Below are positions 1 through 64,000 of a stretch of 64,000 bases of DNA, in pieces. Position numbers and translations under genes: made by a program. The notes below the pieces were generated by a model, which was not told where the DNA came from, did not search any database, and worked only from the letters and a program-made list of their open reading frames with translations. This stretch comes from Paracoccus sp. IB05 (GTDB lineage: Bacteria; Pseudomonadota; Alphaproteobacteria; Rhodobacterales; Rhodobacteraceae): positions 22,273 through 86,272 of the forward strand of contig NZ_JAEFCF010000023.1 of NCBI RefSeq assembly GCF_016405985.1. Direction: 5' to 3'. Positions within the stretch are counted from its first letter, which is position 1, and every line of letters begins with the position of its first letter.

Positions 1-1
1 C

Positions 2-1633
2 CCGCAAAGCCTTGCCTATGCGATGCTGGCGGCACTGCCGCCCGAGGCCGGGCTCTATGCCTCGATCCTGCCGCTGATGGCCTATGCGCTGTTCGGAACC
101 AGCCGGGTGCTGGCGGTGGGCCCGGTGGCGGTGGTGTCGCTGATGACGGCCTCGGCGGTGGCGCCGGTGGTTTCAGCGGGCCTGGCGGATGCGATGACGG
201 CGGCGATGGTGCTGGCGCTGATGTCCGGAGCGATGCTGGTCCTGATGGGGCTGTTGCGGCTGGGGTTTGTGGCGAATTTCCTCAGCCATCCGGTGATTTC
301 GGGCTTCATCACCGCCTCGGGCCTGCTGATCGCGGCGGGGCAGCTTGGCTATCTTCTGGGCATGGGCGGCGGCGGCTCGACCCTGCCGGCGGTGGTCTCG
401 CGGCTGTCTGAGCCGCAGGGCGTGCACCCCGCCACTGCCGGTATCGGGGTCGGCGTGCTGGTCTTTCTGTGGTTCGCGCGGAGCCGGCTGAAGCCTTTGC
501 TGATCCGGCTGGGCCTGGGCATGACCATGGCGACGGTGATCGCCCGGGCGGCGCCGGTCATGGCGATCTTTGTGACGATTGCCCTGTCGAAAAGCTTTGA
601 TCTGGGGGCGAAAGGTGTGGCGCTGGTGGGCCAGGTGCCGGCAGGGCTGCCGGTTCCGGGGCTGCCCGCGGCGGATATGGCGCTGATCTTTGCGCTGGCA
701 CCGGCGGCCTTCCTGATCTCGATTGTGGGCTTCGTGGAATCGGTCTCGGTCGCGCGCACACTTGCTGCCAAGCGGCGCGAGCGGATCGGGCCGGATCAGG
801 AGCTTCTGGGCCTTGGCGCCGCCAATCTTGCGGCAGGGATGAGCGGCGCCTTTCCGGTGACCGGTGGTTTTGCGCGTTCGGTGGTGAATTTCGACGCGGG
901 CGCGCGGACCCCGGCGGCGGGGGCCTTTACCGCCATCGGAATTGCACTGGCGGCGCTGTATCTGGCGCCGCTGCTGGCCGCGCTGCCGCAGGCGACACTC
1001 GCGGCGACGATCATCGTGGCGGTGCTGTCGCTGGTGGATCTGCCGGCGCTGGCACGGGTCTGGGCCTGGTCGCGCCATGATTTCGCGGCGATGCTGGCAA
1101 CGATCCTGATGACGCTGGGCTTTGGGGTCGAGGCGGGGATCTCGGCCGGGGTCGTGCTCTCGATCCTGCTGGTATTGTGGCGCGCAAGCCATCCGCATTC
1201 GGCCGTGGTGGGCCAGGTGCCGGGGACCGAACATTACCGCAATATCAGCCGTCATCAGGTGATTACCACCCCCAGGGTCCTGTCATTGCGGGTTGATGAG
1301 AGCCTCTGGTTCGGCAATGCGCGTTTTCTCGAAGAGAAGATAGAAGCGCTGGCCGCCTGCTCGCCGGGGCTGAAACATATCGTGCTGATGTGCCCGGCGG
1401 TGAATGATATCGACGCCAGCGCGCTGGAGAGCCTGGCCGATATCAACCGCCGTCTGATGGATGCCGGGATCCGGTTTCATCTCTCCGAGGTGAAGGGGCC
1501 GGTGATGGACCGGCTCCGGCGCAGCGATTTCCTCGCCGGTCTGAGCGGGGAGGTCTTTCTCAGCCAGCATGAGGCGATGTGCCGGCTGGGCGAGGGCGGC
1601 GATTGCGGCCCGGAAGCGCGCAAGGCGGGGTAA
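2..1633 (+). CDS. SulP-family anion permease with STAS domain (5' end missing)
   Basis: Inner-membrane secondary transporter of the SulP/SLC26 family, whose members move sulfate, bicarbonate or other anions. The frame is open to the left window edge. The residues before the first in-window ATG at 23 (PQSLAYAMLAALPPEAGLYA) are the conserved SulP signature, so the true start lies upstream and about 60-80 residues are probably missing. About ten hydrophobic segments are visible, followed from roughly residue 410 by a soluble STAS domain with the usual DIDASALESL segment. The substrate cannot be told from sequence. Sulfate is possible and would fit the sulfotransferase locus at 42 kb, but that link is only inference. 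Confidence 0.9.
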   Translation, partial: PQSLAYAMLAALPPEAGLYASILPLMAYALFGTSRVLAVGPVAVVSLMTASAVAPVVSAGLADAMTAAMVLALMSGAMLVLMGLLRLGFVANFLSHPVISGFITASGLLIAAGQLGYLLGMGGGGSTLPAVVSRLSEPQGVHPATAGIGVGVLVFLWFARSRLKPLLIRLGLGMTMATVIARAAPVMAIFVTIALSKSFDLGAKGVALVGQVPAGLPVPGLPAADMALIFALAPAAFLISIVGFVESVSVARTLAAKRRERIGPDQELLGLGAANLAAGMSGAFPVTGGFARSVVNFDAGARTPAAGAFTAIGIALAALYLAPLLAALPQATLAATIIVAVLSLVDLPALARVWAWSRHDFAAMLATILMTLGFGVEAGISAGVVLSILLVLWRASHPHSAVVGQVPGTEHYRNISRHQVITTPRVLSLRVDESLWFGNARFLEEKIEALAACSPGLKHIVLMCPAVNDIDASALESLADINRRLMDAGIRFHLSEVKGPVMDRLRRSDFLAGLSGEVFLSQHEAMCRLGEGGDCGPEARKAG

Positions 1634-1650
1634 GGCGATACGCGCGGGGG

Positions 1651-1684
1651 AAGGCGGGGCGCGGGGTAAGGCGGGGCGCGGGGT
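1651..1684. repeat. perfect tandem duplication, 2 x 17 bp
   Basis: Two identical 17-bp units (AAGGCGGGGCGCGGGGT) lie head to tail just after the SulP stop codon. No function is apparent; this looks like a slippage duplication in a GC-rich spacer. Confidence 0.85.
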
Positions 1685-1797
1685 GAAAAACCACGCGGTC
1701 CTCAGGATTCACGCTTGAAGAGCGCTGCCCCTGCGGCGAAACCTGTGATCCGTGAAAGCCGCATGAGACGGCAGGACCGCGCAGGGGGATCCGGGTT

Positions 1798-2817
1798 TTG
1801 GCCAAGACCGATATGGCGCTGGAAGACGAGCTGGTGGTGATCCGCCAGATGGTGGAAGCGGCTTTGCCGCTCTGGCCGGTGCCGGCGGGCGCAGAAGTGA
1901 GCCTCCTGAACATCGCCGAAAACCTGACCTGGCTGGTGGAGGCGGGGGCGTTTCGTGCGGTGCTGCGGGTGAATCGGCCGGGCTATCACACGCGGACCGG
2001 CATCGGCCAGGAACTGGCCTGGAGCCAGGCGCTGGCGCGCGATGCCGGGATCGATACGCCTGCCGTGATCGCCGGGGTGAATGGCGCGCTGGTGCAGGAG
2101 GCGCTGGTGCCGGGATCTGCGCCGGGCGAGTCGGGCGGGCGCTACATGGTGATGTTCGAATTCGCGCCGGGCCGGCAGCCGGGGCCGGATGATGATCTGG
2201 TGGCGCCGTTTCGCAGCCTGGGGGCGATTGCGGCCCGGACCCATATCCATGCGCGGGGCTGGCAATCGGCGGAACCGCTGGAGCGGCTGGTCTGGGATGA
2301 GGCGGCGGTGTTCGGCGAGGGCGCCACCTGGGGCGACTGGCGTGCCGGCCCGAATGTCACGCCTGAGATCCGCGAAGTGCTGGAGGAGGCAGAGCAGATG
2401 GTCTGCCAGCGTCTGGCGGCCTGGGGCAAGGGGCCGGCGCGCTATGGGCTGATCCATGGCGATATGCGGCTGACCAATCTGCTGATCGACGGGTCACGTA
2501 CCGTCTTGATTGATTTCGACGATTCCGGGCTCGGCTGGTATCTTTACGACTTTGCGGCGGCGGTGAGCTTTATGGAGGATCACCCGCAGGTTCCGGCTTT
2601 GCGCGCGGCCTGGGTGGAGGGGTATCGCGACATAACGCCCTTGCCCGAGGAGGAGGAGCGCGAGATCGACACATTTGTCATGCTGCGGCGGATGGCGCTT
2701 CTGGCCTGGATCGGCAGTCATAGCGAGGCGCCGGAGCCCCAGGCCATGGCGCCGCATTTCGCCGCAGGAACCGCGCGCCTGGGACGGGCCTGGCTGGCGC
2801 GGCTTGCACGCGGGTGA
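1798..2817 (+). CDS. phosphotransferase of the APH/choline-kinase fold (RdoA/SrkA-like)
   Basis: A 339-residue small-molecule or protein-Ser/Thr kinase of the aminoglycoside-phosphotransferase superfamily. The catalytic loop is clear at about residues 217-228 (LIHGDMRLTNLL, with the HGD catalytic Asp and downstream Asn) and is followed by the metal-binding LIDFDDSG at about 237-244. The N-terminal lobe contains NLTWLVE, as in homoserine-kinase-II/SrkA-type proteins. The start used is TTG at 1798 behind a GGGGGA stretch; ATG at 1813 is an alternative that removes five residues. No neighbour indicates the substrate. Family membership is secure, but the exact substrate is unknown. Confidence 0.85.
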   Translation: MAKTDMALEDELVVIRQMVEAALPLWPVPAGAEVSLLNIAENLTWLVEAGAFRAVLRVNRPGYHTRTGIGQELAWSQALARDAGIDTPAVIAGVNGALVQEALVPGSAPGESGGRYMVMFEFAPGRQPGPDDDLVAPFRSLGAIAARTHIHARGWQSAEPLERLVWDEAAVFGEGATWGDWRAGPNVTPEIREVLEEAEQMVCQRLAAWGKGPARYGLIHGDMRLTNLLIDGSRTVLIDFDDSGLGWYLYDFAAAVSFMEDHPQVPALRAAWVEGYRDITPLPEEEEREIDTFVMLRRMALLAWIGSHSEAPEPQAMAPHFAAGTARLGRAWLARLARG

Positions 2818-3129
2818 AGGGGATTTCTCTGGCAAGGCCGGGGGGTAAGACCCCCCGGACCCCCCGCGTCGCGCTGCAGACGACCCGGGCCGCGCCAGGG
2901 GGATGAGCAGGAGGAAGACGCTGGCGCGGAATGCGGCAAGCCTGGCGAGGGGTGGTGGGCCCGTCAGCGCCAGGGCGAAGGCCAGCCTGTGCCCCCAGGG
3001 GTTGCGCGTTTCACCTGGCCTTCCGCAGGGGCGAAACGCCAGGCCGGTTGCCCCGCCTTCCGTGGTGCACGGGCTGACCCGGGGAAGGACAGCGCCAGAC
3101 AGGCGGCGAGGGTTGCGAGCGCTGCCATC
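2818..3129. other. gene-poor 312-bp spacer, possible small ORF
   Basis: No recognised gene. On the minus strand an ATG at 3128 sits one base after the ATPase stop codon behind GAGGGC, and opens a 54-codon frame down to 2964. Its start (MAALATLAACLALSFPGSARA) resembles a signal peptide, but the rest is low-complexity and no family was recognised. A hydrophobic run continues in a neighbouring frame, so it could be a decayed small membrane protein. It could equally be chance openness in GC-rich DNA. Confidence 0.3.
2838..2866. repeat. C/G-run palindromic intergenic element
   Basis: A run of six G, the loop TAAGA, a run of six C, and then GGACCCCCC. In reverse orientation this closely matches the GGGGGTCCGGGGGTGAAACCCCC sequence near 37,010-37,030. 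It appears to be one arm of the dispersed intergenic element also seen near 36,954, 42,000 and 62,850. Confidence 0.6.
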
Positions 3130-5379
3130 TCAGCCCTCGCGCCCCGGATCATAGGCCAGGAGCCGCAGCGCGTTCAGCGTCACCAGCACGGTCGCGCCGG
3201 TATCGGCGAGAATGGCGATCCAGAGCCCGGTGATCCCCAGCACCGAGGTCACCAGGAACACCGCCTTCAGCCCCAGGGCCAGGGTGATGTTTTGCCGGAT
3301 ATTCGCCATGGTCGCGCGCGACAGCCGGATCAGCGCCGGCACATCCGAGACCCGGTCGCGCAGGATCGCGGCATCCGCCGTCTCCAGCGCAACATCGGTG
3401 CCCGAGCCCATTGCCACCCCCACGCCCGCCTGTTTCAGTGCCGGTGCGTCATTGATGCCGTCGCCGATCATCATGACGCCGCCTTCCGCCCCCATCTCGC
3501 GGATCACCGCAAGCTTGTCTTCGGGCATCATCTGGGCGCGGAACTCCATCCCGAGGCCGCCGGCGATGGCGGCAGCGGTGCGGGGATTGTCGCCGGTGAG
3601 GATGGTCGCGCCGATCCCCATCGCCTGCAATTGCCGCATCGCATCGGCAGCGTCGCTGCGGGGCTCGTCGCGCATGGCGATCAGGCCGAGGGCCTTCGTC
3701 TCATCATAGACCGCAACCACCGTCTTGCCTTCGGATTCCAGCGTGCCGGCGCGGGTGTTCAGGGCGGCGTCAATGCCGCCGGTCGCATGCGCGTGGTGCG
3801 GGGATGAGACCCAGGCCCTGACCTCGCCCCCGGGCGTTGCGACCAGCGCCTCGACGCCCTTGCCGATGATCGCCCGGGCTTCGCGTGCGCGCAGGGCGGT
3901 GATGCCAGCGGCTGCGACACGGTCCAGCACCGCCCGGGCCAGCGGGTGCGACGACCCGGTCTCGACTGCGCCTGCAACCGCGAGAAGTTCGGCCTCGGTC
4001 GCCCCCGGCGCTGCCACCAGATCGGTCACGACGGGCTTGCCATGCGTCAGCGTGCCGGTCTTGTCAAAGGCGATGCGGCGCGTGGTGGCGGCGGCTTCGA
4101 TCACCGCGCCGCCTTTCAGCAGCAGACCCTTTTTCGCGCCGGCCGAGAGTGCCGAGGCGATGGAGGCGGGCACCGAGATCACCAGCGCGCAGGGGCAGCC
4201 GATCAGCAAAAGCGCAAGGCCGCGATAGATCCAGGTATCCCAGTCACCGCCGCCCGCAAGCGGTGGTATCAGGATCACCAGCACTGAGATTCCGACAATG
4301 GCCGGCATGTAAAGCCGCGAGAAGCGGTCGATGAAGCGTTCGGTCGGGGCGCGTGCCTCTTCCGCCTCTTCGACGAGGCGGATGATGCGGGCGATGGTAT
4401 TGTCCGAGGCCTCGCGGCTGACGGAGATGCGCAGCACGGCTTCGGTATTGATCGAGCCTGCGAAAACCGCGTCTTCGGGGCCTTTGCTGACAGGAATGCT
4501 CTCGCCGGTGACAGGGCTTTCATCAATGCCGCTGGACCCTTCAAGGATCGTGCCATCTGCCGGGATGCGGTCGCCGGGGCGCACGAGGACCGTCTGCCCG
4601 ATGGCAAGCGCCGAGACCGGGACCTCCCGCGTCGTGCCGCCCTCTTCCAGCAATGCAGTCTTCGGCACGAGGTTCGCCAGCGCGCGGATGCCGTCACGCG
4701 CCTTGTTGGCGGCAACGCCTTCAAGCACCTCGCCCACTGCGAAGAGAAAGACAACCAGTGCCGCCTCTTCCGCCGCGCCGATGAACAGCGCGCCGATGGC
4801 GGCAATGGTCATCAGGCTTTCAATCGTGAAGGGCTGACCCATCCGCAACGCTTCGAAAGCGCGTTTCGCGACCGGGGCGACGCCGATCACACAGGCGGCG
4901 AGGAAGGCCCAATAGCCATATTCGGCACTGGTCAGCAGCTCGAAAATCCAGGCCAGCGCCAGCAGGATGCCGGTGAAAATCACCAGTCGCCCTTTGGTCG
5001 TCGCATACCAGGCCTTGCCGCGATCTGCCGGATTGTCATGCGAATGAACATGTCCCGGGGCGCCATGATCTGGAGCGCCATGACCGGGATCTTCTCCCGC
5101 CCCGCCGTGATCGTGGTCATGATCCGCGTGATCACGCCGCACCGCCGCCGGGCGACCCCTGCCGGCGCTGATCTCATAGCCAAGCCGGCGCACAACCGCT
5201 TCGACCTCTTCGGGGCTGGCACCACCCTCGCTCAGCGTTGCCGAGAGCCGCTCGCTCATCAGCGCAACGCGGACATCGCCGACGCCGGGCAGCTTTTCGA
5301 CCGCCTTCGTCACCTTCACCGTGCAGGAGGCACAATCCATGCCCCCCACCTGCCATTCACGTCTGTTCGTCTCTTGCAT
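3130..5379 (-). CDS. zntA: Zn2+/Cd2+/Pb2+-exporting P1B-type ATPase
   Basis: Heavy-metal efflux pump of the inner membrane, 749 residues. In order it has an N-terminal HMA metal-binding domain (GMDCASC at 13-19), a His/Asp-rich linker at about 83-120 (several HDH and HVHSHD clusters), the membrane CPC motif at about 395, the phosphorylation motif DKTGT at about 440 and the hinge GDGINDAP at about 640. The last membrane segments carry N..K and DTG residues typical of the P1B-2 (Zn/Cd/Pb) class rather than the Cu class. ATG at 5379 is preferred over the adjacent GTG at 5382 because GGAGG lies seven bases upstream. A MerR-type operator-promoter lies about 75 bp upstream, consistent with metal induction. 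Confidence 0.95.
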   Translation of the reverse strand: MQETNRREWQVGGMDCASCTVKVTKAVEKLPGVGDVRVALMSERLSATLSEGGASPEEVEAVVRRLGYEISAGRGRPAAVRRDHADHDHDHGGAGEDPGHGAPDHGAPGHVHSHDNPADRGKAWYATTKGRLVIFTGILLALAWIFELLTSAEYGYWAFLAACVIGVAPVAKRAFEALRMGQPFTIESLMTIAAIGALFIGAAEEAALVVFLFAVGEVLEGVAANKARDGIRALANLVPKTALLEEGGTTREVPVSALAIGQTVLVRPGDRIPADGTILEGSSGIDESPVTGESIPVSKGPEDAVFAGSINTEAVLRISVSREASDNTIARIIRLVEEAEEARAPTERFIDRFSRLYMPAIVGISVLVILIPPLAGGGDWDTWIYRGLALLLIGCPCALVISVPASIASALSAGAKKGLLLKGGAVIEAAATTRRIAFDKTGTLTHGKPVVTDLVAAPGATEAELLAVAGAVETGSSHPLARAVLDRVAAAGITALRAREARAIIGKGVEALVATPGGEVRAWVSSPHHAHATGGIDAALNTRAGTLESEGKTVVAVYDETKALGLIAMRDEPRSDAADAMRQLQAMGIGATILTGDNPRTAAAIAGGLGMEFRAQMMPEDKLAVIREMGAEGGVMMIGDGINDAPALKQAGVGVAMGSGTDVALETADAAILRDRVSDVPALIRLSRATMANIRQNITLALGLKAVFLVTSVLGITGLWIAILADTGATVLVTLNALRLLAYDPGREG

Positions 5380-5454
5380 CACCGATCCTCCGGCCGCTGG
5401 TCCGGCGGAAACTGGCCCGGCGGAAACCGGCAGCGGCCTTTTATCATCGAATCG

Positions 5455-5485
5455 GTTTTAATTCCTCTAGTCACTAGAGGGGCAA
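5455..5485 (-). promoter_or_regulatory. MerR-family operator/promoter of the metal ATPase
   Basis: Read on the minus strand, a -35-like TTGCCC (5485-5480) and a -10-like TAAAAC (5460-5455) are separated by 19 bp. The spacer is almost filled by a perfect dyad, CCTCTAGT-G-ACTAGAGG (5480-5464). An over-long 19-20 bp spacer with a central dyad is the known architecture of ZntR/CadR/PbrR/CueR targets. No merR-like gene is present in the window, so the regulator is probably encoded elsewhere. Confidence 0.75.
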
Positions 5486-5493
5486 GCGCTTTG

Positions 5494-5847
5494 TCAGAAC
5501 ATTTTTCCGGCCAGCGGCACATCATGGCCGGGGCTCAGCAGCACAACCTCGCCCGCCTCATCCGGCACACCCAGCACCAGCACCTCGGAGCGCACCGGCC
5601 CGATCTGGCGCGGCGGGAAGTTCACCACCGCCAGAACCTGGCGACCGATCAGCTCTTCAATCGTGTAATGTCTGGTGATCTGGGCCGAGGAGCGTTTCAC
5701 GCCAATGTCAGGCCCAAAATCGATCCGCAGCTTGAAAGCGGGTTTGCGGGCCTCGGGGAAGGGCTCGGCCTCGATGATCCGGCCCACCCGGATATCCACC
5801 TTCGCGAAGTCGTCATAGCTGATCTGATCTGTCATTTCCGTGCTCAC
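5494..5847 (-). CDS. csaA: tRNA-binding protein CsaA
   Basis: A 117-residue protein that is essentially one tRNA-binding OB-fold domain (EMAP-II/Trbp111 type). Members bind tRNA as dimers and have been described as having chaperone-like, export-related activity. Recognisable blocks are KVDIRVGRI near the N terminus, KLRIDFG, the central SSAQIT and the terminal LLSPGHDVPLAGKMF. The GTG start at 5847 overlaps the proC stop as GTGA, suggesting translational coupling. ATG at 5835 (MTDQISYDDF) is an alternative that matches the usual CsaA N terminus and would shorten it by four residues. Confidence 0.93.
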   Translation of the reverse strand: MSTEMTDQISYDDFAKVDIRVGRIIEAEPFPEARKPAFKLRIDFGPDIGVKRSSAQITRHYTIEELIGRQVLAVVNFPPRQIGPVRSEVLVLGVPDEAGEVVLLSPGHDVPLAGKMF

Positions 5848-6656
5848 TTGCCCAATTCCCGGCCCCGGTCCGCCGCGGCTTTCACCGCCCGCCTCAGAAG
5901 CGCCGGGAAGCCGGTCTCAGGCTCCATCAGCACCGCGAGGGCGGCGGCGGTGGTGCCGCCGGGCGAGGTTACATTGATCCGCAGCTGTTCGGCGCTGTCC
6001 ACGGACCGATAGGCCAGCTCGCCCGAGCCGGTGACGGTCGCCCGCGCCAGTTTCATCGCGATCCCGGGGGAAAGGCCCTCGGCCTCACCGGCGGCAGCCA
6101 GCGCCTCGATCAGATGGAAGACATAGGCCGGGCCCGAGCCGGACACAGCGGTCACTGCATCGATCTGGGCCTCGGTCTCCAGCTCGACCACCTCGCCCAC
6201 GGCCTGCATCAACAGCCGTGATTGCGCGATCTGCGCGGCAGAGGCATGGGCATTGCCGACAAGGCCCGAAATGCCACGCCCAACCATCGCGGGGGTATTC
6301 GGCATCACGCGGACGATCGGTGTCCTCGACCCAAGTATCTGTTCCAGCGTGGCAATCGTCGTCCCGGCGGCGATTGAGATGAACAGCGTTTCGCCATTCC
6401 CAAGCGCGGTCAGCCCCGGCAGCGCGGCACCCATCATCTGGGGCTTCACAGCGAGTATGGCGATTTCCGCGCGGTCCGGCACGCCTTTGTTCAGATGTAC
6501 CCCGGTCGCTTTCAGCCAGTCCGAGGGATGCGGCTCGATCACCCAGACGGATGCCGCCGGCACGCCGAAATCCAGCCAGCCCTTCAGCAGCGCCGACCCC
6601 ATTTTGCCGCAGCCAAGCAGCAAAAGCCCGTGTTCGATTTTGATATCAGCTGACAT
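5844..6656 (-). CDS. proC: pyrroline-5-carboxylate reductase
   Basis: Last step of proline synthesis: NAD(P)H-dependent reduction of 1-pyrroline-5-carboxylate in the cytoplasm. The 270 residues match the family length. A Rossmann dinucleotide site (LLLGCGKMGSALL) lies at the N terminus and AVKPQMM near residue 70. The C-terminal substrate-binding signature is present as VSGSGPAYVF and VTSPGGTTAAAL. ATG at 6656 is preceded by AGGA. It forms a two-gene unit with csaA. Confidence 0.96.
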   Translation of the reverse strand: MSADIKIEHGLLLLGCGKMGSALLKGWLDFGVPAASVWVIEPHPSDWLKATGVHLNKGVPDRAEIAILAVKPQMMGAALPGLTALGNGETLFISIAAGTTIATLEQILGSRTPIVRVMPNTPAMVGRGISGLVGNAHASAAQIAQSRLLMQAVGEVVELETEAQIDAVTAVSGSGPAYVFHLIEALAAAGEAEGLSPGIAMKLARATVTGSGELAYRSVDSAEQLRINVTSPGGTTAAALAVLMEPETGFPALLRRAVKAAADRGRELGK

Positions 6657-6689
6657 GGTCCTGCCTTTCCGCCCGTTTGGGCGGCGAGG

Positions 6690-7193
6690 TTAGGCGCGGC
6701 CGTAAGCCTCTGCAATGGCGACTTTCATCGCATCGACCGGCGCGCGGCCCCCCCAAAGGGTCAGCTGGAAGGCGGGGTAAAAGCGCTCGGCCGCCAGCAC
6801 CGCCGAGGAAATCAGTTTGTCGATCTGTTCCGGCCCGGCCATCTGGCCGCCGGCAAGGCAGAGGCCATAGCGCCAGACCATCAGCCTTTGATCATCCCAC
6901 CAGGTGAAACCGCCGGTCCAGACCGTGTCATTGCAACGGTTGATCAGCTCGTAAAGCTCGGCCATGCGGCCCTCGGGGGGCTCCATCTCGAAGGTGCAGA
7001 TCAGGCGCAGGGTCTCGTCCTGATCGGACCAGGCGAGGGTCAGCGAATAGGTGCGCCACAGGCCCTCGACCGCCATGGCGATCTGGTCATCGGTGACACG
7101 GTCGAATTCCCAGGCATTGCTGGCGGCCAGCGTCTCGACGATGTCGATGGGATGGATCTCATCCGAGAGCAGATAATCTTCGGAAAGTGACAT
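6690..7193 (-). CDS. YbjN domain-containing protein
   Basis: A 167-residue cytoplasmic protein with the YbjN fold, which resembles type III secretion chaperones and is of uncertain function (stress- or motility-linked in enterobacteria). The N terminus (LSEDYLL...HPIDIVETLA) and the W-rich C-terminal half are typical of the alphaproteobacterial branch. ATG at 7193 is chosen because GAGG lies about six bases upstream; in-frame ATGs at 7205 and 7208 have no such site. It reads in the same direction as proC, 33 bases upstream of it, so co-transcription is likely. Confidence 0.85.
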   Translation of the reverse strand: MSLSEDYLLSDEIHPIDIVETLAASNAWEFDRVTDDQIAMAVEGLWRTYSLTLAWSDQDETLRLICTFEMEPPEGRMAELYELINRCNDTVWTGGFTWWDDQRLMVWRYGLCLAGGQMAGPEQIDKLISSAVLAAERFYPAFQLTLWGGRAPVDAMKVAIAEAYGRA

Positions 7194-7221
7194 GCCCGGC
7201 CTCATCATGACGCTTCTGCCC

Positions 7222-7276
7222 TGTGGATAACCACCAGAAGCTGGGGAACCTGCAAGGTTATGCGGATTTATCCACA
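7222..7276. promoter_or_regulatory. two perfect DnaA boxes in an AT-richer spacer
   Basis: TGTGGATAA at 7222-7230 and TTATCCACA at 7268-7276 are inverted perfect copies of the DnaA-box consensus, 37 bp apart. A weaker match (TTATCCTGA, 7296-7304) follows. The surrounding DNA is richer in A+T than the flanking genes. This may be a DnaA-regulated promoter of the ybjN-proC-csaA group or a DnaA titration site. A replication origin is less likely because none of the genes usually flanking alphaproteobacterial oriC is present. Confidence 0.55.
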
Positions 7277-7345
7277 GCCCCCACCAGATATTGATTTATC
7301 CTGATTCGTTCCGCGAATCATGTAAAGCAGTTTGTTGTGGAGGAT

Positions 7346-7372
7346 CCTGTGGAAAACCGGGCTTTCCACAGG
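7346..7372. terminator. perfect 10-bp hairpin built from DnaA-like half sites
   Basis: CCTGTGGAAA (7346-7355) and TTTCCACAGG (7363-7372) are perfect inverted repeats around a 7-base loop. It lies just beyond the 3' end of the small minus-strand gene at 7409, so a terminator role is possible. No T-run follows on either strand, however, and the arms contain TGTGGAAA, a near DnaA box. Confidence 0.4.
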
Positions 7373-7408
7373 AAATTGCGATCCGGGCGGGGCAAACTGC
7401 AATCCGGG

Positions 7409-7756
7409 TCAGCTTTCCGGCCCGGGCTGCGTTTTGGCCCAGCGGCGTGGATGAAAGGAGCCGTTGCTGTTGGCTGGAGAATAATAAAGCAAGCTGGCAT
7501 CCACACAGTCTGCGCCCATATGCTTTGTGAAGATGGGGCGAAAGATGGCTCTGAACTGCTCAAAGACCTCTGCCTGCCTTTCCGGATCGTAACCGTCGGC
7601 GATCAGAAGCCAGTCGGTGAAGTCTTCGGCTGTGACCGGGCCTGATTGCGGAAGGAAATCTGTGAAATGCACGAAGACCCCGGTATGGCCAGAGCCGCAA
7701 AAACCGTATTTGGCACAGACTTCGCCTGCCAGCCGGTCAAAACCTGTCATTTTCAT
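7409..7756 (-). CDS. hypothetical protein, 115 residues
   Basis: Family not recognised. The product has an ordinary soluble composition rather than the Arg/Pro-rich look of chance frames. It is rich in Phe, Asp and Tyr, with GFCGSGHTGVFVHFTDFLP near the N terminus and DWLLIADGYDPERQAEVFEQF in the middle. Three Cys residues are visible (near positions 14, 20 and 84). No signal peptide or membrane segment is evident. ATG at 7756 is the first start; an ATG two codons later is also possible. The gene stands alone between the DnaA-box segment and trpS. Confidence 0.6.
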   Translation of the reverse strand: MKMTGFDRLAGEVCAKYGFCGSGHTGVFVHFTDFLPQSGPVTAEDFTDWLLIADGYDPERQAEVFEQFRAIFRPIFTKHMGADCVDASLLYYSPANSNGSFHPRRWAKTQPGPES

Positions 7757-8010
7757 GGGAGATAGCCGCTGAGGCGCGGCGTGTTGTTACAACGCCCTTA
7801 TCATGGTGACCGGCGGGCGCGGTGTAAATGGCAAAGGCGCCCGCGGGCAGAAAATGACCCCCGCGCAGACTGCACGGGGGCCAGGTCATCGGGTGGGGCC
7901 GGAGGGGCAGGGGATGCCACACCGGCAAAGGGGGGACAGGACCTCCCGAAGCGACTCGGATCCTGCCAGCGCCTCGATTCAGGCTTGTGACAATGTGGCC
8001 CTGCGGCCAG

Positions 8011-9072
8011 TCACCTGCCGCGAGAGCCAATCATGCCGACAATCTCTTTCGTCCTGGCAAGGATCGGGCTGGCAATGGCATCGGCGCGGTCAGCGCCTTC
8101 GCCAAGGATGCGGTCGATCCCGGCCGGGTCCTGCATGTAGCGGTTCATTGCCTCGGTGATCGGTGAAAGCTTTGCCACCGCAAGATCGGCGAGGCGCGGC
8201 TTGAAGGTGCCAAATTGCGCCCCGGCGAATTCCTGGATCACCGCTTCGGCGCTGACCCCGGCCAGGGCTGCGTAGATATTCACGAGGTTCTTCGCCTCGG
8301 GCCGGTCCTTCAGGCCCTCAACGGTCTCGGGCAGCGGGTTCGGATCGGTGGTCGCCTTGCGGATCTTCTTCGCGATCGTGTCGGCATCATCGGTGAGGTT
8401 GATGCGGCTGGCATCTGACGGGTCGGATTTCGACATTTTCTTCGTGCCGTCGCGCAAGGACATCACCCGGGTGGCGGTGCCCTCGATCAGCGGTTCGGTG
8501 ATCGGGAAGAAGTTGACGCCGTAATCATGGTTGAACTTCGCGGCAATGTCGCGGGTCAGTTCGAGATGCTGTTTCTGATCTTCGCCCACCGGCACGCCGG
8601 TCGTGTGATAGAGCAGGATATCCGCCGCCATCAGCGACGGATAGGCCAGGAGGCCAAGGCTGGAATTTTCGGCATTCTTGCCAGCGGTCTTATCCTTGAA
8701 CTGCGTCATCCGGTACATCCAGCCGATGCGGGCGACGCAGTTGAAGATCCAGGCCAGCTCGGCATGTCCCGTCACCTGGCTCTGGTTGAAGATGATCGAG
8801 CGCGCCGGGTCGATGCCGCTGGCCAGATAGGCCGCCGTGATCTCGCGCGTCTGGTGGCGCAGCTTTTCGGGATCCTGCCAGACGGTGATCGCATGCAGAT
8901 CGACGACGCAATAGATCGTCTCGATCCCCTCATCCTGCTTTTCGGCAAACCGCTTCAGCGCGCCGAGGTAATTCCCCAGCGTCATACCGCCCGAGGGCTG
9001 GATGCCGGAAAAGATCCGCGGCGTGAAACCTGGATTGGAGCCGCCCTGACCCGGGGTCTCTTGCGAGGACAT
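8011..9072 (-). CDS. trpS: tryptophanyl-tRNA synthetase
   Basis: Class I aminoacyl-tRNA synthetase that charges tRNA-Trp in the cytoplasm. At 353 residues it is close to the bacterial norm. The N-terminal signature [18 protein letters not shown] contains the HIGH-equivalent with Thr in place of the first His. The KMSKS loop is present near residue 214 ([12 protein letters not shown]) and the middle contains [15 protein letters not shown] at 9072 follows GGAGAG. It is divergent from the rhomboid-like gene, with 89 bp between. Confidence 0.97.
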
Positions 9073-9161
9073 GATGCTCTCCGTCTGGAAAAACTGACCT
9101 GCACGGCGTAAGGCTTCGCAGGAGGGGCGTCAACATCGCGCCCGAAGGGGATGCGTGCCGC

Positions 9162-9851
9162 ATGTATGATACCGATCCGAATGCCAGCCCGATCAACCAG
9201 CTGCCCTGGGTCGTCTGGGTGCTGGCGCTTCCGATGATCGCGGCCGAGATCGTGCTGGGTCTCGCCGAGGCCGGGGTGATCGGGGGGCCGGGGGGCATCG
9301 GCTGGCGCCAGAGCGCCCTGATGGATTACGCGGTGGCGCGCAATGTCGTTGAGTATTTCTGGGCCAACCGGGTCTGGGATGAGCTGGCTCTGCGCTTTGC
9401 GGCCTTTCCCTTCGTGCATCAGACCACGACCAGCGCGCTGTTTGCGGTGGTCCTGTTGCTGGCGCTTGGCAAGATGGTCGGCGAGGTCTTCCGCTGGTGG
9501 GCTGTCCTGGGCGTGTTTTACGGGGCAAGCTGGGTCGGGGCCTTCGCCTTTATCGCGCTGGTGCCCTATGAAAATTACCCGCTGATCGGGGCCTATTCCG
9601 GGGTTTACGGGCTGATCGGGGCCTTTACCTTCCTTTTGTGGGTGCAGCTGATCGGGACCGGCTCGAATGGCTATCGCGCCTTCACGCTGATCGGGATGCT
9701 TCTGTTTGTGCAGCTTTTGTTCGGCGTGCTGTTCGGCGGCGGCTTTGAATGGATCGCCGAAGTGGCCGGTTTCGCCGCCGGTTTCGCGCTGTCCTTCCTT
9801 GTCAGCCCCGGCGGCTGGGGTCGGGTCCGCGCGCGGCTGCGTAATCGCTGA
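9162..9851 (+). CDS. rhomboid-family membrane protein, probably catalytically inactive
   Basis: A 229-residue polytopic inner-membrane protein with about six hydrophobic segments and the rhomboid fold signature. The serine region is GAYSGVYGLIG near residue 145, so the usual GxSG is reduced to AYSG. The segment where rhomboids carry the catalytic His (AHxxGxxxG) reads AEVAGFAAG near residue 200, with Glu in place of His. Loss of the Ser-His dyad suggests a pseudoprotease that binds membrane proteins rather than cutting them. The terminal FLVSPGGW is common in the alphaproteobacterial group as I recall it. Confidence 0.75.
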   Translation: MYDTDPNASPINQLPWVVWVLALPMIAAEIVLGLAEAGVIGGPGGIGWRQSALMDYAVARNVVEYFWANRVWDELALRFAAFPFVHQTTTSALFAVVLLLALGKMVGEVFRWWAVLGVFYGASWVGAFAFIALVPYENYPLIGAYSGVYGLIGAFTFLLWVQLIGTGSNGYRAFTLIGMLLFVQLLFGVLFGGGFEWIAEVAGFAAGFALSFLVSPGGWGRVRARLRNR

Positions 9852-9958
9852 ACTCGGTTGGTGCGCATGGGCTGTCCCGGCTGCGCGCGCCGGTTGGTTG
9901 CGCCTGTGCCGGAGATGGATGACAGAGGGGCCGATCCCAGGCACTGCAGGAAAGACCC

Positions 9959-10804
9959 ATGATCGGACCAAAAACCGGAGCCGCCATCTGCACCATTCTC
10001 TGGGGCTTCACCTATATGCTGGCCGGGCGCTGGCTGCCGCCGCATCCGGAAATGGCCGGCGCGGTGCGGGCGGTGGGGGGGGCCGGTTTCCTGTTTCTAC
10101 TGAGCCGCGAATTGCCTAAGGCGGGCTGGTGGGGCCGGATGATCGTGCTCGGGACGCTGAATGTCGGGTTCTTCTTCGGGCTGTTTTTCATCGGGGCGAT
10201 GCGGCTCCAGGGCGGGGTCGCGGCGGTGTTTCAGGCGCTTGGCCCGGTCCTCGTGCTGTTGATGGCCTGGGCGATCCTGCGCCGCCGGCCGACAGGGCTG
10301 CAATTCTTCGCGGTGCTGCTGGGCCTTGTGGGCGTGGCGATGGTTGTGCTGAAGGACGGTGCGGCGATTGACGGGATCGGGGTTGCGGCGATGCTGGGCT
10401 GTGTGCTGTCGATCTCGCTCGGGGGCGTGCTGCTCAGCCGCTGGGGCAGCCCGGGGATCAGCATCACTTCTTTCACGGCCTGGCAATTGCTGATCGGCGG
10501 TATCGAGCTGACGCTGGTCGCGCTTTTGATCGGCGATTTCCAGGGGCCGCTGACCGGGCTGAACATCGTGGCCTTTGTGATCCTTGCCATCGTGCTGACC
10601 GGGATCCCGTTCCTGTTGTGGTTCCGGGGGATCGAGGCGGTGGGGGCGGTCGCGATCATGCCGCTGATCCTCTTGACGCCGGTAACGGCGCTGGTGCTGG
10701 ATGCGGCCCTGTTGCAGATCATGCCCACGGCGCTGCAAATCGCCGGGGTTGTGGTGGTGATCTCATCGCTTCTGATCAATCAGCGCGCCATGGCGGCGCG
10801 CTGA
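9959..10804 (+). CDS. EamA/DMT-family transporter
   Basis: A 281-residue inner-membrane transporter of the drug/metabolite superfamily with ten predicted hydrophobic segments arranged as two EamA repeats (about 5-135 and 150-275). The N-terminal GAAICTILWGFTYMLAGRWLP is typical. Substrates of the family are metabolites or amino acids, usually exported; none can be assigned here. ATG at 9959 follows AGGAAAG. It is convergent with murJ, with only three bases between the stop codons. Confidence 0.88.
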   Translation: MIGPKTGAAICTILWGFTYMLAGRWLPPHPEMAGAVRAVGGAGFLFLLSRELPKAGWWGRMIVLGTLNVGFFFGLFFIGAMRLQGGVAAVFQALGPVLVLLMAWAILRRRPTGLQFFAVLLGLVGVAMVVLKDGAAIDGIGVAAMLGCVLSISLGGVLLSRWGSPGISITSFTAWQLLIGGIELTLVALLIGDFQGPLTGLNIVAFVILAIVLTGIPFLLWFRGIEAVGAVAIMPLILLTPVTALVLDAALLQIMPTALQIAGVVVVISSLLINQRAMAAR

Positions 10805-10807
10805 GAT

Positions 10808-12358
10808 TTACGCCCGCTTGCCGCGTCTGAGTGAGGATTTCAGATCGGCGAGGTTCATGGCGCCGGTGAGCGTCGCGGCAAGGAAATAGCTCGCCATCCC
10901 CGCCAGAACCAGGACCAGAAGCAACGGCGTCCGGGTGCCTTTTTCGGTCACGGCATCACCCAGGACCCAGACCAGCCCAAGCAGAACCGCACCCATCAGC
11001 AGCGAAGACAGGATGATCCGGGGCAGCCGCTTGCGGAACCGGTCATCCATCGTGGCCGAAATCCCCATGCTGCGCGAGCCAAGCCAGAGCTGGACCACCA
11101 TGATCCAGGCCGAAACCGTGGTCGCAATCGCCGCCGCGAGAAAGCCGATCAGCGGCATCAGCGCGACCGCGACAACCAGGTTCACCACCATCGCGACCAC
11201 GGCATAATTGAACGGGCGCCTCGTGTCATGGCGGGCGTAAAACTGCGGTTGCAGGACCTTGTGCAACACGAAGGCCGGCAGGCCCGCGCCGTAGATCGCC
11301 AGCGCCAGCGCGGTATTGTCGGCGGCATGGGCGCTATAGGCGCCACGCTCGAAAATCACGCCGATGATGGGCCGCGCGATCACGATCAGCGCCACAGCGG
11401 CGGGCAGGGTCAGCAAAAGCGCAAATTCCGCCCCGCGCGAGAAACTGAACCGCGCGCCCTCGGCATCCGAGGCCCGCAGCCGCCGCGCCAGTTCCGGCAG
11501 CAAGACGACGCCAATCGCGATCCCCACCACGCCCAGCGGCAGCTGGTAAAGCCGGTCGGCATTGTAAAGCCAGGTCATGGCGCCATCGGTATAGCTCGCA
11601 ACCCGGCGGCCAACGACCAGATTGACCTGAACCACGCCCCCCGCCAGTGCCGCCGGGGCGGCGATGATGGCAAGGCGTTTCAGCTCGGGCGTCCATTTCG
11701 GGAGCTGGAACGGCAGCGAAAACCCGAGCCGCTTCAGCGCCAGCCACACGGCCACAAGCTGCAACACGCCCGAGATCGAGATCGCCCAGGCCAGCGTGAC
11801 GCCCATATCCCAGCCGAACCGGCGCGCAAGCAGCATGCCCGCGATCATCGTCAGCGACAAAAGCGCGGTAACAGCCGAGGTTGCGAGGAACCGCCCCATC
11901 GAATTCAGCACGCCAGACAAAAGCGCGGTCAGCGAGATGAAAAGAATATAGGGAAATGCAATCCGGCCATAGGTGATCGCCAGATCAAAGCGGGTATCCA
12001 CCTCGAACCCGGCCGCGAGGATCCAGACCAGCACCGGCATCGCCACGATACAGACCGCCGAAAAGACCGCGAGAAAGGCCGCCATTGTCCAGAACGCGTC
12101 GCGGGCAAAGCCATTGGCATCCTCGCCCGCCTCCAGCTTTTTGGCATACATCGGCACAAAGGCCATGTTGAAGGCGCCCTCGGCGAACAACCGGCGGAAC
12201 ATGTTTGGCAAGGATTGCGCCGCGACCAGCGCCTGGCTGACCGGCCCGTCCCCCAGATAGGCCGCCATGAACATATCTCGCACGAGGCCCGCGACGCGTG
12301 AAATCAGCGTCCAGAAGCCTACGGTGAGGAAGCCCGCCACCAGCCGGATCGGTTTCAT
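10808..12358 (-). CDS. murJ: lipid II flippase MurJ
   Basis: Moves lipid-linked peptidoglycan precursor across the inner membrane. The 516 residues carry the typical N terminus (FLTVGFWTLISRVAGLVRDM), the family signature RRLFAEGAFNMAFVP and about fourteen hydrophobic segments. ATG at 12358 is chosen over upstream in-frame codons because the protein then starts directly with the conserved amphipathic segment; AGGAG lies about 12 bases upstream. It follows glnD by 37 bases on the same strand, an arrangement common in alphaproteobacteria. Confidence 0.95.
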   Translation of the reverse strand: MKPIRLVAGFLTVGFWTLISRVAGLVRDMFMAAYLGDGPVSQALVAAQSLPNMFRRLFAEGAFNMAFVPMYAKKLEAGEDANGFARDAFWTMAAFLAVFSAVCIVAMPVLVWILAAGFEVDTRFDLAITYGRIAFPYILFISLTALLSGVLNSMGRFLATSAVTALLSLTMIAGMLLARRFGWDMGVTLAWAISISGVLQLVAVWLALKRLGFSLPFQLPKWTPELKRLAIIAAPAALAGGVVQVNLVVGRRVASYTDGAMTWLYNADRLYQLPLGVVGIAIGVVLLPELARRLRASDAEGARFSFSRGAEFALLLTLPAAVALIVIARPIIGVIFERGAYSAHAADNTALALAIYGAGLPAFVLHKVLQPQFYARHDTRRPFNYAVVAMVVNLVVAVALMPLIGFLAAAIATTVSAWIMVVQLWLGSRSMGISATMDDRFRKRLPRIILSSLLMGAVLLGLVWVLGDAVTEKGTRTPLLLVLVLAGMASYFLAATLTGAMNLADLKSSLRRGKRA

Positions 12359-12395
12359 TTCGGGATCTGCTCCTCGCGCCTGCGATCTGTGTTGT

Positions 12396-15269
12396 TCAGC
12401 CCTGGGCCTGCGCCCGTTCTGCACCATCGCTTATCGCCTGGCGCAGCTTTTTTTCCAGCGCTTCCTGGCGCCGTTTTTCGTGCAGTTTCAGCCCGAACGT
12501 GTCTTTCACATAGAATGTGTCGACCACCTGGGCGCCGTAAGTCGCGATCACCGCCGAAACGATCGAGATGTTGTTATTCGCCAGCGTCCGGGTCAGGTCA
12601 TAAAGCAGACCCGGGCGGTCGCGGGTATCGACCTCGATGATCGTGTAGATATCCGAGCCTTCGTTATCGATGGTGATATGGGTCGGAAAGCGGAATTCAC
12701 GCTCGCGCCGTTTCACCTTGTCGCGGTCCTTCAGGGCCTCGCGCGCCACGACCTGGCCACGCAGCGTCTTTTCGATCATGCCACGCAGCCGGGGCAGGCG
12801 GGAAATCTCATAGGGGTGGCCCTCGGCATCCTGAACCCAGAACACTGCCGTGGCATAGCCGTCTTTCGACGTATAGGTGCGGGCATCGACCACATTGGCG
12901 CCCACCAGCGCCAGCGCGCCTGCGAGGCGCGAGAAGATACCGGGGTGATCGGCCAGCGCGAAACAGGCGCGGGTGGCATCGCGCGAGAGATCCGGCTCCA
13001 GATCGATCCGGATCTCGTCATCGCCGATCCCGAGCAGCAGCCGCGCGAAAACGGCCTGGGTCGAGGTTTCAAGCCCCTGCCAGTATTGCGGATAATGGCG
13101 TTGCGTCTCGGTACGCAGGTCTTTGGCGTCCCAGTCGGGCAGGGCCTCGCGCAGGGCCCGCTTCGCCTCATCGGCGCGGTTCTCGCGGTTGACGGTTTCC
13201 AGCCCCGCCTCCAGCGCCTCGGCAGTGACCTGGTGGAGCTGACGCAGCAGCATCGCTTTCCAGTTGTTCCAGGTGTTCGGCCCGACGCCCCGGATATCGC
13301 AGACCGTCAGCACCGTCAGCAGGTCAAGGCGTTTGCGGGTCTTTACCGCTTTGGCAAAATCCCTGACCGTGCGCGGATCCCCGATATCGCGTTTCTGCGC
13401 CATGTCGGACATCAGAAGATGCCAGCGCACCAGCCATTCGACTGTCTCGCATTCTTCATCATTCAGCCCAAGACGCGGCGTCACCCGCCGGGCGATCTGG
13501 GCGCCAAGGATCGAATGGTCCTCGGGTCGGCCCTTGCCGATATCATGCAGCAAAAGCGCGACATAAAGCACCTTGCGGCTCACGCCGGTCTTGAGGATTT
13601 CCGATGACAGCGGCAGCTCTTCGATCAGCTCTTCGCGTTCGATCTGCGCCAGGGTCGAGATGCATTGGATCGTGTGTTCATCCACCGTGTAGGAATGGTA
13701 GACGTTGAATTGCATCATCGCGACGATGGGCTCGAATTCGGGGATGAACGCGGCCAGCACGCCCAGCTCGTTCATCCGCCGGAGCGAGCGTTCCGGGTTG
13801 CCATGTTTCAGCAGCAGATCAAGGAAGATCCGCGCCGCTTCGGGGTCTTCGCGCATCTCGTCATCGATCAGCGCGAGATTCGCGGTGACCAGACGCATGA
13901 CATTCGGGTGCAGCAGATAGCCGGTCCGCAGCCCTTCCTCAAAAACGCGCAACAGATTCAGTTTATCTTTCAGGAACTCTGCCGGGTTCACCACGTCGAT
14001 CCGGCCCTGGACCAGGCGATAGCCCGGACGGACGCGTTTGGTCAGCTTGAACAGCCCCATCAGCGAGGCCTCGCGTTTGGCGTGCCGTGCCTCGAGCCCG
14101 GTCAGGAAGATGCGGGTCAGCTCGCCGACCCGGGTGGCATGGCGGAAGTAATCCTGCATGAAGATCTCGACCGCGCGCCGGCCACGGGCATCCTTATAGC
14201 CCATGCGCAACGCCACCTCGGGCTGGAGGTCGAAGGTCAGCTGATCGGTCGGACGCCCGGTGATGTAATGCAGATGGCTGCGCACCACCCAGAGGAAATC
14301 CTCGGCGGCGCGGAAGGTCTCATATTCCTCGCGGGTGAAGAGACCGGCATTCACCAGCCCCGCCGCTTTCGGCACCCGGTGCAGATATTTGCCGATCCAA
14401 TAGAGGGTCTGGAGGTCGCGCAGCCCCCCCTTGCCCTCTTTGACATTCGGCTCCAGCACATAGCGCTGGCCGCCCTGGCGGCGGTGGCGCTCGGTCCGCT
14501 CCGCGAGTTTCGCCTCGATGAATTCAGGCCCGGTTTTGCGGAAGACCTCATTCCAGAGCTTTTCGGCCAGATCCCCGGCCAGGGCTTCATCGCCGGTGAT
14601 GAAGCGTTTCTCGAGCATGGCGGTGCGGATCGTGATGTCTTCGCGCGCAAGGCGGAGGCAATCGCGGATGGTGCGGACCGCGTGGCCGACCTTCAGCTTC
14701 AGATCCCAGAGCATGTAAAGCATCGATTCAACCACGCATTCCGCCCATGGCGTGGTTTTCATCGGGGTCAGGAACAGAAGGTCGATATCGGAATGCGGCG
14801 CCATCTCGGCGCGTCCATAGCCGCCGACTGCGAGGATCGCGAGCCGTTCGGCATCGGTCGGGATCGCCACCGGATGCAGCTTTTGCGCGATGGTGAAGGC
14901 GATGATCACCAGCTGATCCGTCAGCCAGGCCTGGGCCGAGATCAGCGGCCTTGCCTCGGCCGGATGGTCGCGGAAGGCCTCGGCCAGGGCGGCATTGGCG
15001 CGGGTTTTTGCCGCAGCCAGATGCGCGACCGCAACGGCGCGCAAGGCCTTTCCGTCAAGCCCGGGGGCAAGATCGGCGAGGATCGCCGCCGTCACGGCCT
15101 CTGTGTCGATGATCGCGTCTTCGGGCAGCAAAAGCGCAATGGCAGCCGGAACAAATCCGGCTGCCTTGTCAGTTGTTTCTGGGCCGGTCCTGGAGGCCCT
15201 CTGTCCAGCCCGCTTGCGCGGGGCCGGATCAGAGCCCGGCGCCGGAGAAGCTGCGGGGCGCAGGGTCAA
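12396..15269 (-). CDS. glnD: bifunctional uridylyltransferase/uridylyl-removing enzyme GlnD
   Basis: The nitrogen sensor that adds UMP to PII proteins when glutamine is low and removes it when glutamine is high. In order it has an N-terminal nucleotidyltransferase domain (GGYGRAEMAPHSDIDLLF near residue 153), a central HD hydrolase domain (LLHDIGKGRPEDHS near 575) and two C-terminal ACT domains (about 750-830 and 860-940) for glutamine sensing. At 957 residues it is full length. The TTG start at 15269 lies behind AGGTGG and overlaps the end of the upstream lipoprotein gene by 41 bp. The first 40 residues are low-complexity, so the true start may be downstream. Confidence 0.95.
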   Translation of the reverse strand: MTLRPAASPAPGSDPAPRKRAGQRASRTGPETTDKAAGFVPAAIALLLPEDAIIDTEAVTAAILADLAPGLDGKALRAVAVAHLAAAKTRANAALAEAFRDHPAEARPLISAQAWLTDQLVIIAFTIAQKLHPVAIPTDAERLAILAVGGYGRAEMAPHSDIDLLFLTPMKTTPWAECVVESMLYMLWDLKLKVGHAVRTIRDCLRLAREDITIRTAMLEKRFITGDEALAGDLAEKLWNEVFRKTGPEFIEAKLAERTERHRRQGGQRYVLEPNVKEGKGGLRDLQTLYWIGKYLHRVPKAAGLVNAGLFTREEYETFRAAEDFLWVVRSHLHYITGRPTDQLTFDLQPEVALRMGYKDARGRRAVEIFMQDYFRHATRVGELTRIFLTGLEARHAKREASLMGLFKLTKRVRPGYRLVQGRIDVVNPAEFLKDKLNLLRVFEEGLRTGYLLHPNVMRLVTANLALIDDEMREDPEAARIFLDLLLKHGNPERSLRRMNELGVLAAFIPEFEPIVAMMQFNVYHSYTVDEHTIQCISTLAQIEREELIEELPLSSEILKTGVSRKVLYVALLLHDIGKGRPEDHSILGAQIARRVTPRLGLNDEECETVEWLVRWHLLMSDMAQKRDIGDPRTVRDFAKAVKTRKRLDLLTVLTVCDIRGVGPNTWNNWKAMLLRQLHQVTAEALEAGLETVNRENRADEAKRALREALPDWDAKDLRTETQRHYPQYWQGLETSTQAVFARLLLGIGDDEIRIDLEPDLSRDATRACFALADHPGIFSRLAGALALVGANVVDARTYTSKDGYATAVFWVQDAEGHPYEISRLPRLRGMIEKTLRGQVVAREALKDRDKVKRREREFRFPTHITIDNEGSDIYTIIEVDTRDRPGLLYDLTRTLANNNISIVSAVIATYGAQVVDTFYVKDTFGLKLHEKRRQEALEKKLRQAISDGAERAQAQG

Positions 15270-16401
15270 TCACGACCACCTGATTGTTGCGGATTTCGGC
15301 GACGGCGAGGCCGCGTTCATTGGTGCCATTGCTGCGCAGCCGGAAGATGCCGGAAACGCCCACGAAACCGGCATTCTGCGTCAGCGAGCCTGCGGACAGG
15401 TCATTGCCCTGCCGCGCCAGCGCGCCGATGGCAGCGATCCCGTCATAGGCGAGACCGGCAATCGGATGCGGTGCCGCGCCGTAAGAGGCCTGGTAGCGGT
15501 TCTGGAACTGTGCATAGAGATTGGGGTCGGGCAGGGTGAACCAGCCGCCCTGGATCCCCGGAAGACCGAGGGTCTGGGCCGGGACATCCCAGCGGGTCAG
15601 GCCAAGGAATTTCGCGGCATTGCGGTCAAGGCCATTGTCCAGCAGCAGCTGGCTCAAAAGCGGCAGCGCGCCTGCGGTATCCGCGGTCAGGAACAGGGCC
15701 GAGGCCCCGGTGTCGCGCACAGTGGAGACGATGCCCGGTGCGGCAGCCGATACGCCCTGCTGGCTGAAATCATAAGAGGCGACGCCCACGACCGTGCCGC
15801 CTGCGGCCGAGACCCCGCGCTGGATGGCGCGCTTGCCGGCCTCGCCTGCGCTATTCTTCTCATGCACGATCATGATGCGGTTGCGGCCCTGTCTGACCGC
15901 GTAAGAGGCCATGCGGCGGGCCGCATTGTCGAAGGTCGGGCCCAGCACAAAGACATTGCCGCCGGCGATATCGACATTGTTCGAGAAGGCGAGGACATTG
16001 ATCCCCTTGCCGGCCATGGCGACGCCTGCGGCATTGGCCTCCTGCGCGAAGACCGGGCCGAGGATGATTTCGGCGCCTTCGGCCACGGCCTGGATCGCGG
16101 CGGCAGAAGCCTGCGACGGGTTGCCGCCGGTCTGGTAGATGCGAAGATCGATCTTCACGCCCGAAAGATCGGCGGCAGCAAGGCGCGCGGCATTGGTCAG
16201 GCTGTTGGCGAGGATCTGGTCACTGGCCTGGCCGGACCCGCCGGGCACCAGCAGCGCCACCTGTACCGGCTTTGAACGGTCGGATTTGCCGGGCGTGCCG
16301 CCGCCACCGCCTTGCGGAACGCAGGCGGCAGCAAAGAGCGCGAAGAAGACAAAAAGGAACCGGCCCAGGGACTTGCGGGCCATCGGGAATGCGGACAACA
16401 T
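15229..16401 (-). CDS. LppC-like lipoprotein (penicillin-binding protein activator / periplasmic-binding fold)
   Basis: A 390-residue lipoprotein with lipobox FAAAC (Cys27), a Gly-rich linker, and a type I periplasmic-binding fold of the LppC/LpoA and branched-chain-amino-acid-receptor group (VQVALLVPGGSG, then GPVFAQEANAAG). In gammaproteobacteria LpoA activates PBP1A from the outer membrane; here that role is an inference from fold and solitary position. ATG at 16401 follows GAGGAG with good spacing. It is divergent from rsmI across about 99 bp and overlaps the glnD start. Confidence 0.88.
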   Translation of the reverse strand: MLSAFPMARKSLGRFLFVFFALFAAACVPQGGGGGTPGKSDRSKPVQVALLVPGGSGQASDQILANSLTNAARLAAADLSGVKIDLRIYQTGGNPSQASAAAIQAVAEGAEIILGPVFAQEANAAGVAMAGKGINVLAFSNNVDIAGGNVFVLGPTFDNAARRMASYAVRQGRNRIMIVHEKNSAGEAGKRAIQRGVSAAGGTVVGVASYDFSQQGVSAAAPGIVSTVRDTGASALFLTADTAGALPLLSQLLLDNGLDRNAAKFLGLTRWDVPAQTLGLPGIQGGWFTLPDPNLYAQFQNRYQASYGAAPHPIAGLAYDGIAAIGALARQGNDLSAGSLTQNAGFVGVSGIFRLRSNGTNERGLAVAEIRNNQVVVIDPAPRSFSGAGL

Positions 16402-16500
16402 CAGGTCTCCTCACGCGGGAACCGCCCTGAACAAGGGCGCGACGACAGCGCGAAGGTTAGTTGTTTCCGGGATCGAAGTAAACGCGCGCAGAGGAATGAG
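16402..16500. promoter_or_regulatory. divergent promoter region, lppC-like gene / rsmI
   Basis: A 99-bp spacer between two divergent start codons must carry promoters for both directions. I could not identify convincing -35/-10 pairs by eye. Confidence 0.4.
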
Positions 16501-17394
16501 ATGGTGGGAAGTTCGGAAAATTCTCCCCGCTGGCGGGCCTCCGCCGGTCGGGTCGAGCCTGGTCTGCATATGGTCGCCACTCCGATCGGGGCGGCGCGTG
16601 ACATCACGCTCAGGGCATTGGATATCCTTGCCGGGGCCGATGTGCTGGCGGCCGAGGATACCAGGACGCTCCGGCACCTGATGGAGATCCACGGCATCGC
16701 GCTGGAGGGACGACCGCTGATCGCGGTGCATGACCATAACGAGAAAGGCATCGCATCACGGATCACCGGGCTTCTCGCCGAGGGCAAATCGGTGGCCTAT
16801 GCCTCGGAAGCGGGGACACCGCTGATCTCGGATCCGGGCTTTGGCCTGGCGCGGGCGGCGGTGGAGGCGGGGGCGAAGGTGCTGGCCGCCCCCGGGGCCT
16901 CGGCGCTGCTGGCCGCTTTGGCGGTGGCCGGGTTGCCGACTGACCGCTTCCTCTTCGCGGGCTTTCCGCCGGTCGCCGCAGGCGAGAGGCAGCGGTTTCT
17001 CACCGGGGCCACGCGCGGCGACGCGACCCTGGTGCTGTACGAATCGCCCCGCCGGATCCGTAAGACGCTTGCGGAGCTGATCGCGATCTGCGGGCCGGAC
17101 CGACCGGTTGCTGTGTGCCGCGAGCTGACCAAAAGACACGAAGAAATCCTGCGTGGGTCGCTGGCCGAAGTGCTTGAACGTCTTGGTGATCAGGACCCAA
17201 AGGGCGAGATCGTGCTGGTTGTCGATCGCGGCGCGCCCGAACAGGTCGGACTGGAATCCATCGCCGTGGCGCTGGATCAGGCCCTTGCAACGATGCGCGT
17301 TAAGGAAGCAGCAGCATTTGTCGCGCAAACTCTGAATGTGCCGCGCCGTGAGGTCTATCAGATGGCCCTTGCGCGCAGTCAGAAACCGGAATGA
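16501..17394 (+). CDS. rsmI: 16S rRNA (cytidine1402-2'-O)-methyltransferase RsmI
   Basis: SAM-dependent enzyme that 2'-O-methylates C1402 in the ribosomal decoding centre. The 297-residue product has the tetrapyrrole-methylase fold: HMVATPIGAARDITLRAL at the N terminus, AAEDTRTLRHL, YASEAGTPLISDPG near residue 100 and LYESPRRI. ATG at 16501 lies behind GAGGAA. Although the frame stays open upstream to 16312, the conserved region starts after this ATG and the upstream part lies over the divergent lipoprotein gene. It is followed after 13 bases by yraN, a widely conserved pair. Confidence 0.95.
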   Translation: MVGSSENSPRWRASAGRVEPGLHMVATPIGAARDITLRALDILAGADVLAAEDTRTLRHLMEIHGIALEGRPLIAVHDHNEKGIASRITGLLAEGKSVAYASEAGTPLISDPGFGLARAAVEAGAKVLAAPGASALLAALAVAGLPTDRFLFAGFPPVAAGERQRFLTGATRGDATLVLYESPRRIRKTLAELIAICGPDRPVAVCRELTKRHEEILRGSLAEVLERLGDQDPKGEIVLVVDRGAPEQVGLESIAVALDQALATMRVKEAAAFVAQTLNVPRREVYQMALARSQKPE

Positions 17395-17407
17395 CGCAGG
17401 ACCTGCC

Positions 17408-17824
17408 ATGCCCCTTGATTTCGTTCAGGATGATATCGTTCCCTCTGCGCGGCGAAGACGCGGATTGTGCAGCCATCTGACCGGCCTCGCGGCCGAAGAA
17501 GCGGTTGCCCGCAAATATCAGGCGCAGGGCTATAAGATCCTCGCCAGGCGCTGGCGTGGGGCAGCCGGCGAGATCGATATTATTGCCGGCAAAGGCGATG
17601 ATCTCGCAATCGTCGAAGTCAAAAGCGCGCGCAGTCATGATATCGCAGCCGGGTATTTCGGGCACGCGCAGCAGATCCGGCTTGGCGCCTGTGCCGAGGA
17701 ATATCTCCGGGAAATCCACCTGGGCGGCCGCGATCCGATGACAATTGTGGATATGCGTTTTGATCTGGCGCTGGTTGATGGCCTGGGGCGCATCGACATC
17801 GCAGAGGCTGCCTTTTTTCTCTGA
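17408..17824 (+). CDS. yraN: YraN/UPF0102 family nuclease-fold protein
   Basis: A 138-residue protein of the UPF0102 group, which has a restriction-endonuclease-like (PD-(D/E)XK) fold. The N-terminal G...AEEAVARKY is followed by the characteristic RRWRGAAGEIDIIAG and IVEVKSAR, which supplies the E-x-K pair. Its role is unsettled; Holliday-junction or DNA-processing roles have been proposed from fold. ATG at 17408 gives the expected start; the upstream extension overlaps rsmI and is unlikely. Confidence 0.9.
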   Translation: MPLDFVQDDIVPSARRRRGLCSHLTGLAAEEAVARKYQAQGYKILARRWRGAAGEIDIIAGKGDDLAIVEVKSARSHDIAAGYFGHAQQIRLGACAEEYLREIHLGGRDPMTIVDMRFDLALVDGLGRIDIAEAAFFL

Positions 17825-17908
17825 TCCAAAGCCTGGCAAAAGGCACAGACGGGTTTGCATCGGCTGCCGCCTTGCGGCATCAAAGGGGCAGAACAGCCGG
17901 AGCATGTT

Positions 17909-18853
17909 ATGGCACTCAAGGTCGCCCTTCAGATGGACCCGATCGGATCGGTCAATATCGACGCCGATTCCACTTTCCGCATTGCGCTGGAGGCCCAGAT
18001 CCGCGGGCACAGGCTGTTTTTCTACACCCCCGACCGGCTGGCCTTTGTCGAAGGGCGGGTCCTCGCGCGTGGCCAATGGATCGAGCTGCGCCGCGAAAAG
18101 GGCAATCATGTCAGTTTCGGCGCGGAGACCGAGGTCGATCTCGCCGATTTCGATGTCGTCTGGCTGCGCCAGGATCCGCCATTCGACATGGGGTATATCA
18201 CCACGACCCATCTGCTCGACCTGATCCGGACAAAAACGCTGGTGGTCAATGATCCGTTCTGGGTCCGGAACTTCCCGGAAAAGCTGCTCGTGCTGCGGTT
18301 CCCCGACCTCACCCCTCCGACAGCCATCGCCCGCGATCTTGAAACGATTCGCGCCTTCAAGGCCCGGCATGGCGACATCATTCTCAAGCCGCTTTACGGC
18401 AATGGCGGCGCCGGTGTGTTCCGGCTGGATGAGAATGACCGCAACCTTTCGTCGCTTTACGAGCTCTTTACCTCGATGTCGCGTGAACCGATGATCGTAC
18501 AGAAATTCCTCCCCGCCGTGGCCAAGGGCGACAAGCGGGTTATTCTGGTCGATGGTGAACCGGTTGGTGCGATCAACCGGGTGCCGCAGGCGGGTGAGAC
18601 GCGTTCAAATATGCATGTGGGCGGGCGGCCCGAAAAGATCGGGCTCAGCGACCGCGATCTCGAGATCTGCCGCCGTATCGGCCCGACCCTGCGCGAACAT
18701 GGCCAGATCTTCGTCGGTATCGACGTGATCGGTGACTGGCTGACCGAGATCAACGTGACCTCGCCCACCGGCATTCAGGAGCTGGAGCGGTTTGACGGCA
18801 CCAATGCCGCCGAGAAAATCTGGCAGGCGATCGAAGCGAAGCGCGCCGGCTGA
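17909..18853 (+). CDS. gshB: glutathione synthetase
   Basis: ATP-grasp ligase that joins gamma-glutamylcysteine and glycine to make glutathione. The 314 residues match the family. Visible blocks are the N-terminal [51 protein letters not shown] (ATP-binding loop) and the C-terminal [23 protein letters not shown] at 17909 lies seven bases after CGGAG. It is the last gene of the rsmI-yraN-gshB group and is convergent with comM with a 2-base gap. Confidence 0.96.
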
Positions 18854-18855
18854 CC

Positions 18856-20364
18856 CTATCCGATTGCGCCCGGCGAGAGCCGGTAGGAGGCCGCTTCGGC
18901 AATATGGTTGCGGCGCAGCGCGTCGCTGCCCTCGAGATCCGCGATTGATCGGGCGACCCGCAACAGGCGGTGATAGCCGCGCGCAGACAATCCCATGCGG
19001 TCGGCCAGCAGGCCGATCAGCGCGCGGCCCCCGGCATCGGGGCTGGCAAAGCGCTCAAGCGATTCGCCGGCGAGATCGGCATTGGTCTGCCCCTCGGCCC
19101 CCAGCCGATCGGCCTGGACATCGCGCGCGGCCTGCACCCGGGCCGCGACGACGGCAGAGCTTTCGCCATTCGCCGGCAGGTCAAGATCCGTGAACGCGAC
19201 CGGCGGAATTTCAATTCGCAGGTCGATCCGGTCCATCAGCGGGCCAGAGATCCGCCCCAGATATTCCGCCCCGCAGACCGGCACCCTTGCGCAGGCGCGG
19301 GAGGGGTCGGTCAGATAGCCACAGCGGCAGGGATTGGCGGCGGCAACCAGCTGGAAACGGCTCGGATAGCGGATATGCGCATTTGCGCGGGCGACGGTCA
19401 CTTCCCCGGTCTCGATCGGCTGGCGGAGCACTTCCAGCACCTGGCGGGAAAACTCGGGCAATTCATCAAGAAACAGGACACCATTATGCGCAAGACTGAT
19501 CTCGCCCGGTTTCGCGCCACGCCCGCCCCCTGACATCGCCGCCATCGATGCAGTGTGATGCGGCGTGCGAAATGGGCGGCTGCGCGAAATGCCGCCGCCG
19601 GTCAGCAGCCCCGCGAGGGAATGGATCATCGAGGTTTCCAGTGCCTCGGCCGGGCTCAACCCGGGCAAAAGCCCGGGGAGACGCGCGGCGAGCATGCTTT
19701 TCCCTGATCCTGGCGTGCCGGTCATCAGAAGGTGGTGGCGTCCGGCGGCCGCAATTTCAAGCGCGCGTTTGGCGCGTTCCTGGCCTCTGACCTCACGCAG
19801 GTCAGGCCCGGCGGCGCCAGGCCGGATCTCTCCCGGGCGCGGTGGCGTCAGCACCGCCTGACCGGTGAAATGGCGTACCACCTCGGCCAGTGAAGCAGCG
19901 GCGATGACTTCAGTCGCGCCAACCCAGGCCGCTTCCGCACCGGAGGCACTGGGGCAGAGCAGGGTGCATTCCTCTTCGGCAGCGGCAAGCGCCGCAGGCA
20001 GAGCGCCGACGACCGGCAGCAGGCGGCCATCCAGCGACAGCTCGCCCAGGGCGAGGACCCGCGCGACCTCATCGCGGGGCAGGATGTCGATGGCCGCCAG
20101 CAGCGCCAGCGCAATCGGCAGGTCGAAATGGCTGCCCTCTTTCGGCAGATCCGCCGGCGCGAGGTTGATGGTGATGCGCCGGTTCGGCAGCGCGATGGAC
20201 AGGGATTGCAGCGCGCTGCGCACCCTTTCGCGCGATTCGCTTACCGCCTTGTCGGCCATGCCGACAAGCATGAAAGCCGCGGCCCCGCCCTGGATCGCGC
20301 ATTGCACCTCGACCAGCCGCGCCTCAACCCCTTCAAAAGCCACGCTATAGGCGCTGGCGATCAT
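18856..20364 (-). CDS. comM: YifB/ComM family Mg-chelatase-like AAA+ ATPase
   Basis: A 502-residue AAA+ protein. ComM in naturally competent bacteria is a helicase that promotes branch migration during integration of transformed DNA. It has an N-terminal Lon-protease-like (ChlI) domain at about 1-170, Walker A GTPGSGKS near residue 220, and LDELPEFSRQVLEVLRQP near 300. A Cys cluster (NPCRCGY...CARVPVC) sits near 345-365 and the C-terminal domain ends in ASYRLSP. YifB/ComM is widespread in non-competent bacteria too, so competence is not implied. Confidence 0.93.
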   Translation of the reverse strand: MIASAYSVAFEGVEARLVEVQCAIQGGAAAFMLVGMADKAVSESRERVRSALQSLSIALPNRRITINLAPADLPKEGSHFDLPIALALLAAIDILPRDEVARVLALGELSLDGRLLPVVGALPAALAAAEEECTLLCPSASGAEAAWVGATEVIAAASLAEVVRHFTGQAVLTPPRPGEIRPGAAGPDLREVRGQERAKRALEIAAAGRHHLLMTGTPGSGKSMLAARLPGLLPGLSPAEALETSMIHSLAGLLTGGGISRSRPFRTPHHTASMAAMSGGGRGAKPGEISLAHNGVLFLDELPEFSRQVLEVLRQPIETGEVTVARANAHIRYPSRFQLVAAANPCRCGYLTDPSRACARVPVCGAEYLGRISGPLMDRIDLRIEIPPVAFTDLDLPANGESSAVVAARVQAARDVQADRLGAEGQTNADLAGESLERFASPDAGGRALIGLLADRMGLSARGYHRLLRVARSIADLEGSDALRRNHIAEAASYRLSPGAIG

Positions 20365-20448
20365 GCGCGCTTCCCCTTGCCCGAAGGGCTCAGCTTGCGC
20401 GAAGACCGGTTAGCGAAGGGTTAACGAAATCACCTTCCGACACGGCGG

Positions 20449-20482
20449 GGCCTGTCACACCGTAAGGCCTGTCACACCGTAA
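20449..20482. repeat. perfect tandem duplication, 2 x 17 bp, over a stop codon
   Basis: GGCCTGTCACACCGTAA occurs twice head to tail at 20449-20465 and 20466-20482. The second copy spans the stop codon of the GST-like gene, which reads leftwards, so the duplication repeats the gene's last bases and stop. It probably arose by slippage. Confidence 0.85.
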
Positions 20483-21353
20483 CACCCCGGAGCAGTGCCA
20501 TGAAGGCGGGCCAGGCTTCCGGATCGGCCGCGGTCTTGTCGCGGCAAAACGCGTTGCAAAACCCGAGCCGGCGCCCGGTCAGTTCCAGAACATGTGTCAC
20601 CGGCTTGCCGGAATAGGGGCAGGCCGCGTTCTCGGCTTCGGTTCCCGCGACCGCTTTCGCGGGCAGCGGCACCGGGCCGGGCCAGTCGCGGCGCGGCCAG
20701 TCGCGGCGGTAAACCTGTTGATCCGCGCCATCCACCAGCCCCATTGCGCGCCAGCGCCGGAATGACGGATGCGCAAGATGCGCGTTCACATAGGCGCTGG
20801 CCGCCGCACCGACCGGCAGGTTGTAGCCCGCGATCCGGGCCGCAACCGGCGCGAAAAACACATCTGCTGCCGAATAATCGCCGCAAAGCCAGGGGCCGCG
20901 CCCGCCAGAGACCCGGCGTGCGTGATCCCAGATCACCTCGAGCCGGGCGAGGTCGTTCAGCACCGCCTCGGGCGGTTGCGCGTCCTGGTAGGACACCCGC
21001 AGATTCATCGGGCAATAGTCGCGCAGCGCGCCGAAACCGGCATGCATTTCCGAGGCCAGCATTCGCGCCGTGGCGCGATGGGCGGGATCCTTTGGCCAGT
21101 GACCGGCCTCCGGGTGGCGGCTGGCCAGTTCCTCGGCGATGGCGAGGCTTTCTGAGACCACGGTGCCTTCGGGCATCCGTGCGGTCGGTGCGGTGCGCGA
21201 GGGCGCATAACTGGCAAGCAGGCGCGGCAATTCGTCGGAATAGAGCCGGGCCGTGTGCAGCCGCACCGGAATTCCAAATGCATCAAACAACAGCCAGCCG
21301 CGCAGCGACCAGCTGGAATAGGCGCGGTCGCCGATCACCAGATCGTAACTCAT
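20472..21353 (-). CDS. glutathione S-transferase family protein with C-terminal Cys cluster
   Basis: A 293-residue protein. The N-terminal thioredoxin-like domain (YSSWSLRGWLLFDAFGIP; substrate loop PEGTVVSESLAIAEEL) and the helical domain to about residue 210 identify a cytosolic GST. About 65 residues are added at the C terminus, with C245-P-Y-S-G-K, C266 and C270 followed by RDK. This pattern recalls TRASH/YHS-like metal-binding treble-clef modules. The substrate is unknown. It is solitary, reads away from the phosphatase gene, and ends in a 17-bp duplication. Confidence 0.8.
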   Translation of the reverse strand: MSYDLVIGDRAYSSWSLRGWLLFDAFGIPVRLHTARLYSDELPRLLASYAPSRTAPTARMPEGTVVSESLAIAEELASRHPEAGHWPKDPAHRATARMLASEMHAGFGALRDYCPMNLRVSYQDAQPPEAVLNDLARLEVIWDHARRVSGGRGPWLCGDYSAADVFFAPVAARIAGYNLPVGAAASAYVNAHLAHPSFRRWRAMGLVDGADQQVYRRDWPRRDWPGPVPLPAKAVAGTEAENAACPYSGKPVTHVLELTGRRLGFCNAFCRDKTAADPEAWPAFMALLRGVTV

Positions 21354-21426
21354 CCCGGGTCTCCTTTGGCGCGCAGCCTGGCGGGCAGTGGCCAGGAAGG
21401 GAAATGCTGAATTGTGGCCGGATCCA

Positions 21427-21987
21427 TCACGGAATGTGATTGATCTGATGCAGCTGGCCCGGGCGGAACCCGATCGAAGTCACCGAGAGATTGTCGATTT
21501 TATGCGACAGCACCTCAGCCGCGGTGAGACCGCCTGCCAGCTGCACCGCTGCAAGGATCGCGCCGAAATGGGCGACGATGATCAGCTCATCGGCCTGTTC
21601 GGCCAGGCGGTTCAGCGCGGTTCCGATCCGGGCGGTCAGATCGTCCCAGCTCTCTCCGCCCGGCGCGCGTGGGGTACCCGCCTGGTCCCAGAAGGCGCGG
21701 ATCAGGACAGGGTCGGAGACTTCGGCTTCGGCATAGGTCTTCATCTCCCAGGCGCCGAAATGGATCTCGCGCAGATCCGGGTCATGGGCCAGGCGCAGGC
21801 GGGGCGCGAGACAGTCGGCGGTGCAGATCGCACGCGACAGGTCCGAGGACACCACCGGGACATCCGGCAGATAAGCGTTCAGCCGCGCGATCTGCGCATG
21901 ATCCGACAGATCGGCGGGAATATCGGTCCAGCCCACCATCGCTTTCGCATGGGTCGGGCCGTGGCGCACCAGCCAGAAGCGGCTCAT
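21427..21987 (-). CDS. histidine phosphatase family protein, CobC-like
   Basis: A 186-residue phosphoglycerate-mutase-like phosphatase. The catalytic RHG is at residues 8-10, the second Arg/Glu region is around LREIHFGAWE, and the second catalytic His is in VAHFG. Its ATG overlaps the cobU stop as ATGA. The pairing suggests alpha-ribazole-5'-phosphate phosphatase (CobC) in the late cobalamin pathway. Sequence alone cannot separate CobC from other small histidine phosphatases, so no symbol is given. Confidence 0.82.
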   Translation of the reverse strand: MSRFWLVRHGPTHAKAMVGWTDIPADLSDHAQIARLNAYLPDVPVVSSDLSRAICTADCLAPRLRLAHDPDLREIHFGAWEMKTYAEAEVSDPVLIRAFWDQAGTPRAPGGESWDDLTARIGTALNRLAEQADELIIVAHFGAILAAVQLAGGLTAAEVLSHKIDNLSVTSIGFRPGQLHQINHIP

Positions 21988-22523
21988 CGCGCCACCTCAG
22001 GGAGTGTTCCTTTCAGGGCCAGCGGCAGGCCGCACATCACCGCGACGACCAGTCCGGCCTGCTGCGCCAGACGCTGGTTCAGCCGCCCCTGTTCATCGCG
22101 AAACCGCCTGGACAGCGCATCGCCGGGAACGATGCCCTGGCCGACCTCATTCGTGACCATGATCACCGGGCCGCGGGCGGCGGCCAGCGCGATCAGGAGC
22201 ACCTCGGTCTCATTTTCAATGTCGTTTTCCGCCAGAAGATGATTGGTCAGCCAGAGCGTCGCGCAATCAAACAGCGTCACACTGCCCCCGGGCGCGGCGG
22301 CGACGGCGGGGGCGGCGTCGAACGGGGTCTCGAAAGTCTCCCAGTCCGGACCACGGTCTTCGCGATGCTGGCGGATGCGCTCGGCCATCTCGGTGTCGAA
22401 GGCCTGGGCGGTGGCAATATAGCGCCGCTTCAGCCCTGACCCGAAGGCAAGGCGCTCGGCACAGGCGGATTTCCCGGAACGGGCACCGCCGGTGATCAGG
22501 GTGAAGGGAGGGAGCAGGATCAT
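21984..22523 (-). CDS. cobU: adenosylcobinamide kinase / adenosylcobinamide-phosphate guanylyltransferase
   Basis: Bifunctional enzyme of cobalamin nucleotide-loop assembly: it phosphorylates adenosylcobinamide and then transfers GMP. The 179-residue product has the P-loop GGARSGKS at 12-19, the RRYIATAQAFDTEM block, the guanylylated-His region around IRQHREDRG, and VTNEVGQGIVP. ATG at 22523 gives the usual length; the long open frame upstream is antisense to coaBC and spurious. It is divergent from coaBC. Confidence 0.94.
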   Translation of the reverse strand: MILLPPFTLITGGARSGKSACAERLAFGSGLKRRYIATAQAFDTEMAERIRQHREDRGPDWETFETPFDAAPAVAAAPGGSVTLFDCATLWLTNHLLAENDIENETEVLLIALAAARGPVIMVTNEVGQGIVPGDALSRRFRDEQGRLNQRLAQQAGLVVAVMCGLPLALKGTLPEVAR

Positions 22524-22622
22524 GGCGCGACTATAGCGCGGGCGCCGCGATGTGCCAGCGGCGTGACGATTGAGTTCCCGCCGCATGCAACCTAAGTTCC
22601 CTTTCGCAATGGAGGGCCAGTC

Positions 22623-23816
22623 ATGCTTGCCGGTAAACGCATTCTTCTGATCGTGGGTGGCGGCATCGCGGCCTATAAGGCGCTGGAACTGGTGCGGCTG
22701 CTGCGCAAGGCGGGCGCTTCGGTGACCCCGGTCCTGACGAAAGCCGGGGCGGAATTCGTGACAGCTCTGTCGCTGTCGGCGCTGGCCGGAGAGCGGCATT
22801 ACCAGGAACTGTTCGATCTGATGGATGAGGCCGAAATGGGCCATATCCAGCTGTCGCGGGCGGCGGATCTGCTGGTAGTCGTGCCCGCGACCGCCGATCT
22901 TATGGCGAAGATGGCGACGGGCCGGGCGGATGACCTGGCCTCGACCCTGCTTCTGGCGACCGACAAACGGGTCATGATCGCGCCGGCGATGAATGTGCGT
23001 ATGTGGCACCACCCGGCGACGCAGCGCAACCTTGCGACCCTGCAAGAGGATGGTGTGCTGGTGGTTGGCCCGGACCAGGGCGAGATGGCCTGCGGCGAGG
23101 TCGGCGCCGGGCGGCTGGCAGAGCCTGCGGTGATCCTTGCGGCGATCGAGGCCGCTTTCGGGCCAAAGCCCCTGCGCGGCAAACATGTGCTGGTGACCTC
23201 CGGCCCGACGCATGAGCCGATTGACCCGGTGCGCTATATTGCGAACCGGTCCTCCGGCGCGCAGGGGACGGCGATTGCGGGCGCGCTGCGGGATCTGGGG
23301 GCGAGGGTGACCTTTGTCACCGGCCCGGCAGTTGTGCCGCCGCCGCAGGGGGTGGATGTGGTCGCGGTCGAGACGGCGGCCGAAATGGCGCGTGCGGTGA
23401 AGGCTGCGCTGCCGGCGGATGCGGCGGTGATGGCGGCGGCAGTCGCAGACTGGCGCGTGGCCAATCAGGGCGCGCAGAAGATCAAGAAGGATGGCACCGG
23501 GAACCTGCCCGCGCTGCACTTTGCCGAGAATGAGGATATTCTGGCGGAGGTGTCCAAAGGCAGCCCGCGTCCGCGCCTCGTTGTCGGTTTTGCGGCCGAG
23601 ACCACCGATGTGGTGGAACACGCGACGGCGAAACGGCTCAGGAAAGGCTGCGACTGGATCGTCGCGAATGATGTCTCGCCCGCCACTGGGATCATGGGCG
23701 GGACGGAAAACGCGGTGGTTCTGATCACGGATCAGGGCGCCGAGACCTGGCCCCGGATGCACAAAGAGCAGGTCGCGCGGCAGCTTGCAGAGCGCATTGC
23801 CGCCGCGCTGGCTTAG
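22623..23816 (+). CDS. coaBC: bifunctional phosphopantothenoylcysteine decarboxylase / phosphopantothenate-cysteine ligase
   Basis: Two consecutive steps of coenzyme A synthesis. The N-terminal CoaC flavoprotein domain shows GGGIAAYK and the PAMNVRMW motif near residue 121. The C-terminal CoaB ligase domain begins at about 187 with VTSGPTHEPIDPVRYIANRS. At 397 residues it matches the fused bacterial enzyme. ATG at 22623 follows GGAGGG. Its stop overlaps the stop of the convergent ABC permease gene (TAG on plus, TAA on minus, sharing two bases). Confidence 0.96.
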   Translation: MLAGKRILLIVGGGIAAYKALELVRLLRKAGASVTPVLTKAGAEFVTALSLSALAGERHYQELFDLMDEAEMGHIQLSRAADLLVVVPATADLMAKMATGRADDLASTLLLATDKRVMIAPAMNVRMWHHPATQRNLATLQEDGVLVVGPDQGEMACGEVGAGRLAEPAVILAAIEAAFGPKPLRGKHVLVTSGPTHEPIDPVRYIANRSSGAQGTAIAGALRDLGARVTFVTGPAVVPPPQGVDVVAVETAAEMARAVKAALPADAAVMAAAVADWRVANQGAQKIKKDGTGNLPALHFAENEDILAEVSKGSPRPRLVVGFAAETTDVVEHATAKRLRKGCDWIVANDVSPATGIMGGTENAVVLITDQGAETWPRMHKEQVARQLAERIAAALA

Positions 23817-24676
23817 CCTTCTTTGCGCCCGCCTTCTTTGCGACGGCGGTTCAGTTCCATCACCAGGGCTGTGACAATGGTCAGTGCGATCAGGATCAGG
23901 GCAAGGGCGTTAACCGCAGGCGTCAGCCCGGTGCGGACCTTGGTCGCGATATAGACGGTCAGCGGCGTGTCGGTGCCACGGACAAACAGCGTCGTGTTGT
24001 AGTTCTCGAAGGATTGCAGGAAGGCGATGAACGCCGCCGCGATCAGCGCCGGTTTCAGGAATGGCAGCAAAACCCGGCGGAAGATCATCCATTTCGACGC
24101 GCCAAGGCCAAGCGCTGCCTCTTCCTGGGCGCGGTCGAACCTTTGCAGCCGCGCGACCACCATCAGCATGACATAGGCGGTGATAAAGGTCGCCTGGGCC
24201 AGCACGATCAGGAAGGTGCCGCCGCCGATCCCGGCCTGGCGCCACAGGATCAGCGTGGCGATCCCGATGGCCACGCCGGGCGTCAGCAGGGGCGACACCA
24301 TGACCGCGTAGAAAATCCCCCTCGCACGTGCATCGAGGCTGGTGAGGAACAAAGCGGCGGCGGTGCCGACCGGCAAAGCGAAAGCAACCACCGCGAGGCC
24401 GATCCCGAGGGAAAGCCACAGCGCCTTCCACATTGCCTTGTCGTTCCACAGCTCCTGAAACCAGCCCATCGTGGTGCCAAGCCAGGGCGTGACCGTCGGG
24501 AATTTCGAGGTGTTGAAGGTTGCCGCCGACATGATGATCAGTGGCAGGAAGAGATAGGCCAGAAACAGTGTCAGATAGGCGATGAACAGCAGTTTCGGCA
24601 AAGCGCGGGACAGGCGGTCGAGGGCCTTGACAGGGCGGGCGGCGGGGCGGGCGGTGACGGGGCTGGTCATCGTCAT
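23813..24676 (-). CDS. polyamine-type ABC transporter permease (PotI/PotC-like)
   Basis: A 287-residue inner-membrane permease with six hydrophobic segments and the cytoplasmic coupling motif EAALGLGASKWMIFRRVLLP. The start at 24676 overlaps the preceding permease stop as ATGA, and longer upstream starts lie inside that gene. It is the last gene of a binding protein / ATPase / permease / permease cluster (potD-A-H-I order) with overlapping cistrons, so the complex should have one copy of each permease and two ATPases. The substrate is probably putrescine or spermidine, by family. Confidence 0.88.
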   Translation of the reverse strand: MTMTSPVTARPAARPVKALDRLSRALPKLLFIAYLTLFLAYLFLPLIIMSAATFNTSKFPTVTPWLGTTMGWFQELWNDKAMWKALWLSLGIGLAVVAFALPVGTAAALFLTSLDARARGIFYAVMVSPLLTPGVAIGIATLILWRQAGIGGGTFLIVLAQATFITAYVMLMVVARLQRFDRAQEEAALGLGASKWMIFRRVLLPFLKPALIAAAFIAFLQSFENYNTTLFVRGTDTPLTVYIATKVRTGLTPAVNALALILIALTIVTALVMELNRRRKEGGRKEG

Positions 24677-25550
24677 TTCGCAACATCCGCCAGATTGACG
24701 CGGAAGATCTTCAGCGTGACCATCACCACCGCCATGCACAGAACCAGCAGCACCAGCGCATAGGCCGCGCCCCGGTTCCAGTTTCCGCCCTCAAAGAACC
24801 AGTTGTAGATGATCTCGGTGAACCAGCGGCTCCCGGGCGATCCGAGCAGTGCAGGTGCCACATAAGACCCGGCCGCCAGCATGAAGGTGAAGACGCAGCC
24901 TGTCGCGATCCCGGCTTTGGCATGGGGGATCACGATCCGCCGGTGGATCCGCCAGGTCGAGGCGCCGAGGTTCTTCGCGGCTTCAAGCTGTGCGGTCTCC
25001 AGCGTCGAGATCGAATTGTAGATCGGGAAGAGCATGAAGAGGATATAGGCATAGACCATTCCGGCCAGCACGCCGAAGTCACCCTGCCAGCGTACCGGCG
25101 CGTCGATCAACCCGATCGAGAGAAGGAAAGCGTTCAGCGGGCCGTTGAAGGAAAGGATGATGAACCAGGCCAGCGTCCGCAGCACCTCATTGATCCAGAA
25201 GGGAATGATCAGCGCAATCAGCATGGCGCGTGCGCCGCGGATGGTCGCGACCTTGGCCATCCAGAAGGCCAGCGGATAGGTGATCGCCAGCGTCGCCAGC
25301 ATGACGAGGCCCGAGCCCCAGACGGTTTTCAGAAAGATCGCGCGATGGACCCTGTCGCCAAACAGCGCGGTGTAATTCTCGACCGTATAGACATCCTTCG
25401 GCCCGCCGATGTCATTGGGAAACAGCATCGGCTTCAGCGAGAAATTCAGCATCATCAGATTGGGCGCCAGCACCATGCCGATGATCCAGAGCGCGACCAG
25501 GGCGATGAAAAACCCGCCAAGGCCCGGCCCGAAACGTTTGATCATTTCAG

Positions 25551-25554
<4 letters not shown>
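24673..25554 (-). CDS. polyamine-type ABC transporter permease (PotH/PotB-like)
   Basis: A 293-residue permease with an extended periplasmic loop after the first membrane helix (about residues 35-75), as in PotB/PotH, and the coupling motif EAAKNLGASTWRIHRRIVIP near 200. It overlaps the upstream ATPase stop and the downstream permease start by 4 bases each (ATGA), so the genes are translationally coupled. Confidence 0.88.
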
Positions 25555-26633
<1,079 letters not shown>

Positions 26634-26713
26634 GCGGGTTCTCTCGCCAGTTGCTCAATGGAAAGGCTGCGGCGCGAGGTTGCGCGCCGCAGCGGGTCTT
26701 GTGAAAGGTCAGA

Positions 26714-27832
26714 TCAGGCCGAGAGGAACTTGTCCTGGTATTCGTTGCGCAGGGCAACGAACCAGTTTTCCTGCACCGGCCACCACCACAGCTTCTCCAG
26801 CGCATCGCCCGGATAGGCGCCGGTGAAGAAGGTGCGCGAGGCTTCCGACAGATGCGCCTCGGCGCCGACGGCGGTCGAGTTGATCGAGGTGTGATTGGCG
26901 TAAAGCGCGCCGGCCTCGGGCGACAGCATGAAGTTCAGGAAGGCATAGGCCTGATCGACATTCTGCGCGCCGGTCGGGATCGAGATCCCTTCCATCCAGG
27001 CAAGGGCACCTTCTTTCGGGGCAATGAAGCCAACCGGGAGGCCTTCTTTCGCAAGGGTCGCAGCCGAGCTGTCCCAGGTCTGGCCGATCTTGGCGCCATT
27101 GGTGCGGAAGGCGCCCTGGGCCTCATTCTCATTCGACCAGAACTGGATGATATTTCCCTTGCGGGCAATCGCTTCGGCCAGCACGACGTCGTAATTGGCC
27201 TTCATGATGGCTTCGTCTTTGAAGCTGTCGAGGAAGGGATGCGGCAGTTTGCCTTCCGATTCCATCCACAGCGCCAGGCCGACGAGGCCGGAATGGCCGC
27301 GTACGGTGGCCTTGCCAGCCGATTCCGGTTTCCAGATGTCGCCGTAAGAGGCGGTGCCATATTCCAGCGGGTTATCGTTCCTGTCGAAGGCCAGCGCCTC
27401 GGTGCCCCAGTCGGTCGGAACCTGGTAGCGCTTGCCGTCAACCACGGCGCCCAGCACTTCCGAGGATTTCGCAGCCGAGGGCAGGCACTTGTCCCATTCG
27501 ACCTTCGAATCGTCGATTTCTTTCAGGAGGCCGAATTCAACATAGTTCGGCACGCGGTCGACCGCCGGCCAGATGATGTCATAGCCGGTGCCATTCGAGG
27601 CGCGCATCTGGTTCAGCAATTCGTCATTGGTGCCATAGGGCGTGTAGGTCGGCTTGATGCCGGTGGCCTTTTCAAAAGCGGCCAGCAGGTCGTCGGAAAT
27701 ATAGCCGGCCCAGGCAAAGATATTGACCGAGCCCGACGAGCCCTGCGCCAGCGCCCCACGCGACACGAGGGGGGCGGCGAGCGAGGCGACAGCAGCGCCC
27801 CGGACAAATGAACGGCGGTTGATGAGGGTCAC
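26714..27832 (-). CDS. periplasmic polyamine-type substrate-binding protein (PotD/PotF-like)
   Basis: A 372-residue type II periplasmic-binding protein. The N terminus NRRSFVRGAAVASLAAPLV is a twin-arginine (Tat) signal, so the protein is probably exported folded. The mature part starts VNIFAWAGYISDDLL, as in spermidine/putrescine receptors, and contains WGTEALAF and FLNFMLSPEAG. The start is GTG at 27832 behind GGAG about ten bases away. It is the first gene of the importer operon; its promoter must lie in the 27.8-28.1 kb spacer. Confidence 0.9.
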   Translation of the reverse strand: MTLINRRSFVRGAAVASLAAPLVSRGALAQGSSGSVNIFAWAGYISDDLLAAFEKATGIKPTYTPYGTNDELLNQMRASNGTGYDIIWPAVDRVPNYVEFGLLKEIDDSKVEWDKCLPSAAKSSEVLGAVVDGKRYQVPTDWGTEALAFDRNDNPLEYGTASYGDIWKPESAGKATVRGHSGLVGLALWMESEGKLPHPFLDSFKDEAIMKANYDVVLAEAIARKGNIIQFWSNENEAQGAFRTNGAKIGQTWDSSAATLAKEGLPVGFIAPKEGALAWMEGISIPTGAQNVDQAYAFLNFMLSPEAGALYANHTSINSTAVGAEAHLSEASRTFFTGAYPGDALEKLWWWPVQENWFVALRNEYQDKFLSA

Positions 27833-28110
27833 TGTTATGATCTCCGCTTGACCTGTCCTGGCCGGGATTGGCCGGGGCAGGATTGAATGTCTGACGCCGC
27901 CTGCCTAGAGCCGGTATGTATCGGGGACATAACCACGATGTAACGGAGGTGTAACAGGTTTTGTCTGGCTCACCTTAACCGGTGCTTCTTGGTCTGCCTA
28001 GCTGTCAGGCCCAGGTTCTTCGGAGGGGTGCCAGTATCGGGGCAGGGCCGCGGTGCCGGCCCGATTTTACAGATTTCCGAGTGTTTCACTTTACGGGTAA
28101 AGCCTCACTA
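27833..28110. other. gene-free spacer upstream of the importer operon
   Basis: No coding region was found. It should contain the minus-strand promoter of the binding-protein gene. A short GC-rich imperfect palindrome (CTGGCCGG...CCGGGGCAG) lies near 27,858-27,880. Nothing else specific was recognised. Confidence 0.5.
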
Positions 28111-28126
28111 AAATAGTCAACTATTT
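28111..28126. promoter_or_regulatory. operator-like palindrome
   Basis: AAATAGT-CA-ACTATTT is a perfect 7-bp inverted repeat with a 2-base centre. It is AT-rich in a GC-rich genome and ends 18 bp upstream of the -35 box of the adjacent plus-strand promoter, a position suited to an activator or repressor. Confidence 0.55.
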
Positions 28127-28144
28127 GAATCCATTTGCTTTTTC

Positions 28145-28173
28145 TTGACGGATGCGATTTTCCGGTTTAGAAC
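28145..28173 (+). promoter_or_regulatory. sigma-70-type promoter for a non-coding transcript
   Basis: TTGACG (28145-28150) and TAGAAC (28168-28173) are separated by exactly 17 bp. This is the best consensus-like promoter I noticed in the window, and transcription would start near 28,180. No protein gene lies downstream on this strand before the terminator at 28,497. Confidence 0.7.
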
Positions 28174-28179
28174 GATTCT

Positions 28180-28525
28180 CAACGACAGCAAGCCAGCCGT
28201 TAGCCAAAGCGCCAGGGTCAGCCAGCTCTCGACAGAATTCCCGCCAGCAAGATGACGGCAGCGCGCCCGGCAGCCCAAAGCCACCCAGGCCAGCCCCCAG
28301 GATCATCCAGCCAGTCGGACCGACAGGACTCCTCGCCTCCCTGCACGCGAAAGACCGCCTCTGGCGGTCCGGCCAGCCAGGCAGCCAACCATCCCGCAAG
28401 CTTCGCAGCAGGCAGCCAGTCGCCACCCGCAGCGCGAAGCCAGAGCCAGACAGTCCCGGATCTCCAATGATCCAGAGTCCGCATATCACAATGCAGAAGG
28501 GCAGCCGTTCAGGGGCTGCCCTTTG
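28180..28525 (+). ncRNA. candidate small RNA, about 345 nt, family unknown
   Basis: This segment is bounded by a well-formed promoter on the left and an intrinsic terminator on the right, with no plausible protein gene between. Its sequence is strongly strand-asymmetric, rich in C and A, with the motif CAGCCAG occurring about five times and related CCAGCC/GCCAGC words many more. One strong internal hairpin is visible (GACCGCC-TCT-GGCGGTC, 28353-28369) and a CCTC-rich stretch near 28,330-28,341 could pair with Shine-Dalgarno sequences. It does not show the conserved cores of RNase P RNA, tmRNA, SRP RNA or 6S RNA. Frames on both strands give low-complexity products and are not supported. Confidence 0.55.
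28497..28523 (+). terminator. intrinsic terminator of the candidate RNA
   Basis: AAGGGCAGCC (28497-28506) and GGCTGCCCTT (28514-28523) form a perfect 10-bp stem with a 7-base loop. On the plus strand it is followed by T-GTCATTT. The minus side, beyond the antiporter operon, lacks a T-run, so the plus-strand reading is preferred, although it may act for both. Confidence 0.7.
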
Positions 28526-28566
28526 TCATTTCCGGCGGATGTGAGCTGCAGCCACAGTCCTCGGCC

Positions 28567-28998
28567 TCAGTCTTCGCCCGGCGCATCCGCAGGATCGGCA
28601 AAGGCGGCTTCTCCCTCGGGCGGCGAGACCGGCCCGATCGGCACATCCGAGCGCGCGACGGCCCCGGGGATGCCGGGAGTTCCCTCGATCCGGTCGCGGT
28701 GCAGCGCGGCACGGCCAAGGAACATCATCGTCACCGGCGTGGTGATCATCAGGAAAATTCCGATCACCAGCTCGTGCAGGACCGCGCGGCCCTCGGTCCA
28801 GCTGACGAGGATCATCGAGGCGAGCAGGATCCCCGCCGCCCCCCAGGAGGTGCCGAGCGTCGGGGCGTGCAGCCGGTCGTAAAAGCTGTGCAGCCGCGCA
28901 AGGCCGACGGTTCCCAAAAGCGTCAGCGTGGCGCCAAGCACCAGGAAGAAGGCCACCGGCAGCGCGATCCAGGCAGGAAGCGTCTCGAGATAGGTCAT
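28567..28998 (-). CDS. mnhG: monovalent cation/H+ antiporter subunit G
   Basis: A 143-residue subunit of the multisubunit Mrp/Mnh Na+(K+)/H+ antiporter. Three hydrophobic segments and the family block [18 protein letters not shown] are present; the last ~40 residues are an acidic tail rich in Glu, Asp and Pro. It is the last gene of the operon and overlaps mnhF by four bases. Confidence 0.92.
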
Positions 28999-29276
28999 TC
29001 GATCACCTCGCCCCGGATCAGGAATTTCGCAAGCGAGACCGTGGCGACAAAGCCCAGGACGCCGATCACCATCGCGGCCTCAAAGAAAAAGGGCGAGCCG
29101 ACCCGGATTCCGGTCACGACAAACAAAAGCATCGCGGTGACGTAGAACGTATCAAGCCCCAGCACCCGGTCCTGGGCCCGCGGTCCGTAAAGCAGCCGGT
29201 AGCCGCCAAGACAGGCGGCGAGTGCGAGGGCGATCTGGGCATAGCCCAGGGCCAGGGACATGACGAGGGCGCTCAT
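28995..29276 (-). CDS. mnhF: monovalent cation/H+ antiporter subunit F
   Basis: A 93-residue subunit with three hydrophobic segments and the conserved [16 protein letters not shown] region. It overlaps both neighbours by four bases (ATGA), as expected for a stoichiometric complex. Confidence 0.92.
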
Positions 29277-29764
29277 GCGGGAAAGGCCTCCAGCAACAGG
29301 GACTCATAGCGGGTGCCGATCAGTTTCACCCAGTCATCGGTCTCGATCATATCGAAGACATGCAGCAAAAGCGTGCTGGTCTCGTCGTCATATTCCACCC
29401 AGGCGGTGCCCGGCGTGGCCGTGATGATCATCGCCAAAAGTGCCAGCGGCGCCGGATCGCGCAGGCGCAGCGGGATTTCGATAAAGCCGGAATGCCGCCT
29501 GCCATGCCGGCCGCCGGTCAGGATCAGCCGGGCCACCGCATAGTTCGACCGCATGATGTCGAGCCCGACGATGAAGAAGAGCCTCACCAGGGCCATGGGG
29601 GCGCGCAGTTTCACCCGCTCCGGCTCGATGGCGGCAAGGGCGCGCGAGGCCAGTGCGGCCACGCCAAAGCCCAGCACCAGATTGCCCAGCGAGAAACTGG
29701 TCAGCAAAAGCCACAAAAGCAGCAGCGCGCAGGTCAGAAGGGGATGCGGGAAGAGCCTGGTCAT
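29273..29764 (-). CDS. mnhE: monovalent cation/H+ antiporter subunit E
   Basis: A 163-residue subunit: two N-terminal hydrophobic segments, then a cytoplasmic domain with the family motifs [14 protein letters not shown] and LLLHVFDM. It overlaps mnhD and mnhF by four bases each. Confidence 0.92.
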
Positions 29765-31389
29765 TCCTGGTCCTCCGCGCCGACGGTCCGCCGGGTCGAG
29801 AAAACTCCGTCGGAATAGACCAGCGGGTCATGCAGCGCGCGCGAGGTGGCATCGGTATAGCGCAGCACGGAATCCCCCTTCACCGTGATGGCGAGCATCA
29901 TCGCGACCAGCAGGATCACCGGCGCGAATTCCATCGCCAGCACCTTGGGTGGTTTCGAATCCGAGGCCCAGAAGGTCTGGATCCCGATCCGCACGAGGCC
30001 AAGGATGGTGGCAAAGCCCGAGATCATCAGCACCGCGAGGAAGGTCCAGGTCAGATAGGCCGGCACGCCTCCGACCCCGAGCATCCCCGACAGGATCGCC
30101 ACTTTGCCGATAAAGCCCGACAAAGGCGGCAGCCCCGCGAGCACCAGCAGACAGACGCCAAAGCTGAGGCCCAGAATGGTCATGGTGCCCGGAATAGCCA
30201 GGCCGACCTCTTCATCCTCATCCTCGTCCTTTTCCAGCCCGTAAGCGTCGGCGGTCAGGGCCAGCATGGCGGCAATACCGCCTTCCTCGCGGCTCATCGG
30301 CTCCAGCAGCAGGAACAGCGTCGCGGTCGCGAGCGTCGAAGACACCATATAATAAAGCGCCCCCGACAGCATCGAACTGCCGCCCCCCGAAAGCGCAAGG
30401 CCGATCACCGCCAACACGGTTCCCGAGGAAATCAGCACCAGATGCGCGGCCATGCGCCCAAGGCTCTGGCTGCTCAACACGCCCAGCATCCCGAAAACCA
30501 TCGTGGCCATGCCGCCCCAGATCAGCACTTCGGCGCCAAAACCGGCCGAGGCCCCGGCGCCGAGACCGAAGAACAGCATGGAAAGGCGCAGGATCACATA
30601 GACGCCCACCTTGGTCATCACGGAAAACATCGCCGCGACCGGCGCGGCCGAGGCCATATAGGTGATCGGCAGCCAGAAGGACAAAGGCCAGAGACCGGCC
30701 TTTACCAGAAACGCGACCCCCATGATCGCCGCCCCGGCATGGAACAGCGGCCGCTCGCTCGCGGGGATATTGACCACCATCTGCGACAGATGCGCCATCG
30801 AAAGCGTGCCGGTGACGCCATAGATCAGCGAAACCCCGATCAGGAAGAACAAAGATCCGGCGAGGTTCATCGCGATGTAATGGATGCCGGCGCGCACCTT
30901 CACCTGGCCCGATCCATGCAGCAAAAGCCCGTAGGACGCCGCCAGCAGCACTTCGAAAAACACGAAGAGGTTGAAGATATCGCCGGTCAGAAACGCGCCG
31001 TTCAGCCCCATCAGCAGGAACTGGAACATCGAATTGAAATGCTGGCCCTGCTTGTGCCAGTTGGCGCCGGCATAGATCATCGTCGGGATCGCCAGCAGGG
31101 CGACCAGAAGCAGCATCAGAGCCGACAGGCGGTCCAGCACCAGGATGATGCCAAAGGGCACCGCCCAGTCGCCCAATAGGTAAAAGCTGATCTCATTGCC
31201 GCCCGACAAAGGCGAGCCTTTGGAGCGGTTCAGCAGTTCGATCGCGACAAACAAAAGCGCGATGGTCGAGCCGATCGAGATCCCGAGCTTCGCCTTCCGC
31301 TGGCTCTCATCATAAAGCAGCATCAGGGCGCCCGCGATCAGCGGGATCAGGATCGGGGCAATGATCAGGTGTTCGGTCGCAAGCATCAT
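29761..31389 (-). CDS. mnhD: monovalent cation/H+ antiporter subunit D (NuoN/NuoM-like)
   Basis: A 542-residue, roughly fourteen-helix proton-channel subunit related to the NuoL/M/N subunits of complex I. The conserved core includes GLNGAFLTGDIFNLFVFFEVLLAASYGLL (split here only for description) and KAGLWPLSFWLP, with the charged residues of the antiporter half-channels. An acidic stretch (EKDEDEDEE) sits in a loop near residue 390. It overlaps mnhC and mnhE by four bases. Confidence 0.94.
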   Translation of the reverse strand: MMLATEHLIIAPILIPLIAGALMLLYDESQRKAKLGISIGSTIALLFVAIELLNRSKGSPLSGGNEISFYLLGDWAVPFGIILVLDRLSALMLLLVALLAIPTMIYAGANWHKQGQHFNSMFQFLLMGLNGAFLTGDIFNLFVFFEVLLAASYGLLLHGSGQVKVRAGIHYIAMNLAGSLFFLIGVSLIYGVTGTLSMAHLSQMVVNIPASERPLFHAGAAIMGVAFLVKAGLWPLSFWLPITYMASAAPVAAMFSVMTKVGVYVILRLSMLFFGLGAGASAGFGAEVLIWGGMATMVFGMLGVLSSQSLGRMAAHLVLISSGTVLAVIGLALSGGGSSMLSGALYYMVSSTLATATLFLLLEPMSREEGGIAAMLALTADAYGLEKDEDEDEEVGLAIPGTMTILGLSFGVCLLVLAGLPPLSGFIGKVAILSGMLGVGGVPAYLTWTFLAVLMISGFATILGLVRIGIQTFWASDSKPPKVLAMEFAPVILLVAMMLAITVKGDSVLRYTDATSRALHDPLVYSDGVFSTRRTVGAEDQE

Positions 31390-31745
31390 TTGGTCTCACC
31401 GCTGCGGTCGGGTTCGCGGCCATCGACATGGTCGGTGCCGGTCAGCCCTTTCGAGGCGATCATGACCACCAGAAACAGCGCCGTGGTGGCAAAGCTGATG
31501 ACAATAGCGGTCAGCACCAGCGCCTGGGGCAGCGGGTCGGCATATTCGGCGGCATTGATCCAGCCGCCTTTCGGCATGATCGCGGGCTTGCCGATGGTCA
31601 GGCGTCCCATCGAGAAGATGAAGATATTGACCGCATAAGACAAAAGGCACAGGCCGATGATCACCTGAAAGGTGCGCGGGCGCAGCAAAAGCCAGATCCC
31701 CGATGCGGCGAACACCCCGATGGCGGCGGAAAGCACGATTTCCAT
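31386..31745 (-). CDS. mnhC: monovalent cation/H+ antiporter subunit C (NuoK-like)
   Basis: A 119-residue, three-helix subunit homologous to NuoK. The conserved VIGLCLLSYAVNIFIFSMG and DPLPQALVLTAIVISFATTA are present. Its ATG shares one base with the mnhA stop (TGATG). Confidence 0.94.
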   Translation of the reverse strand: MEIVLSAAIGVFAASGIWLLLRPRTFQVIIGLCLLSYAVNIFIFSMGRLTIGKPAIMPKGGWINAAEYADPLPQALVLTAIVISFATTALFLVVMIASKGLTGTDHVDGREPDRSGETK

Positions 31746-34648
31746 CAGGCGGCTCCTTTCTGTTTCGCGGCTTTCTCTTCGGCCTTTTCCTCTTCCAGCT
31801 CGCGCAGACGCGCGGCGCGCAGGCTTTGGTGGGCAATCGCGATCAGCAGCAGCACGGTCGCGCCGACCACCGCAAGGAAGACGCCAAGGTCAAAGGCCAT
31901 CGCGGTCGCCATCGGCACTTTGCCGATCAGCGGCACATCAAGATAGCGCGCATGTGCGGTGAGGAACGGATAGCCGAAAAGCCAGGCCCCGATGCCGGTG
32001 GCGGTAGCGATCAGCAGGCCAAATCCCATCCAGCGGATCGGCAGGATGATGATCCGCGCCTCGATCCAGCGCACATTCGACGCGATATATTGCAGCAAAA
32101 GCCCGATCGCGACCGTGACGCCGGCCGAGAAGCCGCCGCCGGGCAGGTCATGGCCACGGAAGAACAGATAGGCTGCGATCACCAGCGTCACCGGGAACAT
32201 CCAGCGCATGATCACCGAAGGGATCAGCATGAAATTCTCAAGCCGGTCGGCGGCATAGCCCTGTTGTTGCTCGGGCGCGCCGATGCTTTCGGATCCGGGA
32301 CGGAAGCGGCGCAGCAGCGCATAGACCGTCAGGCCCACAATCGCCAGAACCGTGATTTCGCCGTAAGTGTCAAAGGCGCGGAAATCGACGAGGATGACAT
32401 TCACCGTATTGGTGCCGCCGCCTTCGTAATAGGCGTTCCTGAGGAACCAGTCGCCGATATTCGGGACCAGCGGCCGGGTCATCACAACCCAGGCCAGCGC
32501 GGCCAGCCCGCCGCCGCCAATGGCGGCGATGATCAGGTCACGCCCGCGTCGCGCTTTTGAGATCAGAAGGTCATCGCCCGCGATCTCTTCGCGCCGTTTC
32601 GGCAGCCAGCGCAGACCCAGCAGCAGAAGAACCGTCGTCACGATCTCGACCACCAGCTGGGTCACCGCGAGATCCGGGGCCGAGAACCAGGCGAAGGTGA
32701 CGCAGGTGATGAGCCCGGCGCCGCCCAGCAGGACCAGTGCCGCAAAGCGGTGATATTTCGCCTGCCAGGCCGCGCCGATGGCACAGGCGCCACCGACCAG
32801 CCACATGATCGCGAAGGCCGGGTTCAGCTCATTGCCGATCCGCTTTTGCGCCGGGGCGAGGTTGCCCCAGACCGCGACCGCAGCCGCGCAGATCCCAAGC
32901 ACCACCAGAAGCCTGAGCTGCGTCTGCAGCCGCTCGGTGCCAAACAGCCGGTGCAGCGCGCGCGGCCAGACCCAGGTGAGCCTGAGCAGCAGCCATTCGT
33001 AAATCTTCTGCGCGCGGATGCGGTACAATACCGGCGGACCCTCGGGTCCGGCATTGATCCGGCCCCGCGCGGTGACCCAAAGCGCCGCCCCCGCCGCCAG
33101 CGCAAAAATGCTGATCATCAGCGGCGTGTTGAACCCGTGCCAGATCGCAACATGCGCGTCATGCATATCCGGCCCCAGAACCGCGCGACCTGCGACATTC
33201 AGGATCGGATCGGCGAGCCAGGGCAGGAGGCCGACCACCACACAGACCGCGACCAGCAGCTCGACCGGGAACCGCATCCAGTGTTTCGGCTCATGCACAT
33301 GCTCATTGGGCAGGTTCTTTGCCTCGGGGCCAAAAAAGACCTCCATCACGAGGCGCAGCGAATAGGCGACCGAGAAGATCGAGGCGAAGGCCGCGATCCA
33401 GGGCAAGGCATTGTCCAGCACATTGCCGCCATGCAAGGCCATGGTCTCGGTCAGGAACATCTCTTTCGAGAGAAACCCGTTCAGAAGCGGCACACCGGCC
33501 ATTGCGGCCGAGGCGATCACCGCCAGCACGCAGGTCACTGGCAGGGCTTTTCGGAGGCCCGAAAGCTTGCGCAGATCGCGCGTCCCGGTCTCATGGTCGA
33601 TGATTCCGGCGGTCATGAACAAAGACGCCTTGAAGGCGGCGTGATTGCAGATGTGGAAGATGGCGGCGATGATCGCGGCCTCGGTCCCCATGCCCGCAAG
33701 CGCGGTGATCAGGCCAAGATGCGAGATTGTTGAATAGGCCAGCAACCCCTTCAGGTCGTGGCGGAACAGCGCGATCACGGCGCCCAGCGTGAAGGTCAGC
33801 ATCCCGATGCCGCAGACCAGCCAGAACCACAGATCGGTGGCGCCAAGGCTGGGCTGGAAGCGGATCAGCAGAAAGACCCCCATCTTCACCATGGTCGCGG
33901 AATGCAGATAGGCCGAAACCGGCGTCGGCGCGGCCATGGCGCCGGGCAGCCAGAAATGAAACGGGAACTGCGCCGATTTGGTGAAGGCGCCGATCAGGAA
34001 CAGCACCAGCACCACCGGATAGAGCGGATGCGCGGTGATGATCTCGCCCGAGCGCAGCACCAGATCAAGATCATAGCCGCCAACGATCTGGCCCAGAACC
34101 AGCATGGCAACCGTCAGCGCAACGCCGCCCCCCGCCGTCACGATCAGCGCCATCCGGGCACCGTCACGGGCTGACTGGCTCTGATGCCAATAGCCGATCA
34201 GGAGGAAGGACATGATCGAGGTCAGTTCCCAGAACACGACCAGCATCAGGATATTGCCGGACAGGAGCATTCCGATCATCGCGCCGGTGAACGCCATCAG
34301 AAAGCTGTAAAACCGTGGCACCGGATCGGTTTTTGCCAGATAGAACCGCGCATAGATCACCACCAGAATGCCGATCGCCAGCACGATGAAGGTGAACATC
34401 CAGGCGAAACCATCCATCCGGAAATTCAGGTTGATCGACAGGATCGGCAGCCAGCGCACAAGGCTGCGCACCACCTCATCTTCCGAGATCTGCGGGTAAA
34501 GCGTGATCAGAATCACAAGGCCACCGGCAAGCGACAGGCCCGAGACCCAGGCGGCCGCTCCATGGGAATTCACCGGAAGCGTGGCTGCGGCAATCGCTGC
34601 CAGAAACGGCAGCAACACGAGAATGAGGATCAGGTTCTGCTCGATCAT
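31745..34648 (-). CDS. mnhA: fused monovalent cation/H+ antiporter subunits A and B
   Basis: First gene of the Mrp operon, 967 residues from ATG 34648. The N-terminal two thirds is the NuoL-like subunit A (LPGAMAAPTPVSAYLHSATMV and the following conserved Lys/His segments). The last ~150 residues, including RPGSES...LLLQYIASNVRW, correspond to subunit B, which is a separate gene in Bacillus-type operons. Fusion of A and B (PhaAB type) is usual in alphaproteobacteria. No strong ribosome site precedes the ATG (AGGAG about 12 bases upstream). The complex exports Na+ and helps pH homeostasis. Confidence 0.93.
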   Translation of the reverse strand: MIEQNLILILVLLPFLAAIAAATLPVNSHGAAAWVSGLSLAGGLVILITLYPQISEDEVVRSLVRWLPILSINLNFRMDGFAWMFTFIVLAIGILVVIYARFYLAKTDPVPRFYSFLMAFTGAMIGMLLSGNILMLVVFWELTSIMSFLLIGYWHQSQSARDGARMALIVTAGGGVALTVAMLVLGQIVGGYDLDLVLRSGEIITAHPLYPVVLVLFLIGAFTKSAQFPFHFWLPGAMAAPTPVSAYLHSATMVKMGVFLLIRFQPSLGATDLWFWLVCGIGMLTFTLGAVIALFRHDLKGLLAYSTISHLGLITALAGMGTEAAIIAAIFHICNHAAFKASLFMTAGIIDHETGTRDLRKLSGLRKALPVTCVLAVIASAAMAGVPLLNGFLSKEMFLTETMALHGGNVLDNALPWIAAFASIFSVAYSLRLVMEVFFGPEAKNLPNEHVHEPKHWMRFPVELLVAVCVVVGLLPWLADPILNVAGRAVLGPDMHDAHVAIWHGFNTPLMISIFALAAGAALWVTARGRINAGPEGPPVLYRIRAQKIYEWLLLRLTWVWPRALHRLFGTERLQTQLRLLVVLGICAAAVAVWGNLAPAQKRIGNELNPAFAIMWLVGGACAIGAAWQAKYHRFAALVLLGGAGLITCVTFAWFSAPDLAVTQLVVEIVTTVLLLLGLRWLPKRREEIAGDDLLISKARRGRDLIIAAIGGGGLAALAWVVMTRPLVPNIGDWFLRNAYYEGGGTNTVNVILVDFRAFDTYGEITVLAIVGLTVYALLRRFRPGSESIGAPEQQQGYAADRLENFMLIPSVIMRWMFPVTLVIAAYLFFRGHDLPGGGFSAGVTVAIGLLLQYIASNVRWIEARIIILPIRWMGFGLLIATATGIGAWLFGYPFLTAHARYLDVPLIGKVPMATAMAFDLGVFLAVVGATVLLLIAIAHQSLRAARLRELEEEKAEEKAAKQKGAA

Positions 34649-35088
34649 TCTGTGGCCGTCACTCCTGTTTTGTCGCTTGTCATATCCCTGCCCGCGCGCG
34701 CGCCTGAAACCACGCTCTGACACACCGCTATCCGTGCCCCGAAGGGATCGGCTGCGGCGGTTCGCTTGTCATGACAGACAAGGCGCGAAAGGTTTCCGGG
34801 GAAAACCGGGGGGGAAGTTGTTTCCAAAATGGAAGATACAGGCCCTGGATTACAACCCCATAACAGCCGAAACCGGCAGGAAAATGTCGGCTTTTCCATG
34901 GTTTCGCGGCGTCAGCGCGACATTGTGATGATCAAAAAGCCTTTGCAGGCCGGGGATTGTGCCCCGTTGTGATCACAAAACCTGCCTCCCTGGGGCGACG
35001 CCCGGTCCTCGCGGCCGGGCGGTGCGGGTCTGATCAGGATCAAGGACCGGTATGGCTTTCGCGCCATGGTTGATATGCGCATCGCCCG
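34649..35088. other. spacer upstream of the antiporter operon
   Basis: About 440 bp with no supported gene. It should hold the minus-strand promoter of the mnh operon. The one distinct element is the palindrome at 34818-34834. The remainder leads into the remains of a P-type ATPase read on the plus strand. Confidence 0.5.
34818..34834. promoter_or_regulatory. palindrome TTGTTTCCA-AA-ATGGAA, copy 1
   Basis: A TTTCCA/TGGAA inverted repeat 170-190 bp upstream of mnhA. The same TTGTTTCCA-NN-ATGGAA sequence occurs at 46437-46453 upstream of a glycosyltransferase operon, which suggests a shared regulator. The regulator is not identified. Confidence 0.5.
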
Positions 35089-36963
35089 GTGGCACCGCGA
35101 ATATCACCCACAAACAAAGGGCAGGTCCGCGTGGTGGCACGAACAGCAGAGCTGACGCGCGCACCCGCAGCTGAGGCCCATGCGCAGAAGGTGGCGGCGA
35201 TGCTTGCGGCGCAGAAGGGCTCGATCCCGCCGGGGGGCGTGACCGGCTGCGCCGCCCTGGCCGATGCGCCGCCGGGGGATCGGCATTCGATGGCGTTTTG
35301 CGGCGCATTGGTCGCCACGGGCGAGGCCCTTGCTGTGGTGGTCGCGACCGGAGAGGCGACGCAGATCGGGCAGATCAGCGGGCTCCTGGCGGCGGTCGGC
35401 ACGCTGGAGACGTCACTGCTGCGCCGGATCAATGGCTTTGGTCGCCGCTTTTCGGATTTTGCCTTTTCCGCCCCGCTGCTGCTCTTCGTCATCGCAGTTG
35501 CCCTGCGCGGTTTCGCCTGGGACGAGGCGCGGATGGCGGTGGTGGCGCTTGCGGTCGGGCAGGTGCCCGAATGGCGGCGGCAGTGGTCACCATCACGCTT
35601 GCACTCGGGGTGCGGCGCATGGTGGCGCGCCAGGCCGTGATGCGGCACTTGCCGGCGGTCGGGACGCCTGGTGCAATCCTGGTGATCTGCTCTGACAGGA
35701 CCGGCACGCTGACCCGCAACGAGATGGCGGTGCGGGCTAAGATCCCGGCGCGTATCAGGTTGAGGCCACCGGCGCGATGCGCGATCTGCTTCTTTGCAGC
35801 ATGCTTTGCAATGACGCGGCACTGCGCCCCAGGGGCGAAAGGGTGCTGGGCTTCGCGCTGAAGGAGGTGCCGGAGGATAAGGCCTGCATCAGCTTTGCCG
35901 GTCTCGACGAAGGGCTGGTCCTCCTTGGTCACGCCGGTGTCATCGATCCGCCGCGCGATGAGGCGAAACAGGCCATCGCGGAATGCAGCGGGGCCGGCAT
36001 CGCGGTGAAGATGATCACCGGAGATCACGGCTTTACCGCCCGCGCCATCGCGGGAGCTGGGGCTGGCGGGTGATCCCGTGGTGATCAGCGGCCAGGAGAT
36101 GGATGGCGATCACCGAGGCGGAATTCGCCGCTGCGGTGGGGCGTATGGATGTCTTCACGCGCACCGCGCCCGACCATGAGCTGCGCGTCGTCCAGACGCT
36201 GGAGTTGCGGGGCCGGGTGGCGGCGATGACCGGCGACGGGGTGTATGACGCGCCGGACTTGAAACCGGTCGATGGCGGTAGCGCGATGGGGATCAAGGGC
36301 ACAGAGGCCGCGAAAAAAGCCGCTCAAATGGTGCTGACGGATGATGATTTCGCCTCGGTCGTGGCGGAGGTGCAGGACAATATCCGCAAGGTGATCGCCC
36401 GGAGAATGCCGACCAATGACGGCGAAGCGCTGGCGGTGACATTCGCGATCCTTTGCGGCTTTGCGATGCCGATGAGGCCCGTGCAGATCCTCCGGATCAA
36501 CCTGATCCTCGCGGGCAGGCTGGGTCTTGTGCTGGCCTTTGCCCCCCCTCAGCCGGGCCGTGATGCACTTCGCGCCGGCGAGGGACTTCTGAGCCCGTCC
36601 CTGATCTGGCGGATCGTCTTCGTTTCGGGTCACTGCGCGGTTTTTTCACTCGGTCCGTTCTTCTGGGCCCAGGGGCAGGCGCGCGACCCTGAGACTGCGC
36701 GCACCATGGTGGTGAACCTGCTGGTGGTGCCCGGGGTCTTCTGTCTGTTCAGTGTAAGATACCTGCGTATAACCTCTTTCACCCCGACCGGGGTGAAGGG
36801 AACCGGCCCGGTTCTTGCAGGCGATCTTCGGCTCTCGCCCGCTGAGTTTCGCAGAGGGCGCAGTGATCCTGGTCCGGGGATGATGTCGCTCGTGATCCTC
36901 GAAATTGAAGGCACGTTCTGCGACATCGCTTTGGCTGACCCAGGCAGAGAGATGAGTATTTAA
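35089..36963 (+). pseudogene. decayed cation-transporting P-type ATPase (Ca2+/Na+-type, PIIA-like)
   Basis: Consecutive pieces of one P-type ATPase appear in shifting frames. They are: the end of the actuator domain ([20 protein letters not shown]) to the fourth membrane helix (to about 35570), the phosphorylation region [13 protein letters not shown] (to about 35740), remnants of the nucleotide-binding domain through VKMITGDH (35777-36055), and TGDGVYDAPDLK with the C-terminal membrane part (36103 onward). At least three to four frameshifts separate them, most of the nucleotide-binding domain and the N terminus are deleted, and key residues are altered (DKTGT to DRTGT, TGDGVND to TGDGVYD). 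No functional pump can be made. Confidence 0.85.
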
Positions 36964-37035
36964 GTCAAGGGGAAGACAGCCTGCTTCCGCTTGAGGAAAA
37001 TACTCTGGGGGTCCGGGGGTGAAACCCCCGGCTGC
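36954..37035. repeat. palindromic intergenic element (terminator-like)
   Basis: A nested hairpin: GAGTATTT (36954-36961) with AAATACTC (36998-37005), TCAAG with CTTGA, and GGAAG with CTTCC. It is followed by GGGGGTCCGGGGGTGAAACCCCCGG. It lies downstream of both the decayed ATPase (plus) and ptsN (minus) and could terminate either. I recall elements of this form as common between Rhodobacterales genes. Confidence 0.65.
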
Positions 37036-37057
37036 CGCCCGCCCGGGCCGCGCGAAA

Positions 37058-37522
37058 TTACGCTTCCTGAGTGCTGCGCGCCTCTACGAGGATCGCATGC
37101 AGCTTTGCGGGATCGGTGTTGGAACGCAGTTTCGAGACCACGCTCTGGTCGCGCATGGTGCGGCTGACCAGGGCCAGTGCCTTCAGGTGATCGACCCCGG
37201 AATCCTTTGGCGCCAGCAGACAGAAGATCAGATCCACCGGCTGGCGGTCGACTGAATCATAATCCAGCGGCTTTTCCAGCCGGATGAAAATACCGGCGAT
37301 ACGATCAAGCTCTTCGATCCGCGCATGGGGCAGGGCGATGCCATGCCCCACGCCGGTCGGACCCAGCGTCTCACGTTCCTGCAACCCGTCTACTGCGGGA
37401 TCGGCCGGGATGCTCCAGGCCGATTGCGCGATATCCCCCAGCTCCTGGAAGAGGCGTTTCTTCGAAGTGAACTGGCCGACCACGCGGACGGCAGAGGGGA
37501 CGAGAAGACTGGATAGTTCCAT
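37058..37522 (-). CDS. ptsN: PTS IIA-like nitrogen-regulatory protein PtsN
   Basis: A 154-residue EIIA-Ntr protein, the terminal phosphate acceptor of the PTS-Ntr regulatory chain. The phosphorylated His is in GIALPHARIEEL near residue 66, and the C-terminal FCLLAPKDSGVDHLKALALVS matches the family. It lies last in the lpt-hpf-ptsN series, 46 bases after hpf. The usual targets (K+ transport, the stringent response, sigma-54-linked genes) are known from other bacteria and are not evident here. Confidence 0.94.
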   Translation of the reverse strand: MELSSLLVPSAVRVVGQFTSKKRLFQELGDIAQSAWSIPADPAVDGLQERETLGPTGVGHGIALPHARIEELDRIAGIFIRLEKPLDYDSVDRQPVDLIFCLLAPKDSGVDHLKALALVSRTMRDQSVVSKLRSNTDPAKLHAILVEARSTQEA

Positions 37523-37568
37523 GAGAAAGCAGAAATCCTGTGGTCAGGCAGGGAAGGGCACCGGCCCG

Positions 37569-38144
37569 TCACCCGCTGTTGCGAGGGTCAATCCAGCCGA
37601 TGTTGCCGTCGTCACGACGATACACCACGTTCACGCCCCCATGGCCTTCATTGCGAAACACGAGCATTTTTTGCCCCGCCAGTTCCATTTGCATCACGGC
37701 CTCGCCGACGGTGATCGAAGGAATCTTCGTCTCCATCTCGGCAACTACGACCGGAGCAAGGGTTTCTGGCTCGGCATCCTCGTGTTCCTCGGATGGGGCG
37801 AGGATATAGGACGAGGCGGCGCCGAATTCAACTGGCCCCTTGCGATCGACATGGTGGCTGCGCAACCGGCGCTTGTAGCGGCGCACCTGCTTGTCCAGAC
37901 GTTCGCGGCAGCTCTCGAAAGCGGCATAGATTTCCGTTGCATTGCCTTTGGCCGAGACATTCAGGCCGGTGGCGAGGTGGATCGTCGTCTCGCAGACGGA
38001 TTCATGCGCCGCGCGCGAGAAGACCACCAGGCAATCGGTGGCACGCTGCGCATATTTTTCGATCAACTCGCCAATTTCGGCTTTGACATGAGTGGTCAGG
38101 GCCTCACCTATGTCGATTTGTTTGCCGCTGATCTGGTAGCGCAT
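37569..38144 (-). CDS. hpf: ribosome hibernation-promoting factor, long form
   Basis: A 191-residue long HPF. The N-terminal ribosome-binding domain (residues 1-100, with KRRLRSHH at its end) is followed by a linker rich in acidic residues and Pro, and by the C-terminal dimerisation domain (AVMQMELAGQKMLVFRNEGHGGVNVVYRRDDGNIG region). Long HPF dimerises 70S ribosomes into 100S particles in stationary phase. ATG at 38144 follows AGAGGAG. The 255-bp gap upstream, where many alphaproteobacteria carry rpoN, has none and could contain an independent promoter (a TTGACA lies on the minus strand near 38,360). Confidence 0.95.
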   Translation of the reverse strand: MRYQISGKQIDIGEALTTHVKAEIGELIEKYAQRATDCLVVFSRAAHESVCETTIHLATGLNVSAKGNATEIYAAFESCRERLDKQVRRYKRRLRSHHVDRKGPVEFGAASSYILAPSEEHEDAEPETLAPVVVAEMETKIPSITVGEAVMQMELAGQKMLVFRNEGHGGVNVVYRRDDGNIGWIDPRNSG

Positions 38145-38399
38145 GATAACTCCTCTGCTTTCAGGGCCGGGCCGGTGAACATGCTGTCACGAACCCGGGT
38201 CTTCAAAGACATCTCGTCAGTCGGGTCGTCTTTCTGATCTGGGGGCTGGCGGGAAAGACCGCAAGGCGGCGGGGCCATTTACGGCCGCCCTGACCTCGGT
38301 TGCGGTGGGCAATGCTTGCGCTCATATGACCATTTGGTGACAGCGCGCGCGGCCTGTCAACCGAATCGTCAGACCTCTGCACGAGATCGCGCAAATGGC

Positions 38400-39176
38400 T
38401 CAGGCCATACGAAAATTTTCGCCCAGATAGACGCGGCGGACGGTCTCGTCGCGGATGATTTCATCCGTGGTGCCCGACATCAGCACCTTGCCGTCATGCA
38501 GGATATAGGCGCGGTCGACGATGCCCAGCGTTTCTCGCACGTTGTGATCGGTGATCAGCACCCCGATGCCGCGCGATTTCAGGTCCTGGACGAGGTGCCG
38601 GATCTCATTGACGGCAATCGGATCGACCCCGGCGAAGGGTTCATCGAGCAGGAGATATTTCGGATCAGCGGCAAGGCAGCGCGCGATTTCGACCCGCCGG
38701 CGCTCGCCGCCCGACAGTGCCAGGGCAGGGGCCTGGCGCAGATGGGTGATCGAAAACTCCGACAGCAGCTCTTCGAGCCGCTCGCGCCGTTTGTGGCGGT
38801 CGGCATGGGCGATTTCCAGCACGGCGAGGATATTGTCCTCGACCGAAAGGCCGCGAAAGATCGAGACCTCCTGCGGCAGATAGCCAATGCCAAGCCGCGC
38901 ACGGCGATACATCGGCAAAGGCGTCACATCGCGCCCGTCAATCAGCACCTGGCCGCCTTCGGGCGTCACAAGACCGGCGATGGAATAGAAACAGGTGGTC
39001 TTTCCCGAACCATTGGGGCCCAGAAGCGCCACCACTTCGCCGCGCCGCAGATCCATGGTCACATCGCGGATAACAGGGCGTTTCTTGTAGCTTTTCCGAA
39101 GGTTGCGGATCTGCAGCCCGGCGGATTCGGTCGCGTCCCGGGCGGCCGGCGGCTGCACATTATCGGCAAGAACCAT
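38400..39176 (-). CDS. lptB: LPS export ABC transporter ATP-binding protein LptB
   Basis: A 258-residue ATPase that powers LPS extraction by LptFG. Walker A GPNGSGKTT near residue 53, signature LSGGERRRVEIARCL and Walker B YLLLDEPFAGVDP are present. The first ~20 residues are a variable extension. ATG at 39176 is preferred to the adjacent TTG at 39179 because it shares one base with the lptA stop (TGATG), implying coupling. Confidence 0.96.
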   Translation of the reverse strand: MVLADNVQPPAARDATESAGLQIRNLRKSYKKRPVIRDVTMDLRRGEVVALLGPNGSGKTTCFYSIAGLVTPEGGQVLIDGRDVTPLPMYRRARLGIGYLPQEVSIFRGLSVEDNILAVLEIAHADRHKRRERLEELLSEFSITHLRQAPALALSGGERRRVEIARCLAADPKYLLLDEPFAGVDPIAVNEIRHLVQDLKSRGIGVLITDHNVRETLGIVDRAYILHDGKVLMSGTTDEIIRDETVRRVYLGENFRMA

Positions 39177-39691
39177 CAATTGGCTCCGGGCAGGAAGGTG
39201 GTCGAAACGCCGCCCTCCATCAGGCCGGTACCGGATTTCATCCGGATCGTCAGCTTTTGCCCGGAAAGCGCGCTGGCGCCCTGGGTCAGCAGCACATCAC
39301 CGGTCATGACGACAAGCCCGCTGTCGATTTCATAGACCGCTTCGCGTGATTCGGCGGCATCCTGCGCGCTGGCGATGGTCACGCCTCCGGTGGCATGAAG
39401 ACGCCTGATCGCCCGGCTGTCGGCGGCATATTCGACCCGCACCTCTGCCGCAGTCAGGCGCATCTCGCCCTGGCCCACCAGCACATTGCCGGTAAACACC
39501 GCCGAGCCATCGGCATTGTTCACCGAAAGCGTATCGGCCTTGATCTCGACCGGCAGGCTGGTGTCCTGGGTCATCGGGCCGAAAGAGATTGTCGCTCCCT
39601 GCGCCAAAGCGGGCTGCACAAAGACGGGCGATGCAGCCAGCGCCAGAATGAGCGTCAGCGGCGAAAGCAAAAGGCGGGCAATCGGTGTCAT
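39176..39691 (-). CDS. lptA: LPS transport periplasmic protein LptA
   Basis: A 171-residue periplasmic bridge protein with a signal peptide (hydrophobic LLLSPLTLILALAA, cleavage likely after the ALAQG region). The OstA-type beta-jellyroll carries IKADTLSVNNADGSAVFTGN and LRLTAAEVRVEY-like blocks. It overlaps lptC by four bases and lptB by one. Confidence 0.92.
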   Translation of the reverse strand: MTPIARLLLSPLTLILALAASPVFVQPALAQGATISFGPMTQDTSLPVEIKADTLSVNNADGSAVFTGNVLVGQGEMRLTAAEVRVEYAADSRAIRRLHATGGVTIASAQDAAESREAVYEIDSGLVVMTGDVLLTQGASALSGQKLTIRMKSGTGLMEGGVSTTFLPGAN

Positions 39692-40320
39692 GGCGTATCC
39701 GTTTCGCGTCCTGGTGCGCCTGGCTCATATACCAGCTTTACCGAGCCTGAGAAAACCAGAAGATAGGGGGAGGCGGCCCCGGTGTCACTCTGCTGTGTCA
39801 GGGTGAATCTTTCGGCGTCAATGGTGACCTGGGGGCCGCTTGCGGTGACCGCGCTGTCGCTTGCGGCGCCTGACCGGTCAAGCGCGGTGATCAGCCGCTC
39901 GGTGACGATGTGCAAGCCCGAGGATGTGTCGATCTCGACCCCGCCCGAAAGCCGCAGCTGATCGGATCCTGTGTCGAGTTCGGCATCTTTGGCGCGGATA
40001 TCGGTGCTGCCGCCGCCTGGCATATCAAGGCGCACCACCACATCGCTGGCCCCGGCAGTGCGGGTGCCAGTGGCGGGCCGGGCGGCGCTGGCGGTCATGG
40101 TGATGGCGCTGCCATCCGAGGTGGTGCCGGCATAGGTCGGCGCGGTCATGCGGGGGTCGCGCACGAGATCTTCGACATCGATTTCGGCATAGCGGATCGC
40201 GGCGGTCGGATCGATGCGGTCGGCCAGCAGGAACAGCGTCGACAAGAGCGCCAGCGCCGAAAGCGGCAGCGCCACTTTCAGCCAGCCGACCAGCCGGGAA
40301 TGTCGGTCGAGCCTCGGCAT
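39688..40320 (-). CDS. lptC: LPS export system protein LptC
   Basis: A 210-residue inner-membrane-anchored protein of the Lpt bridge. An N-terminal transmembrane segment (VGWLKVALPLSALALLSTLFL region) is followed by a periplasmic beta-jellyroll with repeated DIRA/DAELDTGS-like strands. ATG at 40320 follows GGAGG and starts 13 bases after the kdsD stop. Confidence 0.92.
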   Translation of the reverse strand: MPRLDRHSRLVGWLKVALPLSALALLSTLFLLADRIDPTAAIRYAEIDVEDLVRDPRMTAPTYAGTTSDGSAITMTASAARPATGTRTAGASDVVVRLDMPGGGSTDIRAKDAELDTGSDQLRLSGGVEIDTSSGLHIVTERLITALDRSGAASDSAVTASGPQVTIDAERFTLTQQSDTGAASPYLLVFSGSVKLVYEPGAPGRETDTP

Positions 40321-40333
40321 CCGTCCTCCGGTT

Positions 40334-41317
40334 TCAGGCCACGCCTGCGCGCAGGCAATCATGGATATGCAGGGTCCCCTCTGCCAGCCCGGTCACATCG
40401 GTGACCATCAGACAGGTGATTTTGCGCTCATTCATCAGGCCAAGCGCCTCGACCGCGAGGGTCTCGGGCGCGATGGTCAGCGGGCGGGCGGTCATCACTT
40501 CACCGGCGCTGAGGCTCAAAAGCCCGTCCATATGCCGCCGAAGGTCGCCATCGGTGATGATCCCTTGCAGGAGGCGGTCGGTGCCGGCCACGCCGACCAC
40601 GCCGAACCCCGCCCGGGTCATGGTGATCAGCGCGTCAGGCATCGGCGTGTCAGGCGCAATCAGCGGCGGGTCACGGTGCATCAGATCACGCACCCGCAAG
40701 AGCCGCGCGCCGAGCTTGCCGCCCGGATGGAAGGTGCGGAAATGCTCAGGCGTGAACCGGCGATGTTCCATCAGCGCAATCGCCAGCGCATCGCCAAGCG
40801 CCAGCGTCATCGTGGTCGATGTGGTCGGCACGATGCCGGTCTCACAGGCCTCAGGCACAGTGGGCAACAGGATCGCCACATCGGCCTCGCGCAAGAGCGT
40901 CGACCCCTCGCGGCCCGCAATGCCGATCAGCGGAATGCCAAAGCGGCGCGCATGGGCCAGCATATCGGCGAGCTCCGGCGTCTCGCCGGAATTCGACAGC
41001 ATCAAAAGGACATCGCCTTCGGCAATCATGCCAAGATCGCCATGGCTGGCCTCAGCCGGATGTACGAATTGCGCCGGCGTGCCGGTGGAGGCAAAGGTCG
41101 CGGCCAGCTTCCTGCCGATATGGCCCGATTTTCCCATGCCCGAGACGACCACGCGCCCGCGTGCCTTCAGGATCAGCGCGACCGCATCGGTGAAACTCTG
41201 GCCGATGGCGCCTGCCAGGACGTCCAGCGCCCCGGCCTCGCGCCGGATCACCCGCTGGCCGGTGGCCAGCAGGGCGGCCGGATCAATGATGGCCGGATCA
41301 ATGGTGGAAGATGTCAT
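40334..41317 (-). CDS. kdsD: D-arabinose 5-phosphate isomerase (KpsF/GutQ family)
   Basis: First enzyme of Kdo synthesis, converting ribulose 5-phosphate to arabinose 5-phosphate. The 327 residues consist of an SIS domain (VVVSGMGKSGHIGRKLAATF and MLSNSGETPEL) and two C-terminal CBS domains from about 205. Its start overlaps the rnd 3' end by 20 bp. Its place directly before lptC links Kdo supply to LPS export. Confidence 0.95.
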   Translation of the reverse strand: MTSSTIDPAIIDPAALLATGQRVIRREAGALDVLAGAIGQSFTDAVALILKARGRVVVSGMGKSGHIGRKLAATFASTGTPAQFVHPAEASHGDLGMIAEGDVLLMLSNSGETPELADMLAHARRFGIPLIGIAGREGSTLLREADVAILLPTVPEACETGIVPTTSTTMTLALGDALAIALMEHRRFTPEHFRTFHPGGKLGARLLRVRDLMHRDPPLIAPDTPMPDALITMTRAGFGVVGVAGTDRLLQGIITDGDLRRHMDGLLSLSAGEVMTARPLTIAPETLAVEALGLMNERKITCLMVTDVTGLAEGTLHIHDCLRAGVA

Positions 41318-41927
41318 TCAGATCATCCCAGCCCAGCAGATCCATTTCGGCCCGGACCGGCAGGAAGGCGAAAAGCTGCTCTGCCAGCGCCAGCCGGCCT
41401 TCGCGCGTCAGTTTCTCCTCCAGCGCCGCTTTCAGCCGGTGCAGGTAAAGCACATCTGACGCCGCATATTCCTTTTGTGCCTCGGTAAGCTGCTCCGAGC
41501 CCCAGTCCGAGGTCTGTTGTTGTTTCGACACATCGACACCAACGAGATCGGCGAGCAGGTATTTCAGCCCATGACGGTCGGTATAGGTGCGGATCAGCTT
41601 GGAGGCGATCTTGGTGCACCAGACCGGAGCGGTGGTGACACCAAACGCGCGCTTCATGGCAGCAATGTCGAACCGGCCGAAATGGAAGAGCTTGAGCACT
41701 GCCGGATCGGTCAGCAGCCGCTCGAGATTGGGGGCTGAGGTCTGGCCGCGCGCGATCTGCACCAGATGCGCGTCTCCCGTGCCATCCGAGAGCTGCACCA
41801 CACACAGCCGGTCGCGGCGCGGATCAAGCCCCATGGTTTCGGTGTCGACAGCGACGACCGCGCCAAGGTCGAGCCCGTCGGGCAGGTCGTTCTGATGCAG
41901 ATGAATAGCCAATTGGGTCACTTTCAC
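41298..41927 (-). CDS. rnd: short-form ribonuclease D (DEDDy 3'-5' exonuclease)
   Basis: A 209-residue exonuclease with the three DEDDy motifs: VDTET (Asp28, Glu30), HFGRFDIAAM, and YAASDVLYL with the catalytic Tyr. It lacks the two C-terminal HRDC domains of the ~375-residue E. coli RNase D, as do many alphaproteobacterial versions. The probable role is 3'-end trimming of stable RNAs. It is the first gene of the rnd-kdsD-lptCAB-hpf-ptsN run. Confidence 0.92.
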   Translation of the reverse strand: MKVTQLAIHLHQNDLPDGLDLGAVVAVDTETMGLDPRRDRLCVVQLSDGTGDAHLVQIARGQTSAPNLERLLTDPAVLKLFHFGRFDIAAMKRAFGVTTAPVWCTKIASKLIRTYTDRHGLKYLLADLVGVDVSKQQQTSDWGSEQLTEAQKEYAASDVLYLHRLKAALEEKLTREGRLALAEQLFAFLPVRAEMDLLGWDDLNDIFHH

Positions 41928-41999
41928 ACGGATGCCAGATGGAACTAATCCTCCACCCGGTCCCGGTCAACTGCGGCAATCCTCTTGGCGGGCGTTGCA

Positions 42000-42096
42000 G
42001 GGGGCGCTGCCCCCACCTCCTTCGGAGGCCCCCCGGGATATTTAAGGACAGAAAATGAGAGCAGAAGAGATCTATTTTCTGTCTCTAAATATCCCC
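42000..42096. repeat. compound palindromic intergenic element
   Basis: Three hairpins in a row: GGGGG-CGCTG-CCCCC (42000-42014), CCTCC-TTC-GGAGG (42016-42028), and a long near-perfect one with GGGATATTTAAGGACAGAAAAT (42035-42056) against ATTTTCTGTCTCTAAATATCCC (42074-42095), matching 20 of 22 bases. It lies between rnd and the sulfotransferase gene and shares AAATATCCC and G-run blocks with the element at 62,847. Confidence 0.75.
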
Positions 42097-42131
42097 GCCG
42101 GAGGCATCCACCGATGTCAGATGCGGCGGTG

Positions 42132-43547
42132 TCAGGCCTTCCAGCGGCCGAAGCCAAAAGCGGAATAATCCCTGGGCCAGGCGTCCTGCGCGGCGGTTTC
42201 CAGCGCTTCGCACCAGATGTTTTCGAGCGCGCCTGTGGGTTCGGGGGCGATGGTAAAGGGGGGCGATCTGAACCCGCGTTCAGAAGCGAGATGCGCGAAG
42301 CCGGTGGCGAGCCGCTCTTCGCGGATCACCAGATCGGGGCTGCGCAGCCCGGCAAAGCCCTGCAGGATCGCGGTCTGGCTCGCCCAGTGCGGATCGACGC
42401 GCTGGCTGGTCTGGCCGCTCAGCGAGAGTTTTGCATAGCGCAGAAACGCCAGGAAGGCCGCGCGGTGGCGGTCGATATCGGCGAACGCCTGGCCCCTGGG
42501 CGGCAGTTCGGCATGATGGGCACGGATCAGCGCATTGCGGTGCTCTTTCAGGCGGCCCGAGACGATCAGGTCGAGAAAGGCGGTATGGGCGCGCAAGAGC
42601 GGATGGCGCAGCACGGTAAAGCTCAGATTGCCGGGATGCGACATTTCCCAGTCGCGCAGCGATTTGCGGCTGAATTCGCCCCTCACATCGCCAAGTGCCG
42701 CAAGCCAGGCTGTCACTTCGGTCACCGGCCCGCCCTTGACCGGCATATAGAGCAGGCGGTCCTGGTCTGAGGCGATGAAAGACGGCACGGCTGCGCTGCG
42801 GCGGGGTTCGAAATTCGGGGTCCGCGCGAGGTTGAAACGGTCCAGCCGCGACAGCGCCTCTTCCATCACCTGCGGATTGGTCACCTTGTCGGCAATCGCG
42901 CCGGGGTTTTGTTTGACCAGCGTTGTGTCCACCGCCTCAAGCCGGGCGCTGACGCCCAGCCAGGCCGCCAGACCATTCAGAACTTCGAGATCCTGAATAT
43001 CCTCATAATCGATATAAAAGGCCGTCTGGCCCGAGACCTGCAGCCTGTGCATCAGACGGATCTGGAACTCCTGCACATTTTCCAGATGGGCCTCAAACCC
43101 GGCGGGTTCAAATTCGGCCCGGGCGGTTTTCAGGTTTTTGACATTGGTCAGGCGCCATTGCTCGGTCGCGCGGGCAATCTGCCAGGAAATATAGCTTTCC
43201 AGCGGGTTGCGGGTCAGGATGATCTTGGCGCAGGCGGGATCATCCATCACGGCGGGCAGGATGCGCTGGTCGTGATCATGGAAATAGCGAAAGCCCGAAA
43301 GGCCCGGGGTCTGGTCATGCATGGCGCGCAACAGACCCAGCGGATCCTTCTCGCGCGCCTCCATATCATAGCCGAAGCCCTCTTGCCGCTTTGCTCCGCC
43401 CATGAACATCGGGTTGAACATCTCCCCGAGGCAGGTGACGCCCTCGAGCGCGTTCAGATTGGCTTCGAGGAAATTCGAGCCGGTCCGCATTTCGGCCAGC
43501 ATGACGAATGAGGTAAAGCGCGGCCCCGCCGCTGCTGTGTCAGACAT
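42132..43547 (-). CDS. sulfotransferase family protein, apparently two-domain
   Basis: A 471-residue enzyme. The N-terminal half has a PAPS-binding 5'-phosphosulfate loop (AEMRTGSNFLEANLNAL, residues 18-34) and a 3'-phosphate site (IILTRNPLESYIS near 110). The second half (from about 265) again shows sulfotransferase-like features: a loop in PVKGGPVTEVTAWLAAL and VLRHPLLRAHTAFL. It may therefore be a tandem of two domains. Acceptor unknown; its position after three glycosyltransferase genes suggests sulfation of a glycan. It lies six bases downstream of the core-2-type enzyme gene. Confidence 0.82.
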   Translation of the reverse strand: MSDTAAAGPRFTSFVMLAEMRTGSNFLEANLNALEGVTCLGEMFNPMFMGGAKRQEGFGYDMEAREKDPLGLLRAMHDQTPGLSGFRYFHDHDQRILPAVMDDPACAKIILTRNPLESYISWQIARATEQWRLTNVKNLKTARAEFEPAGFEAHLENVQEFQIRLMHRLQVSGQTAFYIDYEDIQDLEVLNGLAAWLGVSARLEAVDTTLVKQNPGAIADKVTNPQVMEEALSRLDRFNLARTPNFEPRRSAAVPSFIASDQDRLLYMPVKGGPVTEVTAWLAALGDVRGEFSRKSLRDWEMSHPGNLSFTVLRHPLLRAHTAFLDLIVSGRLKEHRNALIRAHHAELPPRGQAFADIDRHRAAFLAFLRYAKLSLSGQTSQRVDPHWASQTAILQGFAGLRSPDLVIREERLATGFAHLASERGFRSPPFTIAPEPTGALENIWCEALETAAQDAWPRDYSAFGFGRWKA

Positions 43548-43553
43548 TGGGGG

Positions 43554-45296
43554 TCACTTCACCAGATAGGGGCGCGGGCGGCGGTTGCCGGGGCCGGGGA
43601 TCTCGCCGCCGGCAGGGAAATCGCCCATCAGTTCGGGCTTCATCCCCTGGTTGCGCAGGTTTTGCAGGAACTGGCCAAAGCCGGTCAGATCCCTGAGGCG
43701 CGGCACCTCGGTCAGGCGCCGGAGCGAGCGCGGGCTGATTTCGTCAACGATCATTTGCAGCGGTTCCATCGGGTTCTCGACGAATTCCGCGAGGTTCCAG
43801 ACCCGGACGCGCGCCTTCACATCGGGGGCGCGCAACAGGGTCAGCATTTCGGCCTCGATGCGCTGAAGCCGGGCCGCTTCGGCCCTGATCTCGCTGAAAT
43901 TCAGGTTGGAGTGGAACAGGGGAACCGAGAACGCGCCGGAGACGACCGAAATCTGCGCATGGGGATCGCCGGCGATAAAGGGGATGATCTTCTGGCTGTC
44001 ACGCGGGCTGAACTGGAAACATTGCCGTTCGCCCCTGGTGTTCCAGATCAGGCTGGTCAGGAAACTGCGCGGGTTATAGTCGCGCAGCCGTGCGGAATTG
44101 CTCAGCGAGCCGTTATAGATCACCTCGCCGCCGGCGAATTCGACACCTTCGGGGGCGAAGAGATGGCCATGCACCCTGGTGCCCGAGACCCGGGAAAGCC
44201 AGGTGTCGAAATCCTCGAACAGTTCGGCAAAGCCCTCAAACACCGAATAGGCGGCGGCGGTGCGGCCATTTGCCTGCTCACGATTGGGGAAGCGTGACTG
44301 CATGTAAAGCCCGGCGCGGCCCATGGTACGGCGTTCGACCGCTTTGGCGAAAAGCCGGTCGATCTTGCCGGGATTGGGCTCGGCGCGCGGCTGGCTGGCA
44401 GCGTCGGGATGCAGGAAGGTGTTATAGAGCCGGTTCGCCCGCGGCCAGATCTTGCGCGCGATAAAGCAATCCGAGCGGCGCAGGAGCTGCAGGTGATCAT
44501 CGTAGAAAACATGCGGTTTGCCCTGGAAATCGAATTTCGACAGGGTCAGCGAGCGGCTTTCGACGCTGGTGGAAAACAGCCGCACCAGCGACTGGAAATA
44601 GCTTTCATCCGGAATCCAGACGCGGCGGAAATAGGTGTCATAGCTGGCGCGGTCAGGGCTTTCCAGGATCGCCGAGAGCGTCTGGCGGGTCAGGCACCAC
44701 CATTGGCTGCCCAGATGCGGCACAAGGCTCAGCGGCATTCTGCGCCGTACTTTCAGCCGGCGCTGCAGCTCGACATAGGTGTCAAAAAGCCAGCGGTTCT
44801 TGCGCCAGGAAAACGGAAAGCGCAGCGTGAACCGTTCGGCATTCAGCCCGCCGACCGTCCAGCCGACATCCGCGGTGGTAACGCTTTCGATGAAATCAGT
44901 GCGCGGCCGGGCGTCGAGATAGTCGCGAAATTCCTCGATCGGGCGCAGCGGCAGGCAGGATCCCGATACGAGGCAGACATGGCGCACCTCGGGAAAGTCC
45001 TTCAGCATCAGTTCGCTGGCTTCCTGGGTGGCGGCCACAATCCCCCAGGTGCCCCATTCGCAGATATGGCGCGGTGAAAAGCGGATGTTTTCCAGATCCT
45101 TCAGCTGATCGCACAGGATGTCGAATTTGGCATCCGGGGTCGAGCGGTCGACATGGATCACGACGGGGCAGCCGCGTTCGGCCCAGTAGCGCGCCACCTG
45201 GGCCGCGCGGTGCAGCGCGGTATGGCAGAGCATAACGAAGCCCAGACTGTTCTGCCCCGGGCTGCTTTTCCCCGGGCTGCTCTTCCCGGTGCTCAT
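43554..45296 (-). CDS. core-2/I-branching beta-1,6-N-acetylglucosaminyltransferase family protein
   Basis: A 580-residue protein. Residues ~18-290 are a GT14 core-2/I-branching-type catalytic domain (GFVMLCHTALHRAAQVARYW, VVIHVDRSTPDAKF, LVSGSCLPLRPIEEF, SQWWCLTRQT). The remaining ~280 residues form a second domain, containing SVFEGFAELFEDFDTWLSR, that I do not recognise. ATG at 45296 is chosen because it overlaps the upstream stop as ATGA. The first residues contain the short repeat GKSSPGKSSP. The sugar and acceptor are unknown. Confidence 0.82.
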   Translation of the reverse strand: MSTGKSSPGKSSPGQNSLGFVMLCHTALHRAAQVARYWAERGCPVVIHVDRSTPDAKFDILCDQLKDLENIRFSPRHICEWGTWGIVAATQEASELMLKDFPEVRHVCLVSGSCLPLRPIEEFRDYLDARPRTDFIESVTTADVGWTVGGLNAERFTLRFPFSWRKNRWLFDTYVELQRRLKVRRRMPLSLVPHLGSQWWCLTRQTLSAILESPDRASYDTYFRRVWIPDESYFQSLVRLFSTSVESRSLTLSKFDFQGKPHVFYDDHLQLLRRSDCFIARKIWPRANRLYNTFLHPDAASQPRAEPNPGKIDRLFAKAVERRTMGRAGLYMQSRFPNREQANGRTAAAYSVFEGFAELFEDFDTWLSRVSGTRVHGHLFAPEGVEFAGGEVIYNGSLSNSARLRDYNPRSFLTSLIWNTRGERQCFQFSPRDSQKIIPFIAGDPHAQISVVSGAFSVPLFHSNLNFSEIRAEAARLQRIEAEMLTLLRAPDVKARVRVWNLAEFVENPMEPLQMIVDEISPRSLRRLTEVPRLRDLTGFGQFLQNLRNQGMKPELMGDFPAGGEIPGPGNRRPRPYLVK

Positions 45297-46303
45297 GCCC
45301 AGTTCCCCTTGGACATGAGGCCCAGAATCTCCAGCTGGCGCCAGTTGATGTATTTCTCGCTCCATTTGCACCAGAAATCGGGCTGTTGCTTCAGCCCCTC
45401 CAGATAGGCCTTGTATTCACGACTGTCGGCATAATGTTCGCCGCGCGCCATTTCTTCCTGCGCCTTGGCTGCAAATGTATCCAGGAACTTGGCATGAAGA
45501 AGGCAGCCTGAGGCCTTTTCGCCCCCCCATTCGTCAAAGGCGAGGTTCAGCCCGCGCGGCAGCAGCATATGGGTCGAGCTGATATAGGCGTAGCTTTTGT
45601 GCCAGCGCACCAGCGGCACCTTGTTCAGCGCCGGTGCAGCGCGCGGATTGGTGGCAAAGAAGGTGCGCGCCCTTGGCCCGCCCTGGATCCAGAGATTGCC
45701 ATAACCCCAGTTGCGGCTGATCGTATAATTGCCGGAATCGAACCATTCCGCGATCTCGAACGGGTTCTGGCCCTCGCGGTAGGGCTGATCCTGGACCGGG
45801 CCTTTGGGATACATATCCAGCAGCATTGCCGAAAAGGCGCGGATGCCGCTGGTGTCGAGCCAGTCGGTCAGCGCCCGCAGAGGCCGCGTCTCGCAAAACG
45901 GGTAGATCAGGAATTCATCAACATCGACGGTCAGGCACCAGTGGCCATGACCGTAGCGCCGCAGCAGCGCGGTGATCCAGTCCATGCCGAAACGGCTGTT
46001 CTTATAGCTTGCCTTCGTGGTCCAGAGCGAGACATCCGGCTGGCTCGCGAGATAGTCGCGGCTGCCATCGTCGCTGTCATTATCCACGAAAAAGAAATGG
46101 CTGACGCCGAGATCGCGGTAATAGGCCAGAAACCAGGGCAGGCGAATCCGCTCGTTTCTCAGCGTGCAAAAAAGCAGGACGGCACCGCCGCGGACCGCAT
46201 CCGTGCGCAGCGCGATCGGGCGCAGCTCGCGGCCCCGCAACATCGCGCGGCCGATCAGGCGCTTGCGGCGCAGGCGCAGGCGGTAGGATCCGGTCAGGCT
46301 CAT
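45293..46303 (-). CDS. family 2-type glycosyltransferase
   Basis: A 336-residue cytoplasmic or peripheral glycosyltransferase of the Glyco_tranf_2_4/GT92-like group. It has LRNERIRLPWFLAYYRDLGV, FFVDNDSDDGSRDYL and a DVDEF metal-binding motif near residue 127. It is a close paralogue of the gene at 46533-47612: both share WFDSGNY, NLWIQGGPRAR and a C-terminal WRQLE.LGLMS block. ATG at 46303 follows GGAGG. It starts a three-gene operon ending with the sulfotransferase. Confidence 0.85.
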   Translation of the reverse strand: MSLTGSYRLRLRRKRLIGRAMLRGRELRPIALRTDAVRGGAVLLFCTLRNERIRLPWFLAYYRDLGVSHFFFVDNDSDDGSRDYLASQPDVSLWTTKASYKNSRFGMDWITALLRRYGHGHWCLTVDVDEFLIYPFCETRPLRALTDWLDTSGIRAFSAMLLDMYPKGPVQDQPYREGQNPFEIAEWFDSGNYTISRNWGYGNLWIQGGPRARTFFATNPRAAPALNKVPLVRWHKSYAYISSTHMLLPRGLNLAFDEWGGEKASGCLLHAKFLDTFAAKAQEEMARGEHYADSREYKAYLEGLKQQPDFWCKWSEKYINWRQLEILGLMSKGNWA

Positions 46304-46532
46304 GCGGGCCTCCGGTCGCAGCCGGCTGCACCGACCCCGAACGGGGAGCGCCGGGCCTGTCTTCCCCCCGCACCTTGACGGCCTGGGCTGCGTTTTACAT
46401 GAACCGGCACCATAGTCTTGCTTTTGTCATCTGGCATTGTTTCCATTATGGAAATTGCTATCCTGATAGCTAGAGATATGCCGTCACAAAGTAAACATTT
46501 CACCAGGCTGAAAGATGTTTGCAGGCGGCGGC
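46304..46532. promoter_or_regulatory. AT-richer promoter region of the glycosyltransferase/sulfotransferase operon
   Basis: A 229-bp gap between two same-strand paralogues, clearly richer in A+T than its surroundings, especially 46,420-46,500. It contains the palindrome at 46437-46453. A promoter for the downstream three-gene operon is likely here; exact boxes were not assigned. Confidence 0.5.
46437..46453. promoter_or_regulatory. palindrome TTGTTTCCA-TT-ATGGAA, copy 2
   Basis: TTTCCAT-T-ATGGAAA is a perfect inverted repeat (46440-46454), 135-150 bp upstream of the downstream glycosyltransferase start. It is identical outside its two central bases to the site at 34818-34834 upstream of the antiporter operon. 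Confidence 0.55.
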
Positions 46533-47612
46533 TCATATCCAGCCCCCGCGTGACATGAGGCCAAGCGCCTCCAGCTGGCGCCAGCCGGTATAGCGGCGCG
46601 ATTGCGGGGTCTTCAGCTGCGGCGCGGCAATCAGCCCGTCATAATAGCTGCCAAAGCGGGTGGGATCGGCGAAATGCTGGTGGCGCTCTTTCTCCTCACC
46701 GGATTTCGCAATGATTTCAGGCAGGAATTTGGTGTGGAGCAAAACGCCCGAGGTCATCTCGCCGCCGGTCTCGTCAAAGACATGGTTGAGCCGTGCGGGA
46801 AGCAGCGAATGTGTCGAATTGTGCCAGGCATAGCGCCAGGACCATTTCACCAGCGGGATCTTGTTCAGCGTTGGGGCGCGGCGGGGATCATCGGCAAAGA
46901 ACGCCCGCGCGCGTGGGCCGCCCTGGATCCAGAGATTGCGCAGCGGCTGTTGCACCTGGAGGCTGTAATTGCCGGAATCAAACCATTGCAGCAGGTTAAG
47001 CGGGTCGGTGCCGGGGGTATAGGGCTGCTCTCCCAGCCGGTCTTCGGGGTAGAGGTCCAGCATCATTGCGGGCATTGACCTGCGGCCCTTGCCGTCCAGC
47101 CAGGCGGTCAGCGCGGGCAAAGGGCGGGTTTCGTGCCAGGGGTAGACCAGCAACTCATCGGCATCGAGCACGAGGCACCAATGGCCATTCCCGTGCCGCA
47201 TCAGCACCCAGTTCAGCCAGTCCAGCCCGAAGCGAGATTTGCGATAAGAGCCGGGGGTTGACCAGAGCGAGACATCCGGCTGATCGCGCAGCAGGGCTTC
47301 GCTGCCATCCGTGCTGGCATTGTCTATGACCAGGAAATGATCCACGCCGAGCCGGCGGTGATGCGCCAGAAACCAGGGCAGCCGCGCCGCCTCGTTCCTG
47401 ACCACCATCGCGCAAAGAATGGCGCCTTTCCGGATCGCTCCGGTGCGGTCGGTCAGCCGGGTGAGCTCGCGTCTTTTGCGCAGCGCCCGCGCCAGCAGAA
47501 GGCGGCGCCGGTTGCGCAACCGCCAGGCCCCGATCAGGCTCTGGCGGCTGTCTTCAGCGGCCGGCAATTCGCCGATCGCATATGTCAGGCGGGGGGCTGC
47601 GCCCGCCGTCAT
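46533..47612 (-). CDS. family 2-type glycosyltransferase (paralogue)
   Basis: A 359-residue paralogue of the preceding enzyme with VVRNEAARLPWFLAHHRRLGV, FLVIDNASTDGSEALL and the metal motif LDADELLVYP near residue 152. The N terminus (about 60 residues) differs from its neighbour and is Arg-rich. It starts four bases after the galU stop, so it is probably co-transcribed with galU, coupling UDP-glucose supply to glycan assembly. Confidence 0.85.
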   Translation of the reverse strand: MTAGAAPRLTYAIGELPAAEDSRQSLIGAWRLRNRRRLLLARALRKRRELTRLTDRTGAIRKGAILCAMVVRNEAARLPWFLAHHRRLGVDHFLVIDNASTDGSEALLRDQPDVSLWSTPGSYRKSRFGLDWLNWVLMRHGNGHWCLVLDADELLVYPWHETRPLPALTAWLDGKGRRSMPAMMLDLYPEDRLGEQPYTPGTDPLNLLQWFDSGNYSLQVQQPLRNLWIQGGPRARAFFADDPRRAPTLNKIPLVKWSWRYAWHNSTHSLLPARLNHVFDETGGEMTSGVLLHTKFLPEIIAKSGEEKERHQHFADPTRFGSYYDGLIAAPQLKTPQSRRYTGWRQLEALGLMSRGGWI

Positions 47613-47616
47613 GAGC

Positions 47617-48516
47617 TTACTCAGCCGCCTTGAGCTGCACCATCATGTCATGGAGATAGGCCGTGAACTCATCGCGCAGATCGGGGCGCGACATGCCGAA
47701 CGCCACGGTCGCCTGCAGAAAGCCCGCTTTCGAGCCGCAGTCATAGCGCATGCCCCGGAAGCGGTAGCCGTACACCCCGGTGCCGCCCCAGCCCGCCTCT
47801 TCCGCGATGGCATCGGTCAGCTGGATCTCGCCGCCGGTGCCAAGCTTGGTTTCATGCAGGTTGTGCAGCACTTTCGGGTCAAGGATGTAACGCCCGATCA
47901 CCGCGAGGTTCGAAGGTGCATCCTCGGCCTTCGGTTTCTCGACCATCCCCTTTGCACGCACGATTGAGCCACGGTCCTCGGCAATATCGAGCATGCCATA
48001 GGACGATGCTTTCTCGGGCGGGACTTCCATCGCCGCAACCATATTGCCGCCGGTTTCCTGATAGGCCTCGACCATCTGCGCGAGGCAGGATTGCTCTGCA
48101 GCGATCACGTCATCGGGCAGAAGCACAGCGAAAGGCTCATCCCCGATCAGGCGGCGGGCACACCAGACGGCGTGACCAAGGCCAAGCGGGCGATTCTGGC
48201 GGACATAGGCGATGGCGCCGGAATCCATATTGGTGTCTTCCAGCACCTTCAGCAGCTCGGTCTTGCCCTTGCGGTTCAGCTCGCTTTCAAGCTCGGGGGC
48301 GCGGTCGAAATAATCCTCAAGCGCGGATTTTCCGCGCGAGGTCACGAAAATGAACTCAGTAATCCCTGCAGCCCGCGCTTCGTCGATCGCATATTGGATC
48401 AGCGGGCGGTCGACGAGGGTCATGATCTCTTTGGGCACCGACTTGGTGGCCGGAAGGAAACGGGTACCGAGGCCAGCGACAGGGAAGACGGCTTTAGTGA
48501 CTTTTTGGGGCTTCAT
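47617..48516 (-). CDS. galU: UTP-glucose-1-phosphate uridylyltransferase
   Basis: Makes UDP-glucose for exopolysaccharide, LPS and glucan synthesis. The 299 residues show the nucleotidyltransferase signature AGLGTRFLPATKSVPKE at the N terminus, VLLPDDVI, and VEKPKAEDAPSNLAVIGRYI. ATG at 48516 gives the normal length; the longer frame upstream is Cys-rich and not conserved in type. Confidence 0.96.
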   Translation of the reverse strand: MKPQKVTKAVFPVAGLGTRFLPATKSVPKEIMTLVDRPLIQYAIDEARAAGITEFIFVTSRGKSALEDYFDRAPELESELNRKGKTELLKVLEDTNMDSGAIAYVRQNRPLGLGHAVWCARRLIGDEPFAVLLPDDVIAAEQSCLAQMVEAYQETGGNMVAAMEVPPEKASSYGMLDIAEDRGSIVRAKGMVEKPKAEDAPSNLAVIGRYILDPKVLHNLHETKLGTGGEIQLTDAIAEEAGWGGTGVYGYRFRGMRYDCGSKAGFLQATVAFGMSRPDLRDEFTAYLHDMMVQLKAAE

Positions 48517-48695
48517 GATCGCACTCGTGTTTATTCCGGCGCAGCATTTGCACCTCAATTTGAGCTCTTCCCAGAACAATTTGTCCTGAATTTGGCGCCA
48601 ACGTGTTTCTAGGCGAGATTCTGCTAAAGTACAGCGCGAAAGCGTGTGACGAATTCTGCCTCAGGTTGAATTGTGCAAACCTCAGGCAATGCGGT

Positions 48696-49499
48696 TCAGC
48701 CCGGATCCTTCAGAGAGACTGCGGGGGCGCGGGCAATGAAGAAAGGATTGTCCCAGCCGGGTTTGCCATAGGTCAGGGGGGCGTGGCTGTCGAAATGCAG
48801 CACCTCGCCGCCGGCCCCGCGCAGCACGGCATCCCCTGCGGCAGTGTCCCATTCCATGGTACGGCCCAGGCGCGGATAGAGATCGGCCTCACCGGTCGCG
48901 ACCAGGCAGAATTTCAGGCTGGAACCGGCGCTTTTCGAATCCCTGACCGCATAAAGATTGATATAGGCATCCGTGGCCGCATCGCGGTGCGATTTCGAAG
49001 CCACCACCATCAGCGCGCCGTTATCCGGCGCCGCATTGACCCGCAGCGGCGTCAGCGCGCCGGGTCGGGCCTTGTCGAAGGGGCCGGCCTCCTCGACAGC
49101 GGTGCCATCGGCCAGGGTATAGAAAAGCCGTTCCTTTGCAGGCGCATAGACAACACCATGGCGCGGTACACCATTTTCGACATAGGCGATATTGACGGTG
49201 AAATCCCCGCGGCGCTGCACGAATTCCTTGGTCCCGTCCAGCGGATCGACGATCAGGAAGGTCGAGGCGGTCAGGGCATGGCTTGCGGCCTGTTCCTCGG
49301 TGATCAGCACCAGGTCTGGAAACTCCGCGCGCAACCCGGCCGAGATCAGCGCATCGGCGGCCTCATCGGCCTCGGTCACCGGGCTCGAATCACCCTTGGC
49401 CTTCACCTCGAAATCCGGGCCGTTATAGACTTCCATGATCCGGTCCCCGGCCTCGAGCGCGAGGCGGCGTATGACGGTGACGAGGCGGTCAAAGTCCAT
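48696..49499 (-). CDS. cysQ: 3'(2'),5'-bisphosphate nucleotidase CysQ
   Basis: A 267-residue Mg2+-dependent phosphatase of the inositol-monophosphatase superfamily. It hydrolyses 3'-phosphoadenosine 5'-phosphate (PAP), the by-product of PAPS-using sulfotransferases and of PAPS reduction. Motifs: SPVTEADEAAD, LITEEQ, the metal-binding DPLDGTKEF and MEWDTAAGDA. ATG at 49499 follows GGAGC. It lies upstream of galU on the same strand across a 179-bp gap. A functional link with the sulfotransferase at 42 kb is plausible, though CysQ also serves cysteine synthesis. Confidence 0.93.
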   Translation of the reverse strand: MDFDRLVTVIRRLALEAGDRIMEVYNGPDFEVKAKGDSSPVTEADEAADALISAGLRAEFPDLVLITEEQAASHALTASTFLIVDPLDGTKEFVQRRGDFTVNIAYVENGVPRHGVVYAPAKERLFYTLADGTAVEEAGPFDKARPGALTPLRVNAAPDNGALMVVASKSHRDAATDAYINLYAVRDSKSAGSSLKFCLVATGEADLYPRLGRTMEWDTAAGDAVLRGAGGEVLHFDSHAPLTYGKPGWDNPFFIARAPAVSLKDPG

Positions 49500-49730
49500 G
49501 AAATGCTCCGGTCTGGTCTGATGGGGCGCGAAATGGCGCCTGTTGCCACAGGGTTTGCAGCCCTTTATCCTCGCGCAGAAAGGGATCGGCAAGCAATCGC
49601 TGCCAGAATTCCAGGAACTGCCCCGTTTCAGACGCTTTTCCAGGGGATAGTCTGCCGACCGCAGGGGGCGCTGCCCGCGGTTCGGCAGTGAAGCACGGCG
49701 CGACGGCCAGAGGCAGCAAGGGCATCATCC

Positions 49731-50555
49731 ATGTTCCGACCAGAGGCGCAACGGATCTCGCATATGCGGACCGGCTTCGAACTTATCGAGGTGATCTACC
49801 ACGCCACCGTGCGCCAGCTGCGCGGCTCGCATTCCAATGCGGTGGTCGCTTTGGTGATGAATGTGCTGCAGGCGGTGCTGGTGCTGGTGCTGTTTGTGGT
49901 GATGTTCGATCTGCTGGGGATGCGGCGACTGGCGCTGCGCGGCGATTTCATCCTTTATGTGATGTCGGGCGTCTTCATGTTCCTGACCCATGTGAAAGCG
50001 CTTGGCGCAGTGGCGGCGGCGGACAGCCCGGCCTCGGCGATGATGATGCATGCACCGATGAACCCGATCATCGCGGTGGTCTCGGCTGCGCTGGCGGCGC
50101 TGTATAAGCAGACATTCGCGGCCGGGGTCATCCTGTTTGTCTATCATGCGGTGATGCAGCCGATCACGATTTTCGATCCGGTCGGCACCCTGGGGATGTT
50201 CATCCTGTCCTGGGCCTCAGGCGCGGCGATTGGCCTGATCTTCTACGCCGCAAAGCCCTGGCAACCGGATCTGGTGGGCATTCTGTCGACGATCTATCAG
50301 CGCGCGAATATGATCGCCTCGGGCAAGATGTTCGTGGCCAATCAGGCCTCGTCCTGGCTGCGCAGCAAATTCGACTGGAATCCGCTCTATCACACGATTG
50401 ACCAGGCGCGTGGCGATATTTTCCTGAATTATCAGCCGCGCTACACCAATATCGAATATCCGATCTGGGCGGTGATGGTCTGTCTGATGATCGGGCTGAT
50501 GGGCCAGTTCTTCACCCGCAAATATGCCTCGGCCAGCTGGGGGAAACGCCGGTGA
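49731..50555 (+). CDS. ABC-2 type polysaccharide export permease (KpsM/Wzm-like)
   Basis: A 274-residue inner-membrane permease with about six hydrophobic segments and the capsule-exporter look (LIEVIYHATVRQLRGSHSNAVVAL, IDQARGDIFLNYQPRYTNIEYP). Such permeases work with an ATPase (KpsT/Wzt); none is encoded next to it or elsewhere in the window. ATG at 49731 is used; ATG at 49764 is possible. The stop overlaps the next gene as GTGA. It is divergent from cysQ. Confidence 0.82.
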   Translation: MFRPEAQRISHMRTGFELIEVIYHATVRQLRGSHSNAVVALVMNVLQAVLVLVLFVVMFDLLGMRRLALRGDFILYVMSGVFMFLTHVKALGAVAAADSPASAMMMHAPMNPIIAVVSAALAALYKQTFAAGVILFVYHAVMQPITIFDPVGTLGMFILSWASGAAIGLIFYAAKPWQPDLVGILSTIYQRANMIASGKMFVANQASSWLRSKFDWNPLYHTIDQARGDIFLNYQPRYTNIEYPIWAVMVCLMIGLMGQFFTRKYASASWGKRR

Positions 50556-51232
50556 TCCGCCGCTGTCTCACGGGTCTCGCCGTTGCGGCCCTGGCCATTA
50601 TGGCTCTGGCTCCGGGCGCGGTTTTGCAGGCCGAGACCCTGCCCGCGCTCTATTCTGTCGAGGGCGTGGCCGCTGATGATGTGCTCAATATCCGGGCCGC
50701 GCCCGAGGCAGGGGCGGCGATCCTTGGCACCATCGCGCCCGGCACCGAAGGGGTCGAAGTGATCCGGCTGAGCGAAAGCGGCAAATGGGGCCAGGTCGGC
50801 ACCGCTGAGGGCAATGGCTGGGTTGCGATGCGCTATCTGCGCCCGCTGCCGGTGGCGAGCCGCACCACCCCGCGCCCCTTCCTCTGTCACGGCACGGAAC
50901 CGTTCTGGAGCCTGAACAGCGGCGGCGCTATTGGCACGCAAAGCGGTGCATGGGCCGCACCGGAGGACAGGCCGCAACCCCTCGCGGTGCTGTCGGCGCT
51001 GGATCTGTCCGAGCCCCGCTTCGCCGCACCTTCGGGGGATATGGTCTGGTTCGTGAGCCTTGCCGGAAAAACCGCAAAAGGGGCCGTTGAGGTCTTCAGC
51101 CTGACCGTCACGCGCGGCACCTGTTCTGACGGCATGTCCGACCGGGTTTACGGCTTCGAAGCCTTTGTCGCGCGCCAGACGAAGGGCGAGGCGCGGGCCT
51201 TCCAGGGCTGCTGCACCCTTGACGCGCGCTGA
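50552..51232 (+). CDS. secreted SH3 domain-containing protein
   Basis: A 226-residue exported protein: signal peptide (about 1-27, ending LQAE), then a bacterial SH3-type domain at about 33-98 (LNIRAAPEAGAAILGTI, GWVAMRYL). The C-terminal domain carries CHGTEPFWSL and Cys residues typical of a COG3650-like group. SH3b domains often bind the cell wall. GTG at 50552 overlaps the permease stop, so the two are probably co-expressed. Specific role unknown. Confidence 0.8.
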   Translation: MIRRCLTGLAVAALAIMALAPGAVLQAETLPALYSVEGVAADDVLNIRAAPEAGAAILGTIAPGTEGVEVIRLSESGKWGQVGTAEGNGWVAMRYLRPLPVASRTTPRPFLCHGTEPFWSLNSGGAIGTQSGAWAAPEDRPQPLAVLSALDLSEPRFAAPSGDMVWFVSLAGKTAKGAVEVFSLTVTRGTCSDGMSDRVYGFEAFVARQTKGEARAFQGCCTLDAR

Positions 51233-51314
51233 GCCTTGCCCTGCGAGGCGCCCGATTGCGTGCAGATCGGGCACAGGATCGTGAAAAATCGCCGCAGACT
51301 CCGCCCATGTCCCG

Positions 51315-51343
51315 TTGCAGGCGGAATTGCCCCTGCCTATATA
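51315..51343 (+). promoter_or_regulatory. dnaK promoter (heat-shock-like)
   Basis: TTGCAG (51315-51320) and TATATA (51338-51343) are separated by 17 bp; the -10 is within CCTATATA. This fits both a housekeeping promoter and the alphaproteobacterial RpoH pattern (TTG in the -35, C-Y-TAT-N-T in the -10). It lies about 109 bp upstream of the dnaK ATG. Confidence 0.6.
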
Positions 51344-51451
51344 CGGCCAGTCAAAGGGTGATGCGTCACCCGTTCCAATCCATAACCCTGATCCTGTGCC
51401 GAAGTTTCCGGGCAGCGACAGGGGAGATCGCCTGAAGAAAGGGATACAAAT

Positions 51452-53362
51452 ATGGCCAAAGTCATCGGTATCGACCTCGGCACCACCAACTCCTGCGTCG
51501 CCATCATGGATGGCTCGCAACCGCGCGTCATCGAAAACGCGGAAGGCGCCCGCACCACCCCGTCCATCGTCGGCTTCACCGAGACCGAGCGTCTGGTCGG
51601 TCAGGCCGCCAAGCGCCAGGCGGTGACCAATGCCTCGAACACCGTTTTCGCGGTGAAGCGTCTGATCGGCCGCCGCATCGGTGATGCCGAAGTCGAAAAA
51701 GACAAGAAGCTCGTCTCCTATGACATTGTCGATTCGGGCAATGGCGACGCCTGGGTCGAGGTGCGCGGCGAGAAATATTCGCCCTCGCAAATCTCGGCTT
51801 TCATCCTGCAGAAGATGAAGGAAACCGCCGAATCCTATCTGGGTGAAACCGTCACCCAGGCCGTGATCACGGTTCCCGCCTATTTCAACGACGCTCAGCG
51901 TCAGGCCACCAAAGACGCTGGCAAGATCGCTGGCCTCGAAGTGCTGCGCATCATCAACGAGCCGACCGCAGCTGCGCTGGCTTATGGTCTCGACAAGAAA
52001 GAGACCAAGACCATCGCGGTCTATGACCTTGGCGGCGGTACCTTCGACATCACCATTCTGGAAATCGATGACGGCCTCTTCGAGGTCAAATCGACCAATG
52101 GCGACACCTTCCTTGGTGGCGAAGATTTCGACATGCGCATCGTCCAGTATCTGGCCGATGAGTTCAAAAAGGACAATGGCGTCGATCTGACGCTGGACAA
52201 AATGGCCCTGCAGCGCCTGAAAGAGGCGGCTGAAAAGGCCAAGATCGAGCTGTCGAGCGCAAGCCAGACCGAGATCAACCAGCCGTTCATCTCGATGGAC
52301 AAGAACACCGGTCAGCCGCTTCACCTGGTGGTCAAGCTGACCCGCGCGAAACTGGAAAGCCTGGTCGGCGATCTGATCGTCAAGTCGATGAAGCCCTGTG
52401 CGGCCGCGCTGAAAGACGCTGGCCTGTCGAAGGACGATATCGACGAGGTGGTTCTGGTCGGCGGTATGACCCGGATGCCGCGCGTGATCGAAGAGGTCAC
52501 CAAGTTCTTCGGCAAAGAGCCGCATAAGGGCGTGAACCCGGACGAAGTCGTTGCGATGGGCGCAGCCGTTCAGGCTGGCGTGCTGCAGGGCGACGTGAAA
52601 GACGTGGTTCTGTTGGACGTGACCCCGCTTTCGCTTGGCATCGAGACGCTGGGCGGTGTTTTCACCCGCCTGATCGACCGCAATACCACGATCCCGACCA
52701 AGAAATCCCAGGTCTTCTCGACCGCCGAGGACAACCAGTCGGCTGTGACGATCCGCGTCTTCCAGGGCGAGCGCGAAATGGCGGCGGATAACAAGATCCT
52801 TGGCCAGTTCAACCTGGAACAGATCCCGCCAGCCCCGCGCGGTGTGCCGCAGATCGAAGTGACCTTCGACATCGATGCCAACGGCATCGTGTCGGTGTCG
52901 GCGAAAGACAAGGGCACCAATCGCGAGCATAAGATCACCATCCAGGCCTCGGGCGGTCTCTCGGATGAGGATATCGAGAAAATGGTCCGCGACGCCGAGG
53001 CCAATGCCGATGCCGATAAGGCACGGCGTGAGCTGGTCGAGGCGAAGAACCAGGGCGAGAGCCTGCTCGATTCCACGAAGAAATCGCTGAAGGAACACGG
53101 CGAGAAAGTCGATCCGTCGACCGTTGAGGCGATTGAATTCGCCATGGTCCCGCTGGAAGAGGCGCTGAAAGGCGAAGATGCCGGCAAGATCAAATCGGGG
53201 ATCCAGAACCTCACCGAGGCGGCAATGCGGCTTGGCGAGGCGATCTACAAGGCGCAGGCCGGCGAGGCCAGCGACGACGATGGCGACGCGGCGCGTCCGG
53301 TCGATGATGACACCATCGTCGATGCCGACTTCGAGGATCTTGGCGACAACAAGCGGAAGTAA
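51452..53362 (+). CDS. dnaK: chaperone DnaK (Hsp70)
   Basis: Full-length 636-residue Hsp70. The N-terminal ATPase domain shows [36 protein letters not shown] and [14 protein letters not shown]. The substrate-binding domain follows [17 protein letters not shown], and the acidic tail ends in [13 protein letters not shown] (the DnaJ/GrpE-interacting EEVD-like region). The start is at 51452. It is followed by dnaJ after 69 bp. Confidence 0.98.
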
Positions 53363-53383
53363 TTCCGATTTGACCGGAAACGG

Positions 53384-53404
53384 GGGCGGCCCAATGGGTC
53401 GCCC
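53384..53404 (+). terminator. attenuator-like hairpin between dnaK and dnaJ
   Basis: GGGCGGCCC (53384-53392) pairs with GGGTCGCCC (53396-53404) over 9 bp with one G-U pair and a 3-base loop. Only two T follow, so partial termination or RNA stabilisation of the dnaK message is more likely than a full stop. Confidence 0.5.
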
Positions 53405-53431
53405 TTCGCCGGTCAGGAGAGGGCTTTTGCT

Positions 53432-54589
53432 ATGGCAAAACGCGACTACTACGAGGTTCTCGGGGTATCCCGCGGGGCCAGCGCTGATGAGTTGAAGAAA
53501 GCCTATCGCCAGAAGGCGAAAGAGCTTCATCCCGACCGCAACTCTGACAATCCCGAGGCCGAGGCTCAGTTCAAAGAGGCGAACGAGGCCTATGACGTTC
53601 TGAAGGATGCCGAGAAGAAAGCCGCTTATGACCGCTTTGGTCATGCGGCCTTCGAGGGCGGCATGGGGGGCGGTGGCCAGCGCGGCGGCTTTAACCAGCA
53701 GGGCGATTTCGCGAGCGCGTTCTCGGATGTGTTCGAGGATCTCTTTGGCGACTTCATGGGCGGGCGAGGCCAGGGCGGCGGCGGCGGTGGCCGGCAACGG
53801 GCGCAGCGTGGCTCGGATCTGCGCTATAACCTGCGGGTGTCGCTGGAGGAGGCCTGGAAGGGCGTCCATAAGACGATCTCGGTGCCGGGCTCGGTGCAAT
53901 GCGATATCTGTCATGGGTCGGGGGCCGAAGGCGGCGCCGAGCCACAGACCTGTCCGACCTGTTCGGGCATGGGCAAGGTGCGGGCGCAGCAAGGCTTTTT
54001 CACCGTCGAACGCACCTGCCCGAACTGCTCGGGCACCGGTCAGATCATCAAGAACCCCTGCAAGAACTGCCACGGGGCAGGGCGGCTTGAAAAAGACCGC
54101 CAGTTGTCCGTCAACATTCCGGCCGGTGTCGAGACCGGCACCCGCATCCGGCTCGCCGGTGAGGGCGAGGCGGGGCTGCGCGGCGGACCTTCCGGCGATC
54201 TCTACATCTTTATCGAGGTGAAAGAGCACGCACTCTTCCAGCGCGACAGCGTGCATCTTTTCTTCCCGGTGCCGATTTCCATGGCCCGCGCCGCGCTTGG
54301 CGGCGAGGTCGAAGTGCCGACCATCGACGGCGGACGGAGCCGCGTGAAGGTCCCCGCCGGTGCGCAATCCGGGAAACAGATGCGGCTGCGGGGCAAGGGC
54401 ATGCCGGCGCTGCGCGGCGGCGGGGTCGGCGATATGGTGATCGAACTGCGGGTCGAAACGCCGGTCAATCTGACGTCGCGCCAGAAAGAACTGCTGACCG
54501 AATTCGAGAAGCTCTCAGAAGAAAACAACCCGGAGGGGTCAAATTTCTTTTCGAAAGTCAAAGGCTTCTGGGATGGGATGAAGGGCTGA
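53432..54589 (+). CDS. dnaJ: chaperone DnaJ (Hsp40)
   Basis: A 385-residue class A J-protein. The J-domain has HPD at 33-35, followed by a Gly-rich region (about 75-125), four zinc-binding CxxCxGxG repeats ([32 protein letters not shown]) and the C-terminal substrate-binding domain. ATG at 53432 follows GGAGAGG. Works with DnaK. Confidence 0.98.
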
Positions 54590-54613
54590 CCCGTTCAGTC
54601 CGGGCGATATTGG

Positions 54614-54644
54614 GGCCGGTTCCGCGGGCGGGGCCGGCCTTTTT
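54614..54644 (+). terminator. intrinsic terminator after dnaJ
   Basis: GGCCGG (54614-54619) and CCGGCC (54634-54639) form a GC stem with a 14-base loop, followed directly by TTTTT. Confidence 0.75.
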
Positions 54645-54727
54645 ACTGCCTGCATGCGGCTGTGGATATTTCTGTGTTTAACTGTGGTATTAAGTCTTTC
54701 TAAACCGCTGGGCCGCAATCTGCTGGC

Positions 54728-55504
54728 ATGGCAAAGCATCATTCCTTCGCAGAATCATCCATGCCGCCCTTTCTCCCCTTCGGGGATGAGGCCCTTGCCA
54801 CGCCGGTGGCAACTGCGCCTGGTGGGCGGCTTCCGAGCTATATCCAGGACCACCGCCGAAGGTTGCGCACCCGTTTTCTCGAAGGCGGGGCGGTGGCGAT
54901 GCCCGATTACGAGCTTTTGGAACTGCTGTTGTTCCGGGCGATCCCCCGGCAGGATGTAAAGCCGCTGGCGCGTCTGCTGCTCGAGACCTTTGGCGATTTC
55001 AACCGCGTGGTCACGGCGCCGCTGGTCCGGCTGATGCAGGTGAAGGGTGTTGGCGAGGCAGTGGCGCTGGAGCTGCATATCGTCGGCGCGGCGGCGCAGA
55101 GGATGATGCGGGCGCGGGTGATCAACCAGCCGGTGCTTTCCTCCTGGGATGCGCTGCTGGATTATTGTCATACGGCGATGGCGCATCGAGAGACCGAACA
55201 GTTCCGCATCCTGTTTCTTGACCGCAAGAATGTGTTGATCGCAGATGAGGAACAGGCGCGGGGCACCGTCGATCACGTCCCGGTCTATCCGCGCGAGGTG
55301 GTGAAACGGGCGCTGGAACTGAACGCTTCGGCGCTGATCCTGGTCCACAACCACCCGTCGGGCGACCCGACGCCCTCGGATTGCGACGTCACCATGACAC
55401 TTCAGGTTCAGGATGCCTGCCGCGCGCTGAACATCACGCTTCACGACCATCTGGTTATCGGAAAGGGAAGGGAAATGAGCTTCCGCTCGCAGGGCTATCT
55501 CTGA
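54728..55504 (+). CDS. radC: RadC family (JAB/MPN-fold) protein
   Basis: A 258-residue protein with an N-terminal helix-hairpin-helix-like region (LLELLLFRAIPRQDVKPLAR, LMQVKGVGEAVALEL). The C-terminal metallo-JAB domain has its zinc motif complete as HNHPSGDPTPSDCD near residue 205. Despite its name the family has no proven role in DNA repair. ATG at 54728 has no clear ribosome site; ATG at 54761 is an alternative. Confidence 0.92.
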   Translation: MAKHHSFAESSMPPFLPFGDEALATPVATAPGGRLPSYIQDHRRRLRTRFLEGGAVAMPDYELLELLLFRAIPRQDVKPLARLLLETFGDFNRVVTAPLVRLMQVKGVGEAVALELHIVGAAAQRMMRARVINQPVLSSWDALLDYCHTAMAHRETEQFRILFLDRKNVLIADEEQARGTVDHVPVYPREVVKRALELNASALILVHNHPSGDPTPSDCDVTMTLQVQDACRALNITLHDHLVIGKGREMSFRSQGYL

Positions 55505-57037
55505 TCAGAGCGGTTCAGGCGTGAAATTCGGCACGATCCACAATTCGACTCGCCGGTTCAGCCGGCGGCCAATGACGGTCTCATCGCAGGCCATCGGCAG
55601 GGCCTCGCCAAAGCCCTCGGTCACCGGGATCTGATCGGCCCGCAGATCCGGTGCGAGATCCGCCAGATCCTGGGCCACCCGTTCGGCGCGTTCCGCTGAA
55701 AGCGCCTTATTGGCACTTGCTTCGCCCTTGCCGTCAGAAAAGCCGGCAAGAATCAGCGTCTTGGAGGGGAAGCTCTCGGACGCGATCATCCGCGCCAGCT
55801 GGGCCAGGTTCTCCTGGCTGCTCGCATCAAGAATGGAGGTGTTTTCTTCAAAGCGGAAGGTCAGCGACAGCCGGTCAGCGCCGTTCATCACTTCGGCGAG
55901 CCGTTTCAGATCGCCAAGCGTCACATCATCGCCGGCGCCGAGGATCGCATTGATCAGCCGCAGACCGTCCTGGGTCATCGGCGCAGCTTCGACCGAGCGG
56001 TCGATAAAGCCGGCCGCGGACACAACATGGCCCGCGCGGGGGGTGGCGGTGAACTCCAGGAACTCGCGCGCGAAAACCGGAATGCGACGCGGGGCGGGGA
56101 TCAGGAATTGTGGCAAAGCCAGGGGATAGTCCTCGGCTTTGACAGAAATCGGCAGCGGCAGCAGTGGAAAGCCGCAGCTGTCGACAAGCGGTGCGGGAAT
56201 CGCGGGGGCCATCTCGGCACGTCCGGTGATTGCCAGGGCCCAGGGGTCTTTCGCCACCGCCTCGGCGAGGTGCTGCATATCGGGGTGAACTATATCGGCC
56301 TTTATCGGCGCGCCGAGGCGTTCCGACAGGGCGCGCGTCATGTCGGTATCGGGCGCCAATGCGTGAAGGACGATCGGCATGTCTGGCCCGCCGAGGTCGC
56401 GCCAGTTCTTCAGCTGACCCGCGAGAACCTTCGCCAGGTTGACGGTCGAGATCTTCGGCGTCGGATTGCCCGGTGCCATCACCGGAACCAGGGCGTCCAG
56501 CGCTATCGGGCGCGCTCCCGAAGCACGCGAGGGCGAAGCGGAGAGCTCCATTTCAGCGGCACCACTTGCCAGCGCCGCCTGGGCCTGGCCCGGCAGCATT
56601 GGCGAGAAAGAGATATCGGCAAGGACGGTATCATCCTGTGCCTTGTAGATTTGCGCCGCCCAGGAGGCGTCATTTTGCGGTGTCACTTCGCGAAAGGCCA
56701 ATCCGCGCACGGCGGCAAAGTTGCTGAAAAGGCCAGGCAACAACCGTGCTCCGGCATCCGGGGCGCCGACCACGCGGATATCGGCATGAGGGGTGGTCAG
56801 ATCCGGACAGGCCGGACCCTCGCAGATCACGCCCTGGCCATCGACGGTCAGCAGCCCCCAGGCGGTTTCGATCCGGTAAAACTCGCCGTCATAGCCCTGA
56901 AGGCTGCCGGGCAGGACGATACTCCCCTCACGCGAGATCAGCGTGATATCCTGCGCCTGGGCGGGCTGCACGACAGGCGAGTGAGACAGGAAAAACAGCA
57001 CAGCGAAGAAAATCGCCGCGCCTGGCCGCGTTAGCAT
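55505..57037 (-). CDS. PstS-like periplasmic-binding / OmpA domain fusion protein
   Basis: A 510-residue envelope protein. A signal peptide (about 1-28, ending AQAQ) is followed by a type II periplasmic-binding domain resembling phosphate receptors (LVPVMAPGNPTPKISTVNLA; AITGRAEMAP) to about residue 350. A C-terminal OmpA-like peptidoglycan-binding domain follows (about 395-510; LILAGFSDGKGEASANKALS, GRRLNRRVELW). Such fusions may tether a solute sensor to the cell wall. It is convergent with radC with no gap and is not near other pst genes. Confidence 0.85.
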   Translation of the reverse strand: MLTRPGAAIFFAVLFFLSHSPVVQPAQAQDITLISREGSIVLPGSLQGYDGEFYRIETAWGLLTVDGQGVICEGPACPDLTTPHADIRVVGAPDAGARLLPGLFSNFAAVRGLAFREVTPQNDASWAAQIYKAQDDTVLADISFSPMLPGQAQAALASGAAEMELSASPSRASGARPIALDALVPVMAPGNPTPKISTVNLAKVLAGQLKNWRDLGGPDMPIVLHALAPDTDMTRALSERLGAPIKADIVHPDMQHLAEAVAKDPWALAITGRAEMAPAIPAPLVDSCGFPLLPLPISVKAEDYPLALPQFLIPAPRRIPVFAREFLEFTATPRAGHVVSAAGFIDRSVEAAPMTQDGLRLINAILGAGDDVTLGDLKRLAEVMNGADRLSLTFRFEENTSILDASSQENLAQLARMIASESFPSKTLILAGFSDGKGEASANKALSAERAERVAQDLADLAPDLRADQIPVTEGFGEALPMACDETVIGRRLNRRVELWIVPNFTPEPL

Positions 57038-57150
57038 CTTTTCCCACCGGGATTAATTCACCAACGCCATTTTCCGCTGCGATGCCGGATTCTTCAACAC
57101 CTTAATGGAGGGAACCGGCCTCAGCTGAGCCAGACCACGCGGAGGGATGC

Positions 57151-57510
57151 TCAGGCGCCAGGATGTGTGATGGCGGCCAGAGGTTTCGGCGGCGCAACAA
57201 TTGCAAATCTGTCAGGGCCAGGAGGCAATGCTGACTGATCATCGCTGGGCTCAGGTCGGGCAGGGTCGGCGAGGGGCTCATCCTGGATCTGCGGCGGATG
57301 GATGACTGTCACGGCCGCGCGCGCGCCGGCCCCGGATTTCGGACGGACCCGGTGCTCTGCCCCGGCGACAACCTGTTGCAGCCCACCGAGTGAGCCGGCC
57401 TTTGCCACCTGCCCGGGCTGGTTCTTATGCATCGTCTGCACAAGATGCCCCGCGCCCAAAGCGAGGAAGAGAACCATCGTCACGCGCAAAATAGTGCGTT
57501 TCGTACCCAT
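57151..57510 (-). CDS. small membrane-anchored hypothetical protein
   Basis: About 119 residues from ATG 57510. One N-terminal hydrophobic segment (TILRVTMVLFLALGAGHLV) is followed by a Pro/Ala-rich, probably unstructured periplasmic part. No family recognised. In-frame ATGs further upstream (57519, 57609) cannot be excluded, and no clear ribosome site supports any of them. It lies downstream of the secA terminator on the same strand. Confidence 0.5.
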   Translation of the reverse strand: MGTKRTILRVTMVLFLALGAGHLVQTMHKNQPGQVAKAGSLGGLQQVVAGAEHRVRPKSGAGARAAVTVIHPPQIQDEPLADPARPEPSDDQSALPPGPDRFAIVAPPKPLAAITHPGA

Positions 57511-57618
57511 AGTCAGCATACCCGGAATCGCCCGCATTGGTGCAAATATCGCGAGAGATCGCGGCAATCCCGTGGCGAGCCTGTGGAATGTTTCCCATAA
57601 GAGAACCACCGAATTGAA

Positions 57619-57642
57619 AAGGGGCGGTTAATGCCGCCCCTT
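57619..57642 (-). terminator. intrinsic terminator of secA
   Basis: AAGGGGCGG (57619-57627) and CCGCCCCTT (57634-57642) form a perfect 9-bp stem with a 6-base loop. Read on the minus strand the stem is followed by TTCAATT, completing a run of four T. It lies 21 bp beyond the secA stop. Confidence 0.75.
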
Positions 57643-57663
57643 CTCTGCCATTTTTCCGGATTT

Positions 57664-60390
<2,727 letters not shown>

Positions 60391-60575
60391 GATCTCTCCG
60401 TGCGGTCGTTCCTGCGTGATCTCGTGAGGCTGTGACTTGCCCGCCCTTAACGCCTTCCATAGAAAAGCCGGGTAGGTCCGTATTTGCGCCCCGATCACGC
60501 GACTGTCGCGATGTAAGGGCTGCAAGGATCATAGTCAACGTTCGCAGGCTCTGCGGCAGATCGGGAGAAGCTGAA
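60391..60575. promoter_or_regulatory. divergent promoter region secA / parvulin
   Basis: A 185-bp spacer between two divergent genes whose products both act in protein export and folding. Individual promoter boxes were not assigned. Confidence 0.35.
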
Positions 60576-61445
60576 ATGGCCATAGAAAAGCGTCTGGGGG
60601 CTGCCGTTTTCTGGGTGGCCGCTGCTTTCGCCGGGCTCGCGACCGGGCTTGCGAACGGGCCGGCCCTGGCAGAGGGGGAAACCGCCGCGACCGTGGTCGC
60701 AACCGTGAACGGGACCGAGATCACCCTCGGCCAGATGATCGCCCTGCGGGAAAGCCTGCCCGACCAGTATCTGAGCCTCGCCGATGACGTTCTCTTCAAG
60801 GGCATCCTGGAACAGCTGATCCAGCAAGAGGCCCTGGCTCAGGCCCATAGCCAGAAAAGCCCGCGCGACAAGGCGGTGATCGTCAATAACGAACGCGGCT
60901 ATTTCTCGGGGATTGTGATTTCGGATGTGGCCAGTGCGGCGGTGACTGATGCAGCCCTGCAAAAGGCCTGGGATGAGAAATACGCCGATCATGTGCCACA
61001 AAAGGAATACAGTGCGGCGCATATCCTGGTTGAGACCGAGGCCGAGGCGAAGGAGCTGAAGGCCGAGCTGGATGGCGGCGCGGAGTTCGCGGCTCTCGCG
61101 AAGGAAGCATCGAATGATCCGGGGTCGGGAGAGCAGGGGGGCGAGCTGGGCTGGTTCACGCTGGACCGCATGGTGAAGCCCTTCGCGGATGGGGTGGCGG
61201 CTGCGACCCAAGGCAAGGTGACCGATCCGGTGCAGAGCGATTTCGGCTGGCACCTGATCCTGGTTCATGAAAGCCGCGACCGCCCGGCTCCGACGCTGGA
61301 CGAGGTGCGCGATGTGCTCGCGGGTGAAGTCGAGGAACGTGCCATTGCGGCGAAGATCACCGAGCTGACCGGCGCGGCGACAATCACAAAGCCGGGTGAG
61401 GGCATCGATCCGGCTCTTTTGAAGAACAACGCTCTGATTGACTGA
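60576..61445 (+). CDS. periplasmic parvulin-type peptidyl-prolyl isomerase
   Basis: A 289-residue exported protein with a signal peptide (about 1-32, ending ALAEG), a SurA/PrsA-like N-terminal helical part, and one parvulin domain at about 150-245 (AAHILVETEAEAKELKAEL, GGELGWFTLDRMVKPF, SDFGWHLILVHE). It probably assists folding of exported proteins. ATG at 60576 follows GGAGAAG. It lies 15 bases upstream of argJ. Confidence 0.93.
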   Translation: MAIEKRLGAAVFWVAAAFAGLATGLANGPALAEGETAATVVATVNGTEITLGQMIALRESLPDQYLSLADDVLFKGILEQLIQQEALAQAHSQKSPRDKAVIVNNERGYFSGIVISDVASAAVTDAALQKAWDEKYADHVPQKEYSAAHILVETEAEAKELKAELDGGAEFAALAKEASNDPGSGEQGGELGWFTLDRMVKPFADGVAAATQGKVTDPVQSDFGWHLILVHESRDRPAPTLDEVRDVLAGEVEERAIAAKITELTGAATITKPGEGIDPALLKNNALID

Positions 61446-61460
61446 GCGGCGGGGGATAGA

Positions 61461-62831
61461 ATGGCAAAGACTGACTGGAAAGCCGAAGCGAAGAACCTGA
61501 AGAAAAAGGTGCGCAAGCTGAAAGACCGCGTGACCGAAGCGGTCTCCGGCGCGGCCTCTGGCGCGCTGAACGAGGTCGCGGCGGTGGTTCACAAGGCCGC
61601 GCATCCGGTGTCGCCGCTGGCTCCGGCCAGTTTCCCGGCGCTTCCGGTGATCCGGGGGGCAGAATTTGCCTCGATCGGGGCCGGGATCAAATATCGCAAC
61701 CGCAAGGATGTGATGCTGGTGCGGCTTGCCCCGGGCACGGTGATGGCCGGGACCTTTACCCGTTCGACCACCCGTTCGGGCTGTGTGCGGGATTGCGAGG
61801 CGAAACTGGCTCTGAAGGCGGCGCCCGGCACCGGGGCGGCGATCATTGTGAACTCGGGCAATTCCAACGCTTTCACCGGTAAGGTCGGCGATAAGGCGGT
61901 GGCGGATGTGACGGGGGCTGTCGCGAAAGCGCTCGGGATCCCGGCCACGCGCGTATTCTCCTCCTCGACCGGCGTGATCGGCGAGCCGCTGCCGGCGGAG
62001 AAGATCACCGCCGTGATCGGTGATCTCACCGAGAGTCTGACCGAGGCCGCAATCGAAGGCGCCGCTCAGGCGATCATGACCACCGACACCTTCCCCAAAG
62101 GCGCCACCGCGACGATCGAAGGCGAAGGTGGCCCGATCCATATCGCCGGCATCTCCAAGGGCTCAGGCATGATCGCGCCCGATATGGCGACGATGCTGGT
62201 CTATATTTTCACCGATGCAAAGATCAGCCAGGCGGGCCTGCAGAAACTGGTCTCGCGCCATGTCGATGACAGTTTCAACTCGATCACCGTCGACAGTGAC
62301 ACCTCGACCTCTGACACGCTGCTGGTCGCCGCAACCGGCCAGTCAGAGGCCGCACCCCTGAAAGGTGCAGTGCTTAAGGCATTCGATGCCGCGCTGGCCC
62401 AGGTGATGCAGGATCTCGCGCTTCAGGTCGTGCGCGACGGCGAGGGCGCGACCAAGCTGATCGAGGTGCGGGTCTCGGGCGCTGCGACTGATGCGGATGC
62501 GGCAAAGGTGGCCTTCGCCATTGCAAATTCGCCGCTGGTGAAAACCGCAGTCGCCGGCGAGGATCCGAACTGGGGCCGCATCGTGATGGCGGTCGGTAAA
62601 TCCGGCGCCCAGGCCGAACGTGACCGGCTTACCATCCGTTTCGGAGATATCCTTGTGGCGGAAAAGGGCTGGAAATCACCGGGCTACAGCGAAGATGCCG
62701 GCGCCAGCTATATGAAGGGCCAGGAGCTGGTGATCGATGTCGGCCTTGGCATGGGCCGCGCAAGGCGCACGGTCTGGACCTGCGATCTGACCGACCGCTA
62801 TGTCGCGATCAACGCCGATTATCGTTCCTGA
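61461..62831 (+). CDS. argJ: bifunctional ornithine acetyltransferase/N-acetylglutamate synthase with N-terminal extension
   Basis: Recycles the acetyl group in arginine synthesis. The 456-residue frame has the self-cleavage site KGSGMIAPDMATMLVYIF with the nucleophilic Thr of MATML, the glycine-rich SGNSNAFTG, and the C-terminal TDRYVAINADYRS. The family is normally about 405-415 residues and begins near VSPLAPASFPALP. Here about 48 extra residues precede it, Lys/Ala-rich and helical (KKKVRKLKDR). ATG at 61461 has a strong GGGGGA ribosome site, and no other in-frame ATG lies before the core. Confidence 0.95.
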   Translation: MAKTDWKAEAKNLKKKVRKLKDRVTEAVSGAASGALNEVAAVVHKAAHPVSPLAPASFPALPVIRGAEFASIGAGIKYRNRKDVMLVRLAPGTVMAGTFTRSTTRSGCVRDCEAKLALKAAPGTGAAIIVNSGNSNAFTGKVGDKAVADVTGAVAKALGIPATRVFSSSTGVIGEPLPAEKITAVIGDLTESLTEAAIEGAAQAIMTTDTFPKGATATIEGEGGPIHIAGISKGSGMIAPDMATMLVYIFTDAKISQAGLQKLVSRHVDDSFNSITVDSDTSTSDTLLVAATGQSEAAPLKGAVLKAFDAALAQVMQDLALQVVRDGEGATKLIEVRVSGAATDADAAKVAFAIANSPLVKTAVAGEDPNWGRIVMAVGKSGAQAERDRLTIRFGDILVAEKGWKSPGYSEDAGASYMKGQELVIDVGLGMGRARRTVWTCDLTDRYVAINADYRS

Positions 62832-62844
62832 CAGTTTTCTTTCC

Positions 62845-62925
62845 GTAAATATCCCGGGGGTGCGAAGATCGTTTGCGCCACCGGTTCAACCAACCGATAG
62901 TCGCCGGGGGCAGCGCTCCCGGCGC
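62845..62925. repeat. partial palindromic intergenic element
   Basis: AAATATCCCGGGGG (62847-62860) repeats the arm seen at 42,086-42,096, and GGGGGCAGCGCTCCC (62906-62920) resembles the G/C hairpin at 42,000-42,014. It fills the gap between argJ and the Nudix gene. Confidence 0.6.
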
Positions 62926-62944
62926 CGGCCAGACTGAGAGCCAT

Positions 62945-63343
62945 ATGAAAACCCTGCTCGTTTCCGCCGTCGCACTGATTGATGCTGATGGCCGCATTCT
63001 TCTCGCACAGCGCCCGCCAGGCAAAAGCCTCGCCGGTCTGTGGGAGTTTCCCGGCGGCAAGGTCGAACCGGGTGAGACCCCGGAGGCCTGCCTGATCCGC
63101 GAGCTGAAAGAAGAAATCGGCATCGATACCTGGAAAAGCTGCCTTGCGCCGCTGACCTTCGCCAGCCACAGCTATGATGATTTTCACCTGTTGATGCCAC
63201 TTTTCGCCTGCCGCAAATGGGATGGCATTCCGGTGGCGCGCGAGGGTCAGGTTCTCGCCTGGGTTGCGCCTGACAGGCTGCGTGACTACCCGATGCCGCC
63301 TGCTGACCTGCCCCTGATCCCGATTTTACGCGACTGGCTGTAA
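62945..63343 (+). CDS. mutT: (deoxy)nucleoside triphosphate pyrophosphohydrolase, MutT family
   Basis: A 132-residue Nudix hydrolase that removes oxidised nucleotides such as 8-oxo-dGTP. The Nudix box is intact (GGKVEPGETPEACLIRELKE, then EIGI), and LWEFPGGK and the substrate loop SHSYDDFHLLMPLFACR are typical of MutT. ATG at 62945 gives the standard N terminus (KTLLVSAVALIDADGRILLA). Confidence 0.93.
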   Translation: MKTLLVSAVALIDADGRILLAQRPPGKSLAGLWEFPGGKVEPGETPEACLIRELKEEIGIDTWKSCLAPLTFASHSYDDFHLLMPLFACRKWDGIPVAREGQVLAWVAPDRLRDYPMPPADLPLIPILRDWL

Positions 63344-63465
63344 GAGATGCCGTGACAATTGTGACTTTTCTGCGGCTTCTGTTTCCGTTTCTTTAAATTA
63401 TCTATTTCAAAATCGAGCATGTTGAGTGAAACTTAATTAAATTCCTGTGGGGGAGAAGGTTAGGA
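63344..63465. promoter_or_regulatory. AT-rich leader of the 49-residue gene
   Basis: About 120 bp that is among the most A+T-rich stretches of the window (for example TTTCTTTAAATTATCTATTTC and ACTTAATTAAATT). It probably contains a strong promoter for the small gene that follows. Confidence 0.45.
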
Positions 63466-63615
63466 ATGTTGCGCACAATCTCAATCGGCAGCTGCATTTC
63501 GGTGCAGGGTTTGATGGTCAGCCAGAATGCGGATGGTACCGTAGTGATCCGGGTGGATGACCGCACCTATACCGGGCGCCCGGTTGCGGCGACCGGGCAA
63601 ACCGGTCGCGCCTGA
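63466..63615 (+). CDS. small conserved-looking protein, 49 residues
   Basis: ATG at 63466 lies behind GGGGGAGAAGG...AGGA. The frame reads MLRTISIGSCISVQG, then DGTVVIRVDDRTYTGRPV, and stops at 63613-63615. The central part looks like a compact beta-rich fold with one Cys and no membrane segment. An AT-rich leader, good ribosome site and strong terminator just downstream support it as a real, well-expressed gene. I have an impression of similar small proteins in Rhodobacterales but can name no family. Confidence 0.65.
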   Translation: MLRTISIGSCISVQGLMVSQNADGTVVIRVDDRTYTGRPVAATGQTGRA

Positions 63616-63642
63616 CCTCAGCTAGACCTCATATCACCACAA

Positions 63643-63671
63643 AAAAAGCGCCGGGTTTCCCGGCGCTTTTT
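63643..63671. terminator. bidirectional intrinsic terminator
   Basis: AAAAAGCGCCGGG-TTT-CCCGGCGCTTTTT is a perfect 13-bp stem with A-run and T-run flanks. It should terminate both the small plus-strand gene and glyA on the minus strand. Confidence 0.92.
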
Positions 63672-63686
63672 GTTTGTCAGATGTGG

Positions 63687-64000
63687 TCAGAGTGTCGGGT
63701 AAAGCGGGAACCTGTTGCACAGGGCCTGGACTTCGGCCTTCACTTTGGCCTCGACATCGCCGTTGCCGTCTTCGCCATTGGCGGCGAGCCCATCAACCAC
63801 TTCAACGATCCACCGCGAGATCTGGCGGAACTCGGCCTCGCCAAACCCACGGGTGGTGCCTGCCGGTGCACCCAGACGGATGCCCGAGGTCACGAACGGC
63901 TTTTCCGGATCAAACGGCACGCCGTTCTTGTTGCAGGTGATATGGGCGCGGCCAAGCGCCGCCTCGGCCGCCTTGCCGGTCACTTTCTTGGGCCGCAGAT
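63687..64000 (-). CDS. glyA: serine hydroxymethyltransferase, C-terminal part (cut by window edge)
   Basis: The last ~103 residues of GlyA, which interconverts serine and glycine and supplies one-carbon units. [37 protein letters not shown] and [15 protein letters not shown] are the conserved C-terminal blocks. The frame runs off the right edge, so the start is outside the window. The stop lies 16 bp from the shared terminator. Confidence 0.95.

Follow-up and report, generated by a model that had tools for sequence, protein, structure and literature searches.

A 64,000-nucleotide stretch of the genome of Paracoccus sp. IB05 (the window) contains, at positions 28111 to 28527, a unit in which an inverted repeat and then a promoter are followed by 347 nt of protein-free sequence and a hairpin of the terminator type. 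By its nearest named relatives, the genome falls in the Pseudogemmobacter group. The unit is very likely a genuine conserved element, and it is predicted to encode a noncoding RNA of about 345 nt. The first-pass annotation of this DNA had described a self-contained, protein-free unit and a similar RNA, and the conservation of the promoter block, the 5' end, the boxes, and the hairpin upholds that description. We extend it with repeated GCCAG boxes in the predicted RNA and with a family of related elements in other genera. As a tentative explanation, we propose that the RNA may work as an iron-controlled decoy, titrating a factor that also binds mRNA leaders with GCCAG boxes.

Layout of the unit and its conservation in the genus

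The palindrome, promoter, and terminator all lie where they had first been placed. The inverted repeat, AAATAGT-CA-ACTATTT (28111 to 28126), is conserved in relatives; it had been called a perfect palindrome, which is true of its arms but not of the central CA. Its right part continues into TCAA-N4-TTGA (28117 to 28128; TCAACTATTTGA), which is the most conserved upstream element: TCAA is identical in all 25 members of the family that were aligned, all of which were found using models that include this element. The promoter, on the plus strand, consists of TTGACG (28145 to 28150), a 17-nt spacer, and TAGAAC (28168 to 28173). From the location of the -10 element, we infer that the RNA would start near 28181 and extend to 28527 on the plus strand. 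Alternatively, the transcript may start at a second plus-strand promoter candidate just upstream, TTCACT-18-TAAAAT (28085 to 28114). This candidate came from a consensus scan, which returned 2 sites in 4 kb versus 0.7 expected and which missed TTGACG-17-TAGAAC because TAGAAC lacks the final T.

The predicted RNA ends in an intrinsic-terminator-type hairpin (28496 to 28524, plus strand) with an 11-bp stem and a 7-nt loop. The 41-nt terminator piece has a fold energy of -24 kcal/mol (z = -5.3), and a similar hairpin is present in six of the seven members in the genus, counting the window's own. In G008, whose sequence matches Pseudogemmobacter faecipullorum, a different hairpin is visible by eye and is absent from the scan output. 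A terminator scan found only a shorter version of the hairpin and gave 4 sites versus 3.4 expected, so the scan alone proves nothing. With its modest U-tail and near symmetry, the hairpin may serve as the terminator of the convergent mnh operon as well.

No protein gene had been seen in the unit, and we agree. The window has open frames of 130 amino acids on the plus strand and 122 amino acids on the minus strand, which speaks for an mRNA for an unrecognized small protein, but neither has a match in NCBIfam or Pfam, and frames are not kept in relatives: in G012 and G007, a 72-amino-acid plus-strand frame is cut short by a stop after codon 16. We therefore rejected a protein on either strand, and an mRNA for a small protein is extremely improbable. 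The RNA also seems to be undescribed, as had been proposed. With Rfam 15, there were no matches in the window at the gathering cutoff, and the best subthreshold match around the unit had E ≥ 1.5; across 20 loci of the family, Rfam gave two tRNAs and nothing else. Searching a plasmid collection with the window DNA gave no match. We found no account of such an RNA in the published literature, where the comparison with the 167 small RNAs of P. denitrificans (PMC5107571) covered a table of 16 rows.

In a DNA search, the region was present in 6 of 13 genus genomes, including its own. The pattern TAGTCAACTA followed by TTGAC occurs once each in 7 of the 13, while a reversed control pattern had 1 match in the same 13 genomes. 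This conservation supports the promoter. The pattern is absent from the remaining six genus genomes; inspection of the mnhG neighborhoods of G001, G006, G009, and G011 showed no such unit, and G011 has one weak match to the second of the models described below. In G001, the sequence 3' of mnhG (L038) resembles, by eye, what we take to be the motif of a cobalamin riboswitch.

The neighbors are, as first annotated, genes of a polyamine-type importer and of an Mrp-type cation/H+ antiporter operon. A divergent gene for a PotD/PotF-like substrate-binding protein (26714 to 27832, minus strand) was assigned at the family level only, as its profile match is below the curated cutoffs; the convergent gene (28567 to 28998, minus strand), which closes the antiporter operon, matches the profile for antiporter subunit G (MnhG/PhaG). 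Synteny is partial: the unit adjoins mnhG in all seven members in the genus, but in other genera the neighborhoods differ. The first-pass annotation placed a regulated RNA beside these operons. However, the importer and antiporter setting was seen in this genus only, and the loci that we read in other genera lie elsewhere, so the position does not make the RNA a regulator of polyamines or Na+.

How well the RNA is conserved relative to its surroundings depends on the comparison. Compared to G003 (83% identical), the 5' part of the RNA is 87.5% identical, the hairpin is 94% identical, and the middle is 79% identical with 19 gap columns. The RNA is thus better conserved than third codon positions, which are 65% identical in mnhG and 74% in the binding-protein gene, and than the intergenic DNA on its flanks (53% and 65%). 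For the two closest relatives, the contrast between the RNA and its surroundings is small and mixed and is not clearly in the RNA's favor; there, the coding neighbors are better conserved than the upstream block.

A family with a stand-alone form and a coding form

We searched 394 genomes from the wider bacterial family, nearly all of them one genome per genus. A 193-position model, R1, which was built from the seven genus sequences only and run with strict filters that lose weak matches, matched 33 of the 394 genomes at E ≤ 0.01, including its own; the best match outside the genus had E = 2e-14. Of 29 non-self R1 loci that we examined, 22 carry the upstream block; no block was found at L132, L133, L134, L136, L139, L140, and L141 (by pattern search only, except for L132). 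A second model, built from 25 promoters, matched 53 of the 394 genomes, and only 26 of these, the window's own included, were strong matches (E ≤ 1e-7). Three R1 loci (L137, L138, and L142) are the same as the second-model loci L167, L168, and L166. We read eleven further second-model loci, including the weak matches L169 to L172, and eight look genuine (L162 to L168 and L170). At L169 and L171, a stretch resembles the block but GCCAG is missing, and L172 has neither. An exact-pattern search of 295 genomes of the wider family gave 5 matches besides the window's own, none like the unit, and the controls gave similar or larger numbers.

Two features are common to members of the family: upstream, a block centered on TCAACTATTTGA with TTGAC after it, and downstream, a transcript region that is poor in U, rich in GCCAG, and nearly free of CTGGC. 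The window has both features: its block fits the pattern TCAA[C/G]TA..TG and has a -35 element of the TTGAC type, and downstream of it GCCAG is in excess and CTGGC is nearly absent. For the iron box and for GCCAG, we counted 36 members, of which 26 are stand-alone and 10 are coding forms; for the upstream box, we added four named plasmid loci, for a total of 40. L135 (G243:C30) is a genuine-looking stand-alone copy that would be a 37th element outside the counted set, and G243 probably has two copies. Among the counted members, the stand-alone form is spread over about 20 genera, and a simple scan reported a terminator in 14 of the 26. For the other stand-alone members, we used 350 nt as the length of the RNA, except for G243, where 196 nt remain before the end of the contig. 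The neighbors outside of the genus include rpoH (L118; at L116, L126, and L131 there is a protein whose start is the same), a lolA-like gene (L120, and L114 by likeness), and genes that appear globin-like by eye (L122 and L130).

At the ten coding loci, the same block, usually with a short GCCAG leader, precedes a protein of 58 to 65 amino acids with four cysteines, all of which are invariant in an alignment of 15 sequences. When two or three of these sequences were compared to Pfam and NCBIfam, no family had a meaningful score, and a profile of the small protein found no relative among solved structures (best E = 0.69). A profile search found the protein in 13 of the 394 genomes and in 1 of the 13 genus genomes. 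The block is present at 10 of these 14 loci, in 8 cases together with the GCCAG leader; the block occurs without GCCAG in G178 and G070, and there is no block in G391, G309, G061, or G095. A plasmid-borne example is PDEN_RS23835, a four-cysteine hypothetical protein on plasmid 1 of P. denitrificans PD1222 (L191:1501-1698), whose leader has six GCCAG boxes. There are five boxes in the leader in P. yeei and four in P. alcaliphilus. Homologs are found on plasmids of Paracoccus, Thioclava, Methylobacterium, and Neorhizobium; the Thioclava locus has the block without GCCAG, and the Neorhizobium gene has neither, with an Irr-type box (see below) that matches at 12 of 14 positions. We considered whether the small protein might be the general partner of the RNA, but it is encoded in just those 13 and 1 genomes, which rules this out. 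In particular, the profile search did not detect it in the window's own genome, so it cannot be the partner there.

Both forms occur together in G114 and G005; the second place in G114 was read as L173, on a contig that the second-model search had pointed out. One form might have arisen from the other by the loss or gain of a reading frame. The stand-alone form could then be what remains of a small-protein gene after decay, with promoter and leader intact and a transcript without function, which would account for the shared promoter block and for the finding of both forms together in only two genomes. We think that such a relic is improbable: stand-alone copies turn up again and again, in about 20 genera, most stand-alone forms have more boxes rather than fewer, and the GCCAG columns and the hairpin are kept better than the remainder.

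GCCAG boxes in the predicted RNA

The eleven GCCAG boxes in the window (28192 to 28449, plus strand) start at 28192, 28211, 28221, 28243, 28289, 28310, 28372, 28376, 28415, 28439, and 28445. Shuffled sequences have an average of 2.9, and none of 200 shuffles reached 11. CTGGC occurs just once in the predicted RNA, which has 11% U. Elsewhere in the window, no stretch of the same size has as many as 9 copies of GCCAG on either strand. Across all members, the boxes are mostly preceded by A or C and followed by C.

The boxes are also conserved. In each of six comparisons within the genus alignment, GCCAG columns were kept better than the remainder; for example, 50 of 54 GCCAG columns versus 204 of 262 other RNA columns were kept in G003 (P = 0.013), and 39 of 54 versus 145 of 262 were kept in G005 (P = 0.023). 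Members have up to 19 boxes. Eight or more GCCAG and no more than 1 CTGGC within 350 nt are found in 17 of the 26 stand-alone members, as compared to 0 of 203 control windows drawn from the same loci, where the maximum was 6 GCCAG. More than 230 nt after TCAA, which is outside of the region covered by either search model, 14 stand-alone members from other genera together have 37 GCCAG and 0 CTGGC. Some members have few boxes (1 in G124, 3 in G120, and 3 in G311), and in the eight members that were found by the second model only, the excess beyond 175 nt comes mainly from G243 and G106. In G243, 11-bp tandem GCCAG units (CTCTCTGCCAG) at the start of a contig (L164/L174; G243:C32) run into the contig end, which cuts off the full length of the array. 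Short tandem repeats with GGCCAGTCTT are present just 5' of the start codon in the iscR leaders of G007 (L096) and G005 (L087).

The bias of GCCAG to one strand favors action as RNA over action as DNA. Oriented and repeated boxes, in one case in tandem, might be expected if a protein that binds or recombines DNA used them as sites behind a promoter, but in the members that we read, the boxes start directly after the conserved promoter, and the leaders of the coding gene carry them as well. We consider DNA sites to be very unlikely.

We rejected a conserved global fold for the RNA. Its predicted fold energy is only mildly better than that of shuffled sequences (z = -1.9), and RNAalifold with seven sequences gave -35.3 kcal/mol, where covariation contributed a term of +0.74. 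Two-sided changes were seen in 6 of 43 pairs: one is in the terminator, and the other five are in a small internal hairpin and its surrounding stem. The tip of this hairpin is GACCGCC-TCT-GGCGGTC (28353 to 28369, plus strand), and the changes give it weak support as a predicted structure.

An RNA with an oriented, repeated word and no conserved global fold, and with mRNA leaders that share its promoter block, led us to propose a decoy. In relatives' genomes, the stand-alone RNA and the mRNA leaders have the GCCAG motif in common. Decoy RNAs of the CsrB/RsmZ and CrcZ types likewise carry many copies of one short motif that is also found in mRNA leaders. The predicted RNA resembles them in standing alone, in its many copies, and, in relatives, in the sharing of the motif with leaders; it differs in that its motif is GCCAG, while theirs are GGA or A-rich, and in that the stand-alone RNA and the leader-bearing mRNA use one promoter block.

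The first-pass annotation proposed a trans-acting small RNA, and base pairing is the main rival to the decoy. GCCAGC boxes would be seeds for GCUGGC in many mRNAs, which would be repressed or stabilized. In favor of pairing, although it would suit a decoy as well, structure prediction leaves the boxes more open than other words (GCCAG is unpaired with a predicted probability of 0.42, versus 0.35 for 5-mers of equal GC number), and targets would be plentiful, as the window has 185 plus-strand copies of CTGGC. But a single short and common complement, repeated up to 19 times, would give little target specificity, and mRNA leaders with the same boxes would compete with the RNA instead of pairing with it. 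Overall, a design of one repeated motif suits a decoy no less than it suits a base-pairing RNA, and we view base pairing as rather unlikely.

The upstream block, iron, and the proposed decoy

The -10 element is overlapped by a putative Irr/ICE-type box, TTTAGAACGATTCTCAA (28166 to 28182), which matches TTTAGAA-N3-TTCTAAA at 13 of 14 positions, a score reached in flanking DNA at a rate of 1e-5. We took this form of the box from iscR promoters and from the general form of such boxes, rather than from published consensus letters. In five genus genomes, the full box lies at the -10 element of the iscR promoter, in the same arrangement by eye. An ICE-type box at the promoter, as in Irr-regulated genes, makes the earlier idea of a regulated RNA plausible. 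Irr has generally been reported to repress under iron scarcity.

Across the family, 10 of 36 members have a box with at least 11 of 14 matches near the promoter, as compared to about 0.1 expected from the background rate. By lineage, these ten count as six, since five of them are one lineage. The box is not always at the -10 element: it is upstream of the -35 element in G311 and in the promoter spacer in G354. Two of the seven genus members, G004 and G008, do not have it. The upstream block is more general than the iron box.

In most other members, the block includes an upstream box of the form [T/C]GA-N9-TCA, which corresponds to NNN-N9-TCA in the window (28105 to 28119, plus strand): 29 of 40 members have the [T/C]GA left half, versus a background of 6% for GA. 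The left half fails in all seven stand-alone genus members, and the window reads TCA-N9-TCA, with a degenerate left half. A second word, C[CT]GA[GC] (TTCCGAGTGTTT in the window), lies within 28060 to 28105, with a spacing of about 27 bp to the downstream copy that is closest to TCAA; such words are at -13 in 17 of 40 members and at -40 or -39 in 19 of 40. A match to a second box near -40 is weak, with 5 of 6 positions reached in 15 of 40 members and in 58 of 240 control windows, and the phasing of the words is the stronger sign.

Which regulator might bind the block? In Brucella, NtrX is said to recognize CAA-N3-5-TTG, which would fit TCAACTATTTGA. By eye, the block does not fit the VtlR box, GCAT-N3-TG-N3-T (PMC7486931), or the NtrX box, CA-N10-GC (PMC9409073), in the forms given in the cited parts of these papers. 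The window does not have the RirA operator TGA-N9-TCA as it is written in the cited part of PMC8822346; the Iron-Rhodo-box of R. sphaeroides is described in a passage of PMC4618611 as resembling the RirA box. As for Irr in R. sphaeroides, the cited section of PMC3413700 reports weak binding to the boxes of mbfA and ccpA and that Irr is not a major iron regulator. In those promoters, as in the unit, an Irr-type box is at the promoter, and the 5' end of mbfA is within the box; however, mbfA and ccpA are protein genes, and the box in the unit is putative. IscR, Irr, and OxyR are all described as binding isc-suf promoters in the excerpt of PMC6956336 that we cite.

All 7 RNA-bearing genomes have, 5' of a gene that resembles siderophore esterases, a sequence nearly identical to the inverted repeat (ATTGTCAACTAATT, contained in TTGAGAGGGATTGTCAA) (L058 to L064, including L061 at G000:C56:26380); the esterase domain was shown for G000 only. 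In G000 and G007, the near-copy adjoins siderophore-type NRPS and ABC transporter genes. One further near-match each was found in G003 and G011, and a reversed-pattern control had 5 matches in 13 genomes. We considered whether the repeat might be a private operator shared with the siderophore cluster, but the seven esterase sites are orthologous and therefore represent one event, which is weak support.

Small RNAs tied to iron status are known from other bacteria. RNAs of the RyhB type base pair with the mRNAs of iron-using proteins. RusT from Caulobacter is an Hfq-dependent, base-pairing RNA whose promoter is bound by NtrX, according to the cited part of PMC11005374. The link to iron is what the unit would share with these RNAs; it is set apart from RusT, by description rather than by sequence comparison, by its Irr-type box and its motif array. 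Similarly by description, UpsM and Pos19, the latter a small coding RNA, are small RNAs of Rhodobacter and hence from the same family (cited parts of PMC5089854 and PMC5036791). We know of no promoter block or GCCAG array that UpsM or Pos19 has in common with the unit.

Under the decoy proposal, the unit would be transcribed from about 28181 into the RNA of about 345 nt. Iron status would set its level: if Irr represses the promoter at low iron, then there would be more RNA when iron is ample. The GCCAG boxes would bind a protein or RNA factor, and the RNA would titrate this factor away from mRNA leaders with the same boxes. A more specific version, which we offer as doubtful but consistent with the two forms, is that a single promoter linked to iron gives rise either to an mRNA with a GCCAG leader, for a predicted metal-binding four-cysteine microprotein, or to a protein-free array RNA, and that both might compete for one GCCAG-binding regulator, much as in CsrA and CsrB. 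To our knowledge, no CsrA/CsrB-like circuit has been described in the Rhodobacterales lineage.

If the proposal is correct, then the Rhodobacterales would have a posttranscriptional regulator that recognizes GCCAG, and the array RNA would be a ready bait for finding it. Because the coding form is present in P. denitrificans PD1222, a tractable model, the idea is directly testable. With coding and noncoding forms behind one promoter block, the family may also be a natural case of the conversion of an mRNA to a regulatory RNA, or the reverse.
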